Positions 1 through 64,000 of a stretch of DNA of 64,000 bases are shown here, in pieces (positions within the stretch are counted from its first letter, which is position 1; every line of letters starts with the position of its first letter). The position numbers were made by a program, and so were the translations under genes. The stretch lies in contig DASYRE010000036.1 in NCBI GenBank assembly GCA_036004685.1, positions 62,001-126,000 on the forward strand, in the 5' to 3' direction. Source of the stretch: Candidatus Polarisedimenticolia bacterium. GTDB lineage: Bacteria; Acidobacteriota; Polarisedimenticolia; Gp22-AA2; AA152. Under the pieces are notes generated by a model, which saw only the letters and a list, made by a program, of their open reading frames with translations, ran no database searches and was not told where the DNA came from.

Positions 1-104
1 CGGGCGTCCCCGCGGGACTCTACGAGCTCATCGCCCTGCCGCTGCGGCTCGAGGGCTTCGACGCCAGTCCGGTCCGCGCCGTGCTGCGCGACCGGCAATC
101 ATGA
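1..104 (+). CDS. C-terminus of cyclase / kynurenine formamidase-like protein (partial)
   Basis: Only the last 33 or so residues are present, reading in the third frame and ending at the TGA at 102-104. The tail contains [17 protein letters not shown]. This matches the conserved C-terminal signature of the cyclase family that includes bacterial kynurenine formamidase KynB, where the usual form is ALPL-x-I-E-G-x-x-SPVRA. The family hydrolyses N-formylkynurenine or related amides with a metal centre formed upstream of this part. The neighbouring minus-strand operon looks like the 2-aminomuconate arm of the same pathway, which fits a formamidase, but the catalytic residues lie outside the window. 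The call rests on one short motif. Confidence 0.55.
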
Positions 105-168
105 GCGGTTTCGCCTCCGCCGGCTCCCGGTGCGCGAGTCTTGCTTACTGCGAGCGACCGGCGATTTC

Positions 169-363
169 ATGAGCCTCGACATGTACCTCCTGGTGATCGG
201 AGCCGTTGGGATCGTTGCGGCATCGAGGATTCGTGTCGAGCGCGATGACGGATCGGCGCTCGGTATCGTTCGTCGCGGGATGAGATGGTGGGGCTTCGTG
301 GGAGGGACCGGGACGCTCCTGGTGGCGTTAACCGATCTCATCCGTGCCAAAGCGCTCCAATAG
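169..363 (+). CDS. Small membrane protein of unknown function
   Basis: The product is 64 residues from the ATG at 169. An in-frame ATG at 130 would add 13 residues but has no better ribosome binding site. An N-terminal hydrophobic segment (about residues 4-19) is followed by a basic, polar stretch and a second weakly hydrophobic segment near residues 39-54, so a two-pass membrane protein is possible. It lies on the same strand as the formamidase-like gene and the methyltransferase, with short gaps on both sides. No family is recognised. The short length and lack of motifs leave open that it is not translated. Confidence 0.35.
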   Translation: MSLDMYLLVIGAVGIVAASRIRVERDDGSALGIVRRGMRWWGFVGGTGTLLVALTDLIRAKALQ

Positions 364-382
364 ACTCCTCGGAGATTCGGCG

Positions 383-1207
383 ATGGAACCGGCGGTTCGA
401 TGGGACGCGGCCCAGTACGAGCGTTTCGCGCGCGAGCGCTCCCGGCCCTTCCTCGACCTCCTGGCGCGGGTCGGGGAGATCGAGCCGCGGCGGATCGCCG
501 ATCTCGGATGCGGGACCGGCGAGCTGACGCGGCTCCTGCTGCGGCGCTGGCCGCGCGCCACCGTCTGGGGCGTCGATAGCTCCCTGGAGATGCTGGAGCG
601 CGCCCGGCGCTCCCCCGCCAGTCCGAACCTGCGATTCGTCCGCCGCGATCTCCGGCGCTGGCGCCCGACGCGGCCCCTCGATCTGATCGTCAGCAACGCC
701 GTGCTTCAATGGCTGCCCTCTCACGGCCGCGTCCTGGAGTCGCTCGCCGAGCTTCTCGGCGCCAAGGGGACGATGGCGGTGCAGATCCCGAACAACCGCC
801 GCGCGCCGGCGTCGCGGGCCGTCGAGGATCTCCTCGCCGAGCCGCGGTGGAGAACGAGTCTCGCCCGGGCCGCGGCCCTGCCCGCCGTCGAGGCTCCGCG
901 CTTCTACGCCGAGCGCCTCGGGGCGCTCGGATTCCAGGTCGATCTGTGGGAGACCACCTACCACCATCGCCTCGCGGCCGCCGCCGAGATCGTGGAATGG
1001 CTGCGGGGAACGACGCTCCGCCCGATCCTCACCGCCTTCCCGGCAGCGCAGGCCGCCGCGTTCCTCGCCGCGCTGAAGCGCCGCCTCCGGACCGCCTATC
1101 CGGCCGACGCCCGCGGCGTGGTCTTTCCGTTCCAAAGGATTTTCTTCGTGGCGACGCGCCGCGGCCGGACGGGCCTCAGGGGGTCGCGCCGAGACCCAGC
1201 TCCCTGA
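383..1207 (+). CDS. tam: Trans-aconitate 2-methyltransferase
   Basis: The enzyme transfers a methyl group from S-adenosylmethionine to trans-aconitate, a spontaneous by-product that inhibits aconitase. The 274-residue product has the class I SAM-binding motif DLGCGTG at residues 40-46, an acidic GVDSS loop near 63-67, and the Tam-specific SNAVLQWLPSH stretch at about 104-114. It also has VQIPNN, TTYHH, VEWLRGTTLRP and a C-terminal FPFQRIFFVATR, in the order seen in characterised Tam proteins. The start at 383 was chosen because a GGAG lies about 10 bases upstream and the preceding in-frame residues are not conserved. Its 3' end overlaps the convergent SGNH hydrolase gene by 32 bases. Confidence 0.85.
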   Translation: MEPAVRWDAAQYERFARERSRPFLDLLARVGEIEPRRIADLGCGTGELTRLLLRRWPRATVWGVDSSLEMLERARRSPASPNLRFVRRDLRRWRPTRPLDLIVSNAVLQWLPSHGRVLESLAELLGAKGTMAVQIPNNRRAPASRAVEDLLAEPRWRTSLARAAALPAVEAPRFYAERLGALGFQVDLWETTYHHRLAAAAEIVEWLRGTTLRPILTAFPAAQAAAFLAALKRRLRTAYPADARGVVFPFQRIFFVATRRGRTGLRGSRRDPAP

Positions 1208-2435
1208 GCTTCTCCGCGAGGAGCCGGGCCACCCAGGCATGCGCCCGGGCGTCGGGATGGTACTCGCCCGGGATGTGGTAGGAGTCCCAGTCTGCCGGCG
1301 CTCCCGATCCGGTGTCCACGACGTTGACACGAAGCCCCGGGAAGAAGGCGCGCGCCACTGCCCCCGGCGGCAGCGCATGGCGGTTCGTCCAGAGGACCAG
1401 CACGAACGCGGCACCGCTCGCCTCCACCTCGTCTCGCATCTGCCGGACCAGCGCCCGCGTCAGAGGAACGCTGGGCGAAGGGCCCCATTTCGTCCAGGCC
1501 AGCCGGAGCGCCTGGCCGACGCGCAGCTCGCGCCGGTCGTCGTAGCGGCGGGGCCTCTCCACTTCCACGAGCGAGCCGCCGCACAGCGCGAAGCGCGGCT
1601 TGGTTCCGAGGAACTTCGCCCCGGGGAACAACAGCCTCCGGTCGGCGTTGTCGTTGCGCTTCACGTGATCGAGCAGGAAGGTGTAGACCACGGCCTTGGT
1701 GTTGAAGTCGCGCAGATGGCGCCTGAGCAGCAGCAGCGACTGGTCGGTCCCGTATCCCTGGACGCCGAGGTTCACGACCTGGAGGGAAGCTCCGGCCTGC
1801 TTCTCGAACTGGCCGGCGAAGCTCTCCTCGTAGGTCACGCCATGGCCGAAGGTGTAGGAATCGCCCACGAAGATCACGGTGGGAGTCTGCCGATCGAATC
1901 GCTTCCCGGGCTCTCCGACGCGGGCGCCGAGATCGTTGAAGTGCATCGGGATGGGCCGCCCGTGGGAGCCGAACCGCTGCGTGACCGTCCGGTCGGGAAT
2001 GTAGGACCAGCCCAAATCGGGATCGAAGCGCGCCAGGGTCAGCTCGGAGGGGGTCCAGCGGGTGCGGAACGGGTAGCCGGTGATCCGCAACACCGCTTCG
2101 GAGAGAGCGAGCGCCAGCGATACCGACACCGCCAGGAGCAGGAGCTTGAGACGAAGCTCGCGGCGCGTGGGAAACAGGCGGAGCCAGGCGCGCCGGGGCA
2201 GGTCCGGCCTGAGGAGGAAGAGGATCCCCGCGCCGCCGATCAGGATCTCCAGGACAAGCAGCGCCGGGGCGATGTTGCCGAGCTGCCACTCCAGGGGCAC
2301 AAGCCGCCGCACGAAGCCCGGCCACAGCGCGGCCGCCGCCGCGATCAGCCCGGCGCCGGGTAGCGAGCCCGGCGCCCAAAGGGACCGGTGGCGCGATCTC
2401 CCCGGCCCGGCCGGGGCGCTGGCGGGAACGGTCAT
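1176..2435 (-). CDS. Membrane-anchored SGNH-family hydrolase
   Basis: The product is 419 residues. The N-terminal 115 residues contain about three hydrophobic segments (near 28-42, 55-75 and 98-113). The rest is a periplasmic SGNH/GDSL hydrolase domain. The nucleophile block is FVGDSYTFG, with Ser193. A glycine block follows (NLGVQGYGTDQ), and the C-terminal catalytic pair sits in HPDARAH, residues 393-399. Such enzymes remove or transfer acyl groups, often acetyl groups on cell-surface polysaccharides; the substrate here cannot be deduced. The ATG shares bases with the TGA of the RidA gene (ATGA overlap), so it is the fourth gene of the SDR-ALDH-RidA operon. Its link to that pathway is unclear. 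Confidence 0.7.
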   Translation of the reverse strand: MTVPASAPAGPGRSRHRSLWAPGSLPGAGLIAAAAALWPGFVRRLVPLEWQLGNIAPALLVLEILIGGAGILFLLRPDLPRRAWLRLFPTRRELRLKLLLLAVSVSLALALSEAVLRITGYPFRTRWTPSELTLARFDPDLGWSYIPDRTVTQRFGSHGRPIPMHFNDLGARVGEPGKRFDRQTPTVIFVGDSYTFGHGVTYEESFAGQFEKQAGASLQVVNLGVQGYGTDQSLLLLRRHLRDFNTKAVVYTFLLDHVKRNDNADRRLLFPGAKFLGTKPRFALCGGSLVEVERPRRYDDRRELRVGQALRLAWTKWGPSPSVPLTRALVRQMRDEVEASGAAFVLVLWTNRHALPPGAVARAFFPGLRVNVVDTGSGAPADWDSYHIPGEYHPDARAHAWVARLLAEKLRELGLGATP

Positions 2436-2878
2436 CGCGCCGGATCGCCGATCGTGGCGATCACTTTCAGCTCCACGGCGATCGGAGTGGGAAGCGCGCC
2501 GACCTCGACGGTGGTGCGCGCCGGCTGGACGCCGGAGAAATACTCGGCGTAGAGTCGGTTGAAGACCGGAAAGTCCTCCTTCATGCGCGTCAGGAAGACG
2601 GTGACGTCGATCATGTTCTCCCAGGACGAGCCGGCATCCTCCAGGACGGCGCGGACGTTCTCGAACACCGAGCGGCACTGGATCTCGATGTCGTAGGCGA
2701 CCACCTTCCCCTGCGCGTCGAGCGTGACGCCCGGGATCTCCTGGGAGCCCCGCCTCCGCGGGCCGATGCCGGAGAGAAAGAGGAGGTTGCCGGCCCGCCG
2801 GGCGTGCGGATAGGCTCCCACCGGCTCCGGCGCCCGGCGGCTGATCACCCGGTCCTTTCCCGCTTCCCTCGCGCTCAT
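2432..2878 (-). CDS. RidA/YjgF-family deaminase, possibly 2-aminomuconate deaminase
   Basis: The product is 148 residues, the usual size for the Rid family. It carries the family signature near the C-terminus, QPARTTVEVGALP, with the conserved Arg121 that binds the carboxylate of imine or enamine substrates. RidA proteins hydrolyse reactive enamines and imines to keto acids and ammonia. In kynurenine and aminophenol catabolic clusters, a Rid-family member serves as 2-aminomuconate deaminase. Its position directly after a 2-aminomuconic-semialdehyde-type dehydrogenase, with a 4-base ATGA overlap at each end, supports that role here. A general housekeeping RidA is the alternative. The family is certain; the substrate is inferred from context. 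Confidence 0.8.
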   Translation of the reverse strand: MSAREAGKDRVISRRAPEPVGAYPHARRAGNLLFLSGIGPRRRGSQEIPGVTLDAQGKVVAYDIEIQCRSVFENVRAVLEDAGSSWENMIDVTVFLTRMKEDFPVFNRLYAEYFSGVQPARTTVEVGALPTPIAVELKVIATIGDPAR

Positions 2879-4350
2879 GGGGCCTCCGCCGCGGCCGGCC
2901 GGAAGCTGACGCAGACGTTCTTCGGCTCGGTGAAGAAGCGCAGCGCCTCCTCGCCTCCCTCGCGGCCGACGCCGCTGCTCTTCATCCCCCCGAACGGGAC
3001 GCGCAGATCGCGGATCATCCAGCAGTTGATCCACACCGTGCCCGACTGGATGCGCTCCGCCAACCGGTGGGCGCGCGCCAGATCCTTCGTCCAGATCGAG
3101 GCGGCGAGCCCGTAGGAGGTGGAGTTGGCGTAAGTGACCACTTCGTCCTCGTCCTCGAAGGGGGTGACCGTCACGACCGGCCCGAAGATCTCCTCCTGGT
3201 TCACGCGGCTGCCGACGCCGAGCCCGGCGATCACCGTCGGCTCCATGAAGAACCCGCCCCGGCAGCGCTCCGGCAGGCGCGCCGGCGGGGCTCCGCCGCA
3301 GAGGATCCGCCCTCCCTCGCTCCGGGCCAGGTCGATGTAGGCGCTCACTTTGTCGAGCTGCGCGCGCGACACCAGGGCCCCCTGGTCGCTCGACGCGTCG
3401 AACGGATCGCCCACCTTCAGGGCCTTGGCGGCCGCGACGAAGCGCTCGACGAACGGCTCGAAGGCGCTGCTCTCCACGAAGATTCGCGAGCCGCTCAGGC
3501 AGATCTGCCCCTGGTTGGTGAAGGAGGACTGGAGGCTCGTCGCCAGGGCCTCCGGAAGCGGCGCGTCGGCGAACAGGATGTTGGGGTTCTTGCCGCCGAG
3601 CTCCAGCGCGATCTTCTTGAAGAGCGGCCCGGCGGCGGCGGCGATGTCGGCCCCCGTCCGCGTTCCGCCCGTGAAGGAGAGGGTGCCCACTCCCGGATGC
3701 CGGACGAGCGCCGCGCCCGCCTTGGCGCCCGCGCCGTGGACGATGTTCAGGACCCCGGCGGGCAGCCCGGCCTCGACGCAGATTTCCGACAGGAGCGCCG
3801 CCGTCATGGGGGTGATTTCGGAGGGCTTCGCGACCACGGTGTTGCCGGCGGCGAGAGCGGGCGCCACCTTCCAGGTCAGGAGATAGAGCGGGAGGTTCCA
3901 GGGAGAGATCACCCCCGCCACGCCGCGGGGCCGGCGCAGGGTGTAATTCAGCGCTTGATGATCGGTGGCATGGGATTCGGAGTGGAAGTGAAGGATGGCG
4001 GTGGCGAAGAACCTCAAGTTGGCCGAGGAGCGCGGAATGTCGAGGCTTTGCGCCAGCGCCAGGGGCTTGCCCGTGTCGACGCATTCGCTCCTGGCGAGCG
4101 CCTCCCGCTTCGCGTCGATGAGATCGGCGATGCGCAGGAGAATCCGGGAGCGCTCCGACGCCGTCGCGCGGGACCAGGAGGGAAACGCCTGCGCCGCGGC
4201 CGCGACCGCCCGCTCGACGTCCGGCGCGTCGCTGTCGGGGACCTCGGAGTAGACCGATCCAGTGGCCGGGTCGACGTTCGGCAGCCAGGAGCCTGAAACC
4301 GGCGGCACCTGCTTCCCGCCGATGTAGTTGAGCAGGCGCGGCAGGCTCAT
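2875..4350 (-). CDS. Aldehyde dehydrogenase, 2-aminomuconic/2-hydroxymuconic semialdehyde type
   Basis: The product oxidises an aldehyde to a carboxylic acid with NAD+. Its 491 residues match full-length ALDH. Visible motifs are ISPWNLPLYLLTWK (residues 148-161, coenzyme site), AKPSE at 174-178, FTGG near 226-229, general base Glu250 in LELGGKNP, and nucleophile Cys284 in NQGQICLSGSRIF. The wording around NYTLRRPRGVAGVISPWNLPLYLLTWK and NQGQICL is closest to the ALDH8A1/AmnC group, which acts on 2-aminomuconate or 2-hydroxymuconate semialdehyde. The gene is coupled by ATGA overlaps to the SDR upstream and RidA downstream. Substrate is inferred from these likenesses and from the gene order. 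Confidence 0.85.
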   Translation of the reverse strand: MSLPRLLNYIGGKQVPPVSGSWLPNVDPATGSVYSEVPDSDAPDVERAVAAAAQAFPSWSRATASERSRILLRIADLIDAKREALARSECVDTGKPLALAQSLDIPRSSANLRFFATAILHFHSESHATDHQALNYTLRRPRGVAGVISPWNLPLYLLTWKVAPALAAGNTVVAKPSEITPMTAALLSEICVEAGLPAGVLNIVHGAGAKAGAALVRHPGVGTLSFTGGTRTGADIAAAAGPLFKKIALELGGKNPNILFADAPLPEALATSLQSSFTNQGQICLSGSRIFVESSAFEPFVERFVAAAKALKVGDPFDASSDQGALVSRAQLDKVSAYIDLARSEGGRILCGGAPPARLPERCRGGFFMEPTVIAGLGVGSRVNQEEIFGPVVTVTPFEDEDEVVTYANSTSYGLAASIWTKDLARAHRLAERIQSGTVWINCWMIRDLRVPFGGMKSSGVGREGGEEALRFFTEPKNVCVSFRPAAAEAP

Positions 4351-5159
4351 AGCGCCGTGGTCCTCCCGCCGTCGACCGCCAGGCTGATTCCGTTGACGTA
4401 GCCCGAGGCCGGAAGCGCCAAGAAGCCGGCCGCCGCGGCGATCTCCTCCGCTTCGCCGAAGCGTCCGGCCGGAATGTCGCGTTTCATCTCCTCTTCGATC
4501 TCCTTCTCGCCGCGCCCGGAGGCCCGCGCGCGATCCCGGATGATCTGCAGAAGGCGGTCGGTGCGGGTCGCCCCGGGGAGCACGTTGTTCACGGTGATCC
4601 CGAAAGGAGCGAGCTCCGCGGAAAGCGTCTTGGCCCAGGAGGCGACCGCGGCGCGGACGGTGTTCGAGACCCCGAGCCCCGGAATCGGTTGCTTGATCGA
4701 GGTGGAGACGATGTTGATGATGCGTCCGTATCCCGCCTGCTTCATCCCGGGCACGAGGAGCTTCGCCAGCACGTGATTGCAGATCAGGTGGCGGCGGAAG
4801 GCCTTGAGGAACGACTCGGGCTCCGCGTCCAGGAGCGGCCCTCCGGGCGGCCCGCCGCTGTTGTTCAAGAGGATGTGGAAGCCGGCCCCCGCGGCGAGGC
4901 TCTCCGACACGACCCGCTGCACGGCCGCGACATCGTCGAAATCGGCGCGCAGAGCGTCATGAGCCGGGCCGCCGCGCCCGCTCTCCGCGCCGATCTCCTC
5001 GACCGCCTCGCGGAGTCCCTCGTCGCTGCGCGCCATCACGGTGACCCGGGCGCCGAGCCTGGCGAACTCCCGCGCGCAGGCGCGGCCGATCCCGCGCGTC
5101 GCCCCGCAGACGAGCGCCGATTTTCCCTGAAGTGCCCGCCGTTCCTCGCTCACCGCCAT
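4347..5159 (-). CDS. Atypical short-chain dehydrogenase lacking the YxxxK pair
   Basis: This is a Rossmann-fold SDR of 270 residues and the first gene of the minus-strand operon. The nucleotide-binding glycine motif GATRGIG is at residues 19-25 and the NNSGG variant of NNAG is near 99-103. A serine-rich strand end, IVSTS, lies near 150-154. At the position of the catalytic YxxxK motif it reads SNTVR (165-169), so both the tyrosine and the lysine are missing, although the following AAVASWAKTLSAELAP is typical. It ends with a normal C-terminal YVNGISLAVDGG. It may be a non-catalytic subunit, or act by other residues. A GATACT box sits 9 bases before the ATG with no clear ribosome binding site, so the operon transcript may be leaderless. 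Confidence 0.8.
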   Translation of the reverse strand: MAVSEERRALQGKSALVCGATRGIGRACAREFARLGARVTVMARSDEGLREAVEEIGAESGRGGPAHDALRADFDDVAAVQRVVSESLAAGAGFHILLNNSGGPPGGPLLDAEPESFLKAFRRHLICNHVLAKLLVPGMKQAGYGRIINIVSTSIKQPIPGLGVSNTVRAAVASWAKTLSAELAPFGITVNNVLPGATRTDRLLQIIRDRARASGRGEKEIEEEMKRDIPAGRFGEAEEIAAAAGFLALPASGYVNGISLAVDGGRTTAL

Positions 5160-5231
5160 GGTCCGAAGAGTATCCTCACCCTTCCGTGCGCGTCAAGGGG
5201 AAGGGAGCGGCGCCGGCGCCGGAACAATTCC

Positions 5232-5260
5232 TTGACAGAGATCGGGCCGCATGGTGTCAT
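5232..5260 (+). promoter_or_regulatory. Sigma-70-type promoter for the VOC gene
   Basis: A perfect -35 box TTGACA (5232-5237) is followed after 17 bases by TGTCAT (5255-5260), four of six matches to the -10 consensus. It points at the VOC gene with a leader of about 65 bases ending in a strong AAGGAGGA ribosome binding site at 5319-5326. Transcription probably continues into the adjoining sulfatase-fold gene. Confidence 0.6.
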
Positions 5261-5331
5261 CCTGCCATCGACTTCACGAACCACCGGCCGCCGCCGCGCG
5301 GGCGGGGCCCATTCACTCAAGGAGGAGCATC

Positions 5332-5838
5332 ATGACCAAAGCGTCCAATCCGGTTCCTCGAGGTCATCACACCGCCACCCCCGGGCTGACGGTCAAGGAC
5401 GGCAATCGAGCCATCGAGTTCTACAAGAAGGCCTTCGGCGCGGAAGAGGTGACCCGGATGAACGGCCCCGACGGGAAGGGGGTCATGCACGCCGCGCTCA
5501 AGATCGGCGATTCGATGCTGTTCCTGAACGACGAGCTCCCGGGAACGAACGTCCGATCGCCCGAGACGCTGAAGGGGACGACGCAGAGCATCTACCTCTA
5601 CGTCCAGGACGTCGACTCGGCGTTCAACCGCGCCGTCAGCGCCGGAGCGCGGGTGCTCATGCCGGTCACCGACATGTTCTGGGGCGATCGGTTCGGGAAG
5701 CTGACCGACCCGTTCGGGCACGAATGGGGGCTCGCCACGCACGTGGAGGACCTGACGGAGGACGAGGTGCGGCAGCGCTCGAAGAGCTTCATGGAGCAGA
5801 TGGCGAAGCGGTCCGCGGAGCAGTCGGGGAAGCCCTAG
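5332..5838 (+). CDS. VOC / glyoxalase-like protein (PhnB-type)
   Basis: The product is 168 residues with the paired beta-alpha-beta-beta-beta pattern of the vicinal oxygen chelate superfamily. The N-terminal half reads HHTATPGLTVKDGNRAIEFY and the C-terminal half ends in the PFGHEWGLATHVEDLT motif typical of PhnB/glyoxalase-like members. Such proteins bind a metal and act on small electrophiles or serve in resistance. A specific reaction cannot be assigned, and the usual histidine and glutamate ligands are only partly evident. The start is fixed by AAGGAGGA seven bases upstream. The following gene starts immediately after the stop codon, so the two are co-transcribed. Confidence 0.8.
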   Translation: MTKASNPVPRGHHTATPGLTVKDGNRAIEFYKKAFGAEEVTRMNGPDGKGVMHAALKIGDSMLFLNDELPGTNVRSPETLKGTTQSIYLYVQDVDSAFNRAVSAGARVLMPVTDMFWGDRFGKLTDPFGHEWGLATHVEDLTEDEVRQRSKSFMEQMAKRSAEQSGKP

Positions 5839-7257
5839 ATGGACGGCGCGGAAACATCTCGGAGGAGGGCCGCGGCGGCGGGCGCGGCCGCCAGCCTCCT
5901 CGGCGGCCTTCTCCTTCTGTCGGCCCTCCTCCGAGCCACGCCGGCGGCTCCGCCGAAGGCGCCGGCCCGCCCCTCCCCGAGCCTGGTGCTGATCACGCTG
6001 GACACCGCGCGCGCCGATCACTTGCACTGCTACGGCTATCCCCTGCCGACCACGCCGGCGATCGACCGGCTCGCGGCGAGCGGAGCCCTCTTCCTCCAGG
6101 CGATCTCCCAGGCGGTGAACACCAACCCATCCCATGCCTCGCTGCTGACGGGCCTGTATCCGGCGGCGCACGGGAACCGTTTCAACGCCACACCTCTCGA
6201 TCCGCAGCTCGAGACCCTGACCACGATCCTCGCGAGGGCCGGCTACCGCACTGCGGCGTTCGTCTCCGGCTACACGATGATCGCCAGCCAGAGCGGCTTC
6301 AACCGCGGCTTCGAGATCTACGACGATGGCTTCACCGGCCAGGATCGGCCCGCCGGAGCGACGGTCGACAAGGCCGTGGCCTGGCTCAAGTCGCTGCCCT
6401 CCGGAACGCCCTACTATCTCTTCGTCCACCTCTTCGATCCCCACGGCCGGTACGACCCGCCCGCCGGATTCGCGGAGAAGTTCCGGAAAGGGAGATACGA
6501 CCCTCTTCCCGAGGAGGCCGCGATCCCCGATTACCAGCGCCTCGAGATCGCCGGCGCCGTGAGCCGCGATCCGCTCGAATACATCTCCCGGTACGACGGC
6601 GAGATTCTCTACGCCGACTCTCAGATCGACCGAATCCTCAAGCAAATCGGCGACGAGACGATCGTCGCCTTCACGGCCGACCACGGGGAGACGCTGGTCG
6701 ATCGCGATTATTACTTCAGCCACGGCGCGCGGCTCAACGAGGAGGCGATCCGGGTGCCGCTGATCCTGCGGTTCCCGGCGAAAGGGCTGCGGGGCAAGCG
6801 CCTGACCGGCATCGTCCAGCTGGTGGACGTCCTCCCGACGCTGCTCGACTATCTCGGCCAGCCGCCGCCTCCGCGGCTGGCGGGAAGGAACCTCCTCCCC
6901 TTCCTCCGGGCGGGCGTCATCCCGCCCGGCGGATCGGCGCTCAGCGAAGCGCGGGCCGCGCCGATGCGCCTCGGAGGGGTCGACGTCAAGTTCCCGCTGC
7001 ACAGCACGATCCTCTCGGCCCGCGGCGACCGCTACAAACTGATCAGCTATCCCACGCGCCCGCAGCCGACGCTGGAGCTCTTCGATCTGGAGAAGGATCC
7101 GTCGGAGCGTCACAACGTGGTCTCCTCCGATGCGGCGCGCGCCTCCTCGCTGTATCAGGCGCTCGATCTGTACCGCGTCAGCGGCCGGCCGCCGGAGCCT
7201 CCCGACCTGGACGAAGAGGCCAAGAAGAAGCTCCGCTCTCTGGGATATCTGAACTGA
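5839..7257 (+). CDS. Exported sulfatase-fold (alkaline phosphatase superfamily) hydrolase
   Basis: The product is 472 residues with an N-terminal signal-anchor (residues 13-33). The alkaline-phosphatase-superfamily core follows: metal-binding strand LVLITLDTARADH (49-61), active-site loop NTNPSHASLLTG (94-105), FDPH near residue 200, and AFTADHGETL in the C-terminal half. Genuine sulfatases have Cys or Ser in a C/S-x-P-x-R motif, where the residue is turned into formylglycine. Here the equivalent is T-N-P-S-H, so Thr95 may be the nucleophile and the enzyme is more likely a phospho- or phosphonohydrolase than a sulfatase. It abuts the VOC gene with no gap. The C-terminal LRSLGYLN is typical of this bacterial subfamily, which is common in acidobacteria. 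Confidence 0.75.
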   Translation: MDGAETSRRRAAAAGAAASLLGGLLLLSALLRATPAAPPKAPARPSPSLVLITLDTARADHLHCYGYPLPTTPAIDRLAASGALFLQAISQAVNTNPSHASLLTGLYPAAHGNRFNATPLDPQLETLTTILARAGYRTAAFVSGYTMIASQSGFNRGFEIYDDGFTGQDRPAGATVDKAVAWLKSLPSGTPYYLFVHLFDPHGRYDPPAGFAEKFRKGRYDPLPEEAAIPDYQRLEIAGAVSRDPLEYISRYDGEILYADSQIDRILKQIGDETIVAFTADHGETLVDRDYYFSHGARLNEEAIRVPLILRFPAKGLRGKRLTGIVQLVDVLPTLLDYLGQPPPPRLAGRNLLPFLRAGVIPPGGSALSEARAAPMRLGGVDVKFPLHSTILSARGDRYKLISYPTRPQPTLELFDLEKDPSERHNVVSSDAARASSLYQALDLYRVSGRPPEPPDLDEEAKKKLRSLGYLN

Positions 7258-7354
7258 CGCCAGACTCCGCTTGACGCGCCCGCTCCTTCATCGAATATTC
7301 ATTGGGATCCTCACAGCGATTTGCGCGCCAGCGCCGTGTTCCGCGGAGGGACGG

Positions 7355-10300
7355 GTGTCGATCGAGAACATTTTCGTACCGCCGAAAGGGCGGCGCGTCG
7401 TCCTGTTGACGGCTCTCCTGCCGATCCTGGTCGCCGCGGGAGGCCCCGGCGGGGCGCCTCTCCCGACCCGGGAGAAGCCGGCGCGCGTGGGGAACTACGA
7501 CATCCGGATCCAGGGCGTCGCGGAGCTGGAGAACCTGATGCGCGACGGGCTCGGGCGCGAGCCGGATCGGGTCGCCCGGACCGCCCGCGACAAGAGGCGC
7601 TCGATGGAGGAGGCCCTCCGCTCCCTCCGTCTCGACTCGCCCGGCGCCGGAGTCGAATTCTCCTCCGCGACCGGAGGCCCGGAAGTGGTCCGCGCCGGCG
7701 CCGCGCCGCTCGCCCCGCGGCGGGCGGGCCAGACTCTCGCCGAGTCGGCGGTGGAGTTCCTCCGCGCCCATGCCGCGGTCTACGGACTCAGCGAGCCGGA
7801 GGCGGCTCGTCTGGAGGTTCTGGGAGAGAGCGCCGCGCGCGCCGGGGTCGTGGGCATGGTGCGCCTTCGCCAAGTCGCCGGCGGGCTGCGCGTCTTCCAA
7901 AGCGAGACGAGAGTTCTGTTCGACTCCCGCGGAGCGCTCGTCCGCACGGTGGGGCGGCTCGTGCCGGGGATCGCCGACTTCTCCGCTCCGCGCCCGGCGC
8001 TGTCGGCCGCCGCCTCGTGGAGCCTCGCCCGGACGAGCCTCGGAGCCGCGGCGGGAGAGGGCGGCGCGACGCTTCGCCGCTCCGAGCTTCTCTACTTTCC
8101 TCTCGCCCCCGGCGTTCTGATCCCGGCGTGGTCCCACGTGGCGGCGATGCCCGACGCCGATTGGTACGTGCTGGTCGACGCGCTGCGCGGCACGCTCCTC
8201 TACCGCAAGAACATCCGCTGCACGCTGTCCTCCCAGGAGGCCCGCTTCAGCGTCGCGACGCAGGCGGGAGGCGTCCCGGCCGACAGCCCTGCCCCGGCGT
8301 CTCCGAGCCCGGCCCTGCCGGGTCAGGGCACGCAGTTCCCGGCGATCCCGCGGAGCATCGAGTCGATGACCCTCCGGCGGGACCTGACGGCAAGCCCGGA
8401 AGGCTGGATTCCCGACGGCGGCGCGACCACCACCGGCAACAACGTCGACGCCTATCTCGATCGGAACGGGGACGATCTTCCCGACGCGCCCGCGCTGGAC
8501 GCCGGCGGGCGGCCGCTGGGCAATCCCGACGCCGCGGGAAGGAACCGGGATTTTCTGGGAAGCTCGCCCCGCAGCTTCGCCTTCACTCCGCCGCCGCTGG
8601 CCGGCGATCCGAACGCCGGCGACGATCCCTCCACTCCCGGCTTCCAGCGCGGCGTCGTCACGCACCTCTTCTACCTTGCGAATTTCTTCCACGATCGTCT
8701 CCACCGGCTGGGGTTCGACGAAGCCTCGGGCAACTTCCAGTCCGACAATTTCGGCAGAGGCGGAACGGCGGGCGATCCGATCCTGGCGGAGGCGCAGCAA
8801 GGAGCGGACGCCGGCAGCGCCAACAACGCGAATTTCTCGGTGGGGCCGGACGGTCTCCCCGGGATCATGCGGATGTTCCTCTGGAGCTCTCCGGCGCCGC
8901 CGCGCGACGGCGCCCTGGACGCGGTCATCGCCTTCCATGAGCTGACGCACGGAGTCTCCAACCGGCTGATCGGCGACGCGGCCGGATTGAACTGGATCCC
9001 GGGGGCCGGCAGGGGAGAGGGATGGAGCGACTTCTACGCGCTCTCGCTGCTCAATGCCGCCCCGGGCGACGACCCGAGCGGGAAGTATCCCGCCGGCGCC
9101 TACGCCACCTACTCCCTGCTCGGGACTTTTTCGGACAATTACGTCGACGGAATCCGGCGCTTTCCGTACAGCACCGACAATGCCGTCAACCCCCTGACCT
9201 GGGCGGACGCGGACGACACGACCGCGTCGATGGCCGGCGGCTATCCGCCCAGCCCTCTCAATTTCGAGAGGAACGGAGCCGCCGAGGTCCACAACCTCGG
9301 GGAGATCTGGGCGCTGACGCTCTGGGAGGCCCGCAGCCGGGTGATCGCCGCCGAAGGAGGGGACGTCGCCGCCGGCAACGAGGCGATGCTGCGCATCGTG
9401 ACCGGCGGACTGAAGATGACTCCCCTGGATCCGAGCTTCACGCAGGCGCGCGACGCGCTGCTCGACGCCGACTGCGCCGCCTTCGCCTGCGCCCATGAAG
9501 AGGCGCTTTGGGGAGGATTCGCCGACCGGGGCCTGGGCTATGGAGCCGAAGCCTCCCTCGGGATCGCCACCCACGTCGGAGTCCGAGAGTCGTTCGACCT
9601 TCCGAGCCTCGAGGCGGCGGGAATCGCAGTGGACGACGCCGCGGGCGACGGAAACGGCTTCGCCGATCCGGGCGAGGAGATCGCCTTGCGCATCGGCGTG
9701 CGGAATCCCTGGCGCGCCGCCTCGAAGGGCGCGGGGTCGGTTTCCGCCACGCTCAGCACGACGGCGCCCGGGGTGACGATCCTGGATGCCGATTCCGATT
9801 ACGGCGCGATTCCTTCCGAGGAAACGGCCGGCGGCGATCCCTTCCGCCTGCGTCTCGGCTCCCTGCCGTGCGGCGGGGCCGTCCCGCTTCACCTCCAGAT
9901 CTCCAGCTCTTTGGGGATCTCGGGCGCCGACCTGATCCTCCGGGTGGGCCGGCGCGACGGAAACGGCGCGACGATCACCTTCACCCGGACGATTCCCGGC
10001 GGCCTGAGAATTCCGGAGTACGATCCCCGCGGAGTCACCGACACGCTCCCGGTGGCCTCCGACCTCGAAATCGCCGACCTCGGCCTTCGCCTCGACAGCC
10101 TCACGCACACCGCCGTGGGAGATCTGACGGTGGAGCTGAAGGGTCCGAACGGATTCGGGGCGGACCTAGTGTATCGACCGGTCGGGTGCATCCCTCCGTT
10201 CGGCTGCTTTTTGGGAGGAAATGCCGGGAACAACTTCCTGAACACCCGCTTCGACGATTCCGCCTCGCAGGATCTGCTGGTCGCCGGCGAATCCGCCGCC

Positions 10301-12418
10301 CCCTTCTCCGGAAGCTGGCGGCCGGCCCTCAACTCGCCGGCGTGGGACTTCCCCGACGCCGCGGGACAGCTCGGCCATCTCGCCGGAATCGGAGCCGCCG
10401 GCAACTGGAAGGTGTTCGTGGCAGATCACGAGATCTTCGACACCGGCGCCTTGAACTCCTGGTCGCTCGTCGTCACCCCGGCCGCGTTCGCCTGCTGTGA
10501 GAGCTCCCCCGATCCCGAGGGAGATCAGCTCGGCTCGAGCTGCGACAATTGCCCCTCGGCGTTCAACCCCGCGCAGGAGGATCTGGACGGCGACGGCTCT
10601 GGGGACGCCTGCGACTGCGCCCCTTGGAACGGCGGCTCGTTCGCGGCGCCGGGAGAGGTCGCAAACCTCGCCCTGGCGGCCGACGGAGCTTCGCTGTCGT
10701 GGTCCTCGGCGGCGCCCGGCGCCGGCGCGGCGACGGTCCATGACGTGGTGCGCGGGAATCTCGGAGAGCTTCCCGTGGGCGGAGGATCGGAGATCTGCGT
10801 GGCGACGGGAGTCGCCGCCGGGACGGCTTCCGACCCTGACGATCCGCCGGCGGGCGGGGGGTTCTGGTATCTCGTCCGCGCCCGGAACAGCTGCGGGACC
10901 GGACCGTACGGCGCCGACAGTCATGGTTCTCCGCGGGAGACGGGCGGCTGCTTTTTCCCCCTGCAACCCGACTTGGCCGTCCTCACGGTCTCCGATCCAC
11001 CGGCCATCGCCGCGAGCGGCTCCTCCTTCACGGCCACCGACACCACTACGAATCAGGGAGCCGCCGCGGCGGGCGCCTCGGCGAATCGCTATTACCTTTC
11101 CCTCGATCCGCAGCCCGACGCGTCCGATCCGCCGCTCGCCGGAGGCCGCAGCCTGCCGGCCCTAGCTCCCGGCGCGGTCTCCACCGCCGCCGCCGGGCTG
11201 ACCGTCCCCGCGGCCATTCCGGGCGGGCTCTACTACCTGATCGCCTGCGCCGACGATCCCGACCTCGACGCGGAGAGCGACGAGACGAACAACTGCCGCG
11301 TCTCTTCCGGCAGGCTGCAGGTGCTGCAAGCCGATCTTGTCGAGACCTCCGTCGGCAATCCACCGGCGAGCGCCGCCCCGGGCGGCAGCTTCCTGATCAG
11401 CGATACCGCGGCCAATCAAGGGACCGCGGCCGCCGCCGGATCGGTCACACGGCACTATCTCTCGACCGACACGGTACGGGACGGGGGAGATCTCCTACTA
11501 GGAGGCAGCCGTGCGGTGGCGGCGCTGGCCGTCGGCGCCAGCTCCGCGGGCACGTCCAGCGTGACGGTGCCCGCGCCGACGCCCGCCGGGGCCTATTTCC
11601 TCCTGGCCTGCGCCGACGACCTCGCCGCCGTCGGGGAGAGCGACGAGGGGAACAACTGCCGCGCCTCCTCGGCGAAAATCCAGGTGACGCGGCCCGACCT
11701 GATCGAAGCATCGGTGAGCGACCCTCCGGCCGCCGCGGGCGCCGGCAGCGCGTTCCCGATCACCGACACAGTCCAGAACCAGGGAAACGGATCGGCGGGA
11801 GGCTCGGCGGTCCGGTTTTACCTCTCCCTCGACCTGCAGCGCGATCCGTCGGACGTCCTGCTGACGGGATCGCGCGGCGTCGGGACGCTGGCCGCCGGGG
11901 CGTCTTCCACCGGAACGGTCGGGGTCTCGGTCCCTTCCGCCACGGCGCCCGGCAGCTATCGCCTGCTGGCCTGCGCCGACGATTTCGGCGCGGTCGCGGA
12001 GAGCGATGAGGCGAACAACTGCCTCGCCGCCGCGGCCGTGGTGCAGATCACCAAGCCCGACCTGGCCGCGACCGCCGTCTCCAATCCTCCCGGCTCGGCT
12101 TCTCCGGGCGGCGCGTTCCAGATCACCGACACAGTGACGAATCTCGGAACCGGGAGCGCCGGCTCCTCGACGACGCGCTATTACCTCTCGCTCGACCCTC
12201 TCCGGGACGCGGCCGATCGGCTCCTGACGGGAGCGCGGACCATCGGAACGCTGGCTCCGGGCGTCGCCTCCACCGGCACCGTCAACGTGACGATCCCGGC
12301 CGCAACCCCCCCGGGGTCCTATTACCTGCTCGCCTGCGCCGACGACACCGGGAGCGTTCTGGAAAGCCAGGAGGGGAACAACTGCCTCGCCCCGGCGGCC
12401 CTCGTCACGCTGCGTTGA
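7355..12418 (+). CDS. Secreted M36 (fungalysin-type) metalloprotease with P domain, TSP3 and four CARDB repeats
   Basis: A very large exported zinc protease of about 1687 residues. The start chosen is the GTG at 7355, with GGAGGG just upstream and a signal peptide after it. A TTG at 7271 would add 28 residues. A fungalysin/thermolysin-type propeptide occupies about residues 50-260. The catalytic domain has HELTH (528-532) and the third zinc ligand Glu555 in EGWSDFYAL. Next come a proprotein-convertase-type P domain (about 876-1042), a thrombospondin type 3 calcium repeat rich in D-x-D-x-D (about 1049-1089), a short fibronectin-like segment, and four CARDB repeats (1205-1687). The tail likely mediates adhesion or calcium-dependent folding. 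It probably degrades extracellular protein for nutrition. Confidence 0.85.
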   Translation: MSIENIFVPPKGRRVVLLTALLPILVAAGGPGGAPLPTREKPARVGNYDIRIQGVAELENLMRDGLGREPDRVARTARDKRRSMEEALRSLRLDSPGAGVEFSSATGGPEVVRAGAAPLAPRRAGQTLAESAVEFLRAHAAVYGLSEPEAARLEVLGESAARAGVVGMVRLRQVAGGLRVFQSETRVLFDSRGALVRTVGRLVPGIADFSAPRPALSAAASWSLARTSLGAAAGEGGATLRRSELLYFPLAPGVLIPAWSHVAAMPDADWYVLVDALRGTLLYRKNIRCTLSSQEARFSVATQAGGVPADSPAPASPSPALPGQGTQFPAIPRSIESMTLRRDLTASPEGWIPDGGATTTGNNVDAYLDRNGDDLPDAPALDAGGRPLGNPDAAGRNRDFLGSSPRSFAFTPPPLAGDPNAGDDPSTPGFQRGVVTHLFYLANFFHDRLHRLGFDEASGNFQSDNFGRGGTAGDPILAEAQQGADAGSANNANFSVGPDGLPGIMRMFLWSSPAPPRDGALDAVIAFHELTHGVSNRLIGDAAGLNWIPGAGRGEGWSDFYALSLLNAAPGDDPSGKYPAGAYATYSLLGTFSDNYVDGIRRFPYSTDNAVNPLTWADADDTTASMAGGYPPSPLNFERNGAAEVHNLGEIWALTLWEARSRVIAAEGGDVAAGNEAMLRIVTGGLKMTPLDPSFTQARDALLDADCAAFACAHEEALWGGFADRGLGYGAEASLGIATHVGVRESFDLPSLEAAGIAVDDAAGDGNGFADPGEEIALRIGVRNPWRAASKGAGSVSATLSTTAPGVTILDADSDYGAIPSEETAGGDPFRLRLGSLPCGGAVPLHLQISSSLGISGADLILRVGRRDGNGATITFTRTIPGGLRIPEYDPRGVTDTLPVASDLEIADLGLRLDSLTHTAVGDLTVELKGPNGFGADLVYRPVGCIPPFGCFLGGNAGNNFLNTRFDDSASQDLLVAGESAAPFSGSWRPALNSPAWDFPDAAGQLGHLAGIGAAGNWKVFVADHEIFDTGALNSWSLVVTPAAFACCESSPDPEGDQLGSSCDNCPSAFNPAQEDLDGDGSGDACDCAPWNGGSFAAPGEVANLALAADGASLSWSSAAPGAGAATVHDVVRGNLGELPVGGGSEICVATGVAAGTASDPDDPPAGGGFWYLVRARNSCGTGPYGADSHGSPRETGGCFFPLQPDLAVLTVSDPPAIAASGSSFTATDTTTNQGAAAAGASANRYYLSLDPQPDASDPPLAGGRSLPALAPGAVSTAAAGLTVPAAIPGGLYYLIACADDPDLDAESDETNNCRVSSGRLQVLQADLVETSVGNPPASAAPGGSFLISDTAANQGTAAAAGSVTRHYLSTDTVRDGGDLLLGGSRAVAALAVGASSAGTSSVTVPAPTPAGAYFLLACADDLAAVGESDEGNNCRASSAKIQVTRPDLIEASVSDPPAAAGAGSAFPITDTVQNQGNGSAGGSAVRFYLSLDLQRDPSDVLLTGSRGVGTLAAGASSTGTVGVSVPSATAPGSYRLLACADDFGAVAESDEANNCLAAAAVVQITKPDLAATAVSNPPGSASPGGAFQITDTVTNLGTGSAGSSTTRYYLSLDPLRDAADRLLTGARTIGTLAPGVASTGTVNVTIPAATPPGSYYLLACADDTGSVLESQEGNNCLAPAALVTLR
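10967..12418 (+). repeat. Four tandem CARDB-encoding repeats of 363 bp
   Basis: Repeat units begin at 10967, 11330, 11693 and 12056, an exact 363-bp spacing (121 codons); the last one runs into the stop codon. Each unit starts with a D-L-x motif, passes through a Y-Y/F-L-S-x-D strand and ends with YYLLACADD...ES-x-E-x-NNC, which is the CARDB cell-adhesion fold. The strict length conservation with diverged sequence points to internal duplication followed by selection, and makes this stretch prone to assembly collapse. Confidence 0.8.
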
Positions 12419-12448
12419 GCCCGGGAGCCTGGCGCGCCGCCCGAACCC

Positions 12449-14296
12449 TCAGGATCCGGGGGCGCGCAGGGAGGCGGGAGGGAAATAGATTCCCCGGTCC
12501 ACCGTCGTCCACCAGCGACCGCTGGCGCGGCGGGTGGCGAAATCGGTGAAGCGGTAGCGCACCAGGCGCGCCCGGACGTAGCGGGGAGGGGCGTCCGGGA
12601 AAGGGTTCACCGCGAGCAGCGCGGTCACGTCCTCGGAGCCCTGCAGCAGCCGGACCATGAGATTCTGGAACCACGGATTCGACCGCGCGTCCGACAACGC
12701 GGCGAACCACATCTGCCAGTCGAGGCGCGGCATGTGCGGCTCCACGAACGCCGGGGCGCGGGCCGGATCGCCCGGTTTCCAGCGAAACTCGTAGGGAAGC
12801 CAGGCCGCCCCGTCGGCGCTCCCCTCGACGATGATCTCGTCCCGGGTGGTGGTCATCTTGGCGAACAGACCGTAGCCGCTCACCAAACGCCACGGCGCCA
12901 TCCAGGCCTCGAAGCGCCGGAGCGGCTCGGGCCAGGGAAGAGGCTTCCGAAAACTCCTGCCGAGCGCCATGCAACCCAGCGGCACCAGCAGGATCGCCGC
13001 CGCGACCGCCGCGCTCCGCCCCAGCCGGGCCCCCAGGCCTGGAGGCCGGCGGACGCCCGCGAGGGGGCGCACCCGGCGCGGGAAGTACCGCGCTAGAAAG
13101 GCGTCGTCGAGCAGCGTCACGGCCAGCGCCACGGCCAGCAGGTTGAAGAAACCGTAGTTGCCGGTCAGGCCGATGAGGACCATGAACGCGACGATGGCCG
13201 CGGCGGCCATCGCCCGCGGCCGGCGCGGCATGAGGATGAGGAAGGGAACGGCGAGCTCCACCACGAACATCAGCGCGGCGGAGGCGCGGTGGAATCCGAG
13301 GGGCAGCTGGTGCGCGTACCAGCCGATCCAGGTGGGCAGCGGCTGGGTCTCGTAATGGACCTGCAGGGCGGTCAGCCCGCGCCACGTCGAATCGCCGCTC
13401 GCGAGCTTCACGACCCCCGAAGCGAACATGAGACGAAACAGGAGCCACCTCATGAGTCCCAGCGCGACGGAAGAGGGTGGCGACTCCTTTGCCAAGCCCG
13501 GCAGGAGGCGCCAGGGCGCGAAGAAAATCGCCAGAAATCCCGTCTCCAGGAGCAGGACGTCCCATTGGAAGCTCAGAAACTCGCGGCAGACCGCGGCCAG
13601 GGACAGATAGAAGGCCCAAAGAAGGACCAGCACGGGCCCCGGCGCGATTCCCACGACCAGCAGCCCCGACAGGACGGCGCCGCCAATCCATAGGAAATGG
13701 AGGAATCCGTCGGTACCGTTCAGCCAGCAGAGCGTGGGAACGAGCCGGAACCTGTCGCTCCCCATCGCGGCCGAGAGCGCTTCCAGGAAACGGCCGGAGG
13801 GGAGCAGCCCCTTGGCGCCCACCAGCCCCGCGATCTGGACTCCGAGCGACAGGAAAGCGACGAGGTAGATGAGGCCGAGGAGCCGCAGGAAAAGCCAGCG
13901 GGTGAGGAAATGGGAAGGCCTCTCCAGGTGAGAGCCCCACAGCCACCGGGTGATCCGGGAGAAAGCCACCCGATGGCGCGCCACCAGCCGGTAGGAAGCC
14001 TCCATGATCGCGGCCGCGCCGGGCAGCCTTCGGTACAGCGTGAGGAGCCAGCCGCGACGCGGGGCGTGAGAAAGCGCGCGCAGGGCCGCTTCGGCGCCGG
14101 TGAAGACGCGGCCGTCGGTCTCGACGAGCTGCACCGAGGCGCGGAAATTCGCTGCGGGAATCTGCGGAAAGCGGGCGGCGGCTTCCTGGTAGGGCGCGTA
14201 ATCGACCCGCTCTCCGGTCGCCTCGCGCCAGCGCGCGATCCACCGGCGGCAGAAATGGCAGTCACCGTCGTAAATCAGGATCGGCCGGTCGCGAAT
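12449..14296 (-). CDS. DCC thiol-disulfide domain fused to lipase maturation factor (LMF)-like membrane protein
   Basis: The reading frame encodes an N-terminal DCC (DUF393) domain starting near IRDRPILIYDGDCHFC, with the DGDCHFC motif that gives the family its name. A multi-pass membrane region of about eight to ten helices follows, and then a C-terminal domain of lipase maturation factor type. Phrases such as FQWDVLLLETGFLAIFFAPW, GYGLFAKMTTTRDEIIVEG and MPRLDWQMWFAAL are characteristic. LMF proteins help fold secreted lipases. No ATG, GTG or TTG lies between the upstream in-frame stop (14411-14413) and the DCC motif; the first conventional start is the GTG at 14134, inside the DCC domain. 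I placed the start at an ATT (14296) next to the domain edge. A rare start codon, a frameshift from the upstream gene, or a sequence error are all possible. Confidence 0.65.
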   Translation of the reverse strand: MRDRPILIYDGDCHFCRRWIARWREATGERVDYAPYQEAAARFPQIPAANFRASVQLVETDGRVFTGAEAALRALSHAPRRGWLLTLYRRLPGAAAIMEASYRLVARHRVAFSRITRWLWGSHLERPSHFLTRWLFLRLLGLIYLVAFLSLGVQIAGLVGAKGLLPSGRFLEALSAAMGSDRFRLVPTLCWLNGTDGFLHFLWIGGAVLSGLLVVGIAPGPVLVLLWAFYLSLAAVCREFLSFQWDVLLLETGFLAIFFAPWRLLPGLAKESPPSSVALGLMRWLLFRLMFASGVVKLASGDSTWRGLTALQVHYETQPLPTWIGWYAHQLPLGFHRASAALMFVVELAVPFLILMPRRPRAMAAAAIVAFMVLIGLTGNYGFFNLLAVALAVTLLDDAFLARYFPRRVRPLAGVRRPPGLGARLGRSAAVAAAILLVPLGCMALGRSFRKPLPWPEPLRRFEAWMAPWRLVSGYGLFAKMTTTRDEIIVEGSADGAAWLPYEFRWKPGDPARAPAFVEPHMPRLDWQMWFAALSDARSNPWFQNLMVRLLQGSEDVTALLAVNPFPDAPPRYVRARLVRYRFTDFATRRASGRWWTTVDRGIYFPPASLRAPGS

Positions 14297-14303
14297 CGGC
14301 GAA

Positions 14304-14600
14304 TCAGCGGGTACGGCGCATCTCCATCGCCATCTTGATGGCGGCCTCGACGCCCTTCTCGGCCCGGACGGCCCGGACCTGGGCTTTCTTGCGCTGCGGG
14401 AGGTTGCGGATCAGCCCGATGTACCGGCCGTGTCGACGGCGGCCGGGAGAAGCTTTCGTTTTCCGCACTTTGCCGGCGCGAGAAGCTTCCCTTACTACTT
14501 CGCGGGCAAGCATCCGCAGCCCGCGGGTGAGGTGACTCAGCCCGGCGTGCACTTCTTTCACCGCCCTGGAGCGGGAAGGTCTTCGAGAGGGCGTTCGCAT
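14304..14600 (-). CDS. Small, strongly basic protein of unknown function
   Basis: The product is 98 residues, about a third of them Arg or Lys, with few acidic residues. It has a helical N-terminal half (residues 12-45) and a central RRRHGRYIGLIRNLP segment, then KKAQVRAVRAEKGVEAAIKMA. The composition suggests nucleic-acid binding, perhaps like small histone-like proteins, but no known fold is recognised. The ATG follows a GGAGG at a good distance. The stop codon lies only a few bases before the likely start of the DCC-LMF gene, so the two are probably co-transcribed and the second may depend on translation of the first. Confidence 0.55.
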   Translation of the reverse strand: MRTPSRRPSRSRAVKEVHAGLSHLTRGLRMLAREVVREASRAGKVRKTKASPGRRRHGRYIGLIRNLPQRKKAQVRAVRAEKGVEAAIKMAMEMRRTR

Positions 14601-14721
14601 CCAAGCCTCCAGTCAGGGTCAAATATTTAAGGCATTGAGGCCCCAACCCTGCGCGCCTCAGCCTGGTTGTCATCCGAGATCAAAGATACACTCAATGTCG
14701 CTCGTTTCAAAGTCAGCGCGT

Positions 14722-14750
14722 ATGACAATCGGAGGGATCCGGTTTACACT
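14722..14750 (+). promoter_or_regulatory. Candidate promoter for the dihaem cytochrome gene
   Basis: ATGACA (14722-14727) and TACACT (14745-14750) are separated by exactly 17 bases, matching five and four of six positions of the sigma-70 consensus. The predicted leader is about 67 bases and ends with GGAGAG at 14811-14816, eight bases before the TTG start. Confidence 0.45.
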
Positions 14751-14823
14751 GCAGCGCTGTGACATTCTCTTCGTCCTTATTCACGGCGGCGGGACGACTT
14801 TCACCTTGGCGGAGAGACAGGCC

Positions 14824-15618
14824 TTGAGGCGTCGCGCTTCCCTGGTCGTGCTGGCGCTGTTGTCGCTTCTGTTGGCGGCGATTCTCGCCGGGCCCTGGAG
14901 CGTCCGCCGGTATTGGAGCGCCCGCTCCGCAAATCCCGTCCGGCGCGGGATGGCGCGGGCCCGGGAGCTGGGCTGCTTCTCGTGCCACGGCGACCTGGGA
15001 CGCTCCGGGATCAAGGATCCCGGAATCCGCGATCTCGAGGTTCCCGCATGGGGCGGGGTCTCGATGATGTACGTCAGCAACGCCGAGGACGTACGGAAGT
15101 ATCTCTTGAACGGCAGCACGCCGAAAGTGGACTCCCGAGTCGGCTCGACGGGCGGTTCGCCGCGCGCGGCGATCGCCATGCCCTCTTTCAGAGATGTCTT
15201 GAGGGGCTCCGACGAGGAGGATCTCGTCGCCGCCTTCATGGTCCTGTCGGAGATGGCGGCTCCGCCCGCGGATTCGCCGGCGGGGAGCGGATATCAGACG
15301 GCCAAGACGTGGGGCTGCTTCTCGTGCCACGGCGCCGGCGGTTCGGGGGGGCTCCCCAATCCAGGCTCCTTGACCGGATTCATCCCGGGCTGGTACGGTG
15401 ACGACTTCAAGGATCTCGTCCGGGGACGGAAGGAATTCGACCTGTGGATCCAGGAAGGCGGAATCCCCCGCCTGGCGAAAAACCCTTTGGCCGCCCGCTT
15501 CATTCGGAGGCAGCGAATCCAGATGCCTCACTACCGGAACCTGGAGCCCGAGCAGCGCGATCAACTCTGGGCCTACACCGGCTGGCTCGCCAAGACCGGC
15601 GGCGGCTCCGCCCCATGA
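14824..15618 (+). CDS. Membrane-anchored dihaem cytochrome c
   Basis: The product is 264 residues from the TTG at 14824. That start was picked because GGAGAG lies eight bases upstream and a hydrophobic anchor (residues 6-24) begins directly after three arginines; more upstream ATGs would bury the anchor behind 40 unconserved residues. Two CFSCH haem-binding motifs occur about 110 residues apart, each opening one of two cytochrome c domains. Likely distal methionine ligands are in AIAMPSF and IQMPHY. The two domains look like an internal duplication. It is probably an inner-membrane-tethered periplasmic electron carrier; no partner enzyme is adjacent. Confidence 0.75.
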   Translation: MRRRASLVVLALLSLLLAAILAGPWSVRRYWSARSANPVRRGMARARELGCFSCHGDLGRSGIKDPGIRDLEVPAWGGVSMMYVSNAEDVRKYLLNGSTPKVDSRVGSTGGSPRAAIAMPSFRDVLRGSDEEDLVAAFMVLSEMAAPPADSPAGSGYQTAKTWGCFSCHGAGGSGGLPNPGSLTGFIPGWYGDDFKDLVRGRKEFDLWIQEGGIPRLAKNPLAARFIRRQRIQMPHYRNLEPEQRDQLWAYTGWLAKTGGGSAP

Positions 15619-15655
15619 GCCGGCGGGGGGCGCGATCCGCCGGCGGGAGCGGACG

Positions 15656-15976
15656 ATGAGTGCGGCCGCCGTCACCACGTTCGTCTATGGCGCGCTCGTT
15701 CTCGCCGGCGGCTGGCTCGGCTATCGGAAGGCGTCCAGCCTCCCTTCCTTGATCACCGGGGCGATCTCGGCGGCGCTGCTTTTCCTCGCCGGGATCCTCT
15801 CGGCTCGCGGGAATCCCGCTGGCGATCGGATCGCTCTGATCGTGGCGTTGGTCCTCGCGGTCTTCTTCGGCTATCGCCTGGCCCGGGGGCGGAAGTTCAT
15901 GCCGGCGGGGCTGATGGTCGTGATCAGCGTGGCGGTGCTCGTGATCCTCTGTTTCTGCTCCTTCTCCCGTCCCTGA
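15656..15976 (+). CDS. TMEM14-family small membrane protein
   Basis: The product is 106 residues with four hydrophobic segments. It follows the TMEM14 pattern: VYGALVLAGGWLGYRKASSLPSL, then SLITGAISAALLFLAG, and a late FGYRLARGRKFMPAGLM. In eukaryotes these proteins are organelle membrane transport factors; bacterial members have no settled role. It begins 38 bases after the cytochrome gene and is probably in the same transcript. No strong ribosome binding site is visible (GGAGCGG about seven bases before the ATG is the best). Confidence 0.7.
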   Translation: MSAAAVTTFVYGALVLAGGWLGYRKASSLPSLITGAISAALLFLAGILSARGNPAGDRIALIVALVLAVFFGYRLARGRKFMPAGLMVVISVAVLVILCFCSFSRP

Positions 15977-16017
15977 AGCGCCGCCGGAAGGCGCGCAGGG
16001 GTATGGTATCCTCGGCC

Positions 16018-16329
16018 ATGCATCCCGGTCCCGGAACGCGCGACAAGCTGATTGACTGGCTTTCGGAGCTCCTCGGTCGCCCCGGCGGATCGTGGAGCGT
16101 CTCTCAGCGGGCCTTTCTCGATTCCCTGCTCGAGGGGGACGAAGGCACGAAGACGCTCGCCGAGCTGGCGGTGGCCACGGCGCGGATACGCGCCAGCGGC
16201 CTGCAGGCCGAGCAGATGGGCCGGCTCCGGGACGTCCACGAGGCGATCGAGGAATTCTGGAACAATCCCTCCGCCGAGACGTATGAAGAACTGCACGCCA
16301 CGGGAAAAATCCTGAACAGCGATTCCTGA
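16018..16329 (+). CDS. Small helical protein of unknown function
   Basis: The product is 103 residues from the ATG at 16018; another ATG at 16003 would add five residues. TATGGT at 16002-16007 looks like a -10 box and would put the transcript start at about the second ATG, favouring the shorter, leaderless form. The protein is soluble and mostly alpha-helical by composition, with an acidic middle and the pattern EEFWNNPSAETYEELHATGKIL near the C-terminus. It ends 11 bases before the metalloprotease gene. I do not recognise a family. Confidence 0.5.
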   Translation: MHPGPGTRDKLIDWLSELLGRPGGSWSVSQRAFLDSLLEGDEGTKTLAELAVATARIRASGLQAEQMGRLRDVHEAIEEFWNNPSAETYEELHATGKILNSDS

Positions 16330-16340
16330 GGGAGGCCCCC

Positions 16341-19103
16341 TTGAAGCAGCGCTCCTCGGCACGACGCGTCCTCATGCTCCTGACGGTGCTGTTCCTCCTG
16401 GCTCCGCAGGCCGTCGGACCCGCCGCCGGCTCCCCTCGAAAAAAGGGGGACGACCCCGCGAAGAGCGCCCCGGGCGGCGAGACCGACAAGAAACCGCTCG
16501 CCGACGTGATCAAAGGGCAGGAGAAGATGGAAGGATTCCTGACCCTCTACAAGAGCCCGCAGCGCCTTCTCGCCGACGTCCCCGATTCCCTGATCGGAAA
16601 GCCGCTGGGACTCTCCGGCCTCCTGGTGAAGGCGGTGGGAGATTGGGCGGTCCGCGGCGGCGGCATCGAGACCCAGGTGGTGTCCTTTTCCAAGGTCGGC
16701 GAGCGGGTCGTCCTCGCCAAGAGAAACCTGGAATACCAGGCTTCGGCCTCTTCCCCGTTCCGCGTCGCCGTCGACGCGACCTTTCCCGATTCTCCGGCCT
16801 TCCTGACCAAAGCGATCCCGGTGGCCGAGGATCGGCACATGACCCTCGTCGACCTGGCGGGCCTGTTCTCCTCCGACCTCATCCAAATCATGCCGCCCGA
16901 GAGCGGCTATGCCTCGAGTCCCGAAGACGCCTCGATCGCCTCGGTGCACGACAACCCCGACAACCTCGTCGTCCGGGTCCACTATCGCTTCCGGCAGCAG
17001 CGCGACCCGGGGGCGCGCGGTGAAGGAGAATCCGCCCGCCGCCGCGGCGCCATGCCGCTGCGACTGGCGGACCCGCGCTTCATGGAAGTCTCGGTGGACT
17101 ACAACCTCTTCCGGCTTCCCGACGACGGGTTCAGGCCCCGCAAGTCGGACGAGCGGATCGGCGGCTTTGACACGGCTTACAAGGACTACACCGACGTCAG
17201 CGGCAGGGATTCCGCCTTCCGGCATTTCTTCTCCCGCTGGAAGGTCGAGAAATCGGATCCGTCGGCGAAGCTCTCCCCGGCGAAGGAGCCCATCACCTTC
17301 TACATCGATCGCGCCACCCCCGCCGAGTGGCGACCCCGGATTCGGGAGGCGGCGCTCTGGTGGAACCGGGCCTTCGAGAAAGTCGGGATCCAGAACGCGA
17401 TGCGGGTGCTCGATCAGCCGGAGGATCCCGATTGGGATCCCACCGACATCCATCATTCGATGATCTACTGGAACTTGAGCGACAACCTGCTCTTCTCGGG
17501 CATGGCGGGTCCCATGATCACCGACCCCAGGACCGGGCAGATCCTCAAGGCGAACGCCTACCTGAACGGAGAGTTCCCGTCCTACACCCTGCATCGCTAC
17601 CTGGTCTACGCCTGGTGGAGGGCGCCGCAGACCGCCTCCCCCCTGGAGGACCCTTTTCTCCTCCCGGCGACGACCGGGATCGCCTCGCGGGTCCTCGACG
17701 CCTCGCGGCCCGGCGCGCCGCGCCCCTGCGATTTCTCCCCTTCGTTCAGCAGCCAGATCGCCTTCGCGCGGCTGGTGCTCCAATCGCGGGGAGTTCTCGG
17801 AAAGAGCGCCGAGGAGGGGGACCGTTTCGCCCGTGAGGCGTTCGCCGAGCTGACCGCCCACGAGGTCGGGCACGCTCTCGGCTTCGCCCACAACTTCAAG
17901 GCCAGCCTGATCTCCGACGCCGGAGACGTCGCCGCGGGCCGCGTCAGCGGGAACCCGGAATCGAAGCCGTTCACCGGCTCGATCATGGATTACAACCCGA
18001 TCAACCTCGCCCCACCGGGAATGCCCCAGGGCGACTACTTCATGCACTCCGTCGGCGCCTACGACGATCTCGCCGTAGCCTACCTCTATGCCCCTCTCGA
18101 TCAGCTGACGCCGGAGCAGGAGGATCAGGAGCTGGCGCGCCTCGCGCGCCAGGCCGAGACGACGCCCGGATTGATGTTCGACGACGGGTCGCTTTCCGAA
18201 ATCGATCCCTCCTCGAACACCGACGATCTGGGGCGCGACCCGCTCGGCTTCGCCGAGACGCGGCTGACGATGATCCAGAAAGAGGTGCTGCCGCGGCTGC
18301 CGGAGCTGGTCGTCGAGGAGGGCCACGACTACAGCGCGATCCGCCAGGCCCTGGACGCCGCCATCTTCTCGGTGGCGATGGATTACATCGACATCACCGC
18401 CCGGCACGTGGGCGGGCAGACGATCCACCGCGTCGTCGCCGAGGGAAGGGCCAAGCCGCCCGCGCCGCCGGTCTTCCCCGTCGATCCGGCGGTGCAACGC
18501 CGGGCGCTGGCGATCCTGGACCGGCAGGTGTTCGACCCCGGCGCTTTCGCCGGCTCCCCCGAGCTGCTCGCGTCGCTCAAGAGCGACCTGCTCTTCGATT
18601 GGAACTATCCCTACCGTTTCGCCAGCGACTACTCGCTCGACTCGCGCGTCGCTTTCCTCTACGACTCGGCCCTCGGCACGCTGCTCGAGCCGCGGCGCCT
18701 GGCCCGGATCCTGGACAACGAGCGGCGATCGCCGCGGGGATCTTCTCCCCTGACCCTGCCGGAGCTTTTCTCCCACGTCGAGTCGACGGCGTTCGCCGGT
18801 CTGGAGAAGGCCGGAATCTCCCGCGACCGGGAATCGATTCCCTCCCGCCGCCGCGCGCTGCAGCGCCTTTACGTCTCCCGCCTGGGGAGCCTCGTCCTGG
18901 CGCCGGCGCGCGGCATGCCGCCGGAGGCGGGCCAGGTGGCGCGCCGGACTCTCCAGGAAGTCCGCTCCCGGATCCGCCGGGTCACGGGCTCGCCCCAGCG
19001 CCTCGCCGCGCTCGACGGCTACAGCCGCGCCCACCTGGAAGACCTCGACGCCTCGATCACCCGGGTCCTGGAGGTGCAGGCGCAGCTGAAGCCCGCCTCC
19101 TGA
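16341..19103 (+). CDS. Secreted zinc metalloprotease (metzincin motif, DUF5117/DUF4953 type)
   Basis: The product is 920 residues. The TTG start follows GAGGGAGG and leads into a signal peptide (residues 1-30). The extended zinc motif HEVGHALGFAH sits at residues 507-517, giving three His ligands and the catalytic Glu. It is followed by a Met-turn candidate, SIMDYNP, near 548-554. Around it are the long N- and C-terminal regions typical of a bacterial family annotated as zinc-dependent metalloproteases of the DUF5117/DUF4953 type, including EWRPRIREAALWWN and DPRTGQILKA. It is a probable periplasmic or secreted protease of the same nutritional set as the two M36 enzymes in this window. Confidence 0.85.
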   Translation: MKQRSSARRVLMLLTVLFLLAPQAVGPAAGSPRKKGDDPAKSAPGGETDKKPLADVIKGQEKMEGFLTLYKSPQRLLADVPDSLIGKPLGLSGLLVKAVGDWAVRGGGIETQVVSFSKVGERVVLAKRNLEYQASASSPFRVAVDATFPDSPAFLTKAIPVAEDRHMTLVDLAGLFSSDLIQIMPPESGYASSPEDASIASVHDNPDNLVVRVHYRFRQQRDPGARGEGESARRRGAMPLRLADPRFMEVSVDYNLFRLPDDGFRPRKSDERIGGFDTAYKDYTDVSGRDSAFRHFFSRWKVEKSDPSAKLSPAKEPITFYIDRATPAEWRPRIREAALWWNRAFEKVGIQNAMRVLDQPEDPDWDPTDIHHSMIYWNLSDNLLFSGMAGPMITDPRTGQILKANAYLNGEFPSYTLHRYLVYAWWRAPQTASPLEDPFLLPATTGIASRVLDASRPGAPRPCDFSPSFSSQIAFARLVLQSRGVLGKSAEEGDRFAREAFAELTAHEVGHALGFAHNFKASLISDAGDVAAGRVSGNPESKPFTGSIMDYNPINLAPPGMPQGDYFMHSVGAYDDLAVAYLYAPLDQLTPEQEDQELARLARQAETTPGLMFDDGSLSEIDPSSNTDDLGRDPLGFAETRLTMIQKEVLPRLPELVVEEGHDYSAIRQALDAAIFSVAMDYIDITARHVGGQTIHRVVAEGRAKPPAPPVFPVDPAVQRRALAILDRQVFDPGAFAGSPELLASLKSDLLFDWNYPYRFASDYSLDSRVAFLYDSALGTLLEPRRLARILDNERRSPRGSSPLTLPELFSHVESTAFAGLEKAGISRDRESIPSRRRALQRLYVSRLGSLVLAPARGMPPEAGQVARRTLQEVRSRIRRVTGSPQRLAALDGYSRAHLEDLDASITRVLEVQAQLKPAS

Positions 19104-19139
19104 GCGGATTCCGCGCTTCCGGCCCCGGCGCCTCCGCGC

Positions 19140-19145
19140 TATACT
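19140..19145 (+). promoter_or_regulatory. -10 box TATACT of a probable leaderless transcript
   Basis: TATACT ends seven bases before the ATG of the multihaem cytochrome gene and there is no Shine-Dalgarno sequence between them. Transcription would start at or next to the ATG. The -35 region is weak (TTCCGG at a 17-base spacing). Confidence 0.5.
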
Positions 19146-19152
19146 GCCAGGC

Positions 19153-22095
19153 ATGAGTCGGGGATCCTTTTCGCCATTTCAGGGTCGCCGAGCGGAATGG
19201 CTGCTGCTGGCCGGCTTCCTGTTCCTGCTGGTCAACAGCGCCTACGTCGGCGCCTTCGCGGCGCCCACCTTGATCTGGGTGGGCAGCCTCTTCCTGCACA
19301 TCGTCCTCGGAGTCCTGCTCCTGCTGCCGTTCCTGCTCATCGGCTGGGGGCACGTGCGGGCGCCGGGCATTCCCGCCTCGGCACGGGCGGCGGCGATCGC
19401 CGGGTACCTGGCCCTGGCAGGATCGGCGGCGGCCGGCATCTACCTGCTGAAGTACGGCGCGCTGCGTGCCCATCTCCCGGTAGTTCGCCTCCATGTGGCG
19501 CTGGGCGTGGCGGCGGCGGTCGGGTGGGGGCTCTATCTGGCGAGCCGCGCCACCCGTGAGGCCCCGGAGGGCGGGCGCTTCCGGCCAGCCTGGCGCGCGA
19601 CCGCGACGGCCGGGGCCGCGGCCTTGCTGGTGTTCGCGGGGATCCGCCTTTACGTCGCGTCGGTCCCGCGCCCGCTGGACGTGATTCGCAACCCGGAACG
19701 GCCGCCCGTGGAGATGGCCCGGGAATCGATGGGCGGCTCCGCCGGGCCCTTCTTCCCTTCCTCGGCGCATACCACGACCGGCGGCCGGATCCCGTCGACC
19801 TTCTTCATGGCCGAGACCTCGGAGACCTGCTCTCGATCCGGCTGCCACGCCGACATCTATCAGCAGTGGTTCTCCTCAGCGCACCACTTCTCGTCGTTCA
19901 ACAACCAGTGGTACCGGAAATCGATCGAATACATGCAGGACATGGTCGGAACCCGGCCCTCGAAGTGGTGCGGCGGATGTCACGACCCAGCCGTGCTGTT
20001 CAACGGCATGATGGACACTCCCATCAAGGAGATCTTGCACCGCCCGGAGGCCCAGGCCGGCCTGGGGTGCACCGCCTGCCACTCGATCATCCAGGTCCGC
20101 AGCTCGATGGGCCAGGGCGACTACCTGATCGAGTATCCGCCGCTTCACGACCTCGCGGTGAGCAAGAACCGCGTCCTCCGCGCCTTCCATGATTTCATGG
20201 TCGAGGTGAACCCGGAGCCTCACCGGCGCGTCTTCCTGAAACCCTTCCACCGGGAGCAGGCCGCCGAGTTCTGCTCGTCCTGTCACAAGGTCCACCTCGA
20301 CGTGCCCGTCAACAACTACCGGTGGTTTCGCGGCTTCAACGACTACGACAACTGGCAGGCCAGCGCCGTTTCGGGTCAGGGCGCCCGATCGTTCTACTAT
20401 CCCCCCCAGCCGTCGACCTGCGTCACCTGCCACATGCCGCTCGTCCCCTCCCAGGACAAAGGGAATCACGACGGCCTCGTCCACTCTCACCGGTTCCCGG
20501 GCGCGAACACCGCCCTGCCGACCGCGAACCAGGACGAGAAGCAGCTCAAGACGGTGACCGATTTCCTGACCGACCGGAGAGTGACCCTGGACCTCTTCGC
20601 CGTCACGGAGCCCGCGCCGCTTCCCCCACCCGCCGCGCGGCGGCCGGCGGAGGCGAGCCCGTCGCTCTCTTCCTTCTTCGCCGTCGGCGAGGAGCAGGCG
20701 ACGGGCGTCGGCGCCGTGGCGGGAGCCGTCCCGGCGACGGGGAAGGTACATGCCCCGCTGGACCGCCTCGGGCCCGTCGCCGCGCCCGGGGAGTCGGTGC
20801 GCGTCGATCTCGTCGTCCGCACCCGCGGCGTCGGGCACTTTTTCCCGGGCGGGACGGTCGACGCCTTCGACGTCTGGACGGAGCTCCAGGCGGTCGACGC
20901 GGACGGGAAGGTGCTTCTCTGGAGCGGCTACCTCGAGGACGGCGGCAAGGGGCGTGTCGATCCCTCGGCGCACTTCTACAAATCGCTCATGCTGGACGCG
21001 AAGGGCAACCTCATCAACAAGCGGAACGCCTGGGCCGGGAGGGCGATCCTCTACGTGAACCTGATCCCCCCCGGCGCGGCCGACACCGTCCATTACCGCC
21101 TCGATCTTCCCGCCGACGTGAAGCCGCCGGTGCGTCTCAGCGCCAAGCTCAACTACCGGAAATTCGCCTGGTGGAACACCCACTGGGCCTTCGCCGGCGT
21201 CCGCGACCCGGCCCAGCCCGATTTCAGCTCGAGCAAGGACTATGACGACGGCGGGTGGGTCTTCACCGGCGACACGTCGGACGTCTCGGGAAAGCTGAAG
21301 GAGATCCCCGACCTGCCGGTCGTCATTCTGGCAAAAGCGGAAGCCGAGCTGAAAATCCGCCGCCGCGGAGATCCCCCGCCTCCCGAACCCGAGCCGCGCC
21401 CCGAAGATCGGGAGCGCTGGAACGACTACGGCATCGGGCTCCTGCTGCAGGGCGACCTGCGGGGGGCCGAGGCGGCCTTCCGGACCGTCACGCGGATCGA
21501 GCCGGGCTACGCGGACGGCTGGCTGAACGCGGCGCGCGCGCTGATCGCCGAGGGGGACCTCGACGCGGCCCAGACGATGCTCGACGAGGCGCTGAAGCGG
21601 GGGCCCGATCTGGCGCGCGCGCACTTCTTCCAGGGCGAGGTCAGCAAGAGCCGGGGAGAATACTCGAAGGCGCTCGACCATTACCGCCGCGCGCAGCAGT
21701 CCTATCCGCGGGACCGCGTGGTCCTCAACGCGATCGGGAGAGTCCTCTTCCTCCAGGAAAAGCACGCCGAGGCGGTGGCCGAGCTGAAGAAGGTCATGCA
21801 GATCGACCCCGAGGATCTGCAGGCCCACTACACGCTGATGCTCGCCTACGGCGCCCTGGGACAGAAACCGGAGGCCGAGGCCGAGCGGCGGCTCTATCTC
21901 CGGTTCAAGGCGAACGAGTCGGCGCAGGAGATCACCGGCGCCTACCGGCGCGACCACCCGTACGACAACAACGAGCGGCAACGGATCCACGAGCATCTTT
22001 CCCGCTACCCGGCCGGCGCCGCGGTTCGGGAAGTCGCCCGGAGCTCGGCGGCCGCGGAGAGGCCGGCCCTCCCGGCGAAGCGCGCCGACCGCTGA
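19153..22095 (+). CDS. Multihaem c-type cytochrome with membrane N-terminus and TPR C-terminus
   Basis: The product is 980 residues in three parts. About four hydrophobic helices occupy residues 14-175. A periplasmic haem region follows with four CxxCH sites (Cys 273, 306, 374 and 423) and one CX4CH site (Cys226-Cys231-His232), so five haems are likely. The order and spacing, and phrases such as SAHHFSSFNNQWYRKSI, resemble cytochrome c554-type proteins. After a beta-rich domain (about 520-740) come at least four TPR units (about 753-930). The haem part suggests electron transfer or reduction of a small nitrogen or sulfur compound; the TPRs suggest a protein partner. No dedicated reductase is next to it. 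Confidence 0.8.
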   Translation: MSRGSFSPFQGRRAEWLLLAGFLFLLVNSAYVGAFAAPTLIWVGSLFLHIVLGVLLLLPFLLIGWGHVRAPGIPASARAAAIAGYLALAGSAAAGIYLLKYGALRAHLPVVRLHVALGVAAAVGWGLYLASRATREAPEGGRFRPAWRATATAGAAALLVFAGIRLYVASVPRPLDVIRNPERPPVEMARESMGGSAGPFFPSSAHTTTGGRIPSTFFMAETSETCSRSGCHADIYQQWFSSAHHFSSFNNQWYRKSIEYMQDMVGTRPSKWCGGCHDPAVLFNGMMDTPIKEILHRPEAQAGLGCTACHSIIQVRSSMGQGDYLIEYPPLHDLAVSKNRVLRAFHDFMVEVNPEPHRRVFLKPFHREQAAEFCSSCHKVHLDVPVNNYRWFRGFNDYDNWQASAVSGQGARSFYYPPQPSTCVTCHMPLVPSQDKGNHDGLVHSHRFPGANTALPTANQDEKQLKTVTDFLTDRRVTLDLFAVTEPAPLPPPAARRPAEASPSLSSFFAVGEEQATGVGAVAGAVPATGKVHAPLDRLGPVAAPGESVRVDLVVRTRGVGHFFPGGTVDAFDVWTELQAVDADGKVLLWSGYLEDGGKGRVDPSAHFYKSLMLDAKGNLINKRNAWAGRAILYVNLIPPGAADTVHYRLDLPADVKPPVRLSAKLNYRKFAWWNTHWAFAGVRDPAQPDFSSSKDYDDGGWVFTGDTSDVSGKLKEIPDLPVVILAKAEAELKIRRRGDPPPPEPEPRPEDRERWNDYGIGLLLQGDLRGAEAAFRTVTRIEPGYADGWLNAARALIAEGDLDAAQTMLDEALKRGPDLARAHFFQGEVSKSRGEYSKALDHYRRAQQSYPRDRVVLNAIGRVLFLQEKHAEAVAELKKVMQIDPEDLQAHYTLMLAYGALGQKPEAEAERRLYLRFKANESAQEITGAYRRDHPYDNNERQRIHEHLSRYPAGAAVREVARSSAAAERPALPAKRADR

Positions 22096-22106
22096 GGCGC
22101 TCTACC

Positions 22107-22421
22107 CTAGTCGGCCGGGGCGGAGTGGGCGCGCGCCAGCTTCTCGAAGCGCTTCGCCATCTCCACGTCGTTCGAGGTGATCCCTCCGGAATCGTGCGTC
22201 GTCAGATCGATCTTCACCGTATGGTAGACGTTGAACCACTCGGGATGGTGATTCATCGATTCGGCGACCAGGGCGGCGCTCGCCATGAAGCCGAACGCCT
22301 CCACGAAGCTGCTGAACTTGTATTCCCGGTGCAGCTTCCCCTTCTCCACGCTCCATCCGGGCAGATGCGCCAAGGCCGCCGCCACTTCGGCGTCGCCGAG
22401 CTTCTTGGGTCTCTCTATCAT
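22107..22421 (-). CDS. phhB: Pterin-4a-carbinolamine dehydratase
   Basis: The product is 104 residues, the normal size of PCD/DCoH. It dehydrates 4a-hydroxytetrahydrobiopterin so that the cofactor of aromatic amino acid hydroxylases can be recycled. The signature [E][22 protein letters not shown] carries the paired histidines and the following Pro-Glu-Trp of the active site. [14 protein letters not shown] closes the fold. A GGAAGGAG lies upstream of the ATG. No phenylalanine hydroxylase gene is present in the window. Just upstream of it lies the 50-bp tandem repeat array, and it converges on the multihaem cytochrome gene. Confidence 0.9.
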
Positions 22422-22560
22422 GACGGTCTCCTTCCAGAAGTTGAGCTAAAGGTCGGGTGATCCACGCCGGCCGGCTTGCGGATCGGCGACGCGCGGTCCG
22501 GTCCGCGACGGGGGTGACCAGATGCCCCGCGCCACGAGCCGGTTTCCGGAGCATGCAACG

Positions 22561-22848
22561 CGCGGTTTGACCCGCGGCGCCGTTTGGCTGCCGGGTCCGG
22601 AGTAGCAACGCGCGGTTTGACCCGTGGCGCCGTTTGGCCGCCGGGTCCGGAGTAGCAACGCGCGGTTTGACCCGCGGCGCCGTTTGGCCGCCGGGTCCGG
22701 AGTAGCGACGCGCGGTTTGACCCGCGGCGCCGTTTGGCCGCCGGGTCCCGGGTAGCAACGCGCGGTTTGACCCGTGGCGCCGTTTGGCCGCCGGGTCCCG
22801 AGTAGCAACGCGCGGTTTGACCCGCGGCGCCGTTTGGCCGCCGGGTCC
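22561..22848 (+). repeat. 50-bp tandem repeat array, five full copies and one partial
   Basis: Units start at 22561, 22611, 22661, 22711, 22761 and 22811; the last stops after 38 bases at 22848. Each begins CGCGGTTTGACCCGCGGCGC, continues CGTTTGGCCGCCGGGTCC and ends in GGAGTAGCAACG. Differences are a few substitutions per copy. Inside every unit GACCCGCGGC pairs with GCCGCCGGGTC (one bulged C, eight-base loop), so each unit can fold into a hairpin. The minus strand of the unit has no stop codon in any frame. The array fills most of the 546-base gap between phhB and ispG. Bases 22422-22560 before it and 22849-22931 after it hold no gene; the latter has an AT-rich TATATATA at 22859-22866 and a small CCCGG/CCGGG hairpin at 22878-22894. 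Confidence 0.9.
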
Positions 22849-22931
22849 AAACCGCCCATATATATAGGATGAGAACTCCCGGCGGCAAACCGGGGGCCTC
22901 GATTCCGGCGCGGGCGCCAGCGCCGGGCCGT

Positions 22932-22961
22932 TTGCTCCCCTTCCGCGCCGTGGGCTAGAAT
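22932..22961 (+). promoter_or_regulatory. Promoter of ispG operon, probably leaderless
   Basis: TTGCTC (22932-22937) and TAGAAT (22956-22961) are 18 bases apart. The -10 box ends six bases before the ispG ATG, with no ribosome binding site between, so the mRNA likely begins at the start codon. Confidence 0.55.
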
Positions 22962-22967
22962 TCGCGC

Positions 22968-25051
<2,084 letters not shown>

Positions 25052-25055
<4 letters not shown>

Positions 25056-25840
25056 GCGCCGCGCCGCTCGCGACCGGCGCGCTGGCCCTCGCCGCCGCGC
25101 TGCTCGCCGGCTCCTCCTTCGGCTCCGCCTCCTCCGACCCGTCGAGCGCCCCGGTGGTCACCTCCCGGGGGGATTACCGCCTCCTCGTCTATCCTCCCCG
25201 CGAGGAGACCGGCCGGCCACCGGTGCTGCTGATCTCCGGCGAAGGTGGGTGGCGCCGGTTCGACCAGACGCTGGGCCGGTTCTTCGCCGACGCCGGGCAC
25301 TGGGTGGGGGGAATGGACAGCCTCAAGTACTTCTGGCACCCCCAGGACGATCCGCGGGCGCTCGCCGGCGATGTCGAGGCCTACGTCGCGGCGCTGCTGA
25401 AGGCATCCGGGCGCCCCCAGGGCTCGCCGGTCATCCTGGCGGGATTCTCTTTCGGCGCCGACCTGGCCCCGCGGATCGCCGGGGCCTGGACCGGAAGGAG
25501 CCCGATCGCCGGATTGGTGATGCTCGGCCCCGATGAGGTGGGCAGCCTGCAATTCCGGGTGCTCGAGATCTTCGGCTTCGACGAAAAGGACCACGTCTTC
25601 TCGGTGGCGGAGGCCCTGGCCACCGTGAAGGCCGTTCCGATTCTCTTCCTCCACGGGGACGAAGACGCCCACTCCGACGCCGTCGCGCTCTTCCGCCGCG
25701 CCCCCGATCCCAAGAAACTGATCCACGTCAGCGGCAGCGATCATCACTTCGCGGGCCACGAGGACGACCTTCGCGCCCGGCTCACCGAGGGCCTGGCGTG
25801 GCTGCTCCAGGTCCCGCGAAAAAACTCTCCGGGCCGCTGA
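25052..25840 (+). CDS. Single-domain AcvB/VirJ-type exported hydrolase
   Basis: The product is 262 residues with a signal peptide (about 1-25) and one AcvB/VirJ alpha/beta-hydrolase domain. Visible features are ISGEGGW (residues 62-68), the Ser nucleophile in GFSFGAD, the acid-containing FLHGDEDAHSDA, and the terminal histidine pair in SGSDHHFAGH. AcvB in Agrobacterium relatives hydrolyses lysyl-phosphatidylglycerol in the periplasm, and VirJ is the Ti-plasmid paralogue. The next gene is an MprF-type aminoacyl-phosphatidylglycerol synthase, so a lipid-hydrolysis role here is likely. It starts on the last bases of ispG. Confidence 0.75.
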
Positions 25841-25850
25841 AGGAGGGGCC

Positions 25851-28502
25851 TTGGCGCGGTCGCCCGACCCTTCGCCCGAGCGTCCCTCCCCCGACGAAGC
25901 GGAGGCGGCCGGCCCGGCGATCACCGCCGAATCGGAGCGCTCCTCCCTTCTCCTCTCCGCCGTCTTGTTGCGCCTGCGGACGCTGTGGCCCTGGCTCGCG
26001 GTGGGCCTCGCGGCCTGGCTCGGCTGGGAGGAAGTGCGCAAGATCGACCTCCTGTCGGTCCGGGGGATCCTGCACGGGGCGCCCGCCGACCTCGTGCTCG
26101 CGATGCTGCTGTTCACCGGCTTCAATCTGGCCCTCGCGGGACTCTACGACGTCGCCGCCCTGGGTCCGCTCGATCGGCCGCCGCGCGTGGAGAACCGCTG
26201 GGGAGTCGGAGTCATCACGTTCGCCTGGAGCAATTTCCTCACCCTGGGGCCGCTGGCGGGACCGGCGTTGCGCCTCTGGCTCTACAAGCCTCTCGGGGTC
26301 GCCGGAAGACGGGCGCACTCCGCGCTGAGCGCCATCCTCGTCTCGTTTTCCCTCGGACTTCTCGCCTGGTGCGCCGTGGCGGCGGTGCCGCTTCCCGCCG
26401 GCCTGGACACGCTGGCGGGGCGGCTGGCGCTGGGAGCGCTCGCGCTCGGATTGACCGCGGCCTCGTTGACCCTGCTCCGGCGGCTCCCGGGCCTGCCCCG
26501 GATCTTCCGCGAGTGGGAAGGCGGCTCGACCGCCCTCGCCTCCATCGCCCTGGCCGACTGGCTTCTGGCGTGGCTGGTGTTTCATTGGGCCGTCTTCGGG
26601 ATGCGCGCCGGCGTGCCGGCGACCCTCTCGCTGGGCGCCTTCTTCCTCGGACAGCTCATCGGACTCGCCAGCCTGATCCCCGGCGGGCTCGCCTCCGCCG
26701 ACGCCTATTGGCTGCTGACGCTCGGCCAGGCGGCGGGCGGCCACGACCGGCTCCTGGCGTCGCTGATCCTCTACCGCGTCATCTATTACCTGGTCCCCTG
26801 GATCTTCGCGACTCTGTTCCTGCTGGGACAGCGGGTCCGCGCGGGACGCCGCACCCGGGCCTTCCTGCGGACGGCGATCGCCGGCTACGCCTTCCTCTGC
26901 GGCGTGGTCCTTCTGGGAAGCGCCGCGACGCCCGCCATCGCCGGCCGGGTCGCCTTCCTGAACCGGAGCGTGCCGCTCGCAGTCGTCGAGATCTCGCACT
27001 GGATGTCGGTCCTGCTGGGTTTCTTTCTCCTGGTCGTGTCGCGCGGCCTGCGGCGCGGCTACCGCTCCAGCCACCGGGTGGCGCTGGCGCTCTTCCTCGC
27101 CGGGGCGCTGACCACTTTCCTGAAGGGTCTCGACTTCGAGGAGGCCCTCATGTCGCTGGGAGCCGTGTCGCTCCTGCTCATTTTCCGGCGGACCTTCCAG
27201 CACGCGGGCAAGCTCCAGCCGCCGCTCGAGTTCGTCGTCTCGATCGGTCTGTTCGCGATCGTGCTGTTCGCGGCGGTGGGCTTCGGTTCCTTCACCGTGC
27301 CGGAGCTTCCGGCCGCTTTCCGGCACTTCGAAGCCACGGCCCAGGAGGCCCGCTTTCTTCGCGCCCTGATCGTCCTGGTTTGCGCCGCCGCGGCCGCCGC
27401 GTTCCATTACGCGCAGCGGGCCAGGGCGCAGGATCGCCTGCCCGGCCCCGGCGAAATCGATCAGGCGCTCAGCGACGCCCGCCGGCTCTCCCGGGGCACC
27501 AATCCTCTTCTCGTAGGCGCCGGCGACAAGGCGCTGTTCCGTCCCGGCGGGAGCGCCGCGGCGGGCGGCGGCGATCAGCCGCCGCCCGAGGGCTTCCTGC
27601 AGTACCGCACCTGCGGGCGCTTTCTCATCGTCTATTCCGACCCGGTCTGCCCTCCCGGAACGGAGCGCGCGCTGCTGGCCGCCTTCCTGGAAGAGGCGGC
27701 GGCGCGGGACCATGAAGTGATCCTTTACCAGATCACCCCCGCCCTGCTTCCCGCGGCCCACGATTTCGGCTTCTCGTTCTTCAAGCTGGGCGAGGAAGGG
27801 ATGGTCGACTTGCAGCGTTTCGACCTGAAGGGGAACAAGGCCCGGAAATGGCGCAACGCGATCAACCGCGTGGAGCGGGCGGGCGGCCGGTTCGAAATCG
27901 TCGAAGGCGGCGCCTTGCGGAGCCTGCTGCCCGAGATGCGGCGCGTCTCCGACTCCTGGCTGGCGAGCAAGCACGGCTCGGAGAAGGGATTCTCCATCGG
28001 GCGCTTCGACGAGGAGTACCTGGCCCGCTTCCCCTGCGCCGTGGTGCGCGACGCCGGCGGGCGGATCGCCGGATTCGCCAACATTCTCGAAGGCCGCCCG
28101 GGTGAGGAGATCTCGGTCGATCTGATGCGCTATCGCCCGGAGAAGCAGGGGCGCGAGGATCTGGAAGGGGTCATCGAGTACCTGTTCCTCGAGATCATGC
28201 TGCACGGCAAGGACCGCGGATTCACGCGGTTCAACCTGGGGATGGCCCCCCTCTCCTCGGTCGGGGAGATGCACTGGGCGCGACCCTTCGAGAGGCTCGC
28301 CCACCTCTTCTTCCGGCATGGGGAGCACTGGTTCAATTTCCAGGGGCTGCGCCGCTTCAAGGAGAAGTTCGAGCCGGAGTGGGAGCCGCGCTACATGGCC
28401 TATCCGCGCCCGTGGGACTGGCCGGCGGCGGTCACCAGCACGGCGGTCCTGATCGCGGGAGGATGGCCCGCCCTCCTCTTCCCGCGGCGGCGGGCCGCAT
28501 GA
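25851..28502 (+). CDS. mprF: MprF-type bifunctional phosphatidylglycerol aminoacyltransferase/flippase
   Basis: The product is 883 residues from a TTG preceded by AAGGAGGGG. About twelve to fourteen hydrophobic helices fill residues 40-520 (flippase part). A cytoplasmic DUF2156/GNAT-like catalytic domain fills about 570-860. Signature phrases in that part are FLIVYSDPVCPPG, FKLGEEGMVDLQRFDLKGNKARKWRNAINR, and FNLGMAPLSSVG near the C-terminus. MprF proteins move an amino acid, usually lysine or alanine, from tRNA onto phosphatidylglycerol and flip the product, reducing negative surface charge and giving resistance to cationic peptides. The transferred amino acid cannot be read from sequence. 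Genes for AcvB-like hydrolases flank it on both sides. Confidence 0.85.
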   Translation: MARSPDPSPERPSPDEAEAAGPAITAESERSSLLLSAVLLRLRTLWPWLAVGLAAWLGWEEVRKIDLLSVRGILHGAPADLVLAMLLFTGFNLALAGLYDVAALGPLDRPPRVENRWGVGVITFAWSNFLTLGPLAGPALRLWLYKPLGVAGRRAHSALSAILVSFSLGLLAWCAVAAVPLPAGLDTLAGRLALGALALGLTAASLTLLRRLPGLPRIFREWEGGSTALASIALADWLLAWLVFHWAVFGMRAGVPATLSLGAFFLGQLIGLASLIPGGLASADAYWLLTLGQAAGGHDRLLASLILYRVIYYLVPWIFATLFLLGQRVRAGRRTRAFLRTAIAGYAFLCGVVLLGSAATPAIAGRVAFLNRSVPLAVVEISHWMSVLLGFFLLVVSRGLRRGYRSSHRVALALFLAGALTTFLKGLDFEEALMSLGAVSLLLIFRRTFQHAGKLQPPLEFVVSIGLFAIVLFAAVGFGSFTVPELPAAFRHFEATAQEARFLRALIVLVCAAAAAAFHYAQRARAQDRLPGPGEIDQALSDARRLSRGTNPLLVGAGDKALFRPGGSAAAGGGDQPPPEGFLQYRTCGRFLIVYSDPVCPPGTERALLAAFLEEAAARDHEVILYQITPALLPAAHDFGFSFFKLGEEGMVDLQRFDLKGNKARKWRNAINRVERAGGRFEIVEGGALRSLLPEMRRVSDSWLASKHGSEKGFSIGRFDEEYLARFPCAVVRDAGGRIAGFANILEGRPGEEISVDLMRYRPEKQGREDLEGVIEYLFLEIMLHGKDRGFTRFNLGMAPLSSVGEMHWARPFERLAHLFFRHGEHWFNFQGLRRFKEKFEPEWEPRYMAYPRPWDWPAAVTSTAVLIAGGWPALLFPRRRAA

Positions 28503-30019
28503 TGCGGACGCTCCTTCTTCTGGCGCTTCTCATCATCACAACCGATCCCGCATGGGCCGGGTCGAAGGATGCCGCGGCGCGCGGCGATTTCCAGGAAGAG
28601 ACCATTACCGTCCCGATCCTGGGCCGGGTCACGACTTATCACCCTCTCCCCCTACGTCGCGCGCGGGGCGTGGTGCTCTTCGTCTCGGGAGACGGAGGGT
28701 GGAAGCTCGGCGTGCTCGGCATGGCGAAGCGGCTCGCCGGGGAAGCGGTCGTGGTCGGAATCTCCATGCCTGCCTGGCAGGAAATCGCCGAGAAGCAGAA
28801 GTCGCCGTGCTGGTATCCGGCGGGGGAGCTGGAGGCAATCGCCCAGGCCGTGGAGAAGATCTACAAGTTTCCCGAATACGTCCGGCCCGTCCTGGTCGGG
28901 TACTCTTCGGGGGCCACCGTCGTCTACGGCGCGCTGGTCCAGGCCCCGCGCGGATCGTTCGCCGGAGGGGTAAGCCTCGGCTTCTGCCCTGATCTCGAAG
29001 TAAGGCGTCCCGTCTGCGGCCAGGGTGAATGGAAACCAACCTACGATCCTGTGAAACATCGCTCGATGCTCCCGCTCCCGTCCGTAGATCTTTCCGGCCC
29101 GGAGGGCGCCCCCGGCTGGATCGCGCTGCAGGGCAAGGTGGACCAGGTCTGCGACGCGAACGCCATGAGCCGCTTCGTGGAGGAGGTCCGCGGGGGAAAG
29201 ATGATTCTCCTTCCCAAGGTCGGCCACGGATTCGGAGTCACGAGGAACTGGGGGAGCTCCTTCGACGAAGCGGTGGGATCGTTCCTCGAAGGCGGCAGCA
29301 TCTGGGAGACGCGGCGGGGCAAGGAGCCCTCGAAGGCGCCGAACCGGGCGCCCGAGGAGATCAATCGGCGGATCGATTCGCTGAATCTCCCGCTCGTGGT
29401 GACTTGGCCCGAATCGGCCAAGGGGGTGCTGATCTTCCTCTCCGGCGACGGCGGCTGGATGGAGCTGGATCAGGAGGTCGCCTCCCATCTTCACGATGCC
29501 GGCGTAGCGGTCATCGGCTGGAGCACGCTCCGTTACTTCTGGGGCGAGCGGACGCCGGCGGAGTTTCGGCGCGATCTGGCGCGCGTCGCCGGCTCGCTTC
29601 CGGAGGAGACGCCGCTGTTCGCCGGAGGGTATTCTTTCGGGGCGGAAGTGGTCGCCGTCACGCTCTCGCAGGCGGAGGAGCGGACCGGACCACTCGGCCG
29701 GATTCCCGGCCTGATCCTGCTGGGGCCGGGACGCTACGCCACGTTCGAGGTGAGCCCACTCGATTGGATCTTCTCGAGCGCCACTCCCACCGCCCATCCG
29801 GTGCGCCCCGCTCTGGAGAGCGCGACGGGTCTCGACGTCCTGTGTCTCGAATCGGGCTCGCCGGCCGACTCGGGCTGCCCTCAGGAGCCTCGGTCCGGTC
29901 TGACGCGCCTCCACCTGCGCGGCTCCCACCATTTCGGAGGGGACTACGAGGCGCTCGCCCGGCGCATCGCCGCCTTCATGGCGGCGCCCGACCGCCCCGA
30001 CGGCGATTCCAGCCCATAA
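28502..30019 (+). CDS. acvB: Two-domain AcvB/VirJ family protein
   Basis: The product is 505 residues, the full two-domain AcvB layout. A signal peptide covers about residues 1-20. Domain 1 (about 25-270) has SGDGGW and VGYSSGAT. Domain 2 (about 295-495) has LSGDGGWMELDQ, GGYSFGAE and a C-terminal GSHHFGGDY. Both domains keep a G-x-S-x-G elbow, so each could be catalytic. Two adjacent ATGs (28499 and 28502) overlap the mprF stop; either is possible. Characterised AcvB hydrolyses lysyl-phosphatidylglycerol made by the LpiA/MprF enzyme encoded beside it, and the gene order here is the same. It is the last gene before an intrinsic terminator. Confidence 0.8.
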   Translation: MRTLLLLALLIITTDPAWAGSKDAAARGDFQEETITVPILGRVTTYHPLPLRRARGVVLFVSGDGGWKLGVLGMAKRLAGEAVVVGISMPAWQEIAEKQKSPCWYPAGELEAIAQAVEKIYKFPEYVRPVLVGYSSGATVVYGALVQAPRGSFAGGVSLGFCPDLEVRRPVCGQGEWKPTYDPVKHRSMLPLPSVDLSGPEGAPGWIALQGKVDQVCDANAMSRFVEEVRGGKMILLPKVGHGFGVTRNWGSSFDEAVGSFLEGGSIWETRRGKEPSKAPNRAPEEINRRIDSLNLPLVVTWPESAKGVLIFLSGDGGWMELDQEVASHLHDAGVAVIGWSTLRYFWGERTPAEFRRDLARVAGSLPEETPLFAGGYSFGAEVVAVTLSQAEERTGPLGRIPGLILLGPGRYATFEVSPLDWIFSSATPTAHPVRPALESATGLDVLCLESGSPADSGCPQEPRSGLTRLHLRGSHHFGGDYEALARRIAAFMAAPDRPDGDSSP

Positions 30020-30028
30020 AAAAATCGC

Positions 30029-30057
30029 CACCCCGGCCCTCGGAGAGGGGTGTTTTT
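30029..30057 (+). terminator. Intrinsic terminator after the ispG-mprF-acvB run
   Basis: CACCCC (30029-30034) pairs with GGGGTG (30047-30052) around a 12-base loop, followed directly by TTTTT. A run of A just upstream (30018-30024) means it could act in both directions. It sits ten bases after the acvB stop codon. Confidence 0.7.
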
Positions 30058-30103
30058 CGCCGCCGGCGATGTAACATGAAAGGGCTCGTGGAGGAATCCG
30101 CCG

Positions 30104-31399
30104 ATGGCGATCGCGCCGAAGAAGTTCTTGTTCGTCTCGCGCATGGGACTCATTCACGACCTCGCCATCAAGGTCTCCCAGGAAGGCCACGAGGTCCGCT
30201 ACTGCATCCTCTCCAAGGCCGACAAGGACGTGGCCGACGGCTTCCTCACGAAAGTGGACGACTGGGAGGCGGAGAAGAGCTGGGCCGATCTCTTCGTGTT
30301 CGACGACTCCGGCTTCGGGGACGTCTGCGAGAAGCTCCGCAAGGAAGGGCGTCTCGTCATCGGCGGGACGAAATACAGCGACAAGCTCGAGGACGACCGC
30401 GACTTCGGCCAGTCCGAGATGAAGGCGGCCGGGATGACGACGCTCCCCTACTGGGACTTCAGCTCGTTCGACACGGCGATCGAGTTCATCCGGGCGAATC
30501 CCGATCGGTACGTCGTCAAGCCGAACGGCAAGGCGCAGAACGACAAGGTGCTGTCGTTCGTCGGCCAGGAGGAGGACGGGCGCGACGTCGTGACGATGCT
30601 GGAGCGCTATCGCAAGGGCTCGAAGATCCGCGGCTTCCAGGTGCAGAAATACGTCGCCGGCGTCGAGGTCGCGGCGGGCGCCTTCTTCAACGGGAAGGAT
30701 TTCATCCTGCCCGCGTTCATCAACTTCGAGCACAAGAGGATGTTCAACGACGACATCGGCCCTTCCACCGGCGAGATGGGCACCAGCGGCTTCTGGACCG
30801 GGGAGGTCCAGCTGTTCCGCGACACGCTGGCGAAGATGCGCGACCGGCTCGCCGGTTACGTGGGATACATCGACATCAACTGTGTCGCCAACAGCCGCGG
30901 GGTGTATCCGCTGGAGTTCACGACCCGCTTCGGCTATCCAACGATCAACCTCCAGATCGAAGGAGTCCTGTCGAAATGGGGCGAGTTCCTCGTCGCCCTG
31001 GCCGCGGGCGAGAGCTTCGACCTGCGCACCAAGCGCGGCTTCCAAATATGCGTGGTGATCGGCGTCCCTCCGTTTCCCTTCGTCGATCCCGACGCTTTCC
31101 GCAAGTATTCGGAGGATGCCGTGGTCCTGTTCAAGAAGGAAATCAAGGAGGGTCTCCACCCCTGCGACATCAAGCTGGTGGACGGCGACTGGCGCCTCGC
31201 CGGAAATTCCGGCTACGCCCTCGTCGTCTCCGGTTCCGGCCCCACGATGGACGACGCCCGACGCGAGACCTACGGCCGCGTGAAGAGCGTCATGATCCCG
31301 AACATGTTCTACCGCACCGACATCGGCGAGCGCTGGCACCGCGACGGCGATCTCCTCCAGACCTGGGGATTGCTGGCGGTGCCCAGCCCGCGCCCTTAG
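30104..31399 (+). CDS. ATP-grasp ligase related to phosphoribosylglycinamide synthetase
   Basis: The product is 431 residues with a PurD-like order of elements. An N-terminal Rossmann-type half opens with KKFLFVSRMGLIHDLA. An ATP-grasp core carries YVVKPNGKAQNDKVLSF, the Mg-binding YIDINCVANSRGVYPLEFTTRFGYPT and a terminal barrel-like segment. In PurD the corresponding motif is LEFN-x-RFGDPE; the acidic residue after RFG is here Tyr-Pro-Thr. It lacks other PurD signatures, so it is not simply purD. It probably joins a carboxylate to an amine with ATP, substrate unknown. GGAGGA lies eight bases before the ATG. Confidence 0.6.
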   Translation: MAIAPKKFLFVSRMGLIHDLAIKVSQEGHEVRYCILSKADKDVADGFLTKVDDWEAEKSWADLFVFDDSGFGDVCEKLRKEGRLVIGGTKYSDKLEDDRDFGQSEMKAAGMTTLPYWDFSSFDTAIEFIRANPDRYVVKPNGKAQNDKVLSFVGQEEDGRDVVTMLERYRKGSKIRGFQVQKYVAGVEVAAGAFFNGKDFILPAFINFEHKRMFNDDIGPSTGEMGTSGFWTGEVQLFRDTLAKMRDRLAGYVGYIDINCVANSRGVYPLEFTTRFGYPTINLQIEGVLSKWGEFLVALAAGESFDLRTKRGFQICVVIGVPPFPFVDPDAFRKYSEDAVVLFKKEIKEGLHPCDIKLVDGDWRLAGNSGYALVVSGSGPTMDDARRETYGRVKSVMIPNMFYRTDIGERWHRDGDLLQTWGLLAVPSPRP

Positions 31400-31499
31400 G
31401 ATCCCGCTCGAACGGCAGCGGGGACGTGGAGGAAGAAGGGCCCGCCAGCCTCTCACGGCCGCCGGCGCGCGGGGCGTCTCGTTACGGAATTCCGAAGAC

Positions 31500-32456
31500 T
31501 TAGGGAGAGCGGCGCGGGCGAGCGTCGTCGGCGCCGGACAGGGCGAGCCCCTGGGCGATCTTCTCCTTGATCTTGCGGATGAAGCGCGCCGCGAGATCCT
31601 CGGAATAGCCTCCGGCCCGGAACGCGTCGCCGAGCTGTCGATCGGTGAGCTGCGCGAGCGTCTGGCAGGCGATCACGACGTCCTGCGGCGTGAGGTCCCT
31701 CAGAAGCTCCCGGTGCCGGGCGTGATAGTCGAACCGGACGCGCCCGTCCTCGGCTCCCAGGACGAATTCCTGGCTCTCGAAATCCTCGATGTCGTTCTGC
31801 GTGCCGATCGGCCAGCGCGTCTTTCCCAGCGAGGCGCCGAGATCCTGCACGACGTACCAGGTCGCCGCCCCCTCGGAAGGCTGCTTGAAGCGATAAATCC
31901 GGTTGTTGCTCGCCGCCATGTCCCAGTTGTTGAGCAGCAGGTTGACGATCACCAGCGTCCGGTAGGGCCGGCTGGAAACGAACGGATTCCGCCGCCAGTC
32001 CCAGGGGCCCTGGCTCTCGAAGCCCGATTCGAGGCGGAAGCGTCCGGGCGGCGGCGCGGCGACCGGACCGCCGCGCAGGCGCCACCGCGGGACGTAATGC
32101 AGGACGGGCTGGCGGTACCCGAGCGCCCAGAGGATCCGCGACGCGGCGATCTCCGAGGAGACCTCCTCGCCGATCTTCACCTTCCATTTACGCCCGGCCG
32201 GATCGCGGACGTAATAGCCCTGGCTGTGCCCCGTCGTGTCCCGCTTCCGGAGCTGGTAGTCGACGGCCGGATCGGGAACGGAGCCTCTTCCGCCGGGACC
32301 GTAAAACAGGTTCCGGGACGAGAGGTCGCCGGGATCGACCCAGAGCTCCGCCATCGGCGCCGGCGCGGCAGGCGTCGCGGCGGCCCCTTTCGGCGCGGGC
32401 GCGGCGCCGGCGAGGAGCACGAACGAGAGGAGGAGAAAGAAGGCGCGGGGAGCCAT
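31500..32456 (-). CDS. Exported protein of unknown function with kinase-like residue pattern
   Basis: The product is 318 residues with a signal peptide (about 1-20) and an Ala/Pro-rich linker to residue 36. The body has an ordered set of polar residues: Lys92/Lys94 in WKVKIG, Glu98/Glu102 at the start of a helix, NNWD at 176-179 followed by SNN at 183-185, and a VQDLG at 203-207. The spacing resembles the beta3-Lys, helix-C Glu, catalytic loop and D-x-G motif of atypical protein or lipid kinases such as HipA or Fam20. I see no close family and call this only as a suggestion. A leaderless promoter precedes it and the neighbours (ATP-grasp, HAD) are not obviously related. Confidence 0.55.
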   Translation of the reverse strand: MAPRAFFLLLSFVLLAGAAPAPKGAAATPAAPAPMAELWVDPGDLSSRNLFYGPGGRGSVPDPAVDYQLRKRDTTGHSQGYYVRDPAGRKWKVKIGEEVSSEIAASRILWALGYRQPVLHYVPRWRLRGGPVAAPPPGRFRLESGFESQGPWDWRRNPFVSSRPYRTLVIVNLLLNNWDMAASNNRIYRFKQPSEGAATWYVVQDLGASLGKTRWPIGTQNDIEDFESQEFVLGAEDGRVRFDYHARHRELLRDLTPQDVVIACQTLAQLTDRQLGDAFRAGGYSEDLAARFIRKIKEKIAQGLALSGADDARPRRSP

Positions 32457-32462
32457 GGCGAC

Positions 32463-32493
32463 ATTCTAGGTCGGATTCGGTTTAGGGTGTCAA
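32463..32493 (-). promoter_or_regulatory. Promoter of the exported kinase-like gene, leaderless type
   Basis: On the minus strand a perfect TTGACA (32493-32488) and TAGAAT (32468-32463) are 19 bases apart. Only six bases separate the -10 box from the ATG at 32456 and there is no ribosome binding site. Confidence 0.6.
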
Positions 32494-32533
32494 ATGCTCC
32501 CGCCGGACCGGCGGGGCACGCGGAGGGAAGACG

Positions 32534-33217
32534 ATGATCCCGAAGGTGACATTTCTTTTCGACGTCGACAACACGCTGCTCGACAACGATCGCATCGCTG
32601 CGGATCTCCGGAGGCACCTGACCCGGCTGCTGGGCCCGCAGCGCCAGGAGCGCTACTGGGCGATCTTCGAGGAGCTGCGGAGCGAGCTCGGCTACGCCGA
32701 CTATCTCGGGGCGCTCCAACGCTACCGGCAGGAGAGTCCGCGGGAGCCGCGCCTCCTCGAGATGTCGTCCTTCCTGATCGACTATCCCTTCGCGAACCGC
32801 CTCTTCCCGGGATCGCTCGACGTCCTCGAGCGGGTCGCCGCGTGGGGGCCGGCGGTGATCCTCTCGGACGGAGACGTCGTGTTCCAGCCGCGCAAGATCG
32901 AGCGCTCGGGTCTCTACGACGCCGTGGGGGGGCGGGTCCTCATCTACGTCCACAAGGAGCGGGAGCTCGACGACGTGGAGAAGCTCTATCCGGCGGAGCA
33001 TTACGTCGTCGTGGACGACAAGACGAGGATCCTGGCGGCCGTGAAGCGGACCTGGGGGGGCCGGGTCACCACCGTCTTTCCGCGCCAGGGGCATTACGCC
33101 CTCGACCCAGCGGCCGGGTCCTTCCGCCCCGAGCCCGACGTCACCGTCGAGCGGGTCGGCGAGCTGCTTCATTACGATCTGGCCGACTTCCTCCCGACGC
33201 CGCGCAGCGGAGCATGA
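32534..33217 (+). CDS. HAD-superfamily hydrolase
   Basis: The product is 227 residues. Motif I is FLFDVDNT with the nucleophile Asp10 and acid/base Asp12. Motif II is VILSDGD (about 109-115, usually S/T-D/N). Motif III and IV residues appear as the Lys in QPRKIE and the VVVDDK acidic pair near 158-162. The cap is a short helical type I cap. HAD enzymes of this size dephosphorylate small metabolites; no substrate is suggested by the neighbours. GGAGGGA lies upstream of the ATG. The gene is followed by a long perfect hairpin. Confidence 0.75.
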   Translation: MIPKVTFLFDVDNTLLDNDRIAADLRRHLTRLLGPQRQERYWAIFEELRSELGYADYLGALQRYRQESPREPRLLEMSSFLIDYPFANRLFPGSLDVLERVAAWGPAVILSDGDVVFQPRKIERSGLYDAVGGRVLIYVHKERELDDVEKLYPAEHYVVVDDKTRILAAVKRTWGGRVTTVFPRQGHYALDPAAGSFRPEPDVTVERVGELLHYDLADFLPTPRSGA

Positions 33218-33241
33218 GCTTGCTACTCTCGCTTTCCGTGT

Positions 33242-33286
33242 GCCGCCCGATAGGCGCTCCCTCGGCGGGAGCGCCTATCGGGCGGC
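33242..33286 (+). terminator. Perfect 20-bp inverted repeat, probable bidirectional terminator
   Basis: The arms are 33242-33261 and 33267-33286, an exact 20-bp match around the loop TCGGC. The left arm begins GCCGCCCGATAGGC. There is no T tract after it on either strand; a G run follows on the plus strand. It lies between two convergent genes (HAD and the secreted protein at 33307), so termination or 3'-end protection for both is the simplest role. Confidence 0.55.
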
Positions 33287-33306
33287 TGGGGGGGGGTGGA
33301 GCGCGG

Positions 33307-33927
33307 TTATTCGTCCGCGTCCTTGTCCTTCGATTTCTTGTCGACGCGGATCTTCTTGATGAGGATCGGCTCCTTGGAAAGCTCCATGCGGAGGCTGTGA
33401 CGGGGACAGAGATACTGACCCTTGTCCTCCTCCCCGTCCTTCAGCGTCAGCGTGGCGTCTCCTTCCGGGCAGCGCAGGATCTTTCCCTCATCGTCGTGGA
33501 TCCGGATGACGTGGATCCCGGGCTCCTCGTCGCCGTCGCCGCTGACGGTCACCACGTTCTCGTCGGCGTCGCCGTCGGCCAGGACGATGCGGGTCAGATC
33601 CTTGTCGGGGCCCGACTTCTTGTCGAGCACGACGACGTGGGCCTTCCCCTCATCGCTCAGGGTCATCGCATAGCAGCTGTCCTTTCCCACCTGGCAGTGC
33701 AGCGTCTTCCGGCCGCCATCGTCTCCGTAGGTGACGACCACCTCGGCGCCCTGTCGGGTCGCCGTGATGGCATGGTCCCCTTCGCCGAAGGTCCGCGTCT
33801 CACCGTTGGCGAGGCTGGCCAGGTCGAACTTCTCCATCGGCGCCGCCTGCTTGGCGGGGGACGCCGTCCCCAGCACCGTCAGGCATGCGGCCGCGATTCC
33901 CGCACAGAGCGATGCCTTCCAATTCAT
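33307..33927 (-). CDS. Secreted protein of unknown function, likely sigma-54 regulated
   Basis: The product is 206 residues with a signal peptide (about 1-27). The mature part is rich in Asp, Glu and Lys and in short beta strands. Near the C-terminus are CPEGDATL and YLCPRHS, about 20 residues apart, a pattern that could hold a metal. The C-terminus is highly charged. No family is recognised. A GAGGAG ribosome binding site precedes the ATG. About 130-145 bases upstream is a sequence with all the marks of a sigma-54 promoter, and the next genes upstream are an NtrC-type regulator and its sensor kinase, so this may be their target. Confidence 0.6.
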   Translation of the reverse strand: MNWKASLCAGIAAACLTVLGTASPAKQAAPMEKFDLASLANGETRTFGEGDHAITATRQGAEVVVTYGDDGGRKTLHCQVGKDSCYAMTLSDEGKAHVVVLDKKSGPDKDLTRIVLADGDADENVVTVSGDGDEEPGIHVIRIHDDEGKILRCPEGDATLTLKDGEEDKGQYLCPRHSLRMELSKEPILIKKIRVDKKSKDKDADE

Positions 33928-34057
33928 GCCGTCTCTCCTCTTGAGGATGGGGCCATGCCGCGGCCGGCGTGACGCGCGAGACCGCCGGGCGCATGGCCAA
34001 TTGAGTTGCTCGCCGCTTCCGGATCGCTCGCCGATCCGGCCGGCGACGCGAGCCTAT

Positions 34058-34073
34058 TGCACACCGCGTACCA
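34058..34073 (-). promoter_or_regulatory. Sigma-54 (-24/-12) promoter
   Basis: The minus strand reads TGGTACGCGGTGTGCA, matching the consensus TGGYACG-N4-TTGCW at all but one position, with the essential GG and GC exactly 12 bases apart. It points to the secreted-protein gene starting at 33927, giving a leader of about 120 bases. The region has no good sigma-70 promoter. Confidence 0.65.
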
Positions 34074-34117
34074 GTCAGCCCGAGCCGCCGGCGCGGGGGC
34101 GCCGGCGGAGATCCGGG

Positions 34118-34165
34118 CCGCCTCGGCAGCCCGCGCCGATCTCCCGGCCGCCTCATTTGAGGCGG
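34118..34165 (-). promoter_or_regulatory. Candidate upstream activator site
   Basis: CCGCCTCATTTGAGGCGG (34148-34165) is a perfect 8-bp-arm palindrome, 75-92 bases upstream of the -24 element. A further half site CCGCCTC at 34118-34124 lies exactly 30 bases away, about three helical turns. This is the layout of binding sites for dimers of a sigma-54 activator. The palindrome could instead help end transcription of the regulator gene, whose stop is at 34197. Confidence 0.45.
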
Positions 34166-34196
34166 ATCCGCTCCATATGAGGTGCGGCGATGCCGA

Positions 34197-35617
<1,421 letters not shown>

Positions 35618-35621
<4 letters not shown>

Positions 35622-37048
35622 GAGGCGGCCTCCGGCCGCGGCGTATTGGGAAGCGGAAAAGCCAGCAGAACGCTCGTTCCCTCCCCCTTCCGGCTGCGCA
35701 GCGTCACCCGCCCTCCGTGATCCTCCACGACGACCTGATGGACCATCGCCAGCCCGAGCCCGTGGCCGTCCTCCTTCGTCGTGTACGCGAACTCGAAGAT
35801 CTTCTCCTGATCCGCCTCGGGGATGCCCCGGCCGTCGTCCACCACCTCCAGCCACGCCTCCGAGCCGGCGCCGCGCACCGACAGGGTGACGGCGCCCCCC
35901 TCGGGCAGCGCCTCGAAGCTGTTCAGGACCAGGTTCAGAACGGAGGAGCGGATCGACTCCTCGTCCCCCGCAAGCGCTCCGACTTCGCCTTCGACGGCGA
36001 CCTTCAACCGGATGCCGCGCCGCTGCGCCTCGTTTTCCACGAGCCGGGCGGTCTCCCGCGCGACCCTCGCGAGATCGACCGGGGCGAGCAATCGGTGATC
36101 GGTGCGGGCGAAGCGCAGAAAATTCTCCACCAGCCGATCGAGCCGGCGGATCTCCTCCCGGATGATCGCCAGCGAGCGGTCGAATTCCGCGGCCGGCGCC
36201 GGCTCGCCGGGGCGGGCGGTCTCCTCGAGGTTCGAAAGCGTCAGGCCGATCGAATGCAGAGGATTCCGGACGTCGTGGGCCACCCCGGCCGCGAGACGCC
36301 CCAGCGCCAGGAGCTTCTCGCGCCGCCGCATCTCCCGCTCGCGCTCCCGGCTGGTCCGGAGGCGCCGGGTCATCTCGTTGAAGCCGCGAGCCAGACGGCC
36401 GATTTCGTCGCGGCCCGAATTCTCGACTTCGGCGCTGAGATCCCCCTGCGTGAGACGCCGGATTCCGGCGTCGAGCTTGCGGACCGGCCGGGTGAACCGG
36501 GCCGCCAGGCCGGCCGAGAGGGCGGTGCCCACCACGAAGATCGCCACGAACAGCAGGAGGGTGCGCCGGCGAAAGGCCGCGAAGAGATCCTGGTACGCCC
36601 GGGTCGGAACCGGAAGGACGATCTCACGCTGTTCCTCTCTCTGGTAGGCATGGACTTTGGGGATCATCGCTTCGGGCGAATCGGAGCGCGGGGCGGCCTG
36701 GAGAGGAGCCGAGATGCCCTCCGGGTGGAGGGAGGCGATCTCCTTGACCCGCACGATCACGACCTGGGCGCCGTCGCCGTCCTTCGAGGGGACGGCGTCC
36801 TTCGTCCGAAACTGGAAAGAGTGGGTTCCGGCCGGCGCCCCGGGCGCCGCCTCGACGATCGCGGCGGCTCCCGCCGGGTCGCCGTCGGCGTGGAAAATGA
36901 AGGTCTTCAGCGTCGCCTTCCCGGCGTTCGAGACGGTCCGCGTCACCTCGTTCATCACGCCCACCTGATAGGAGTTCATCAGCAGGGCGAACGCCGCGAG
37001 AGACACCAGGAGCACGAGGCTCATCAAGCCGACGAGACGGATCGTCAC
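35618..37048 (-). CDS. Membrane sensor histidine kinase paired with the NtrC-type regulator
   Basis: The product is 476 residues. Transmembrane helices lie near residues 5-25 and 163-182, enclosing a periplasmic sensor region of about 135 residues. A HAMP domain follows (about 183-235), then HisKA with the phospho-acceptor His258 in AAGVAHDVRNPLHS. The HATPase domain has NLVLNSFEA, DDGRGI, and GHGLGLAMV. The sequence around His258 is that of the NtrB/ZraS-like kinases that pair with sigma-54 activators. The signal is unknown. The GTG start has GAGGA ahead of it. A palindromic MITE-like element ends 36 bases upstream and may separate the gene from its original promoter. Confidence 0.9.
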
Positions 37049-37083
37049 GGTCGTCCTCGGAACGACTCAGCGGCCGGCATGGT

Positions 37084-37249
37084 AGTGTCGCGTCTCCGAA
37101 ATCCCGTTACATTCGGCCGTCGATCCAACCCGGCTGGCTGCGTTGCACCTCGCTTGCGTACCGCTTTGGGTACGCGGCACTTCGGCGCGCCTTGCCATCC
37201 GGGCGCCTCGACGGCCTCGATGTTGACGTGATTCCTGAAACGCAACACT
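37084..37249. mobile_element. MITE-like palindromic element, 166 bp
   Basis: The ends are imperfect inverted repeats (37084-37106 and 37227-37249) matching at 18 of 23 positions, beginning AGTGTCGCGT on one side and AGTGTTGCGT on the other. The centre is an exact hairpin, GCGTACC (37156-37162) and GGTACGC (37169-37175). The halves between also correspond (for example GGCCGTCGA in both), so the whole unit is one long imperfect palindrome. It carries no gene. No clear target duplication was found. It fits a non-autonomous element moved by a transposase elsewhere in the genome. Confidence 0.6.
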
Positions 37250-37490
37250 GCTGGTGACCTGGTCACGGAACCGGACCTCCCCCGGGCGGTATCGTCGGGT
37301 CGGTATTCGCGGCCTCGGGGCCTGTAGGCGATTCGCAAGTGTGCAAGCATCATGCCGGGCAAGCGAGGGAAGATATGTTACTCTTGCTGACGGGACGGGG
37401 CCAGCCTTCTGCATGGACTTGAGGGCGCGGCTTTCCGCCACTCCGGGCGGATCGCGAGCGGGCGATTCTCTCTCTTCGGGAACGTCATCG

Positions 37491-40400
37491 ATGAATTTTG
37501 CCCAGCGCTGTCTTGCCGTGGCGTGCCTGGCGGCGCTCTCGATCGCACCCGTCCGCGCGCAGGATCATCCCAACTTCGATGCATCGGCCAAGAAGAACGG
37601 GACACTCCCGGTCCAGCCGACGCTCTCCCCCCGGGAACAGGCGCTGCTCGAGGCCGGGAAGCCGATCCAACCGACGAGCGCTTCGGGGTTCCCACGTTTG
37701 TGTGGGCCGCCCGCTCCCCGGCCGGATCCGCCAAGCCGGGAAGCCCCGCCGCGCGGCCGGAGCAGGCGGCCCGGGCGCACCTCACCCGCTACGCCTCCCT
37801 CTACCATCTGGAAGACTCCGACGTCACCGGCGCCCCGCTGCGCTGGGTTCACGACACCGGCAAGGGGGCCATCATCGCGGCCTTCGGGCAGTCGGTGGAC
37901 GGCATCGAAGTGTTTCGCGATCAGCTCAAGGTGGTCATGGATCGCCGGCTGGATCTCATCGCGCTGTCGGGGCAGGTCCCGGGACGCAAGGCGGCGAACG
38001 GCCGGCGCGGGCGCCTTCCTTTCCGTCTGGACGCGGCCCAGGCTCTCGCCGCGGCGCTGCGGGATCAGCAGGAAACCGAGATCGACCCGCGCGACATCCG
38101 GATCGCCGGAAAAGGCGCCGGGGGGTACGCCTCGTACGAGCTGGCGCCCGCGCTTCCGGGCGGACCGCGCCTGCTGCAACCGGCCCGTGTGAAGCGAGTC
38201 TACTTTCACCTGCCCGAGGGGTTGGAGCCGGGCTATTACGTCGAAATCAATCTGGAAACCCCGCGCAGCGCCACTTCCGCCTACTATTCGTACGTGATCT
38301 CGGCGGTGGACGGCAGGCTCCTGTTCCGCCACGACCTGACGGTGTCTGATGCCTACTCCTACCGGGTCTGGGCCGATCTCTCCGGACTCTTCGCCCCGTT
38401 CGACGGCCCGCAAGGCAACGCGCCGACGCCGCATCCGACCGGCCTGCCCGATCACTACCAGGCGCCTTTCGTCGCCCCCAACCTAGTGACCCTGCAGAAC
38501 GGTCCTCTCAGCACCAATGATCCGTGGCTGCCGCCGGGCGCGACGCTGACGCTCGGGAACAACGCCGACGCCTACGCCGACCTTGCCTCCCCCGACGGAT
38601 TCTCCGCCGGAGACTTCCGAGCCGGGACCACGGGAGCCAACACCTTCGACCGGACCTACAACACCTCGCTTTCCCCTTCGGCCAATCAGACGCAGCAGAT
38701 GGCGTCGATCACCCAGCTCTTCTTCGACGTCAATTTCTTCCACGACTGGTACTACGACTCCGGCTTCGACGAGATCTCCGGCAACGCCCAGAGCTCCAAT
38801 TACGGCCGCGGCGGGCTGGAGGGAGACTCTCTCCGCGCCGAGGCCCAGGATTTCAGCGGCCGCAACAATGCCGACATGACGACACCGGCCGACGGGGCGC
38901 GCCCCCGGATGCAGATGTACGTGTTCGATGGAAACGGCCTGCGCTCCTTGACCGTCAGCTCGCCGGCCGCCATCGCCGGGACGTACTCCGTCGGGACGGC
39001 GAGCTTCGGGCCGGCGGCGTTCAACGTCACGGGGAACGTGACGCTGGTGAACGACGGCTCGACCGCGGGGACCGGCGGCACGATCAACGACGGCTGCCAG
39101 TCGCCGTTCGTCAACGCGGCGCAGGTCAGCGGGAAGCTCGCCTTCATCGACCGCGGCGGCTGCAACTTCACCGTCAAGGTCCAGAACGCCCAGGCGAACG
39201 GCGCGATCGGCGTGATCATCGCGAACATCGCCTCTTCCTCGAGCCCCACCGTGCCGCCGGAGATGGGCGGCACGCCGGGCGTCACGATCACCATCGGTTC
39301 GGTCTCCCTGAACCTGGCGGACGGGAACACGATCCGCCCGCAGCTGGGGAGCGGCGTGAACGCCACGATCTTCCGGGAAGCGGCGATCGATCGGGACGGA
39401 ACGATCGACAACCAGATCGTGGCGCACGAATGGGGCCACTACATCAGCAACCGCCTGATCGGCGACGGCAACGGCCTGAACACCCAGCAGTCGGGGGGGA
39501 TGGGCGAGGGTTGGGGCGACTTCCATGCGCTGCTGCTCACCGTCAAGCCGGAGGACGCGGCCGTGCCGTCGAACCCGAGCTTCAGCGGCGTGTACGCGCT
39601 GGCCGGCTACACGATGAGCGGCGGCGGCAACAACGGCTACTACTTCGGGATCCGGCGCGTCCCCTACTCGACCGATTTCAGCAAGGATCCGCTCACCTTC
39701 CAGCACATCGCCAACGGCGTTCCCCTGCCGAACACCGCCCCCATCGCGTTCGGCGCCGACGGAGCGAACAACGCCGAGGTGCACAACACGGGCGAGGTCT
39801 GGACGACGATGCTGTGGGAGTGCTACGCGTCGCTGCTGCGCGACAGCCGGCTCACCTTCAACCAGGCGCGGGATCGGATGCGCGACTATCTGGTCGCCGG
39901 CTACAAGCTGACGCCGATCGATCCGACGTTCCTGGAGGCGCGCGACGCGCTCCTGGCGGCCACCTATGCGAACGATCCCGCCGACTACGTCCTCTTCGCC
40001 CAGGCGTTCGCGCGCCGCGGGGCGGGACTGCGGGCCGTCGCGCCGGAACGCTTCTCGACCACCCAGCAGGGGGTCGTCGAAAGCTACACGGCCGGAAACG
40101 ACCTGGCGTTCGTGAGCGCCTCGCTCGTAGATGATCCGCTGTATTGCGACCACGACGGCGTGCTGGACGGCTCCGAGACGGGAACTCTGACCGTCACGCT
40201 GAAGAACGTCGGCACCGGCCCGCTGAGCGCCACGACCGGGGTCGTCAGCGCCACGAACGGCTTCGTCTCCTTCCCGAACGGCGGCCAGCTCTCCTTCCCG
40301 GCCACCCAGCCTTTCGCCACGACCACCGCGGCGCTCCCCGTGAGCCTCGCGGCCTCCTCCGGAATCGAAACGCTCGATTTCAACATCGCCTTCTCGGATC

Positions 40401-41422
40401 CCGGCTCCACGATCCCCGGCACCGTGAACGTCCCCTTCCTGCGGCGCGGCAACGCCGACGACCTGCCGAACCAATCGATCACGGAGACCGTCGAAAGCGC
40501 CGCCCCTCCCTGGACCATGACCGGAAACCCGAGTCTGGATCAATCCCATCCGTGGCAACGGCTGGAAGTGACGGGAACCGACCATCGCTTCTGGGGCCCC
40601 GATTCGGGAGCGTCCTCGGACCAGTACCTCATCTCGCCGGTCTTGAACGTGGCCCCCTCCGGATCCTTCAGCTTCACCTTCCGGCACCGCTATTCGTTCG
40701 AATTCGCCACGAATCCCCTCACCTATTTCGACGGCGGCGTCCTCGAGCTCTCCAACAACGGGGGCGTTTCCTGGAGCGACATCGGAGCCGCGGCAACGCC
40801 CAGCTATTCGGGCTTCGTGACCGGCGGCCCGTTCGGCGGAAACCCGGCGTTCGTCGGCGTGAGCCCGGGCTATCCCGCGTTCACCACGGTGACCGTCAAT
40901 CTGGGCGGGAGTTACGCCGGTCAGAGCGTGCGGATCCGGTTCCGGATCGGCACCGACGTCGCCGTCGGCGCCCCGGGCTGGGAGATCGACGACATCGCCT
41001 TCACGGGCATCACCAACCTTCCCTTCCGCGGCCTGGTTCCGGATCGCGCCCTGTGCGTCGACGGCGACGCCGACGGGGTCCCCGATCTTACCGACTGCGC
41101 CGACCTCGATCCCGCGACCTGGGCCGTTCCCTCGGAGGCGCGGCTGCTCGGTCTGATCGGCTCCCCCACCACTTCGCTCTCCTGGACGGCGCCGGCCTCC
41201 CCGGGGAGCTCGACCGTCCTCTACGACCTTCTCCGATCCTCCTCGCCGGCGCTTTTCGGATCGGCCGTCTGTCTGGAGTCGGGGGAGTCGAATCTGGCCG
41301 CCGCCGACGCCGGCATCCCGGCCAGCGCCTTCTTCTACCTGATTCGCGCCCGGAACAGCTGCGGCGGGAATCTCGGAAAGGACTCCGCGAACAACCCGCG
41401 GAGCGGCGCGATCTGCCCCTGA
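37491..41422 (+). CDS. Second secreted M36 metalloprotease, frame broken near the N-terminus
   Basis: An ATG at 37491 opens a signal peptide (MNFAQRCLAVACLAALS...) and about 60 residues of propeptide, ending near KPIQPT. The rest of the protein continues in the frame one base back, from about 37673 (DERFGVPTFVWAA). The break lies between about 37650 and 37675, consistent with one missing base. The second frame carries the propeptide, then an M36 catalytic domain with HEWGHYISNRL and third ligand in GEGWGDFHAL. A PA domain (KLAFIDRGGCNFTVKVQNA) is inserted just before the zinc motif. A MAM-like/immune-inhibitor-A-type beta domain follows, and the end is NPRSGAICP. Expected length is about 1300 residues. 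Either a sequence error or a recent inactivation is possible. Confidence 0.75.
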
Positions 41423-41539
41423 TGGACGGCCCCCCACCCGTGAGAGTAGGGTTAGACCCCATGGCCGGCATCGTCCTGTCGACGTACACTCCGCTCGTTG
41501 AGTTTTCGCCTGACGCCGGGGGGAGGGAGAGGAGCATGT

Positions 41540-41794
41540 ATGTTTCACAAAAACACGGATTCCCTCCTGACTGCCGAGACGAACGCTAATCCTTCCCTCG
41601 TCGGTATGATCGAACACCCTCTGGGCCTCGGGATCGGGGCCGCCGGCGGAGCGCTCGCCGGCGCCGCATTGGGAAGCTCCATCGCCTTTCCGTTCGGCAC
41701 CGTCCTCGGCGCGGCGGTCGGGGCCGCCACCGGCGCCCTGGTCGGTCACGGCACGGCGGTCACGGTCAACCCGTCGAAGGATGACCTCTGCTGA
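41540..41794 (+). CDS. Small glycine-zipper protein
   Basis: The product is 84 residues. The start at 41540 follows a GAGAGGAG motif; a nearby ATG at 41536 is out of frame. After a polar N-terminus, residues 30-72 are almost entirely Gly, Ala and small hydrophobics with GxxxG spacing, as in glycine-zipper proteins that form tight helix hairpins in membranes or small toxin-like peptides. There is no obvious leader peptide. Bases 41423-41539 before it hold no gene. Function is unknown. Confidence 0.5.
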   Translation: MFHKNTDSLLTAETNANPSLVGMIEHPLGLGIGAAGGALAGAALGSSIAFPFGTVLGAAVGAATGALVGHGTAVTVNPSKDDLC

Positions 41795-41928
41795 AGGGCG
41801 CCGCGGCCTTCTCCGCGTAGGACCCCCGCCGCGCTCCGCCCCCCGTTCGGTCCCCGGCCCGCCTCGCCGTTCTGTGGTACCATGACGCCCTTTTTCGCAA
41901 AGGATCCGGCGGGGGCGGTCGGGCGCGC

Positions 41929-42573
41929 ATGCCGCAGATCTTCCATCCCAGCACCAACACCATCGCGCGTGTGAGCCTGTTCGGCGCCCTGTTCCTGGTG
42001 GGCGGCCTGCTCTGGGTCCTGCTGGAAGTGCAGCGCTCTTCCTACGTCACGGGAAAGGGCGTTCCGGTCACCCAGCCGGTGCCGTTCTCCCACCAGCATC
42101 ACGTCGCGGGGATCGGCCTCGATTGCCGCTACTGCCACACTTCGGTCGAGACTTCCGCGTTCGCCGGCATCCCTCCGACCCAGACCTGCATGATCTGCCA
42201 CAGCCAAATCTGGAACGACTCTCCGGCGCTCGAACCCGTCCGGGAGAGCTATCGGACCGGCGTGTCGCTGCAGTGGAACCGGGTGGACGACCTGGCCGAT
42301 TTCGTCTACTTCGACCACAGCGTGCACGTCGCGAAAGGGGTGGCCTGCGTGACCTGCCACGGCCGGGTGGACCGGATGCCGCTGGTGTACAAGAATGCTT
42401 CGCTGCAGATGGAATGGTGCCTGGAGTGCCACCGCCATCCCGGAAATTATCTCAGCCCCCGGGAGGCCGTGTTCCGCATGGAGGATGCGCCGGGCGGCCG
42501 CCCCGCGGCCGCGGCGCTGGTGAAATCGTACGAAGTCCGAACCCGCACCGACTGTTCGACGTGCCACCACTAA
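41929..42573 (+). CDS. actA: Alternative complex III subunit A, pentahaem cytochrome c
   Basis: The product is 214 residues with an N-terminal membrane anchor (about 14-33). Five CxxCH haem sites are present: CRYCH, CMICH, CVTCH, CLECH and CSTCH. This is the haem count and size of ActA. Alternative complex III oxidises quinol and reduces a cytochrome c or oxidase directly, replacing the bc1 complex. ActA faces the periplasm and gathers electrons with ActE. It is first in a twelve-gene respiratory cluster and 39 bases ahead of actB. Confidence 0.88.
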   Translation: MPQIFHPSTNTIARVSLFGALFLVGGLLWVLLEVQRSSYVTGKGVPVTQPVPFSHQHHVAGIGLDCRYCHTSVETSAFAGIPPTQTCMICHSQIWNDSPALEPVRESYRTGVSLQWNRVDDLADFVYFDHSVHVAKGVACVTCHGRVDRMPLVYKNASLQMEWCLECHRHPGNYLSPREAVFRMEDAPGGRPAAAALVKSYEVRTRTDCSTCHH

Positions 42574-42612
42574 GTTAAGGTCGCGTCCGGACGGGACGAG
42601 GGAGCGCAAGGC

Positions 42613-45602
42613 ATGAGCGAAAAGCCCGGAACAACGCGGCCGTCGGCGGCGGCGCCGTGGCGCAGCCTGGAGGACCTCGCCGGCGCCGCGCGCGTGCGGG
42701 AGGCTGTCGTGCGGGAGTTTCCGGAGCTCGCCTCCGAATGGGACGACCCGGCGGGGCGCCGGCAGTTCCTCCGCCTCATGGGCGCCTCCCTGGCGCTCGC
42801 GGGGCTGGCGAAGTGCTCCCCTCCTTCCGGCGAGAAGATCGTCCCCTTCGTCACGCAACCCGAGGAGCTGGTCCCCGGGAAGCCGCTGCGCTACGCCACC
42901 GCCATCCGGCTCGCGGGGGCGACCGTTCCGGTCCTGGTCACGAGCACCATGGGGCGGCCGGTCAAAATCGAAGGGAATCCCGAGCATCCTGAAAGCCTCG
43001 GAGCGACCGACGCTTTCACTCAGGCGGCTCTCCTCACGCTCTACGATCCGGAGCGTTCGAAGACCGTCACGCACCTCGGCGAGATTCGCCCGTACGGGGA
43101 TCTCCTGGGAGTCCTTCGCGAGGCTTCCGAGGCGCAGCGCGCCACCGGCGGTTCGGGGGTGCGCCTCCTCACGGGCGCGGTGACTTCGCCCACGCTGGCG
43201 GCGCAGATCGAGGAGCTCCTGCGCGTCTTTCCGCGGGCCCGATGGTGCCGGCACGAGGCGGCCGACGAGGAGAACGTCCTCGCCGGCGCCCGCCTCGCGT
43301 TCGGCGAGACGCTCGAGCCTCGCTACCACCTGGATCGGTGCGACGTGATCCTGGCGCTCGACTCCGATTTCCTCGTGGAAGGCCCGGGGCATCTCCGCCG
43401 GGCCCGCGACTTCGCGCGCCGGCGCCGCGTCGCTCCGCCCGGAGAGGCGCGCGCCGCCGGATCGCCCCCCTCCATGAGCCGGCTCTACGTCGCGGAGAGC
43501 ATGCCGAGCCTCACCGGCGCCCGGGCCGATCATCGCTTCCGGGTGCGCGCTTCCGACATCCGCGCCCTCGCCTCGGCGATCGCCGCCCGGCTGGGCGTTC
43601 CCGGCGCCCGTCCGCCGCGCGGCGTGCCGGGGATCTCCGAGCGCGACCTGGCGGCTGTGGCGAAGGATCTGGCGCGGGGAGCCGGCCGCAGCCTCGTCGT
43701 GGCGGGGCCCGGTCAGCCGCCGGAGGTTCATGCCCTGGCCCACGCGATGAACCACGTCTTGGGAAGCCTCGGCGCCGCCGTAACGCTCCATTCTCCGGTC
43801 GACGCGGCGGCGGCGGGCGCGGAGAGCCTCGCCGATCTGGCGCGCGACATGGGAGCGCGGAACGTCCAGCTCCTGCTCATCGCCGGCTGCAACCCGGTCT
43901 TCACCGCTCCCGCCGACCTTCCCTTCGGCGCCCTGCTCGCGAAGGTGGGCCTGACCGTGCACCTGGGCCTCTACGACGACGAGACCGCGGCCCGCTGCCA
44001 GTGGCACGTTCCGGAAGCGCACGATCTGGAGTCGTGGAGCGACGCGCGCAATCCCGACGGGAGCGTCACGATCCTCCAGCCCCTCATCGAGCCGCTGTAC
44101 CACGGTAAGACGGCGCACGAGCTGATCGCCGCCCTGACCGACCGGCCGCAGCGCTCGAGCGCCGAGATCGTCAAAGAGCGCTGGGCCGCTCTGCTTCCGG
44201 CCGGAGGGTTCGAGAACCCCTGGCGCCGCGCGCTGCACGACGGCTTCGTCGCCGGGACCGCCGCGCCGCCCCGCGAAGTGAGGTGGCGCGGGGCGTCCGA
44301 ACCGCCGACGCCCGGCGCCGGCCCGGCTCCGGCGGGCCTGGAGCTGGTCTTCAAGACCGACCCGTCGATCTTCGACGGCCGTCTCGCCAACAACGGCTGG
44401 CTCCAGGAGCTGCCGCGGCCGCTCACCAAGCTGACCTGGGACAACGCCGCCATCCTCAGCCCCGCGACGGCGCGCCGGCTGTCGCTGGAAAACGAGGACA
44501 TGGTGGGGCTCAAGACGGCCGGACGCCGCGTCCGCGCGCCGGTGTGGATCCTGCCGGGGCACGCCGACGACTCGGTGACGGTCCATCTCGGCTACGGGAG
44601 GCGGCGGGTCGGGAGAGTCGGGCGGAAGGCCGGGTTCGACGCCTACGCCCTGCGCCTCTCCGGGGCGCGCTGGATCGCGACGTCCGTCTCGGTCGAGCGC
44701 ACCGGAGCGCGGCACTCCCTGGCGGCGACGCAGGACCACGGGAGCATGGAGGGGAGGGCCATCGTACGCCACGCGACGCTGGCGCACTACGCCAGCCACC
44801 CGCGCTTCGCGCAGGAGATCGAGGAGGATCCCCCGGCCGAGCTGTCCCTGGTTCCGGCCGTGCAATACGCCGGTCACGCCTGGGGGATGGCGATCGACCT
44901 GAACGCCTGCACCGGCTGCAACGCGTGCACCATCGCCTGCCAGGCGGAGAACAACATCCCCGTCGTCGGCAAGGATCAGGTGAAAGTGAACCGCGAGATG
45001 CACTGGATCCGGGTCGACCGCTACTTCGAGGGCGATCCGGAATCGCCGAGCGTGCTGCACCAGCCCGTCCCCTGCATGCAGTGCGAGAACGCGCCGTGCG
45101 AGCAGGTCTGCCCGGTCGCGGCGACCGCTCACAGCTCCGAAGGCCTCAACGACATGGTCTACAACCGGTGCGTCGGGACCCGGTATTGCGCGAACAACTG
45201 CCCTTACAAGGTGCGGCGCTTCAATTTCCTGCAGTACAGCGACTACGACTCGCCCACGTCGCGGCTGCTGTTCAATCCCAACGTCACCGTCCGGACGCGG
45301 GGCGTCATGGAGAAGTGCACCTATTGCGTCCAGCGGATCAACGCGGCGCGCAACGAGGCCGAGGTGGAGGGGCGCGCCCTCCGCGACGGAGAGATCCTGA
45401 CCGCTTGCCAGCAGGTGTGCCCGTCGGAGGCGATCGTCTTCGGCGATCTGAATGATCCGGGCAGCCGGATCGCGAACCTCAAGAAGGACCCGCGGAACTA
45501 CGCCCTTCTCGGGAACCTGAACACGCGTCCCCGGACGACCTACCTGGCGTCGCTTTCGAACCCGAACCCCGAGATCCTGACCCCGCGACATGAGGAAGAA
45601 GA

Positions 45603-45606
<4 letters not shown>
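42613..45606 (+). CDS. actB: Alternative complex III subunit B, molybdopterin-like and iron-sulfur protein
   Basis: The product is 997 residues, joining a molybdopterin-oxidoreductase-fold part (about 60-740) and an iron-sulfur part. Near the start is a Tat-like RRQFLRLMG segment. The Fe-S half has NACTGCNACTIACQ, MQCENAPCEQVCP, CANNCPYKVRRFN and CTYCVQRI...ACQQVCPSEA, enough cysteines for the 4Fe-4S and 3Fe-4S clusters of ActB. The molybdopterin part of ActB is known to have lost its cofactor. The GTG of actC overlaps the stop codon. Confidence 0.9.
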
Positions 45607-46983
<1,377 letters not shown>

Positions 46984-46997
<14 letters not shown>

Positions 46998-47529
46998 GAC
47001 GCCTCTTTACGGGTTGATGGCCGAGTTCGCGGACGCCACCTCCATCGTCGCCGCGGCGCGGCGGGCGCACGCGGAAGGCTACCGGCGGATCGACGGCTAC
47101 TCGCCGTTTCCGATCGAGGAGCTGGGCGAGGCGCTCGGCACCCGCACCCGCGGGCGCCTTCCGAAGATCGTCTTTGCGGGAGGGCTGCTCGGATGCGCCG
47201 CGGGCTTCGGGCTGCAGTACTGGTGCTCCGCCGTCGACTACCCGTTGAACATCGGAGGGAAGCCGCTCAACAGCTGGCCGTCGTTCATCCCGATCACTTT
47301 CGAGCTGACCATCCTCTTCGCGTCGCTTGCGGCGGTGCTGGGAATGCTCGGGCTCAACGGCCTGCCGCGGCCCTATCACCCCGTGTTCAACGTCCCGGAG
47401 TTCCGCCTCGCCAGCCGGGACCGCTTCTTCCTGTGCATCGAGGCGAGCGATCCGAAGTTCGATGCCTCCGCCACGCGCCTGTTTCTCGAATCGCTCACGC
47501 CGGGTCAGGTCTATGAAGTGGCGAGCTGA
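46984..47529 (+). CDS. actD: Alternative complex III subunit D (DUF3341)
   Basis: The product is 181 residues with two transmembrane helices (about 61-82 and 101-125) and the DUF3341 pattern: GLMAEFADATSIVAAARRAHAEGYRRIDGYSPFPIEEL. The pair YWCSAVDYPLNIGGKP and the C-terminal FLESLTPGQVYEV are also typical. ActD is a structural membrane subunit between the NrfD-like proteins. The gene overlaps actC by 14 bases. Confidence 0.88.
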
Positions 47530-48121
47530 GCCCCTGATCCTCGCTCTGGCGCTGCTGGGCGGCATGGCGTGCCGCCAGAAGATGGCGGATCAGCCCGCCT
47601 ACCGGCCGCTGGAGCACAGCGACTTCTGGGGCGACGACCGCTCGGCGCGGCCCGCCGTGCCGGGCACCGTCGCGCGCGGCCACCTCGAGGAGGACGAAAT
47701 CTACTTCGCGGGCAGGCGCGGCGCCGAATTCGCGCCGCGGATTCCGCTGCGGGTCGATCGGAAGACGCTGGAGCGGGGCCGCGAGCGTTACGACATCTTC
47801 TGCGCTCCCTGCCACGATCGCCTCGGCGAAGGGCTGGGGATGGTGGTGCGTCGCGGCTACCCGCGGCCTCCGACGCTGCACCAGGATCGGCTGCGCGAGG
47901 CGCGGCCGGGCTATCTCTTCGACGTGATCACCCGGGGCTTCGGGCGGCAGGCGGGCCTCGCCGCCCAGATCCCCGTGGCGGATCGATGGGCGATCGTAGC
48001 GTACGTCCGGGCGCTGCAATGGTCACAGCACGCCCCGCTCGCCGCCGTGCCGCCGGAGGAGAGGAAGCGGCTCGAATCGATGCCGCCGGCGGCGCCCGCG
48101 GCGGGGAGGGACGGCCGATGA
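47513..48121 (+). CDS. actE: Alternative complex III subunit E, monohaem lipoprotein cytochrome c
   Basis: The product is 202 residues. A short hydrophobic leader ends in LGGMAC, a lipobox, so the protein is likely a lipoprotein. One haem site, CAPCH, sits in ERGRERYDIFCAPCHDR, and PRPPTLHQDRLREARPGYLFDVITRGF is typical of ActE. The start was placed at the ATG inside the end of actD (17-base overlap), since the leader peptide begins there. It passes electrons from ActA to the next carrier. Confidence 0.85.
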   Translation: MKWRAEPLILALALLGGMACRQKMADQPAYRPLEHSDFWGDDRSARPAVPGTVARGHLEEDEIYFAGRRGAEFAPRIPLRVDRKTLERGRERYDIFCAPCHDRLGEGLGMVVRRGYPRPPTLHQDRLREARPGYLFDVITRGFGRQAGLAAQIPVADRWAIVAYVRALQWSQHAPLAAVPPEERKRLESMPPAAPAAGRDGR

Positions 48122-49320
48122 GCCCCGCCGCCCTGCGCCGCGAGACGCCCGCCGTCGAGGCGGCCGCTCCGAGCTTCGCGGCGCTGCGCGGTCGCTCGCT
48201 GCTCGTCGGCGTGGCGGGATTCGTCGCGCTGCTGGCGGGGGGGCTTCTCGATCCGCCGCAGTTCTACCGCTCCTACCTCATCGGTTATTCGCTGTGGCTC
48301 GGCATCGCGCTGGGCTGCCTCGGCATCCTGATGCTCCAGCACCTCTCCGGCGGCGCCTGGGGAGTCGTGCTGCGCCGCCTCCTCGAGGCCGCCGCGATGA
48401 CGCTTCCCTTCCTGTTCGTCCTGTTCACGCCGCTGCTCTCGGGCCTCCGCCGCCTCTATCCCTGGGCCGACGAGAAGCTGGTCGCCGCCGATCCGATTCT
48501 GCGGCACAAGAGCGCTTATCTGAATCCCGTGGGGTTCACGCTGCGGGCCGTCGTCTACTTCGCGATCTGGTCGGCGCTCGCCATCGTCCTGAACCGCTGG
48601 TCCGATCGCCAGGACCGCACCGGCGATCCGCTGCTGGTGGATCGGCTGGCGAAGCTCTCGGGCGCGGGAATCGCGCTCTACGTCCTGGCGATGACGTTCG
48701 CCTCGGTCGACTGGATGATGTCGCTGGAGCCTCACTGGTTCTCGACCCTCTACGGCCTTCTGGTCGTGATGGGACAGGCGCTCTCGGCCCTGGCATTCGC
48801 GATCCTGGTCCTGGCGAGCCTGGCGGCCCGGCCGCCGCTGCGCGGCAGGATCGGCCCGCGCCACTTTCACGATCTCGGGAAGCTCCTGCTGGCGTTCGTG
48901 ATGGTCTGGACCTATTTCGCCTTCTCCCAGTTCCTGATCATCTGGGCCGGCAACCTCCCCGAGGAGATTCCCTGGTACCTCAAGCGGCTGACCGGAGGGT
49001 GGCAGTGGTTCGGCTTGGCGTTGGCTGTTTTCCAGTTCGCCTTCCCTTTCGTGCTCCTGCTGTCGATGCGGCTCAAGCGAAACCCGCGGAGGCTCGCCCA
49101 GGTCGCCGGGCTGCTGCTTCTCACGCGGCTGCTCGACGTGGCCTGGACGATCGCCCCGGCGTTCCATCCCGGGCGGCTGGCGATCCACTGGATGGATCTG
49201 GCGGCTCCCGTGGCCGTCGGGGGGATCTGGCTGGCGCTCTTCCTGCGCTTCCTCGAGAGGAAGCCGCTGCTGCCGCTGGGGGATCCGTTCCTGAAGGAGT
49301 CGATCGATGACGCCCGCTAG
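48118..49320 (+). CDS. actF: Alternative complex III subunit F, second NrfD-like membrane protein
   Basis: The product is 400 residues with about ten transmembrane helices. It is the second, diverged PsrC-type subunit of ACIII and is often called quinone-binding subunit 2. Phrases such as GYSLWLGIALGCLGILMLQHLSGGAWG, SVDWMMSLEPHWFSTLYGLLVVMGQ, and FSQFLIIWAGNLPEEIPWYLKR are typical. The ATG overlaps the stop of actE. The gene overlaps the next small gene by 14 bases. Confidence 0.88.
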   Translation: MSPAALRRETPAVEAAAPSFAALRGRSLLVGVAGFVALLAGGLLDPPQFYRSYLIGYSLWLGIALGCLGILMLQHLSGGAWGVVLRRLLEAAAMTLPFLFVLFTPLLSGLRRLYPWADEKLVAADPILRHKSAYLNPVGFTLRAVVYFAIWSALAIVLNRWSDRQDRTGDPLLVDRLAKLSGAGIALYVLAMTFASVDWMMSLEPHWFSTLYGLLVVMGQALSALAFAILVLASLAARPPLRGRIGPRHFHDLGKLLLAFVMVWTYFAFSQFLIIWAGNLPEEIPWYLKRLTGGWQWFGLALAVFQFAFPFVLLLSMRLKRNPRRLAQVAGLLLLTRLLDVAWTIAPAFHPGRLAIHWMDLAAPVAVGGIWLALFLRFLERKPLLPLGDPFLKESIDDAR

Positions 49321-49723
49321 GCACGGCGGCGCAGCGGGCCGATACGAAGCCCGTGACGCGCGGGTTCGCACGCTCGCCTGGCTGCTGGCGACCCTTCTCG
49401 CGGGCATGGTGGCCGTCCTCTTCCTGATGAAGGCCCTCTTCGCGCACCTCGCTCTCAGCGAGGAGAGGCGGCCGGCGATCCCCTCGACGCTCGCCGGCAC
49501 CCGAAGCAACGTCCCTCCCGAGCCGCGGCTGCAGAACACCCCGCTGGACGATCTGCGGCGGCTGCGCGCCGAGGAGGACGCGGCGCTCTCGTCCTACGGC
49601 TGGGTCGATCGCGGCGCGGGAATCGTCAGGATCCCGATCGATCAGGCGATCGAGATGACGGAAAAGGCCGCCGCGGCGGAGCCGGGAGCGCCCGAGGCCG
49701 GGGCCCCGGGCGGGCGGCGATGA
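49307..49723 (+). CDS. Small membrane protein of the ACIII-oxidase cluster
   Basis: The product is 138 residues with one transmembrane helix (about 22-45) and a periplasmic tail. The tail has the pattern PPEPRLQNTPLDDLRRLRAE, EDAALSSYGWVDRGAG and RIPIDQAIEMTEKAA. I have seen this pattern in small proteins between act and cox genes. The Pro-Arg-Leu and Ser-Tyr-Gly-Trp-Val motifs suggest a fixed docking surface, perhaps joining ACIII to the oxidase. It overlaps actF by 14 bases and the sco gene by 4. No enzymatic motif is present. Confidence 0.65.
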   Translation: MTPARHGGAAGRYEARDARVRTLAWLLATLLAGMVAVLFLMKALFAHLALSEERRPAIPSTLAGTRSNVPPEPRLQNTPLDDLRRLRAEEDAALSSYGWVDRGAGIVRIPIDQAIEMTEKAAAAEPGAPEAGAPGGRR

Positions 49724-50580
49724 GGCGGCGCGGGACGATCGTGGCGCTTTCGGCGCTGGCAGCGCTGGCGCTGGCACCGGCGACGAGCCGGGGAGCGGCG
49801 GCCCGCGCGTCCGCCGACCCCACCCCGGCGGTGTTGCGCGGCGTGGGGCTGGAGCAGCGGCTCGGGAGGGAGGTGCCGGGGGATCTGGTTTTCCGCGACG
49901 AGTCGGGCGGGGCGGTTCGCCTGGCCGAGCTTCTCGGCCATCGTCCCGTGATTCTGACGCTGAACTACTACCGCTGTCCGATGCTCTGCACGATGGAGCT
50001 CAACGGGCTGGTCGCGTCGCTGCGCACCCTGGCGCTCGATCCGGGGAAGGATTTCCGGCTCGTGACGGTGAGCATCGACCCGCGGGAGACGCCCGATCTG
50101 GCGGCGGCCAAGAAGGCGATCTACGTCCGGAGCTACGGCCGTCCCGGCGCCGCGGAGGGATGGCGATTCCTCACGGGCGAGGAGCCGGCCATCCGCAGGC
50201 TGAGCGAAAGCGTCGGCTACCGCTACGCCTACGACGAGGCCAGCGGCCAGTTCGCCCACGCCGCCGGAATCCTGATCCTGACTCCCTCCGGACGGATCTC
50301 GCGGGTCTTCTACGGAATCGATTTCCCGCCGCGGGACTTGCGCCTGGCACTGGTCGAGTCGTCGGAGGGCAAGATCGGCAGGCTCGCCGACCGGCTCCTG
50401 CTTTTCTGCTATCACTACGATCCCGTCACGGGCCGTTACGGCTTCGCGGCGCTGGCCGCCATGCGGCTCGCGGGCGCCCTCACCGCTGTCGGGGCCGGTT
50501 CGGTGATCCTTCTGATGCTCCGCCGCGAGCGCCGCCGGCGCTCCCCGGCGGCCCCGGAGTCGGCCCCCCGTGCACTCTGA
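49720..50580 (+). CDS. SCO1/SenC-type copper chaperone for CuA assembly
   Basis: The product is 286 residues: a signal peptide, a thioredoxin-like domain (about 50-235) and a C-terminal membrane anchor (about 244-264). The copper-binding motif CPMLC is in LNYYRCPMLCTMELNG, and the conserved histidine ligand is in QFAHAAGILIL. SCO proteins deliver copper to the CuA centre of cytochrome oxidase subunit II, whose gene follows. It overlaps coxB by 11 bases. Confidence 0.88.
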   Translation: MRRRGTIVALSALAALALAPATSRGAAARASADPTPAVLRGVGLEQRLGREVPGDLVFRDESGGAVRLAELLGHRPVILTLNYYRCPMLCTMELNGLVASLRTLALDPGKDFRLVTVSIDPRETPDLAAAKKAIYVRSYGRPGAAEGWRFLTGEEPAIRRLSESVGYRYAYDEASGQFAHAAGILILTPSGRISRVFYGIDFPPRDLRLALVESSEGKIGRLADRLLLFCYHYDPVTGRYGFAALAAMRLAGALTAVGAGSVILLMLRRERRRRSPAAPESAPRAL

Positions 50581-51574
50581 CTTCCCGCTCTTCCCCGTTC
50601 AAGGCTCCGCGCAGGCGCGGGAGGTCGACCTCCTGTTCGTGACGACCGTGCTGCTCGCTCTGTTTTTCGCGACCCTGATCTCGGTGCTTCTGATCGTCTT
50701 CGCCGTCAAGTACCGGCGCCGCCCGAAAGACAGGCCGCCCGCGCCGATCCACGGCTCGACCGTCCTGGAGATCCTCTGGTCGTCGATCCCCTTTGTCCTG
50801 GCGATGGTGATTTTCGCCTGGGGCGCCGCCGTCTATTTCCGGCTGAACCGCCCTCCGGACGACACCATGACGGTGAACGTCGTGGGCAAGCGCTGGATGT
50901 GGAAGCTGCAGCACCCGTCGGGACGGCGCGAGATCAACGAGCTGCACGTCCCGGTGGGGACCGCGGTCCGGCTGAACCTGACCTCGGAGGACGTGATCCA
51001 CAGTTTCTACGTTCCGGCGTTCCGGGTGAAAGCCGACGCCCTGCCCGGCCGGTACACGACGACCTGGTTCCAAGCGACCCGCCCCGGCCGCTACCACCTT
51101 TTCTGCGCCGAGTACTGCGGCACGCAGCATTCGGGAATGATCGGATGGGTCGAGGCGATGGAGCCGGAGGCCTTCCAGGCGTGGCTTTCGGGAGGGCCCG
51201 GCCAGGTCCCCATGGCGGCCGCCGGGGAGCGCCTGTTCAACGACCTGGGGTGCGTGACCTGCCATTCCGCCCGCTCGGGCGACCGCGGCCCGTCGCTCGA
51301 CGCGCTCTACGGCAGCACGATCCGCCTGCAGACGGGCGAGACCGTCACCGCCGACGCCGCCTACCTGCGCGAGGCGATCCTGTTTCCCGCCGCCAGGGTG
51401 ACGGCCGGCTACCTCCCGGTGATGCCGACGTTCCGCGGGCTGGTGAACGAGGAGGGAATCCTCGAGTTGATCGAATATCTCAAGTCGCGCGCCGAGTCGC
51501 AGGGCGGCGCGGCTGCGGCCGCGGTGGCTCCGGCGCGGTCGCCGTCCCCCGGCAAGGAGGTCCCCACGCCATGA
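50570..51574 (+). CDS. coxB: caa3-type cytochrome oxidase subunit II with fused cytochrome c
   Basis: The product is 334 residues from a GTG. Two transmembrane helices (about 20-45 and 63-87) precede the CuA domain, whose ligands lie in [10 protein letters not shown] and [12 protein letters not shown] (two Cys, two His, Met). A C-terminal cytochrome c domain has CVTCH, with a distal Met likely in [10 protein letters not shown] fused cytochrome c defines a caa3-type oxidase that can take electrons from a membrane donor such as ACIII. Confidence 0.92.
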
Positions 51575-53196
51575 GCGGCACGCCGGCCGGCCGGCATTAC
51601 CTGAACTCCGCCTACGGAATCCGCTCGTGGCTGCTCACGGTGGATCACAAGCGGATCGCCCTGCTCTACCTCACCTCGGTGACGCTGATGTTCATGCTGG
51701 GAGGGGTGTTCGCCGCGCTGGTGAGGCTGGAGCTCCTCACCCCCGCCGGCGACTTCTTCCACGCCGACACGTACAACAAGATGTTCACGATGCACGGCAT
51801 CGTCATGGTCTTCTTCTTCCTGATCCCGGGGATTCCCGCGGTCCTCGGGAACTTCCTGATCCCGATGATGGTCGGAGCGCGGGATCTCGCTTTTCCGCGG
51901 CTCAACCTGCTGAGCTGGTACCTGTTCACCATCGGCGCGGTGTTCACCCTGTTCAACATCGTCATCGGCGGCGTGGACACCGGCTGGACCTTCTACACTC
52001 CCTACAGCTCCGCCTACACGACGACCAACATCGTGCCCGTGGCGCTGGGCATCTTCATCAGCGGCTTCTCCTCGATCCTCACCGGGCTGAACTTCATCGT
52101 CACGATCCACAAGATGCGCGCTCCCGGGCTGACCTGGTTCCGCCTTCCACTGTTCGTCTGGGCCCATTACGCCTACAGCATCATCGTCATCCTGGGGACG
52201 CCGGTGATCGCCATCACCATCGTGCTGCTGGCGCTCGAGCGCGTCTTCCATCTCGGGTTCTTCGACCCCGCGCTGGGGGGCGACCCCGTCCTGTTCCAGC
52301 ACTTCTTCTGGTTCTACAGCCACCCCGCCGTCTACATCATGATTCTGCCGGCCATGGGGGTCATCAGCGAGATCATCGCCTGCTTCTCCCGCAAACGGGT
52401 GTTCGGCTATTCGTTCGTCGCCGCCTCCAGCCTGGCGATCGCCCTGCTCGGCTTCCTGGTCTGGGGGCACCACATGTTCGTCAGCTCCCAGTCGGTCTTC
52501 GCGGGGCTCATCTTCTCGATCCTCAGCTTCCTGGTGGCGATTCCTTCCGCGGTGAAAGTGTTCAACTGGACTTCCACCCTCTACCGCGGCTCGATCTCGT
52601 TCCAGACCCCGATGCTCTACGCCTTCGGGTTCCTCGGGCTGTTCACGATCGGCGGCCTGACCGGACTCATGCTGGCGACCTTGGGGATCGACGTGCACGT
52701 CCACGACACCTATTTCATCGTGGCCCACTTCCACTACATCATGGTGGGAGGGACGGTGATGGCCTACCTGGGGGGCTTGCACTACTGGTGGCCGAAGATC
52801 ACGGGCCGGATGTATCCCGAGTGGTGGGGGCGCCTCTCGGCCCTGATCGTCTTCATCGGCTTCAACCTGACGTTCTTTCCGCAGTTCATCGTCGGCTACC
52901 TGGGGATGCCCCGCCGCTACTACGCCTACCCGCCGGAGTTCCAGGTGCTCAACGTCATGTCGACCGCCGGCGCCTCGATCCTCGGGGTCGGCTACCTCAT
53001 CCCTCTCGTCTACATGATCTGGTCGATGCGCTACGGCAAGGCCGCCACGGCCAATCCCTTCGGCGCCACCGGTCTGGAATGGCAGACCTCTTCGCCCCCC
53101 GCGACCGAGAATTTCGCGGAGCCGCCGATCGTGACCGAGGAAGCGTACGCTTACGACCGGATTCCGGTTCCGGAGCGAGGCGTCTATGCCGGCTGA
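51571..53196 (+). CDS. coxA: Cytochrome c oxidase subunit I, A2 type
   Basis: The product is 541 residues with twelve transmembrane helices. It binds haems a and a3 and CuB and pumps protons. Histidine ligands are in [30 protein letters not shown] and [14 protein letters not shown]. The loop reads YSHPAV instead of GHPEV, the mark of A2-type haem-copper oxidases, where Tyr-Ser takes the place of the D-channel glutamate. Its ATG shares bases with the stop of coxB; it overlaps coxC by 11 bases. Confidence 0.95.
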
Positions 53197-53935
53197 AGCG
53201 CGCGTCGCAGGGCCGAAGACCGCTCACGCCCATCAGTTCGAGGACGCCGGGCAGCAGCGCGAGGCGGTGACCCTGGGGATGTGGGTCTTCCTGGTGACGG
53301 AGATCCTGTTCTTCGGCGGGTTGTTCCTGGCGTACGCCGTCTACCGCTGGAGCTTTCCGGCGGCCTTTACCCTGGCCAGCCGCCATCTCGACGTCCTCCT
53401 CGGGGGGGTGAACACCGTCGTCCTGATCGGCAGCAGCCTGACGATGGCGTTCGCGGTGCACGCGGCGCAGACGGGCCGCCGCCGGGCGCTTTCCCTGTTC
53501 CTGCTGCTGACGATGCTTCTCGGGGGGGTGTTCCTGGGGATCAAGGCAGTGGAATATCACGCCAAGTTCGTCGAGCGCCTGATCCCAGGGGCCTCGTTCA
53601 TGATGTCGGAGGAGAACGCTCCGGCCCATTTCGACCCCGCGACCGATCCGGCGATCGCCGCGGGAGTCCCCTCGGTCGATCCGGGCGCCGAAGCCGACCT
53701 CCAGCGTCACGCTCAGATCTTCTTTTCCCTGTACTTCGCGATGACCGGGATGCACGCCCTCCACATGGTCATCGGCCTCGGCCTTTTGACATGGCTCCTG
53801 TTCGGGGCGGCGCGCGGCCGCTTCCGCCCCGGCGCCGACGCGCCCGTCGAGATCGTCGGGCTGTACTGGCACTTCGTGGACATCATCTGGATTTTCCTCT
53901 TTCCGCTGCTCTACCTCATCGGCAGGCACGCCTGA
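53186..53935 (+). CDS. coxC: Cytochrome c oxidase subunit III
   Basis: The product is 249 residues with about five transmembrane helices. It opens with a soluble segment and [33 protein letters not shown]. The family phrase [16 protein letters not shown] and the ending [25 protein letters not shown] fit subunit III. It stabilises the active site of subunit I. A charged loop of about 60 residues between middle helices is longer than usual. Confidence 0.92.
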
Positions 53936-54234
53936 TGTCCGAGCGCATCGTTCCTCGACGCGTCTACGTCACCGTGTTCGCCCTGTTGATCTTCTTCACG
54001 ATCGTCACCGTCTGGGCGGCTTTCGCGGACCTCGGCCGCCTCAACCTGGCGGTGGCGCTGGGCATCGCCACCCTCAAGGCCACCCTGGTGATCCTCTACT
54101 TCATGCACGTGCGCTACAACCCCCGGCTGATCTGGCTCACCCTGGCGCTCGCGGTCTCCTGGCTCGGGATGCTGTTGATCAGCGTCCTGACCGACTACGC
54201 CAGCCGCGGGTGGATTCCCTTCCCGGGCAAGTGA
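53935..54234 (+). CDS. Cytochrome c oxidase subunit IV (CtaF/CoxD type)
   Basis: The product is 99 residues with three transmembrane helices. It belongs to the prokaryotic oxidase subunit IV family: the pattern KATLVILYFMHVRYNPRLIWLTLA is diagnostic. It is the last gene of the twelve-gene cluster, with ATG overlapping the stop of coxC. After it the sequence changes to a gene-poor, AT-richer patch. Confidence 0.88.
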   Translation: MSERIVPRRVYVTVFALLIFFTIVTVWAAFADLGRLNLAVALGIATLKATLVILYFMHVRYNPRLIWLTLALAVSWLGMLLISVLTDYASRGWIPFPGK

Positions 54235-54349
54235 CGGGGGGCCGGCGCCGCGGCTCAGGACCCCCAAAGGCGGGCCGTCGCGGCCGATTCTCGACGCACC
54301 GCCTCAGGGACCCATCTCCAGGATCAGCAGACCGTGAGCGAGGTAGATC

Positions 54350-54556
54350 TCAACGAGAATGTCCCCCCGAACTGTAACCTTGTGTTGAGCAGGACCATTC
54401 GCGCGTGGAGTCTCCCTCGCTCTCATCCTCATCGTCCGTGCTGTCCGTATCCAAGTCATCGTCCCGCTCCATCTGGCATCCTGGAAGTGCGCGCTCAAGT
54501 TCTGGAAGGAAGAGCGAGGGTTCAGCACGGAAATCGGTGATCTTCAAACTCACCAT
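54350..54556 (-). CDS. Small acidic unknown protein, possibly frameshifted
   Basis: The open frame gives 68 residues starting MVSLKITDFRAEPSLFLPEL, with a highly acidic middle (residues 31-50). In the next frame, from about 54430 down to 54304, the sequence reads more like protein (KVTVRGDILVEIYLAHGLLILEMGP). This suggests one gene whose frame is broken in the acidic segment, giving a product of about 83 residues. It starts 21 bases after the secreted protein gene at 54578-54876 and probably belongs to the same transcript. No family is recognised. Confidence 0.3.
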   Translation of the reverse strand: MVSLKITDFRAEPSLFLPELERALPGCQMERDDDLDTDSTDDEDESEGDSTREWSCSTQGYSSGGHSR

Positions 54557-54577
54557 GTCTAACTCAGGATCGAAATC

Positions 54578-54876
54578 TCATTCAGCAACTCCGGAGAGGA
54601 ACTTCCGCGCCGGTGGATAGGCTGTGGCGAGATCGCTGTAATAGAAGGTGCCGTCGGAAACGATCTTGTTATGCAGTTGCTTTCGGACATCCCGCTCGCT
54701 ATCACCCAGGCAAGGATGAGAGGCACAGGTGACTACGGCGACCGCGATGCCGGCCAGGACCTGCGCCTGACTCGTCTCCGTCCGCCCGGCTTTGAGGGGG
54801 GAGAAGTTGTGCAGAGCAGTAACACCATCACGCCGATCAAACTCTTCAGGCCACCCAACTCTTGTTTGTTCCACAT
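54578..54876 (-). CDS. Small secreted protein with frameshift at a six-base homopolymer
   Basis: A strong AGGAGG lies five bases before an ATG at 54876. It opens a signal peptide, MWNKQELGGLKSLIGVMVLL, that runs to CTTSP and then meets a stop at once. In the neighbouring frame the sequence continues LKAGRTETSQAQVLAGIAVAV and ends FLSGVAE, with two cysteines. The frames meet at six G on the plus strand (54796-54801); five would restore a 98-residue exported protein. This is either a homopolymer sequencing error, phase variation, or a dying gene. No function is recognised. Confidence 0.45.
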
Positions 54877-55162
54877 AATCGCCTCCTGTTTCAAATGTAC
54901 AGGCAAGGCGCCACCGAGAGCGCTGGAATTCTTAGGTTCTGCTGGGATTGGACCGCGGTGCTGCGAGAGGACGGGGGATATTAGGGGTTACCAGAACCGG
55001 CTCCGCGTGCCCGCCGAATTCCCTTCCGGTGCTATGAGGCCATCGGCAGAAGAACATCTGGGCTCAAACGCCCGATTCTCCCGAACATTCTGCTCTCGTT
55101 TCTCACTCAAGGACATTCCCTGGAGGAACCAGCGTCTCAAGGGGGAGAATCCCGGTGCTGAA
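54877..55162. other. Gene-poor segment
   Basis: No reading frame here has a ribosome binding site or a recognisable product on either strand. A 63-residue minus-strand frame at 54988-55179 has biased, low-complexity content and I do not support it. GC content is visibly lower than in the flanking clusters. Confidence 0.5.
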
Positions 55163-55384
55163 TTAGCGGCCAATCCCAAACATCATGCCGATTATTCGCA
55201 GGCAAATTGGGAATCCTCCGATACCAGCTAGGATAGAAGCGGTCCTAAGGAACCTCAGGACTGGATAATCCAAGGATCTTGGATCATACTTAGGAACCTT
55301 AGCGGTTAGACCTAACAGCAACACCACGACGCTTAACGCAAAAATCACACATACATATATCCAATCTGTGCTCAATGTTATCAC
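55163..55384 (-). CDS. Small two-helix membrane protein of unknown function
   Basis: The product is 73 residues from a GTG; a TTG four codons later is an alternative. Two hydrophobic helices are clear (about 8-27 and 46-69) with a basic, Pro-containing loop between (KVPKYDPRSLDYP). It has AT-richer codons than the neighbouring cox and ADOP genes. No family is recognised. Bases 55385-55552 upstream hold no gene. Confidence 0.45.
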   Translation of the reverse strand: MITLSTDWIYVCVIFALSVVVLLLGLTAKVPKYDPRSLDYPVLRFLRTASILAGIGGFPICLRIIGMMFGIGR

Positions 55385-55552
55385 ACTCTTAATTCAGCAG
55401 TGTTATAGACAATTGAACTGTTGACGTGTGATCGCCGAAACATCGGCTTCAATCAGCGCCATGGTGCCAATCGCATGAATTGGCAAGATTCCTCGCGATT
55501 GTGAACGAAGGTCCACTGCCATGAACCTACTCGGTGGTCCATTTCACGGGCG

Positions 55553-57973
55553 CTACTCGGCTCGCAAGGCAACGAGGGGATCGATGCGGGCGGCGCGGCG
55601 GGCCGGAATCCAGCACGCGCAGACGGCGACGAGGCCGATCAGCAACGAGATGCCGGCGTAGATCCGTGGATCGAAGGGCTGGACATCGAACAAGAAGCTT
55701 TGTAACAGGCGAGTCAGGCCGAGCGCTGCGATGGCGCCGAGCAGGATGCCGGCGGCCGCGAGTTTCAGGCCCTGCATGACGACCATCCGCTGCATCGCGC
55801 CCGGACCGGCCCCGAGCGCCATCCGGATGCCGAATTCGCCCGTGCGCTGGCCGACCATATACGCCATCACGCCGTAGAGTCCGATGCTGGCGAGCACCAC
55901 CGCCAACCCGGCGAAGATCGTGAGCAGCACCATGACGAGGCGCCGATCCGCGCTCGTCTGGGCGATGAGCGCCGTCATCGTCTGTGGGTCCAGCAGCGGC
56001 AATCCCGCGTCGACCTCCTTCAAGGCAGCTCGCGCCGCGGAGGCGACGGCGGCCGGATCGCCCTCCACCCGCAGAACCAGAGAGGCAAAATTCTCGGGAC
56101 GTTGCAGGATGGGGAGGAAATACTCCGCCACCGGGGGTGACGTCAGGTCGTTCGAATGGTTGTCGGCCACCACGCCCACGACCTCCGACTGGATCTGGCC
56201 CATGCCGGTCACGAGCTTCTGCCCGATCGGGCTCTCGCGGCCGAAGAACTGGCGGGCCATCGTCTCATTGAGGATGACGACGTGCGGCGCCTCGGGGCTG
56301 TCTCGATCCTCGAAATCGCGCCCCGCCAGGAGCCGGATGCCGAGGGTGGCGAACATGCGCGGGCTCACCAGGTGGCGGAGCGCCAGAGGACGCTCGCTCA
56401 GCGGCGGCAGGTCGCGGCCGGCGACCGCTATGGGTGCCTGCGTGTTGGCGCCGCTCAGCGGCAAAGCGTCGTTCAGCGCCACGGATCTCACGCCCGGGAG
56501 CTGGGCCATGCGCTCCAGCACGCGGTGGTAGAAGCTCGCGAGCTCGGGCTTGGTCTCGTACCGGCTCGGGGGCACGTTGAGGAAGCCGACGAACAATCCT
56601 GCCGGCTGGAACCCGGGGGCGACGCCCTGGAGGCGCGCGAAGCTCGTGAGCAGGAGGCTGGCGGAGACCAGGAGCACGAGGGACAGCGCGATCTCGCCGA
56701 TAAGCAGGCCCAGCCGGAAACGGCTTTCCGCGACGCCGCGGGTCGACCCCCGTGGGGAGGCCTTCAGGGCGTCGTTCACGTCATGACTCGCCGCCCGCAG
56801 CGCGGGCACGATGCCCATCGCCAGGCCCGTGAGCAACGCGAGGCCCGCGGTGAACGCGAGCACCGCCGGATCGATTCCGACCTCGAGGGAGCGCGGTATG
56901 AAATCCCGTCCGGCCTGGAGGAACCCTTGGAGGCTCCACTGCGCAAAGAGCAGACCGAGGGCCGCGCCGATCACGGCTACGAGAAGACTTTCCAAGAGGA
57001 ACGGCCGGATGACGCAGCTCCGGCTGGCACCCAGGGCGAGGCGCACGGCGACCTCCTTGCTGCGGCCGGTGAAGCGGGCGAGCAGCAGATTGACGACGTT
57101 GGCGCAGGCGATCAGAAGCACGCAGCCGACGGCGCCAAAGAGCACCACGAACGTCCTACGCTGGTTGCCCACGAGGCTCTCGAGCAGGGGGTCCACGGCC
57201 GCCTGCGCGGGAGCGTCGACGTTCTTCGGATACTTTGCCCGGTAGCTCCCGGCGAGCAGGCTCACGTTCTCGCGCGCCTGCTTCAGCGTGACGCCGGGCT
57301 TGAGGCGGCCGATGACCTGGAAAGTGAAGGCGCCGTTGTCAATCTGCGCCGGCACGAGGAAAGGCACTTCCACCGGGCGCGGGGCCCAGAGGTCGGTCTG
57401 GTTGAACGGGAAACGCGAAAGCGCCGGCGGCAGGATGCCGATGATCGTGTGGGGCCGGCCATCGAGCGTCAGGGGCTGGCCGAGCGCTGCCTGGCTGCCT
57501 AGGAACCGCTTCTGCCAGAAGTTGTAGCTGATCAGGACGACGTCGGCGCCGCCCGCCCGGTCCTCCTCGGCGGAGAAGTACCGCCCATAGAGCGGTCGCA
57601 CCCCGAGCACCGCCAGGTAGTTGGCCGAGGCCATCACGCCCTGGACCAGCTCCGGGGCGTCGCGGCCGCTGAGCGTGAAGCCGTTGAAGGCCGCGACCGC
57701 CAGGTCGCTGAACACCTGTTGGTGGTCGCGCACGACGAGGAAACGAGGCCAGGAGAAGGGAACGTCGTTGAGCTGACGCTCCGGAAGCGACGACCTCAGC
57801 TGCACCAGCCGTTCGGGGTTCGCGTAGGGCAGCGGACGCAGGAAGAGCGAGTTGATGATGCTGAACATCGCGCTGTTCGCGCCGATCCCGAGCGCGAGGG
57901 CGAGGACCGCGATCAGGGAAGAGCCGGGCGACTTGATCAGCTGGCGAAGCGCGTAGCGGAGATCGGAAATCAT
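55553..57973 (-). CDS. ADOP-family ABC transporter permease (MacB/FtsX type)
   Basis: The product is 806 residues from the ATG at 57973 (a GTG at 58003 would add ten). It has the duplicated MacB-periplasmic-core plus FtsX arrangement. It opens with DLRYALRQLIKSPGSSLIAVLALALGIGANSAMFS, the standard start of the ADOP family expanded in Acidobacteria. The first FtsX block is VLLIACANVVNLLLAR, and the second includes GLYGVMAYMVGQRTGEFGIRMALGA. Eight helices are expected. No ATPase gene is adjacent, as usual for orphan permeases. It may export peptides or lipids or sense the envelope. Confidence 0.88.
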   Translation of the reverse strand: MISDLRYALRQLIKSPGSSLIAVLALALGIGANSAMFSIINSLFLRPLPYANPERLVQLRSSLPERQLNDVPFSWPRFLVVRDHQQVFSDLAVAAFNGFTLSGRDAPELVQGVMASANYLAVLGVRPLYGRYFSAEEDRAGGADVVLISYNFWQKRFLGSQAALGQPLTLDGRPHTIIGILPPALSRFPFNQTDLWAPRPVEVPFLVPAQIDNGAFTFQVIGRLKPGVTLKQARENVSLLAGSYRAKYPKNVDAPAQAAVDPLLESLVGNQRRTFVVLFGAVGCVLLIACANVVNLLLARFTGRSKEVAVRLALGASRSCVIRPFLLESLLVAVIGAALGLLFAQWSLQGFLQAGRDFIPRSLEVGIDPAVLAFTAGLALLTGLAMGIVPALRAASHDVNDALKASPRGSTRGVAESRFRLGLLIGEIALSLVLLVSASLLLTSFARLQGVAPGFQPAGLFVGFLNVPPSRYETKPELASFYHRVLERMAQLPGVRSVALNDALPLSGANTQAPIAVAGRDLPPLSERPLALRHLVSPRMFATLGIRLLAGRDFEDRDSPEAPHVVILNETMARQFFGRESPIGQKLVTGMGQIQSEVVGVVADNHSNDLTSPPVAEYFLPILQRPENFASLVLRVEGDPAAVASAARAALKEVDAGLPLLDPQTMTALIAQTSADRRLVMVLLTIFAGLAVVLASIGLYGVMAYMVGQRTGEFGIRMALGAGPGAMQRMVVMQGLKLAAAGILLGAIAALGLTRLLQSFLFDVQPFDPRIYAGISLLIGLVAVCACWIPARRAARIDPLVALRAE

Positions 57974-58133
57974 CTTAGAATGACGGTTACTCGGTGCTCC
58001 CACTGTAAGTGTTGGGTCCTATGCTTCAGGAGGCTCATCATAACGCATCCGGCGGATCGGGACATCCTGATCTTATTACGATCCGACTTCTGCGTATGTT
58101 ACGGGCAGAGTGAGAAAAGCGGCGCGGGGCGCT

Positions 58134-59489
58134 TCAGTCCCGGACGGAGGAGGGCGCCGGCGGGGAGGATCTCGGCGCCGCGGGGAAGCCGGAGGCCGGG
58201 GATTCGGCTGGACCGTCGGCGGCGCCGGGGGTTGCGGGCGGGTCGCCCGCCAGGAACAGACCGTAAGGGACGAAAAAGGCCGGAACGGAGGAAACCTCGG
58301 AGCATCCGGCCGCTTCCCTTTCGAGGGCGGCCTCCCGCTCCCGGGCCGCCACCCAACGCTGTAGCCGCTGCGCTTCGGCGCGATCCGGCTGGGCTTTCGC
58401 GAAGCGCTCCGCCATGCGCTCCGCGCCCCCCCAATCGCCGACCCGGACGGCGGCGGCGGCGATGAGCGGACAGGCGCCGCGCTCCATGCGCGCCGCGTCC
58501 GGGGACGAGGAGACGGCGGCCGACGCGGCATCGAGGATCCTTTCCGCTTCCGCCACGTCGCCACTCTCGGAGGCAACGCGGATGCGCTTCAAGGCGGCTG
58601 CCTGGAGGCGGTCCCGCCCGCTCGTCTGCGCCGGGAAAATCTGCAGGTCGATTTCGGCGATCCGGTAGGCCGAATCGAAGCGGCCCGCTTCATATTCCGT
58701 GCGGAAGGCCCGCGCCAGCAAAGCGGTCAGCACCTCGGAGCGCAACGCCAGCTCCGGCTGCAATTGCGCCTCCTCCCGGAAGTGGATCGCCGCGCGCAGC
58801 GGATCGCCCCCCTCCAGGGCCCTCCGGCCGGTGTTGTGCCAGACGAACGCCACGGCGCGCTCGAGATCGACGACATGGTCCTCGATCCAGAGCCCGGCGG
58901 CCGCGGCCGGCGATCCCGGGACCCCCGACCCGCCGTATTCGAGTCCCGCGATGCGGGTTTGGTCTTCCGGCTCGGGGCGCTGATGGAAGTCGAATCCGAT
59001 GCGGGAAGTGGTTTCCACGTCCACGACGCGCGGACCGAGCTTCAGCCGGACGTAAACATGACGGGGGACTTCGACCACCCGGGGCTCGAGCCCGAAGGCG
59101 CGCGCCACGATTCCGTAGAGCAGGCTCGAGGACAGGCAGTTGTACTCCCCCCGATCCAGGATGGCATCGAGGCCGTCGGCGGCCGCTTCGTAGCGCCGCA
59201 GGAAGCTATGGTGGAGGATCTTGTGGATTTTTCGCGCCGTCCGATAAGGAGACTGCGTTCCGAGGCTCCGATCGATCTCGCCGATCAGCTGGCGCAGCGA
59301 GGCCTCATAGGCCGCCCAGGAGGCCGGCTCCTTGCCGGCAGCCCGGAGCGATTCGAAGAGCAGGACCCGGTCCAGGCGCTCCTCGGCCCCTCCGGCGAGG
59401 AACGGCGAGGCGGAAGCGGCCTGGGGAAGCGCGCCGCACAAAGCCCCGAGAAGTAGTCCGGCCTGCAGGAATCTGGAATGAATTCTCAT
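58134..59489 (-). CDS. Exported transglutaminase-like protein with TPR-like helical tail
   Basis: The product is 451 residues with a signal peptide (about 1-28). A transglutaminase-like cysteine-peptidase core has Cys118 (GEYNCLSSSLLYG), His144 (VPRHVYVRL) and Asp157 (VVDVETT), the usual triad. The following 200 residues are helical and alanine-rich with a TPR-like rhythm (AIHFREEAQLQPELALRSE). A Pro/Ala/Ser-rich tail ends the protein. It may cleave peptides or crosslink proteins in the periplasm; no partner is adjacent. Bases 58004-58133 before the permease start have no gene. Confidence 0.7.
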   Translation of the reverse strand: MRIHSRFLQAGLLLGALCGALPQAASASPFLAGGAEERLDRVLLFESLRAAGKEPASWAAYEASLRQLIGEIDRSLGTQSPYRTARKIHKILHHSFLRRYEAAADGLDAILDRGEYNCLSSSLLYGIVARAFGLEPRVVEVPRHVYVRLKLGPRVVDVETTSRIGFDFHQRPEPEDQTRIAGLEYGGSGVPGSPAAAAGLWIEDHVVDLERAVAFVWHNTGRRALEGGDPLRAAIHFREEAQLQPELALRSEVLTALLARAFRTEYEAGRFDSAYRIAEIDLQIFPAQTSGRDRLQAAALKRIRVASESGDVAEAERILDAASAAVSSSPDAARMERGACPLIAAAAVRVGDWGGAERMAERFAKAQPDRAEAQRLQRWVAAREREAALEREAAGCSEVSSVPAFFVPYGLFLAGDPPATPGAADGPAESPASGFPAAPRSSPPAPSSVRD

Positions 59490-59839
59490 GGGATTGTGGG
59501 TTCCTGCTCGACCGTCTCTCGTTCGTTAGGCGGCCTTGAGAATGAAAGCTCGTATGGCCAAATGACGGGGGATGAATCTAGGTTCGGGCCTCCGGGGCGT
59601 CAACCGTCCCGATGGAAATTTCTCGCCGATCCGAAAATCGGAGTCGCGACCGCGGCCGGGAGCCCTCAGGGGAGGAATGGAATTCCCCGGTTGATTACAT
59701 CCTTGTGAAATTACGGTCGCCGTTTCTTCCGGCGGCCCCGCCGGGAGGCCGCTGTCGCCAGGCTGGTCGTCGTCTCCACGCGCTGCGTCAAGAAACTCGC
59801 GACCCCGTAATCCACGGTAGGTCTTTTCGGCGGGCGTCT
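59490..59839. other. Intergenic region without a recognisable gene
   Basis: The 350 bases between the transglutaminase-like gene and truA contain no reading frame with a plausible start and product, no tRNA and no clear terminator. Short hairpins such as CCGAT/ATCGG near 59623-59638 are present. The minus-strand promoter of the transglutaminase-like gene should lie in the first part, but I could not fix it. Confidence 0.5.
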
Positions 59840-60730
59840 TCAGAGATATTCGACTTTTTCGAGGAAGAGCCCAGCGGCCGGGGCCATGGTGTTCTCCGGC
59901 AGAGGGAGCGCGCCGGCGAGGAATTCCTTGAGGCGCTCGGGAGGGAATTCGTGGTGGCCGATCCGCACCAGGACGCCGACGATCCGGCGGACCATCCTGG
60001 GGAGAAAGTGATCGGCCGCGATCCGGAAGTGGAGGAGCGGCGCCTGCTCCTGGAAGGCCGCCTCGTAGACCTCCACGAGAGGCTCCTCGATGGCGCGCCC
60101 GCTGTCGGCGAAGGGGGTGAAATCGTGGCGCCCCACCAAGTAGGAGGCCGCCACCCGGAGCATCTCTCGATCGGGCGGATCGCGCAGCCACCAGGAATAG
60201 GGTTTGAGGAAGGCGCTGCGCCGCAGGGCCAGCTGATAGCGGTAGCGGCGGAGCTTCGCGTGGTGCCGGGCGTGGAAGTCCATCGGCACGTCCTCGACCC
60301 GAAGCACGTTGACGTCGGGGGGCATCTCCTGATTGATCGCCTCGAGGAGGCGCACCGCCGGCATCGAGGTGTGGCAGCGGAAATTGGCTACCTGGCCGTC
60401 GGCATGGACCCCGGCGTCGGTCCGGCCAGCGCCGAAGAGCGTCACCTGCTCGCGGATCACGTTGCCGACCGCCCAGGTCAGCACGCCCGCCACCGTCTTA
60501 TCGCGCGACTGGATCTGCCAGCCCCGGTAACGGCTCCCATCATATTCCACGGTGAGGCGCAGGTTTCGGACCCTGCCTTCCGGAGTCTTCGTCTTCCTGG
60601 CGGCGGCCGGCGTGATTTCCTTGACGGGGCGCGCCGGCGGCCGCGGACCGCGGGTAGCCCCGGAGGGCCGCGAGGGCCCTCCGGGACGACGGCGGTCCTG
60701 GCGCTTCGGAAAAGCGGCGGGGCGCTTCAA
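59840..60730 (-). CDS. truA: tRNA pseudouridine(38-40) synthase
   Basis: TruA makes pseudouridine at positions 38-40 of tRNA anticodon arms. The product is 296 residues from a TTG overlapping the stop of the upstream gene. The catalytic Asp105 is in FGAGRTDAGVHA, with LRLTVEYDGSRYRGWQIQ ahead and DFHARHHAKLRRYRY and FLPRMVRRIVGVL after it, all typical. About 53 extra N-terminal residues, rich in Arg and Pro, are not part of the fold; a shorter start may be used. Confidence 0.9.
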   Translation of the reverse strand: MKRPAAFPKRQDRRRPGGPSRPSGATRGPRPPARPVKEITPAAARKTKTPEGRVRNLRLTVEYDGSRYRGWQIQSRDKTVAGVLTWAVGNVIREQVTLFGAGRTDAGVHADGQVANFRCHTSMPAVRLLEAINQEMPPDVNVLRVEDVPMDFHARHHAKLRRYRYQLALRRSAFLKPYSWWLRDPPDREMLRVAASYLVGRHDFTPFADSGRAIEEPLVEVYEAAFQEQAPLLHFRIAADHFLPRMVRRIVGVLVRIGHHEFPPERLKEFLAGALPLPENTMAPAAGLFLEKVEYL

Positions 60731-63534
60731 GGTTTTTCCACGTCTCGCAGCATCGCTCGGGCTGACTGCTGGTCGGGATCGAGCCGGAGCGACTCCTTCA
60801 AGGCGGCCGCCGCCTTGGGCCGATCGCTCTTCTGAAAGTAGGCCATCGCCAGGGCGTTGTACAGCGACGGGGCGGAAAGGCCCAAGGCCAGCCCTTCCTC
60901 CAGCGTCCGGATCGCTTCATCGCTTTTTCCCTGGATCCCGAGGACGGCGCCGAGCGCGACGCGCGCCTCCAGGCTCCTGGGATCTCGCCCGAGGGCGCGC
61001 CGCATCAACGGCCCCGCCTCGTCGAGCTTCCTCTGCCTCGCGAGCAAATTGCCGAGATTCACCAGCGCGCCGACGTGCTCCGGATCGGATTTCAACGCGG
61101 CCCGGTATTCGCTCTCCGCCTCGGCGATCCGGCCCATCCGGTCGTAGACGAGCCCGAGCCAGTTGTGGTGGAACGCCGAATCGGCGTTCTTCTGCAGCGC
61201 CGCCCGCAGGCTCGCCTCCAGCTCCCGCAGCCTCGCCGGCGTCGCACCGAGATCGAAGAGACGCGGGATCGGCGCCTGAGCGGTGGGATCGGCCGCCAGG
61301 GCGCTGCGGTACTCCGCCTCGGCGCCCGTGGCGTCGCCGGAAGCTTTCTTGAGGATTCCCATGGCGGCATGAAGGTCGGCCTCGTCGCCGCGGCGGACGG
61401 AGAAGCCGGCGAGATCGGCGAGCCCTTCGTTCGGCTTTCCGAGAGCGGTGTAGAGGTTGGCGATCAGCAGATAGAGGCCGCTTTGGCGATCGGGGCTGTC
61501 GCTGCGCGCCGCCTGGCGGGCCAGAGGAAGCGCCTCCGCGAAGCGCTTCTCCCGCTCGTAGGTCTGCGCCAGATACACCAGGGCCGGAAGGTATCCGGGC
61601 GCCAGCGCGAGCGCCTTCTTCGCTTCGCGCTCCGCCTCCGGCAGATTTCCCTTTTGCAGATGGATCCCGGCCAGATTCGCGTGCGAGAAAGCCGACTCCG
61701 CCGCCGGCGCGGCGTCCCGCCCGGCCTTTGCGGCCGGACCGCCGCCGATGTATCCGAGGGATCGGAGGTTTTCCTCGAGCGCCGCGGCGGCGCGCTGCGC
61801 TTCGGGATTCTCCGGGGAGGCGGGCGCCGAGGGAGATCTTTCCCCCGTCTCGTACGTCGCGATGCGGCCGAGAGGACGCGATGCGAGGAACGACGCCGTG
61901 AAGAGGCTCTCGGGCAACCCCCCGGGCATGTCGGCCGCGGCGGGAAGTCCCCCGGCCTCCAGGACGATGGGGGCGATGTCCAGGAGCTTCGCCGGGTCTT
62001 TCTCCCCGGGAACGACCATCGGGCCGGCGGCCAGGAAAATCCCGTAGGGGCGATGCCAGCGAGCCGGCTGCCCTTCGAGGTCGGGCGGCTGGTCCCGCGG
62101 GCGTCCCGTCCCGTTCCGGAAGCCGTGATCCGACAGGACGAGAACCAGGCTGGCAGGATCGACCCGCATGAGGATCTCCCCGAGCTTTTGGTCTTGGTCC
62201 CGATAGACGGCCTCGATGGCCTTGCGGAATCGGCGGTGATCCGACTCGCTGACCATGTCCATCTTCGGGTCGGCGAAGTGGGCGAAGCGGTGGCTCACCT
62301 CGTCGATCTCCTGGTAATAGACGGCGTAAAAATCGGGCTGACCGCGCGCCAGAATGTCGAGCGCCAAGGCGTGATAGGTCCGCCCGGCGGCGAGAATGCG
62401 CGTCAGGTGCAGGACCGGATCCCGGGCGGCCAGGGCGGGATCCCGCTTGGCCCGCTTCCGGGCCTCCTCAAGCTCGGCTCGCGTGATCTCCACGAAAGGC
62501 CGCAGATCGCTCTCGGTGATCTGCTCCTCCCCCACCCGCAACCGGCCCACGGTCTCGGCGTAGGATTCCGGAAAGGTGGCTCCCGGAAGCGCCGCGTGGT
62601 CCGCCGAACCGAACAGCGAATAGGCGACTCGATCCGAGACGAGCGTCCCCTTCACCCGCTCCGCGGGCCAGGTCGCCCACCAGGCTACCACGCCGCAGGT
62701 ACGCCCCGCTTCGCTGAAAAGGTTCCAGAGCGCCCGGACCTTACGGGAGGCGGAGGTGACGGGGGTTCGCCGCCCCGTGCCCGGCTCCAGAACGAGGAAA
62801 TCGACGACCCCGTGCTCTTCGGGCGGCTTACCCGTGGCGACGGTGGTCCAGAGCAGCGGCGAGAGCATCGGGTCCATCGAGCGCAGGCTCGCCCAGGCGC
62901 CGGCTTGCTTGAGCTTCGCGAACGACGGGAGTTTCCCGGCCGCCATCAGAGGGTCGATGATCTGCCAGTCCGCTCCGTCGATCCCGACGAGGACGACTTT
63001 CACGCCGTTCGACGGCTTCGTCCCGGTCGCGGAGGAAGCTCCCGCGCCGGCCGAGCGGCGGATGGTGAGCGACTTGATCCGGAAGCCGTTGGCCAGGGCC
63101 GCCCCGCTGAAACGCTCCTTCATCTCGACCGGAGCTTCCGCGACCTCTGAGCCACTGTGATCGGCCGCCCAGCTGTTCAGCAGAGCCTCGAGGTCGTCCG
63201 CCACCACGGTGGGACCGTTGCGGGGGCCGGCGCGCCCCGCGACCTCCAGGAGCGCTTCCCGCAGCAGCGCGCCTTCGAAATGGACCGACAGGCGGACGCC
63301 GCTCCCCTCGCGGAACAGGAATTCCTTCTCGAAATCGAACTGGAACGGGCCGCTCGGGAAAAGCGTCAGCTGCTGGAGAAACGGCAGTCTGAGATGCAGG
63401 CCCGGCTCGAGGAGAAACATCTTCCCGCCGGCCATCCCGCGCAGCACCCCCAAGGTCCCCGGGGTGACGTGAACCAGGCTGGCTGAGAAGACGAGGACGC
63501 AGAGGACCACCGGGAAAATCCAACGCCGGGACAT
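60727..63534 (-). CDS. Band-7-like / phosphodiesterase / TPR fusion protein
   Basis: The product is 935 residues in three parts. An N-terminal anchor is followed by a band-7 (SPFH)-like stretch, VTPGTLGVLRGMAGGK...EPGLHLRLPF (residues 24-50 and on to about 165). Next is a type I phosphodiesterase/alkaline-phosphatase-fold domain (about 180-560) with KVVLVGIDGADWQ, SPLLWTTVATG (probable Thr nucleophile), YYQEIDEVSH and VLSDHGF. At least six TPR units (about 610-930) end it. It is likely anchored and periplasmic. It is the first gene of a two-gene transcript with truA, starting six bases after a TATAAT box. Confidence 0.75.
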   Translation of the reverse strand: MSRRWIFPVVLCVLVFSASLVHVTPGTLGVLRGMAGGKMFLLEPGLHLRLPFLQQLTLFPSGPFQFDFEKEFLFREGSGVRLSVHFEGALLREALLEVAGRAGPRNGPTVVADDLEALLNSWAADHSGSEVAEAPVEMKERFSGAALANGFRIKSLTIRRSAGAGASSATGTKPSNGVKVVLVGIDGADWQIIDPLMAAGKLPSFAKLKQAGAWASLRSMDPMLSPLLWTTVATGKPPEEHGVVDFLVLEPGTGRRTPVTSASRKVRALWNLFSEAGRTCGVVAWWATWPAERVKGTLVSDRVAYSLFGSADHAALPGATFPESYAETVGRLRVGEEQITESDLRPFVEITRAELEEARKRAKRDPALAARDPVLHLTRILAAGRTYHALALDILARGQPDFYAVYYQEIDEVSHRFAHFADPKMDMVSESDHRRFRKAIEAVYRDQDQKLGEILMRVDPASLVLVLSDHGFRNGTGRPRDQPPDLEGQPARWHRPYGIFLAAGPMVVPGEKDPAKLLDIAPIVLEAGGLPAAADMPGGLPESLFTASFLASRPLGRIATYETGERSPSAPASPENPEAQRAAAALEENLRSLGYIGGGPAAKAGRDAAPAAESAFSHANLAGIHLQKGNLPEAEREAKKALALAPGYLPALVYLAQTYEREKRFAEALPLARQAARSDSPDRQSGLYLLIANLYTALGKPNEGLADLAGFSVRRGDEADLHAAMGILKKASGDATGAEAEYRSALAADPTAQAPIPRLFDLGATPARLRELEASLRAALQKNADSAFHHNWLGLVYDRMGRIAEAESEYRAALKSDPEHVGALVNLGNLLARQRKLDEAGPLMRRALGRDPRSLEARVALGAVLGIQGKSDEAIRTLEEGLALGLSAPSLYNALAMAYFQKSDRPKAAAALKESLRLDPDQQSARAMLRDVEKP

Positions 63535-63540
63535 GGCGCG

Positions 63541-63546
63541 ATTATA
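63541..63546 (-). promoter_or_regulatory. Perfect -10 box TATAAT of a leaderless transcript
   Basis: On the minus strand TATAAT ends six bases before the ATG at 63534; no ribosome binding site intervenes. The -35 at 17-base spacing is poor (CCTCGT), so the -10 box must carry most of the strength. Confidence 0.55.
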
Positions 63547-63580
63547 CTCGCTTCCCTCGGGGGACGAGGCGGCGGGCGCA

Positions 63581-63609
63581 TTGCATTTGCGCGCCCCCGC
63601 GCCTAGATT
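63581..63609 (+). promoter_or_regulatory. Promoter of the last, partial gene
   Basis: TTGCAT (63581-63586) and TAGATT (63604-63609) are 17 bases apart, each matching four of six consensus positions. It is divergent from the leaderless promoter next to it. The leader is about 32 bases. Confidence 0.5.
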
Positions 63610-63647
63610 GAGAGCTGGGAGCCTTATTCTGGCATGGGAACGCCATC

Positions 63648-64000
63648 ATGAACGCCCTGCTCATCGGAACGCTGGCGCTCGTCCTCGGGGCCGGCTTCCT
63701 CGCCGGATCGCTGGCGGCGCGCCGGCGGATCGAAAGGGAGAAGCGGCGGGCCGACGGCGCCGAGGCGCGAGAGCGCGCCTATTTCTCCGTGATTGAAATC
63801 CTCTCCGGCGGCTTCCGGCAGGAGGGGACGGCGACGCCTTCCGGAAAGAAGCCGCCCGCGGCGGAGGCGACCCTTTCCGGCATCGCGGAAGCGGCGCCCG
63901 CGGCCGGGCCGGCGCCCTCTCGACTTCCCTCCCCGGCCGCGGCCGATTCAGCTTCCGAGAGCCGCTACCTGTTCGTCAGCTTCGAGCAGGAGATCCGCCG
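63648..64000 (+). CDS. Membrane-anchored protein of unknown function (partial)
   Basis: The first 117 codons lie in the window; the frame is open at its end. A transmembrane anchor (about 3-24) is followed by a basic, probably coiled segment (RRRIEREKRRADGAEARERA) and an Ala/Pro-rich linker. The last visible residues, LFVSFEQEIRR, could open a domain, perhaps a kinase dimerisation helix, but this is weak. The start is set by the position of the promoter and the anchor. Confidence 0.5.
   Translation, partial: MNALLIGTLALVLGAGFLAGSLAARRRIEREKRRADGAEARERAYFSVIEILSGGFRQEGTATPSGKKPPAAEATLSGIAEAAPAAGPAPSRLPSPAAADSASESRYLFVSFEQEIR

Follow-up and report, generated by a model that had tools for sequence, protein, structure and literature searches.

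The divergent spacer between phhB and ispG carries six head-to-tail copies of a 50 bp unit, and this array is very probably a local amplification of a small, REP-like or BOX-like hairpin element that is dispersed among the intergenic regions of the same genome. Within the stretch of 64,000 nucleotides analyzed here (the window), TRF places the array on the plus strand at bp 22545-22848 (period 50, 6.1 copies, 95% matches, score 543). The 50 bp tandem array described in the first-pass annotation is thus real, and its period and right end stand, but its true start lies about 16 bp before bp 22561, where it had been placed. Alignment of the units gives 51 bp for unit 1, which has one extra base, and 50 bp for each of the following five; 44 of the 50 positions are invariant, and the units differ, as had been seen at the outset, by a few bases that are distinct substitutions in the different units. 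The copy number is taken from a single assembly, fragmented into 62 contigs, several of which end in a high-copy repeat, and a false tandem created during assembly could be suspected on that account. However, the distinct substitutions among the units and the occurrence of other head-to-tail clusters in an independent genome (G001, same family but another genus) make such an artefact extremely improbable.

The genes on either side, both identified by Pfam, are those between which the array had originally been placed. They are phhB (pterin-4a-carbinolamine dehydratase, PF01329, Pterin_4a; bp 22107-22421) and ispG (GcpE, PF04551, a long form of 695 amino acids; bp 22968-25055), and since phhB is on the minus and ispG on the plus strand they are divergent. 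The gene order cytochrome-phhB-ispG is kept in G001, where the divergent spacer is only 142 bp long and contains no array; the spacer here is 546 bp, about 400 bp longer, and the array is therefore an insertion or expansion. The noncoding flanks of the two genera are too diverged to show an empty site or a target duplication. A putative ispG promoter (TTGCTC, 18 nt, TAGAAT; bp 22932-22961, plus strand) lies just before the ATG at bp 22968, and a similar stretch directly precedes ispG in two relatives; thus, this putative promoter lies between the array and ispG. A strict promoter scan of the region listed nothing, this stretch included. Genomes of the other family of the order match the 695 amino acid IspG only over two stretches that lie apart, at about residues 9-274 and at about 584-656, which suggests that the protein carries a long insert domain. 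The last 4 bp of ispG also belong to a VirJ-like gene (PF06057; bp 25052-25840).

The core of the element is a 54 nt hairpin with 17 bp and two unpaired bases on its 3′ arm. Its complete form is the last array copy (bp 22807-22860, plus strand), which matches the covariance model with 62 bits, and the same search finds the inner hairpin on the plus strand in unit 1 (bp 22569-22598), unit 2 (bp 22619-22648), unit 3 (bp 22669-22698), unit 4 (bp 22719-22748) and unit 5 (bp 22769-22798). The full outer stem (GCGGTTTG/CCAAACCGC) is present only in the last unit. The first-pass annotation had proposed a hairpin for every unit; the hairpin does exist, but the stability of an internal unit taken singly does not exceed that of its shuffles (z about 0), and only the last copy, with its outer stem, stands out from them when folded as DNA (z −3.58).

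Besides the array, a DNA search of the source genome found three short partial matches. When the inner hairpin was searched for with a gapped pattern, there were 10 matches against 0 for a reversed control. A first covariance model, built from nine copies, located the hairpin at 24 separate places of the 3.84 Mb genome, the last array unit included, in addition to the other array units. It had been suggested that the genome be searched for the 50-mer, and that the same unit at hundreds of intergenic sites would make it an ordinary dispersed repeat; the 50-mer itself is unique to this locus, and it is the hairpin core that is dispersed, in tens of copies. Genes were called with a simple method based on codon usage, and none of the 24 places overlaps one. 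The neighboring genes are in tandem at 15 places, convergent at 6 and divergent at 2, and the remaining place is at a contig end. At the 15 tandem sites the hairpin is oriented with the genes in eight cases and against them in seven; it does not, therefore, act as an oriented terminator or leader. A divergent setting is unusual for the family (2 of 23), and the array, which lies between divergent genes, is therefore not a typical copy. At one locus (L065, positions 955-1555; G000:C60:5247-5847, G000 being the source genome) two hairpins in the same orientation lie ∼550 bp apart around a frame of 144 amino acids that has no Pfam match, and their stems carry compensatory departures from the usual letters (GAGCCG/CGGCTC). 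At ten hairpins that are clustered or paired, no neighboring gene encodes a recognizable transposase; the domains encoded there are a HAD hydrolase, thioredoxin, Usp, Hsp20 and others of a housekeeping type.

A second covariance model has 52 matches in G001, and the two sets of hairpins have different letters but the same fold. In a MAFFT alignment of 38 copies from these two genomes, with pairs counted against a stated structure, 90.5% of the cells are paired, and double-sided changes occur in 11 of the 17 pairs. The covariation score is 0.278, compared with 0.022-0.101 for slid partners; these counts come from two related genomes and from copies found with a model of the same structure, and the events are not independent. 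The hairpin is a conserved structure whose fold has been kept by compensatory change between genera. Its geometry has two bulges (4 bp, an unpaired base, 5 bp, an unpaired C, then the outer stem), the first unpaired base of the 3′ arm being mostly C or T and the second nearly always C. Among 396 genomes sampled from the phylum, one of another family adds three weaker matches with the same geometry, and the remaining genomes have none at the same threshold, in a search that was filtered more strictly and scored few candidates in each genome. A DNA search of 60 relatives matched only the source genome; the structure model was needed to find the others. Neither exact and gapped pattern searches of viral and genome collections nor blastn against phages and plasmids gave a match, in collections that may leave out records near the source genome. 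G001 also has head-to-tail hairpin clusters (100 bp × 3.1, 96 bp × 2.1 and 62-64 bp × 2.2), which indicate that the hairpin tends to amplify, and at some of its loci neighboring hairpins are inverted (for example, L078, L081 and L099).

The first-pass annotation had left a structural RNA, a protein-binding array and an evolving coding repeat as possibilities, and it is borne out in part, the hairpin itself being a conserved structure. Preservation of the hairpin by compensatory changes might be expected of a cis-acting RNA (a leader, terminator or stabilizer) or a small RNA, but the array is upstream of the putative ispG promoter, no T-run terminator was found at it, and the whole array folded as RNA is not more stable than shuffles (z +1.2). 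No Rfam covariance model scored above its gathering score, the best match (E 0.53, far below threshold) being a chance match to mir-7964 with 18.8 bits against a required 80. Because the hairpin is found at 24 unrelated intergenic sites, without orientation bias at those between tandem genes, it is unlikely to be a cis-acting RNA specific to ispG or phhB, and an RNA role of any of these kinds is very doubtful.

An array that binds gyrase, a nucleoid protein or a regulator, and that selection maintains as an insulator or regulator of the divergent promoters of phhB and ispG, would fit the position between two promoters and the high identity of the units, and binding of host proteins has been reported for BIMEs (PMC2817692). 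On the other hand, the short syntenic spacer of G001 does without such an array, the hairpin also lies at 23 other places beside unrelated genes, and recent amplification would give high unit identity equally well, so that a selected binding array seems unlikely, if somewhat less so than an RNA. A coding repeat that cycles through three frames on the minus strand can be dismissed with near certainty. The minus strand is stop-free in all frames, as first reported, and open frames of 156 and 292 amino acids span the array, but 45% of tandem arrays of shuffled units and 50% of those made from window 50-mers are stop-free too, so this property is uninformative. In each of the six frames the codon score of the array is below zero (−0.12 to −0.24 per codon, compared with +0.36 to +0.44 for the neighboring genes), and a spacer of 142 bp separates the same two genes in G001.

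Amplification of a dispersed element thus remains the preferred account, and its steps can be sketched. One dispersed hairpin element may have inserted into the divergent phhB-ispG spacer. The array begins with TCC at its left edge (bp 22545-22547, plus strand) and ends with TCC (bp 22846-22848), so the first duplication could have arisen through a 3 bp microhomology, by joining of the TCC on the hairpin's left side with the TCC in its 3′ arm. Slippage or unequal crossing-over, aided by hairpins in single-stranded template DNA, could then have given six copies. Probably the element is a mobile repeat, parasitic or neutral, with a single-stranded hairpin that some enzyme recognizes, and any influence of the array on the two neighboring genes, ispG and phhB, would be incidental (through spacing or supercoiling). 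A bolder version, to which we give a small chance, is that these hairpins form a class of single-stranded DNA elements, with the two-bulge geometry conserved, in scattered members of one phylum, moved by something other than a Y1 transposase, and that the tandem arrays are products of that enzyme and not of plain slippage.

A second repeat of this genome is a high-copy MITE with inverted ends TAGTGTCGCGTCTC/GAAACGCAACACTAG and, in many copies, CTAG flanks; one copy lies in the window at bp 37083-37217. It was scored at about 40 places, from 105 first-look candidates, and several copies coincide with contig ends; the MITE is thus a probable cause of breaks in the assembly. The left flank of this CTAG-flanked element, which bears terminal inverted repeats (TIRs), is found at 13 of the 24 hairpins of the source genome, a likeness to MITEs such as RUP, which is moved by an IS630-type transposase and has a reported TA target (PMC2229807). 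The array itself, in contrast, has no significant MITE flank (left p 0.74, right p 0.08), nor the combination of TIRs and target duplication, and no MITE end was seen by eye in the flanks of the G001 hairpins. An IS630-type driver was considered for the MITE; two DDE_3 (IS630-type) transposase genes exist (G000:C31:44061-44456 and G000:C34:451-816; L114 and L115), but no MITE end or TIR was found near them.

The closest parallels are with REP, BIME and REPIN sequences, which are likewise small imperfect palindromes, mostly intergenic, dispersed and sometimes in tandem clusters, with conserved unpaired bases interrupting the stem; in Escherichia coli REP a conserved bulge is contacted by its transposase (PMC8266576). 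The 24 short, dispersed, intergenic imperfect palindromes described here have that general character. However, REP elements are tagged with GTAG or CGTC, the GTAG kind being tied to Y1 transposases (PMC3733652, PMC8266576), and most of these hairpins are not: GTAG lies upstream of the hairpin in 1 of the 24 copies of the source genome (that of the array) and 1 of the 14 G001 copies, and CGTC in 3 of the 24. The stem is also longer than in REP, and there are tens of copies rather than hundreds. None of the 12 genomes of the order, the source genome and G001 among them, has the Y1 (IS200-like) transposase family PF01797, which is present in 5 of 14 controls; RAYT-driven REP is rejected because of this absence. 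The head-to-tail array also lacks the alternating palindromes with linkers of BIMEs. Integron attC sites, with the pattern RYYYAAC...GTTRRRY, are imperfect palindromes with extrahelical bases as well, but the aligned hairpins have the reverse order, GTTGAC...GTCCAAC.

Pneumococcal BOX elements, boxA-boxB(n)-boxC, have a folded module in variable tandem copy number at scattered places (PMC3049150). The tandem hairpin module recalls boxB in architecture only; boxA and boxC modules were not recognized around the array. Thus, an apparently unique array proves to belong to a family of dispersed hairpins whose evolution has clearly been compensatory, one that resembles the known bacterial palindromic repeats without their usual tag and Y1 transposase, and that makes it testable what spreads REP-like hairpins without RAYTs and why they amplify head to tail.
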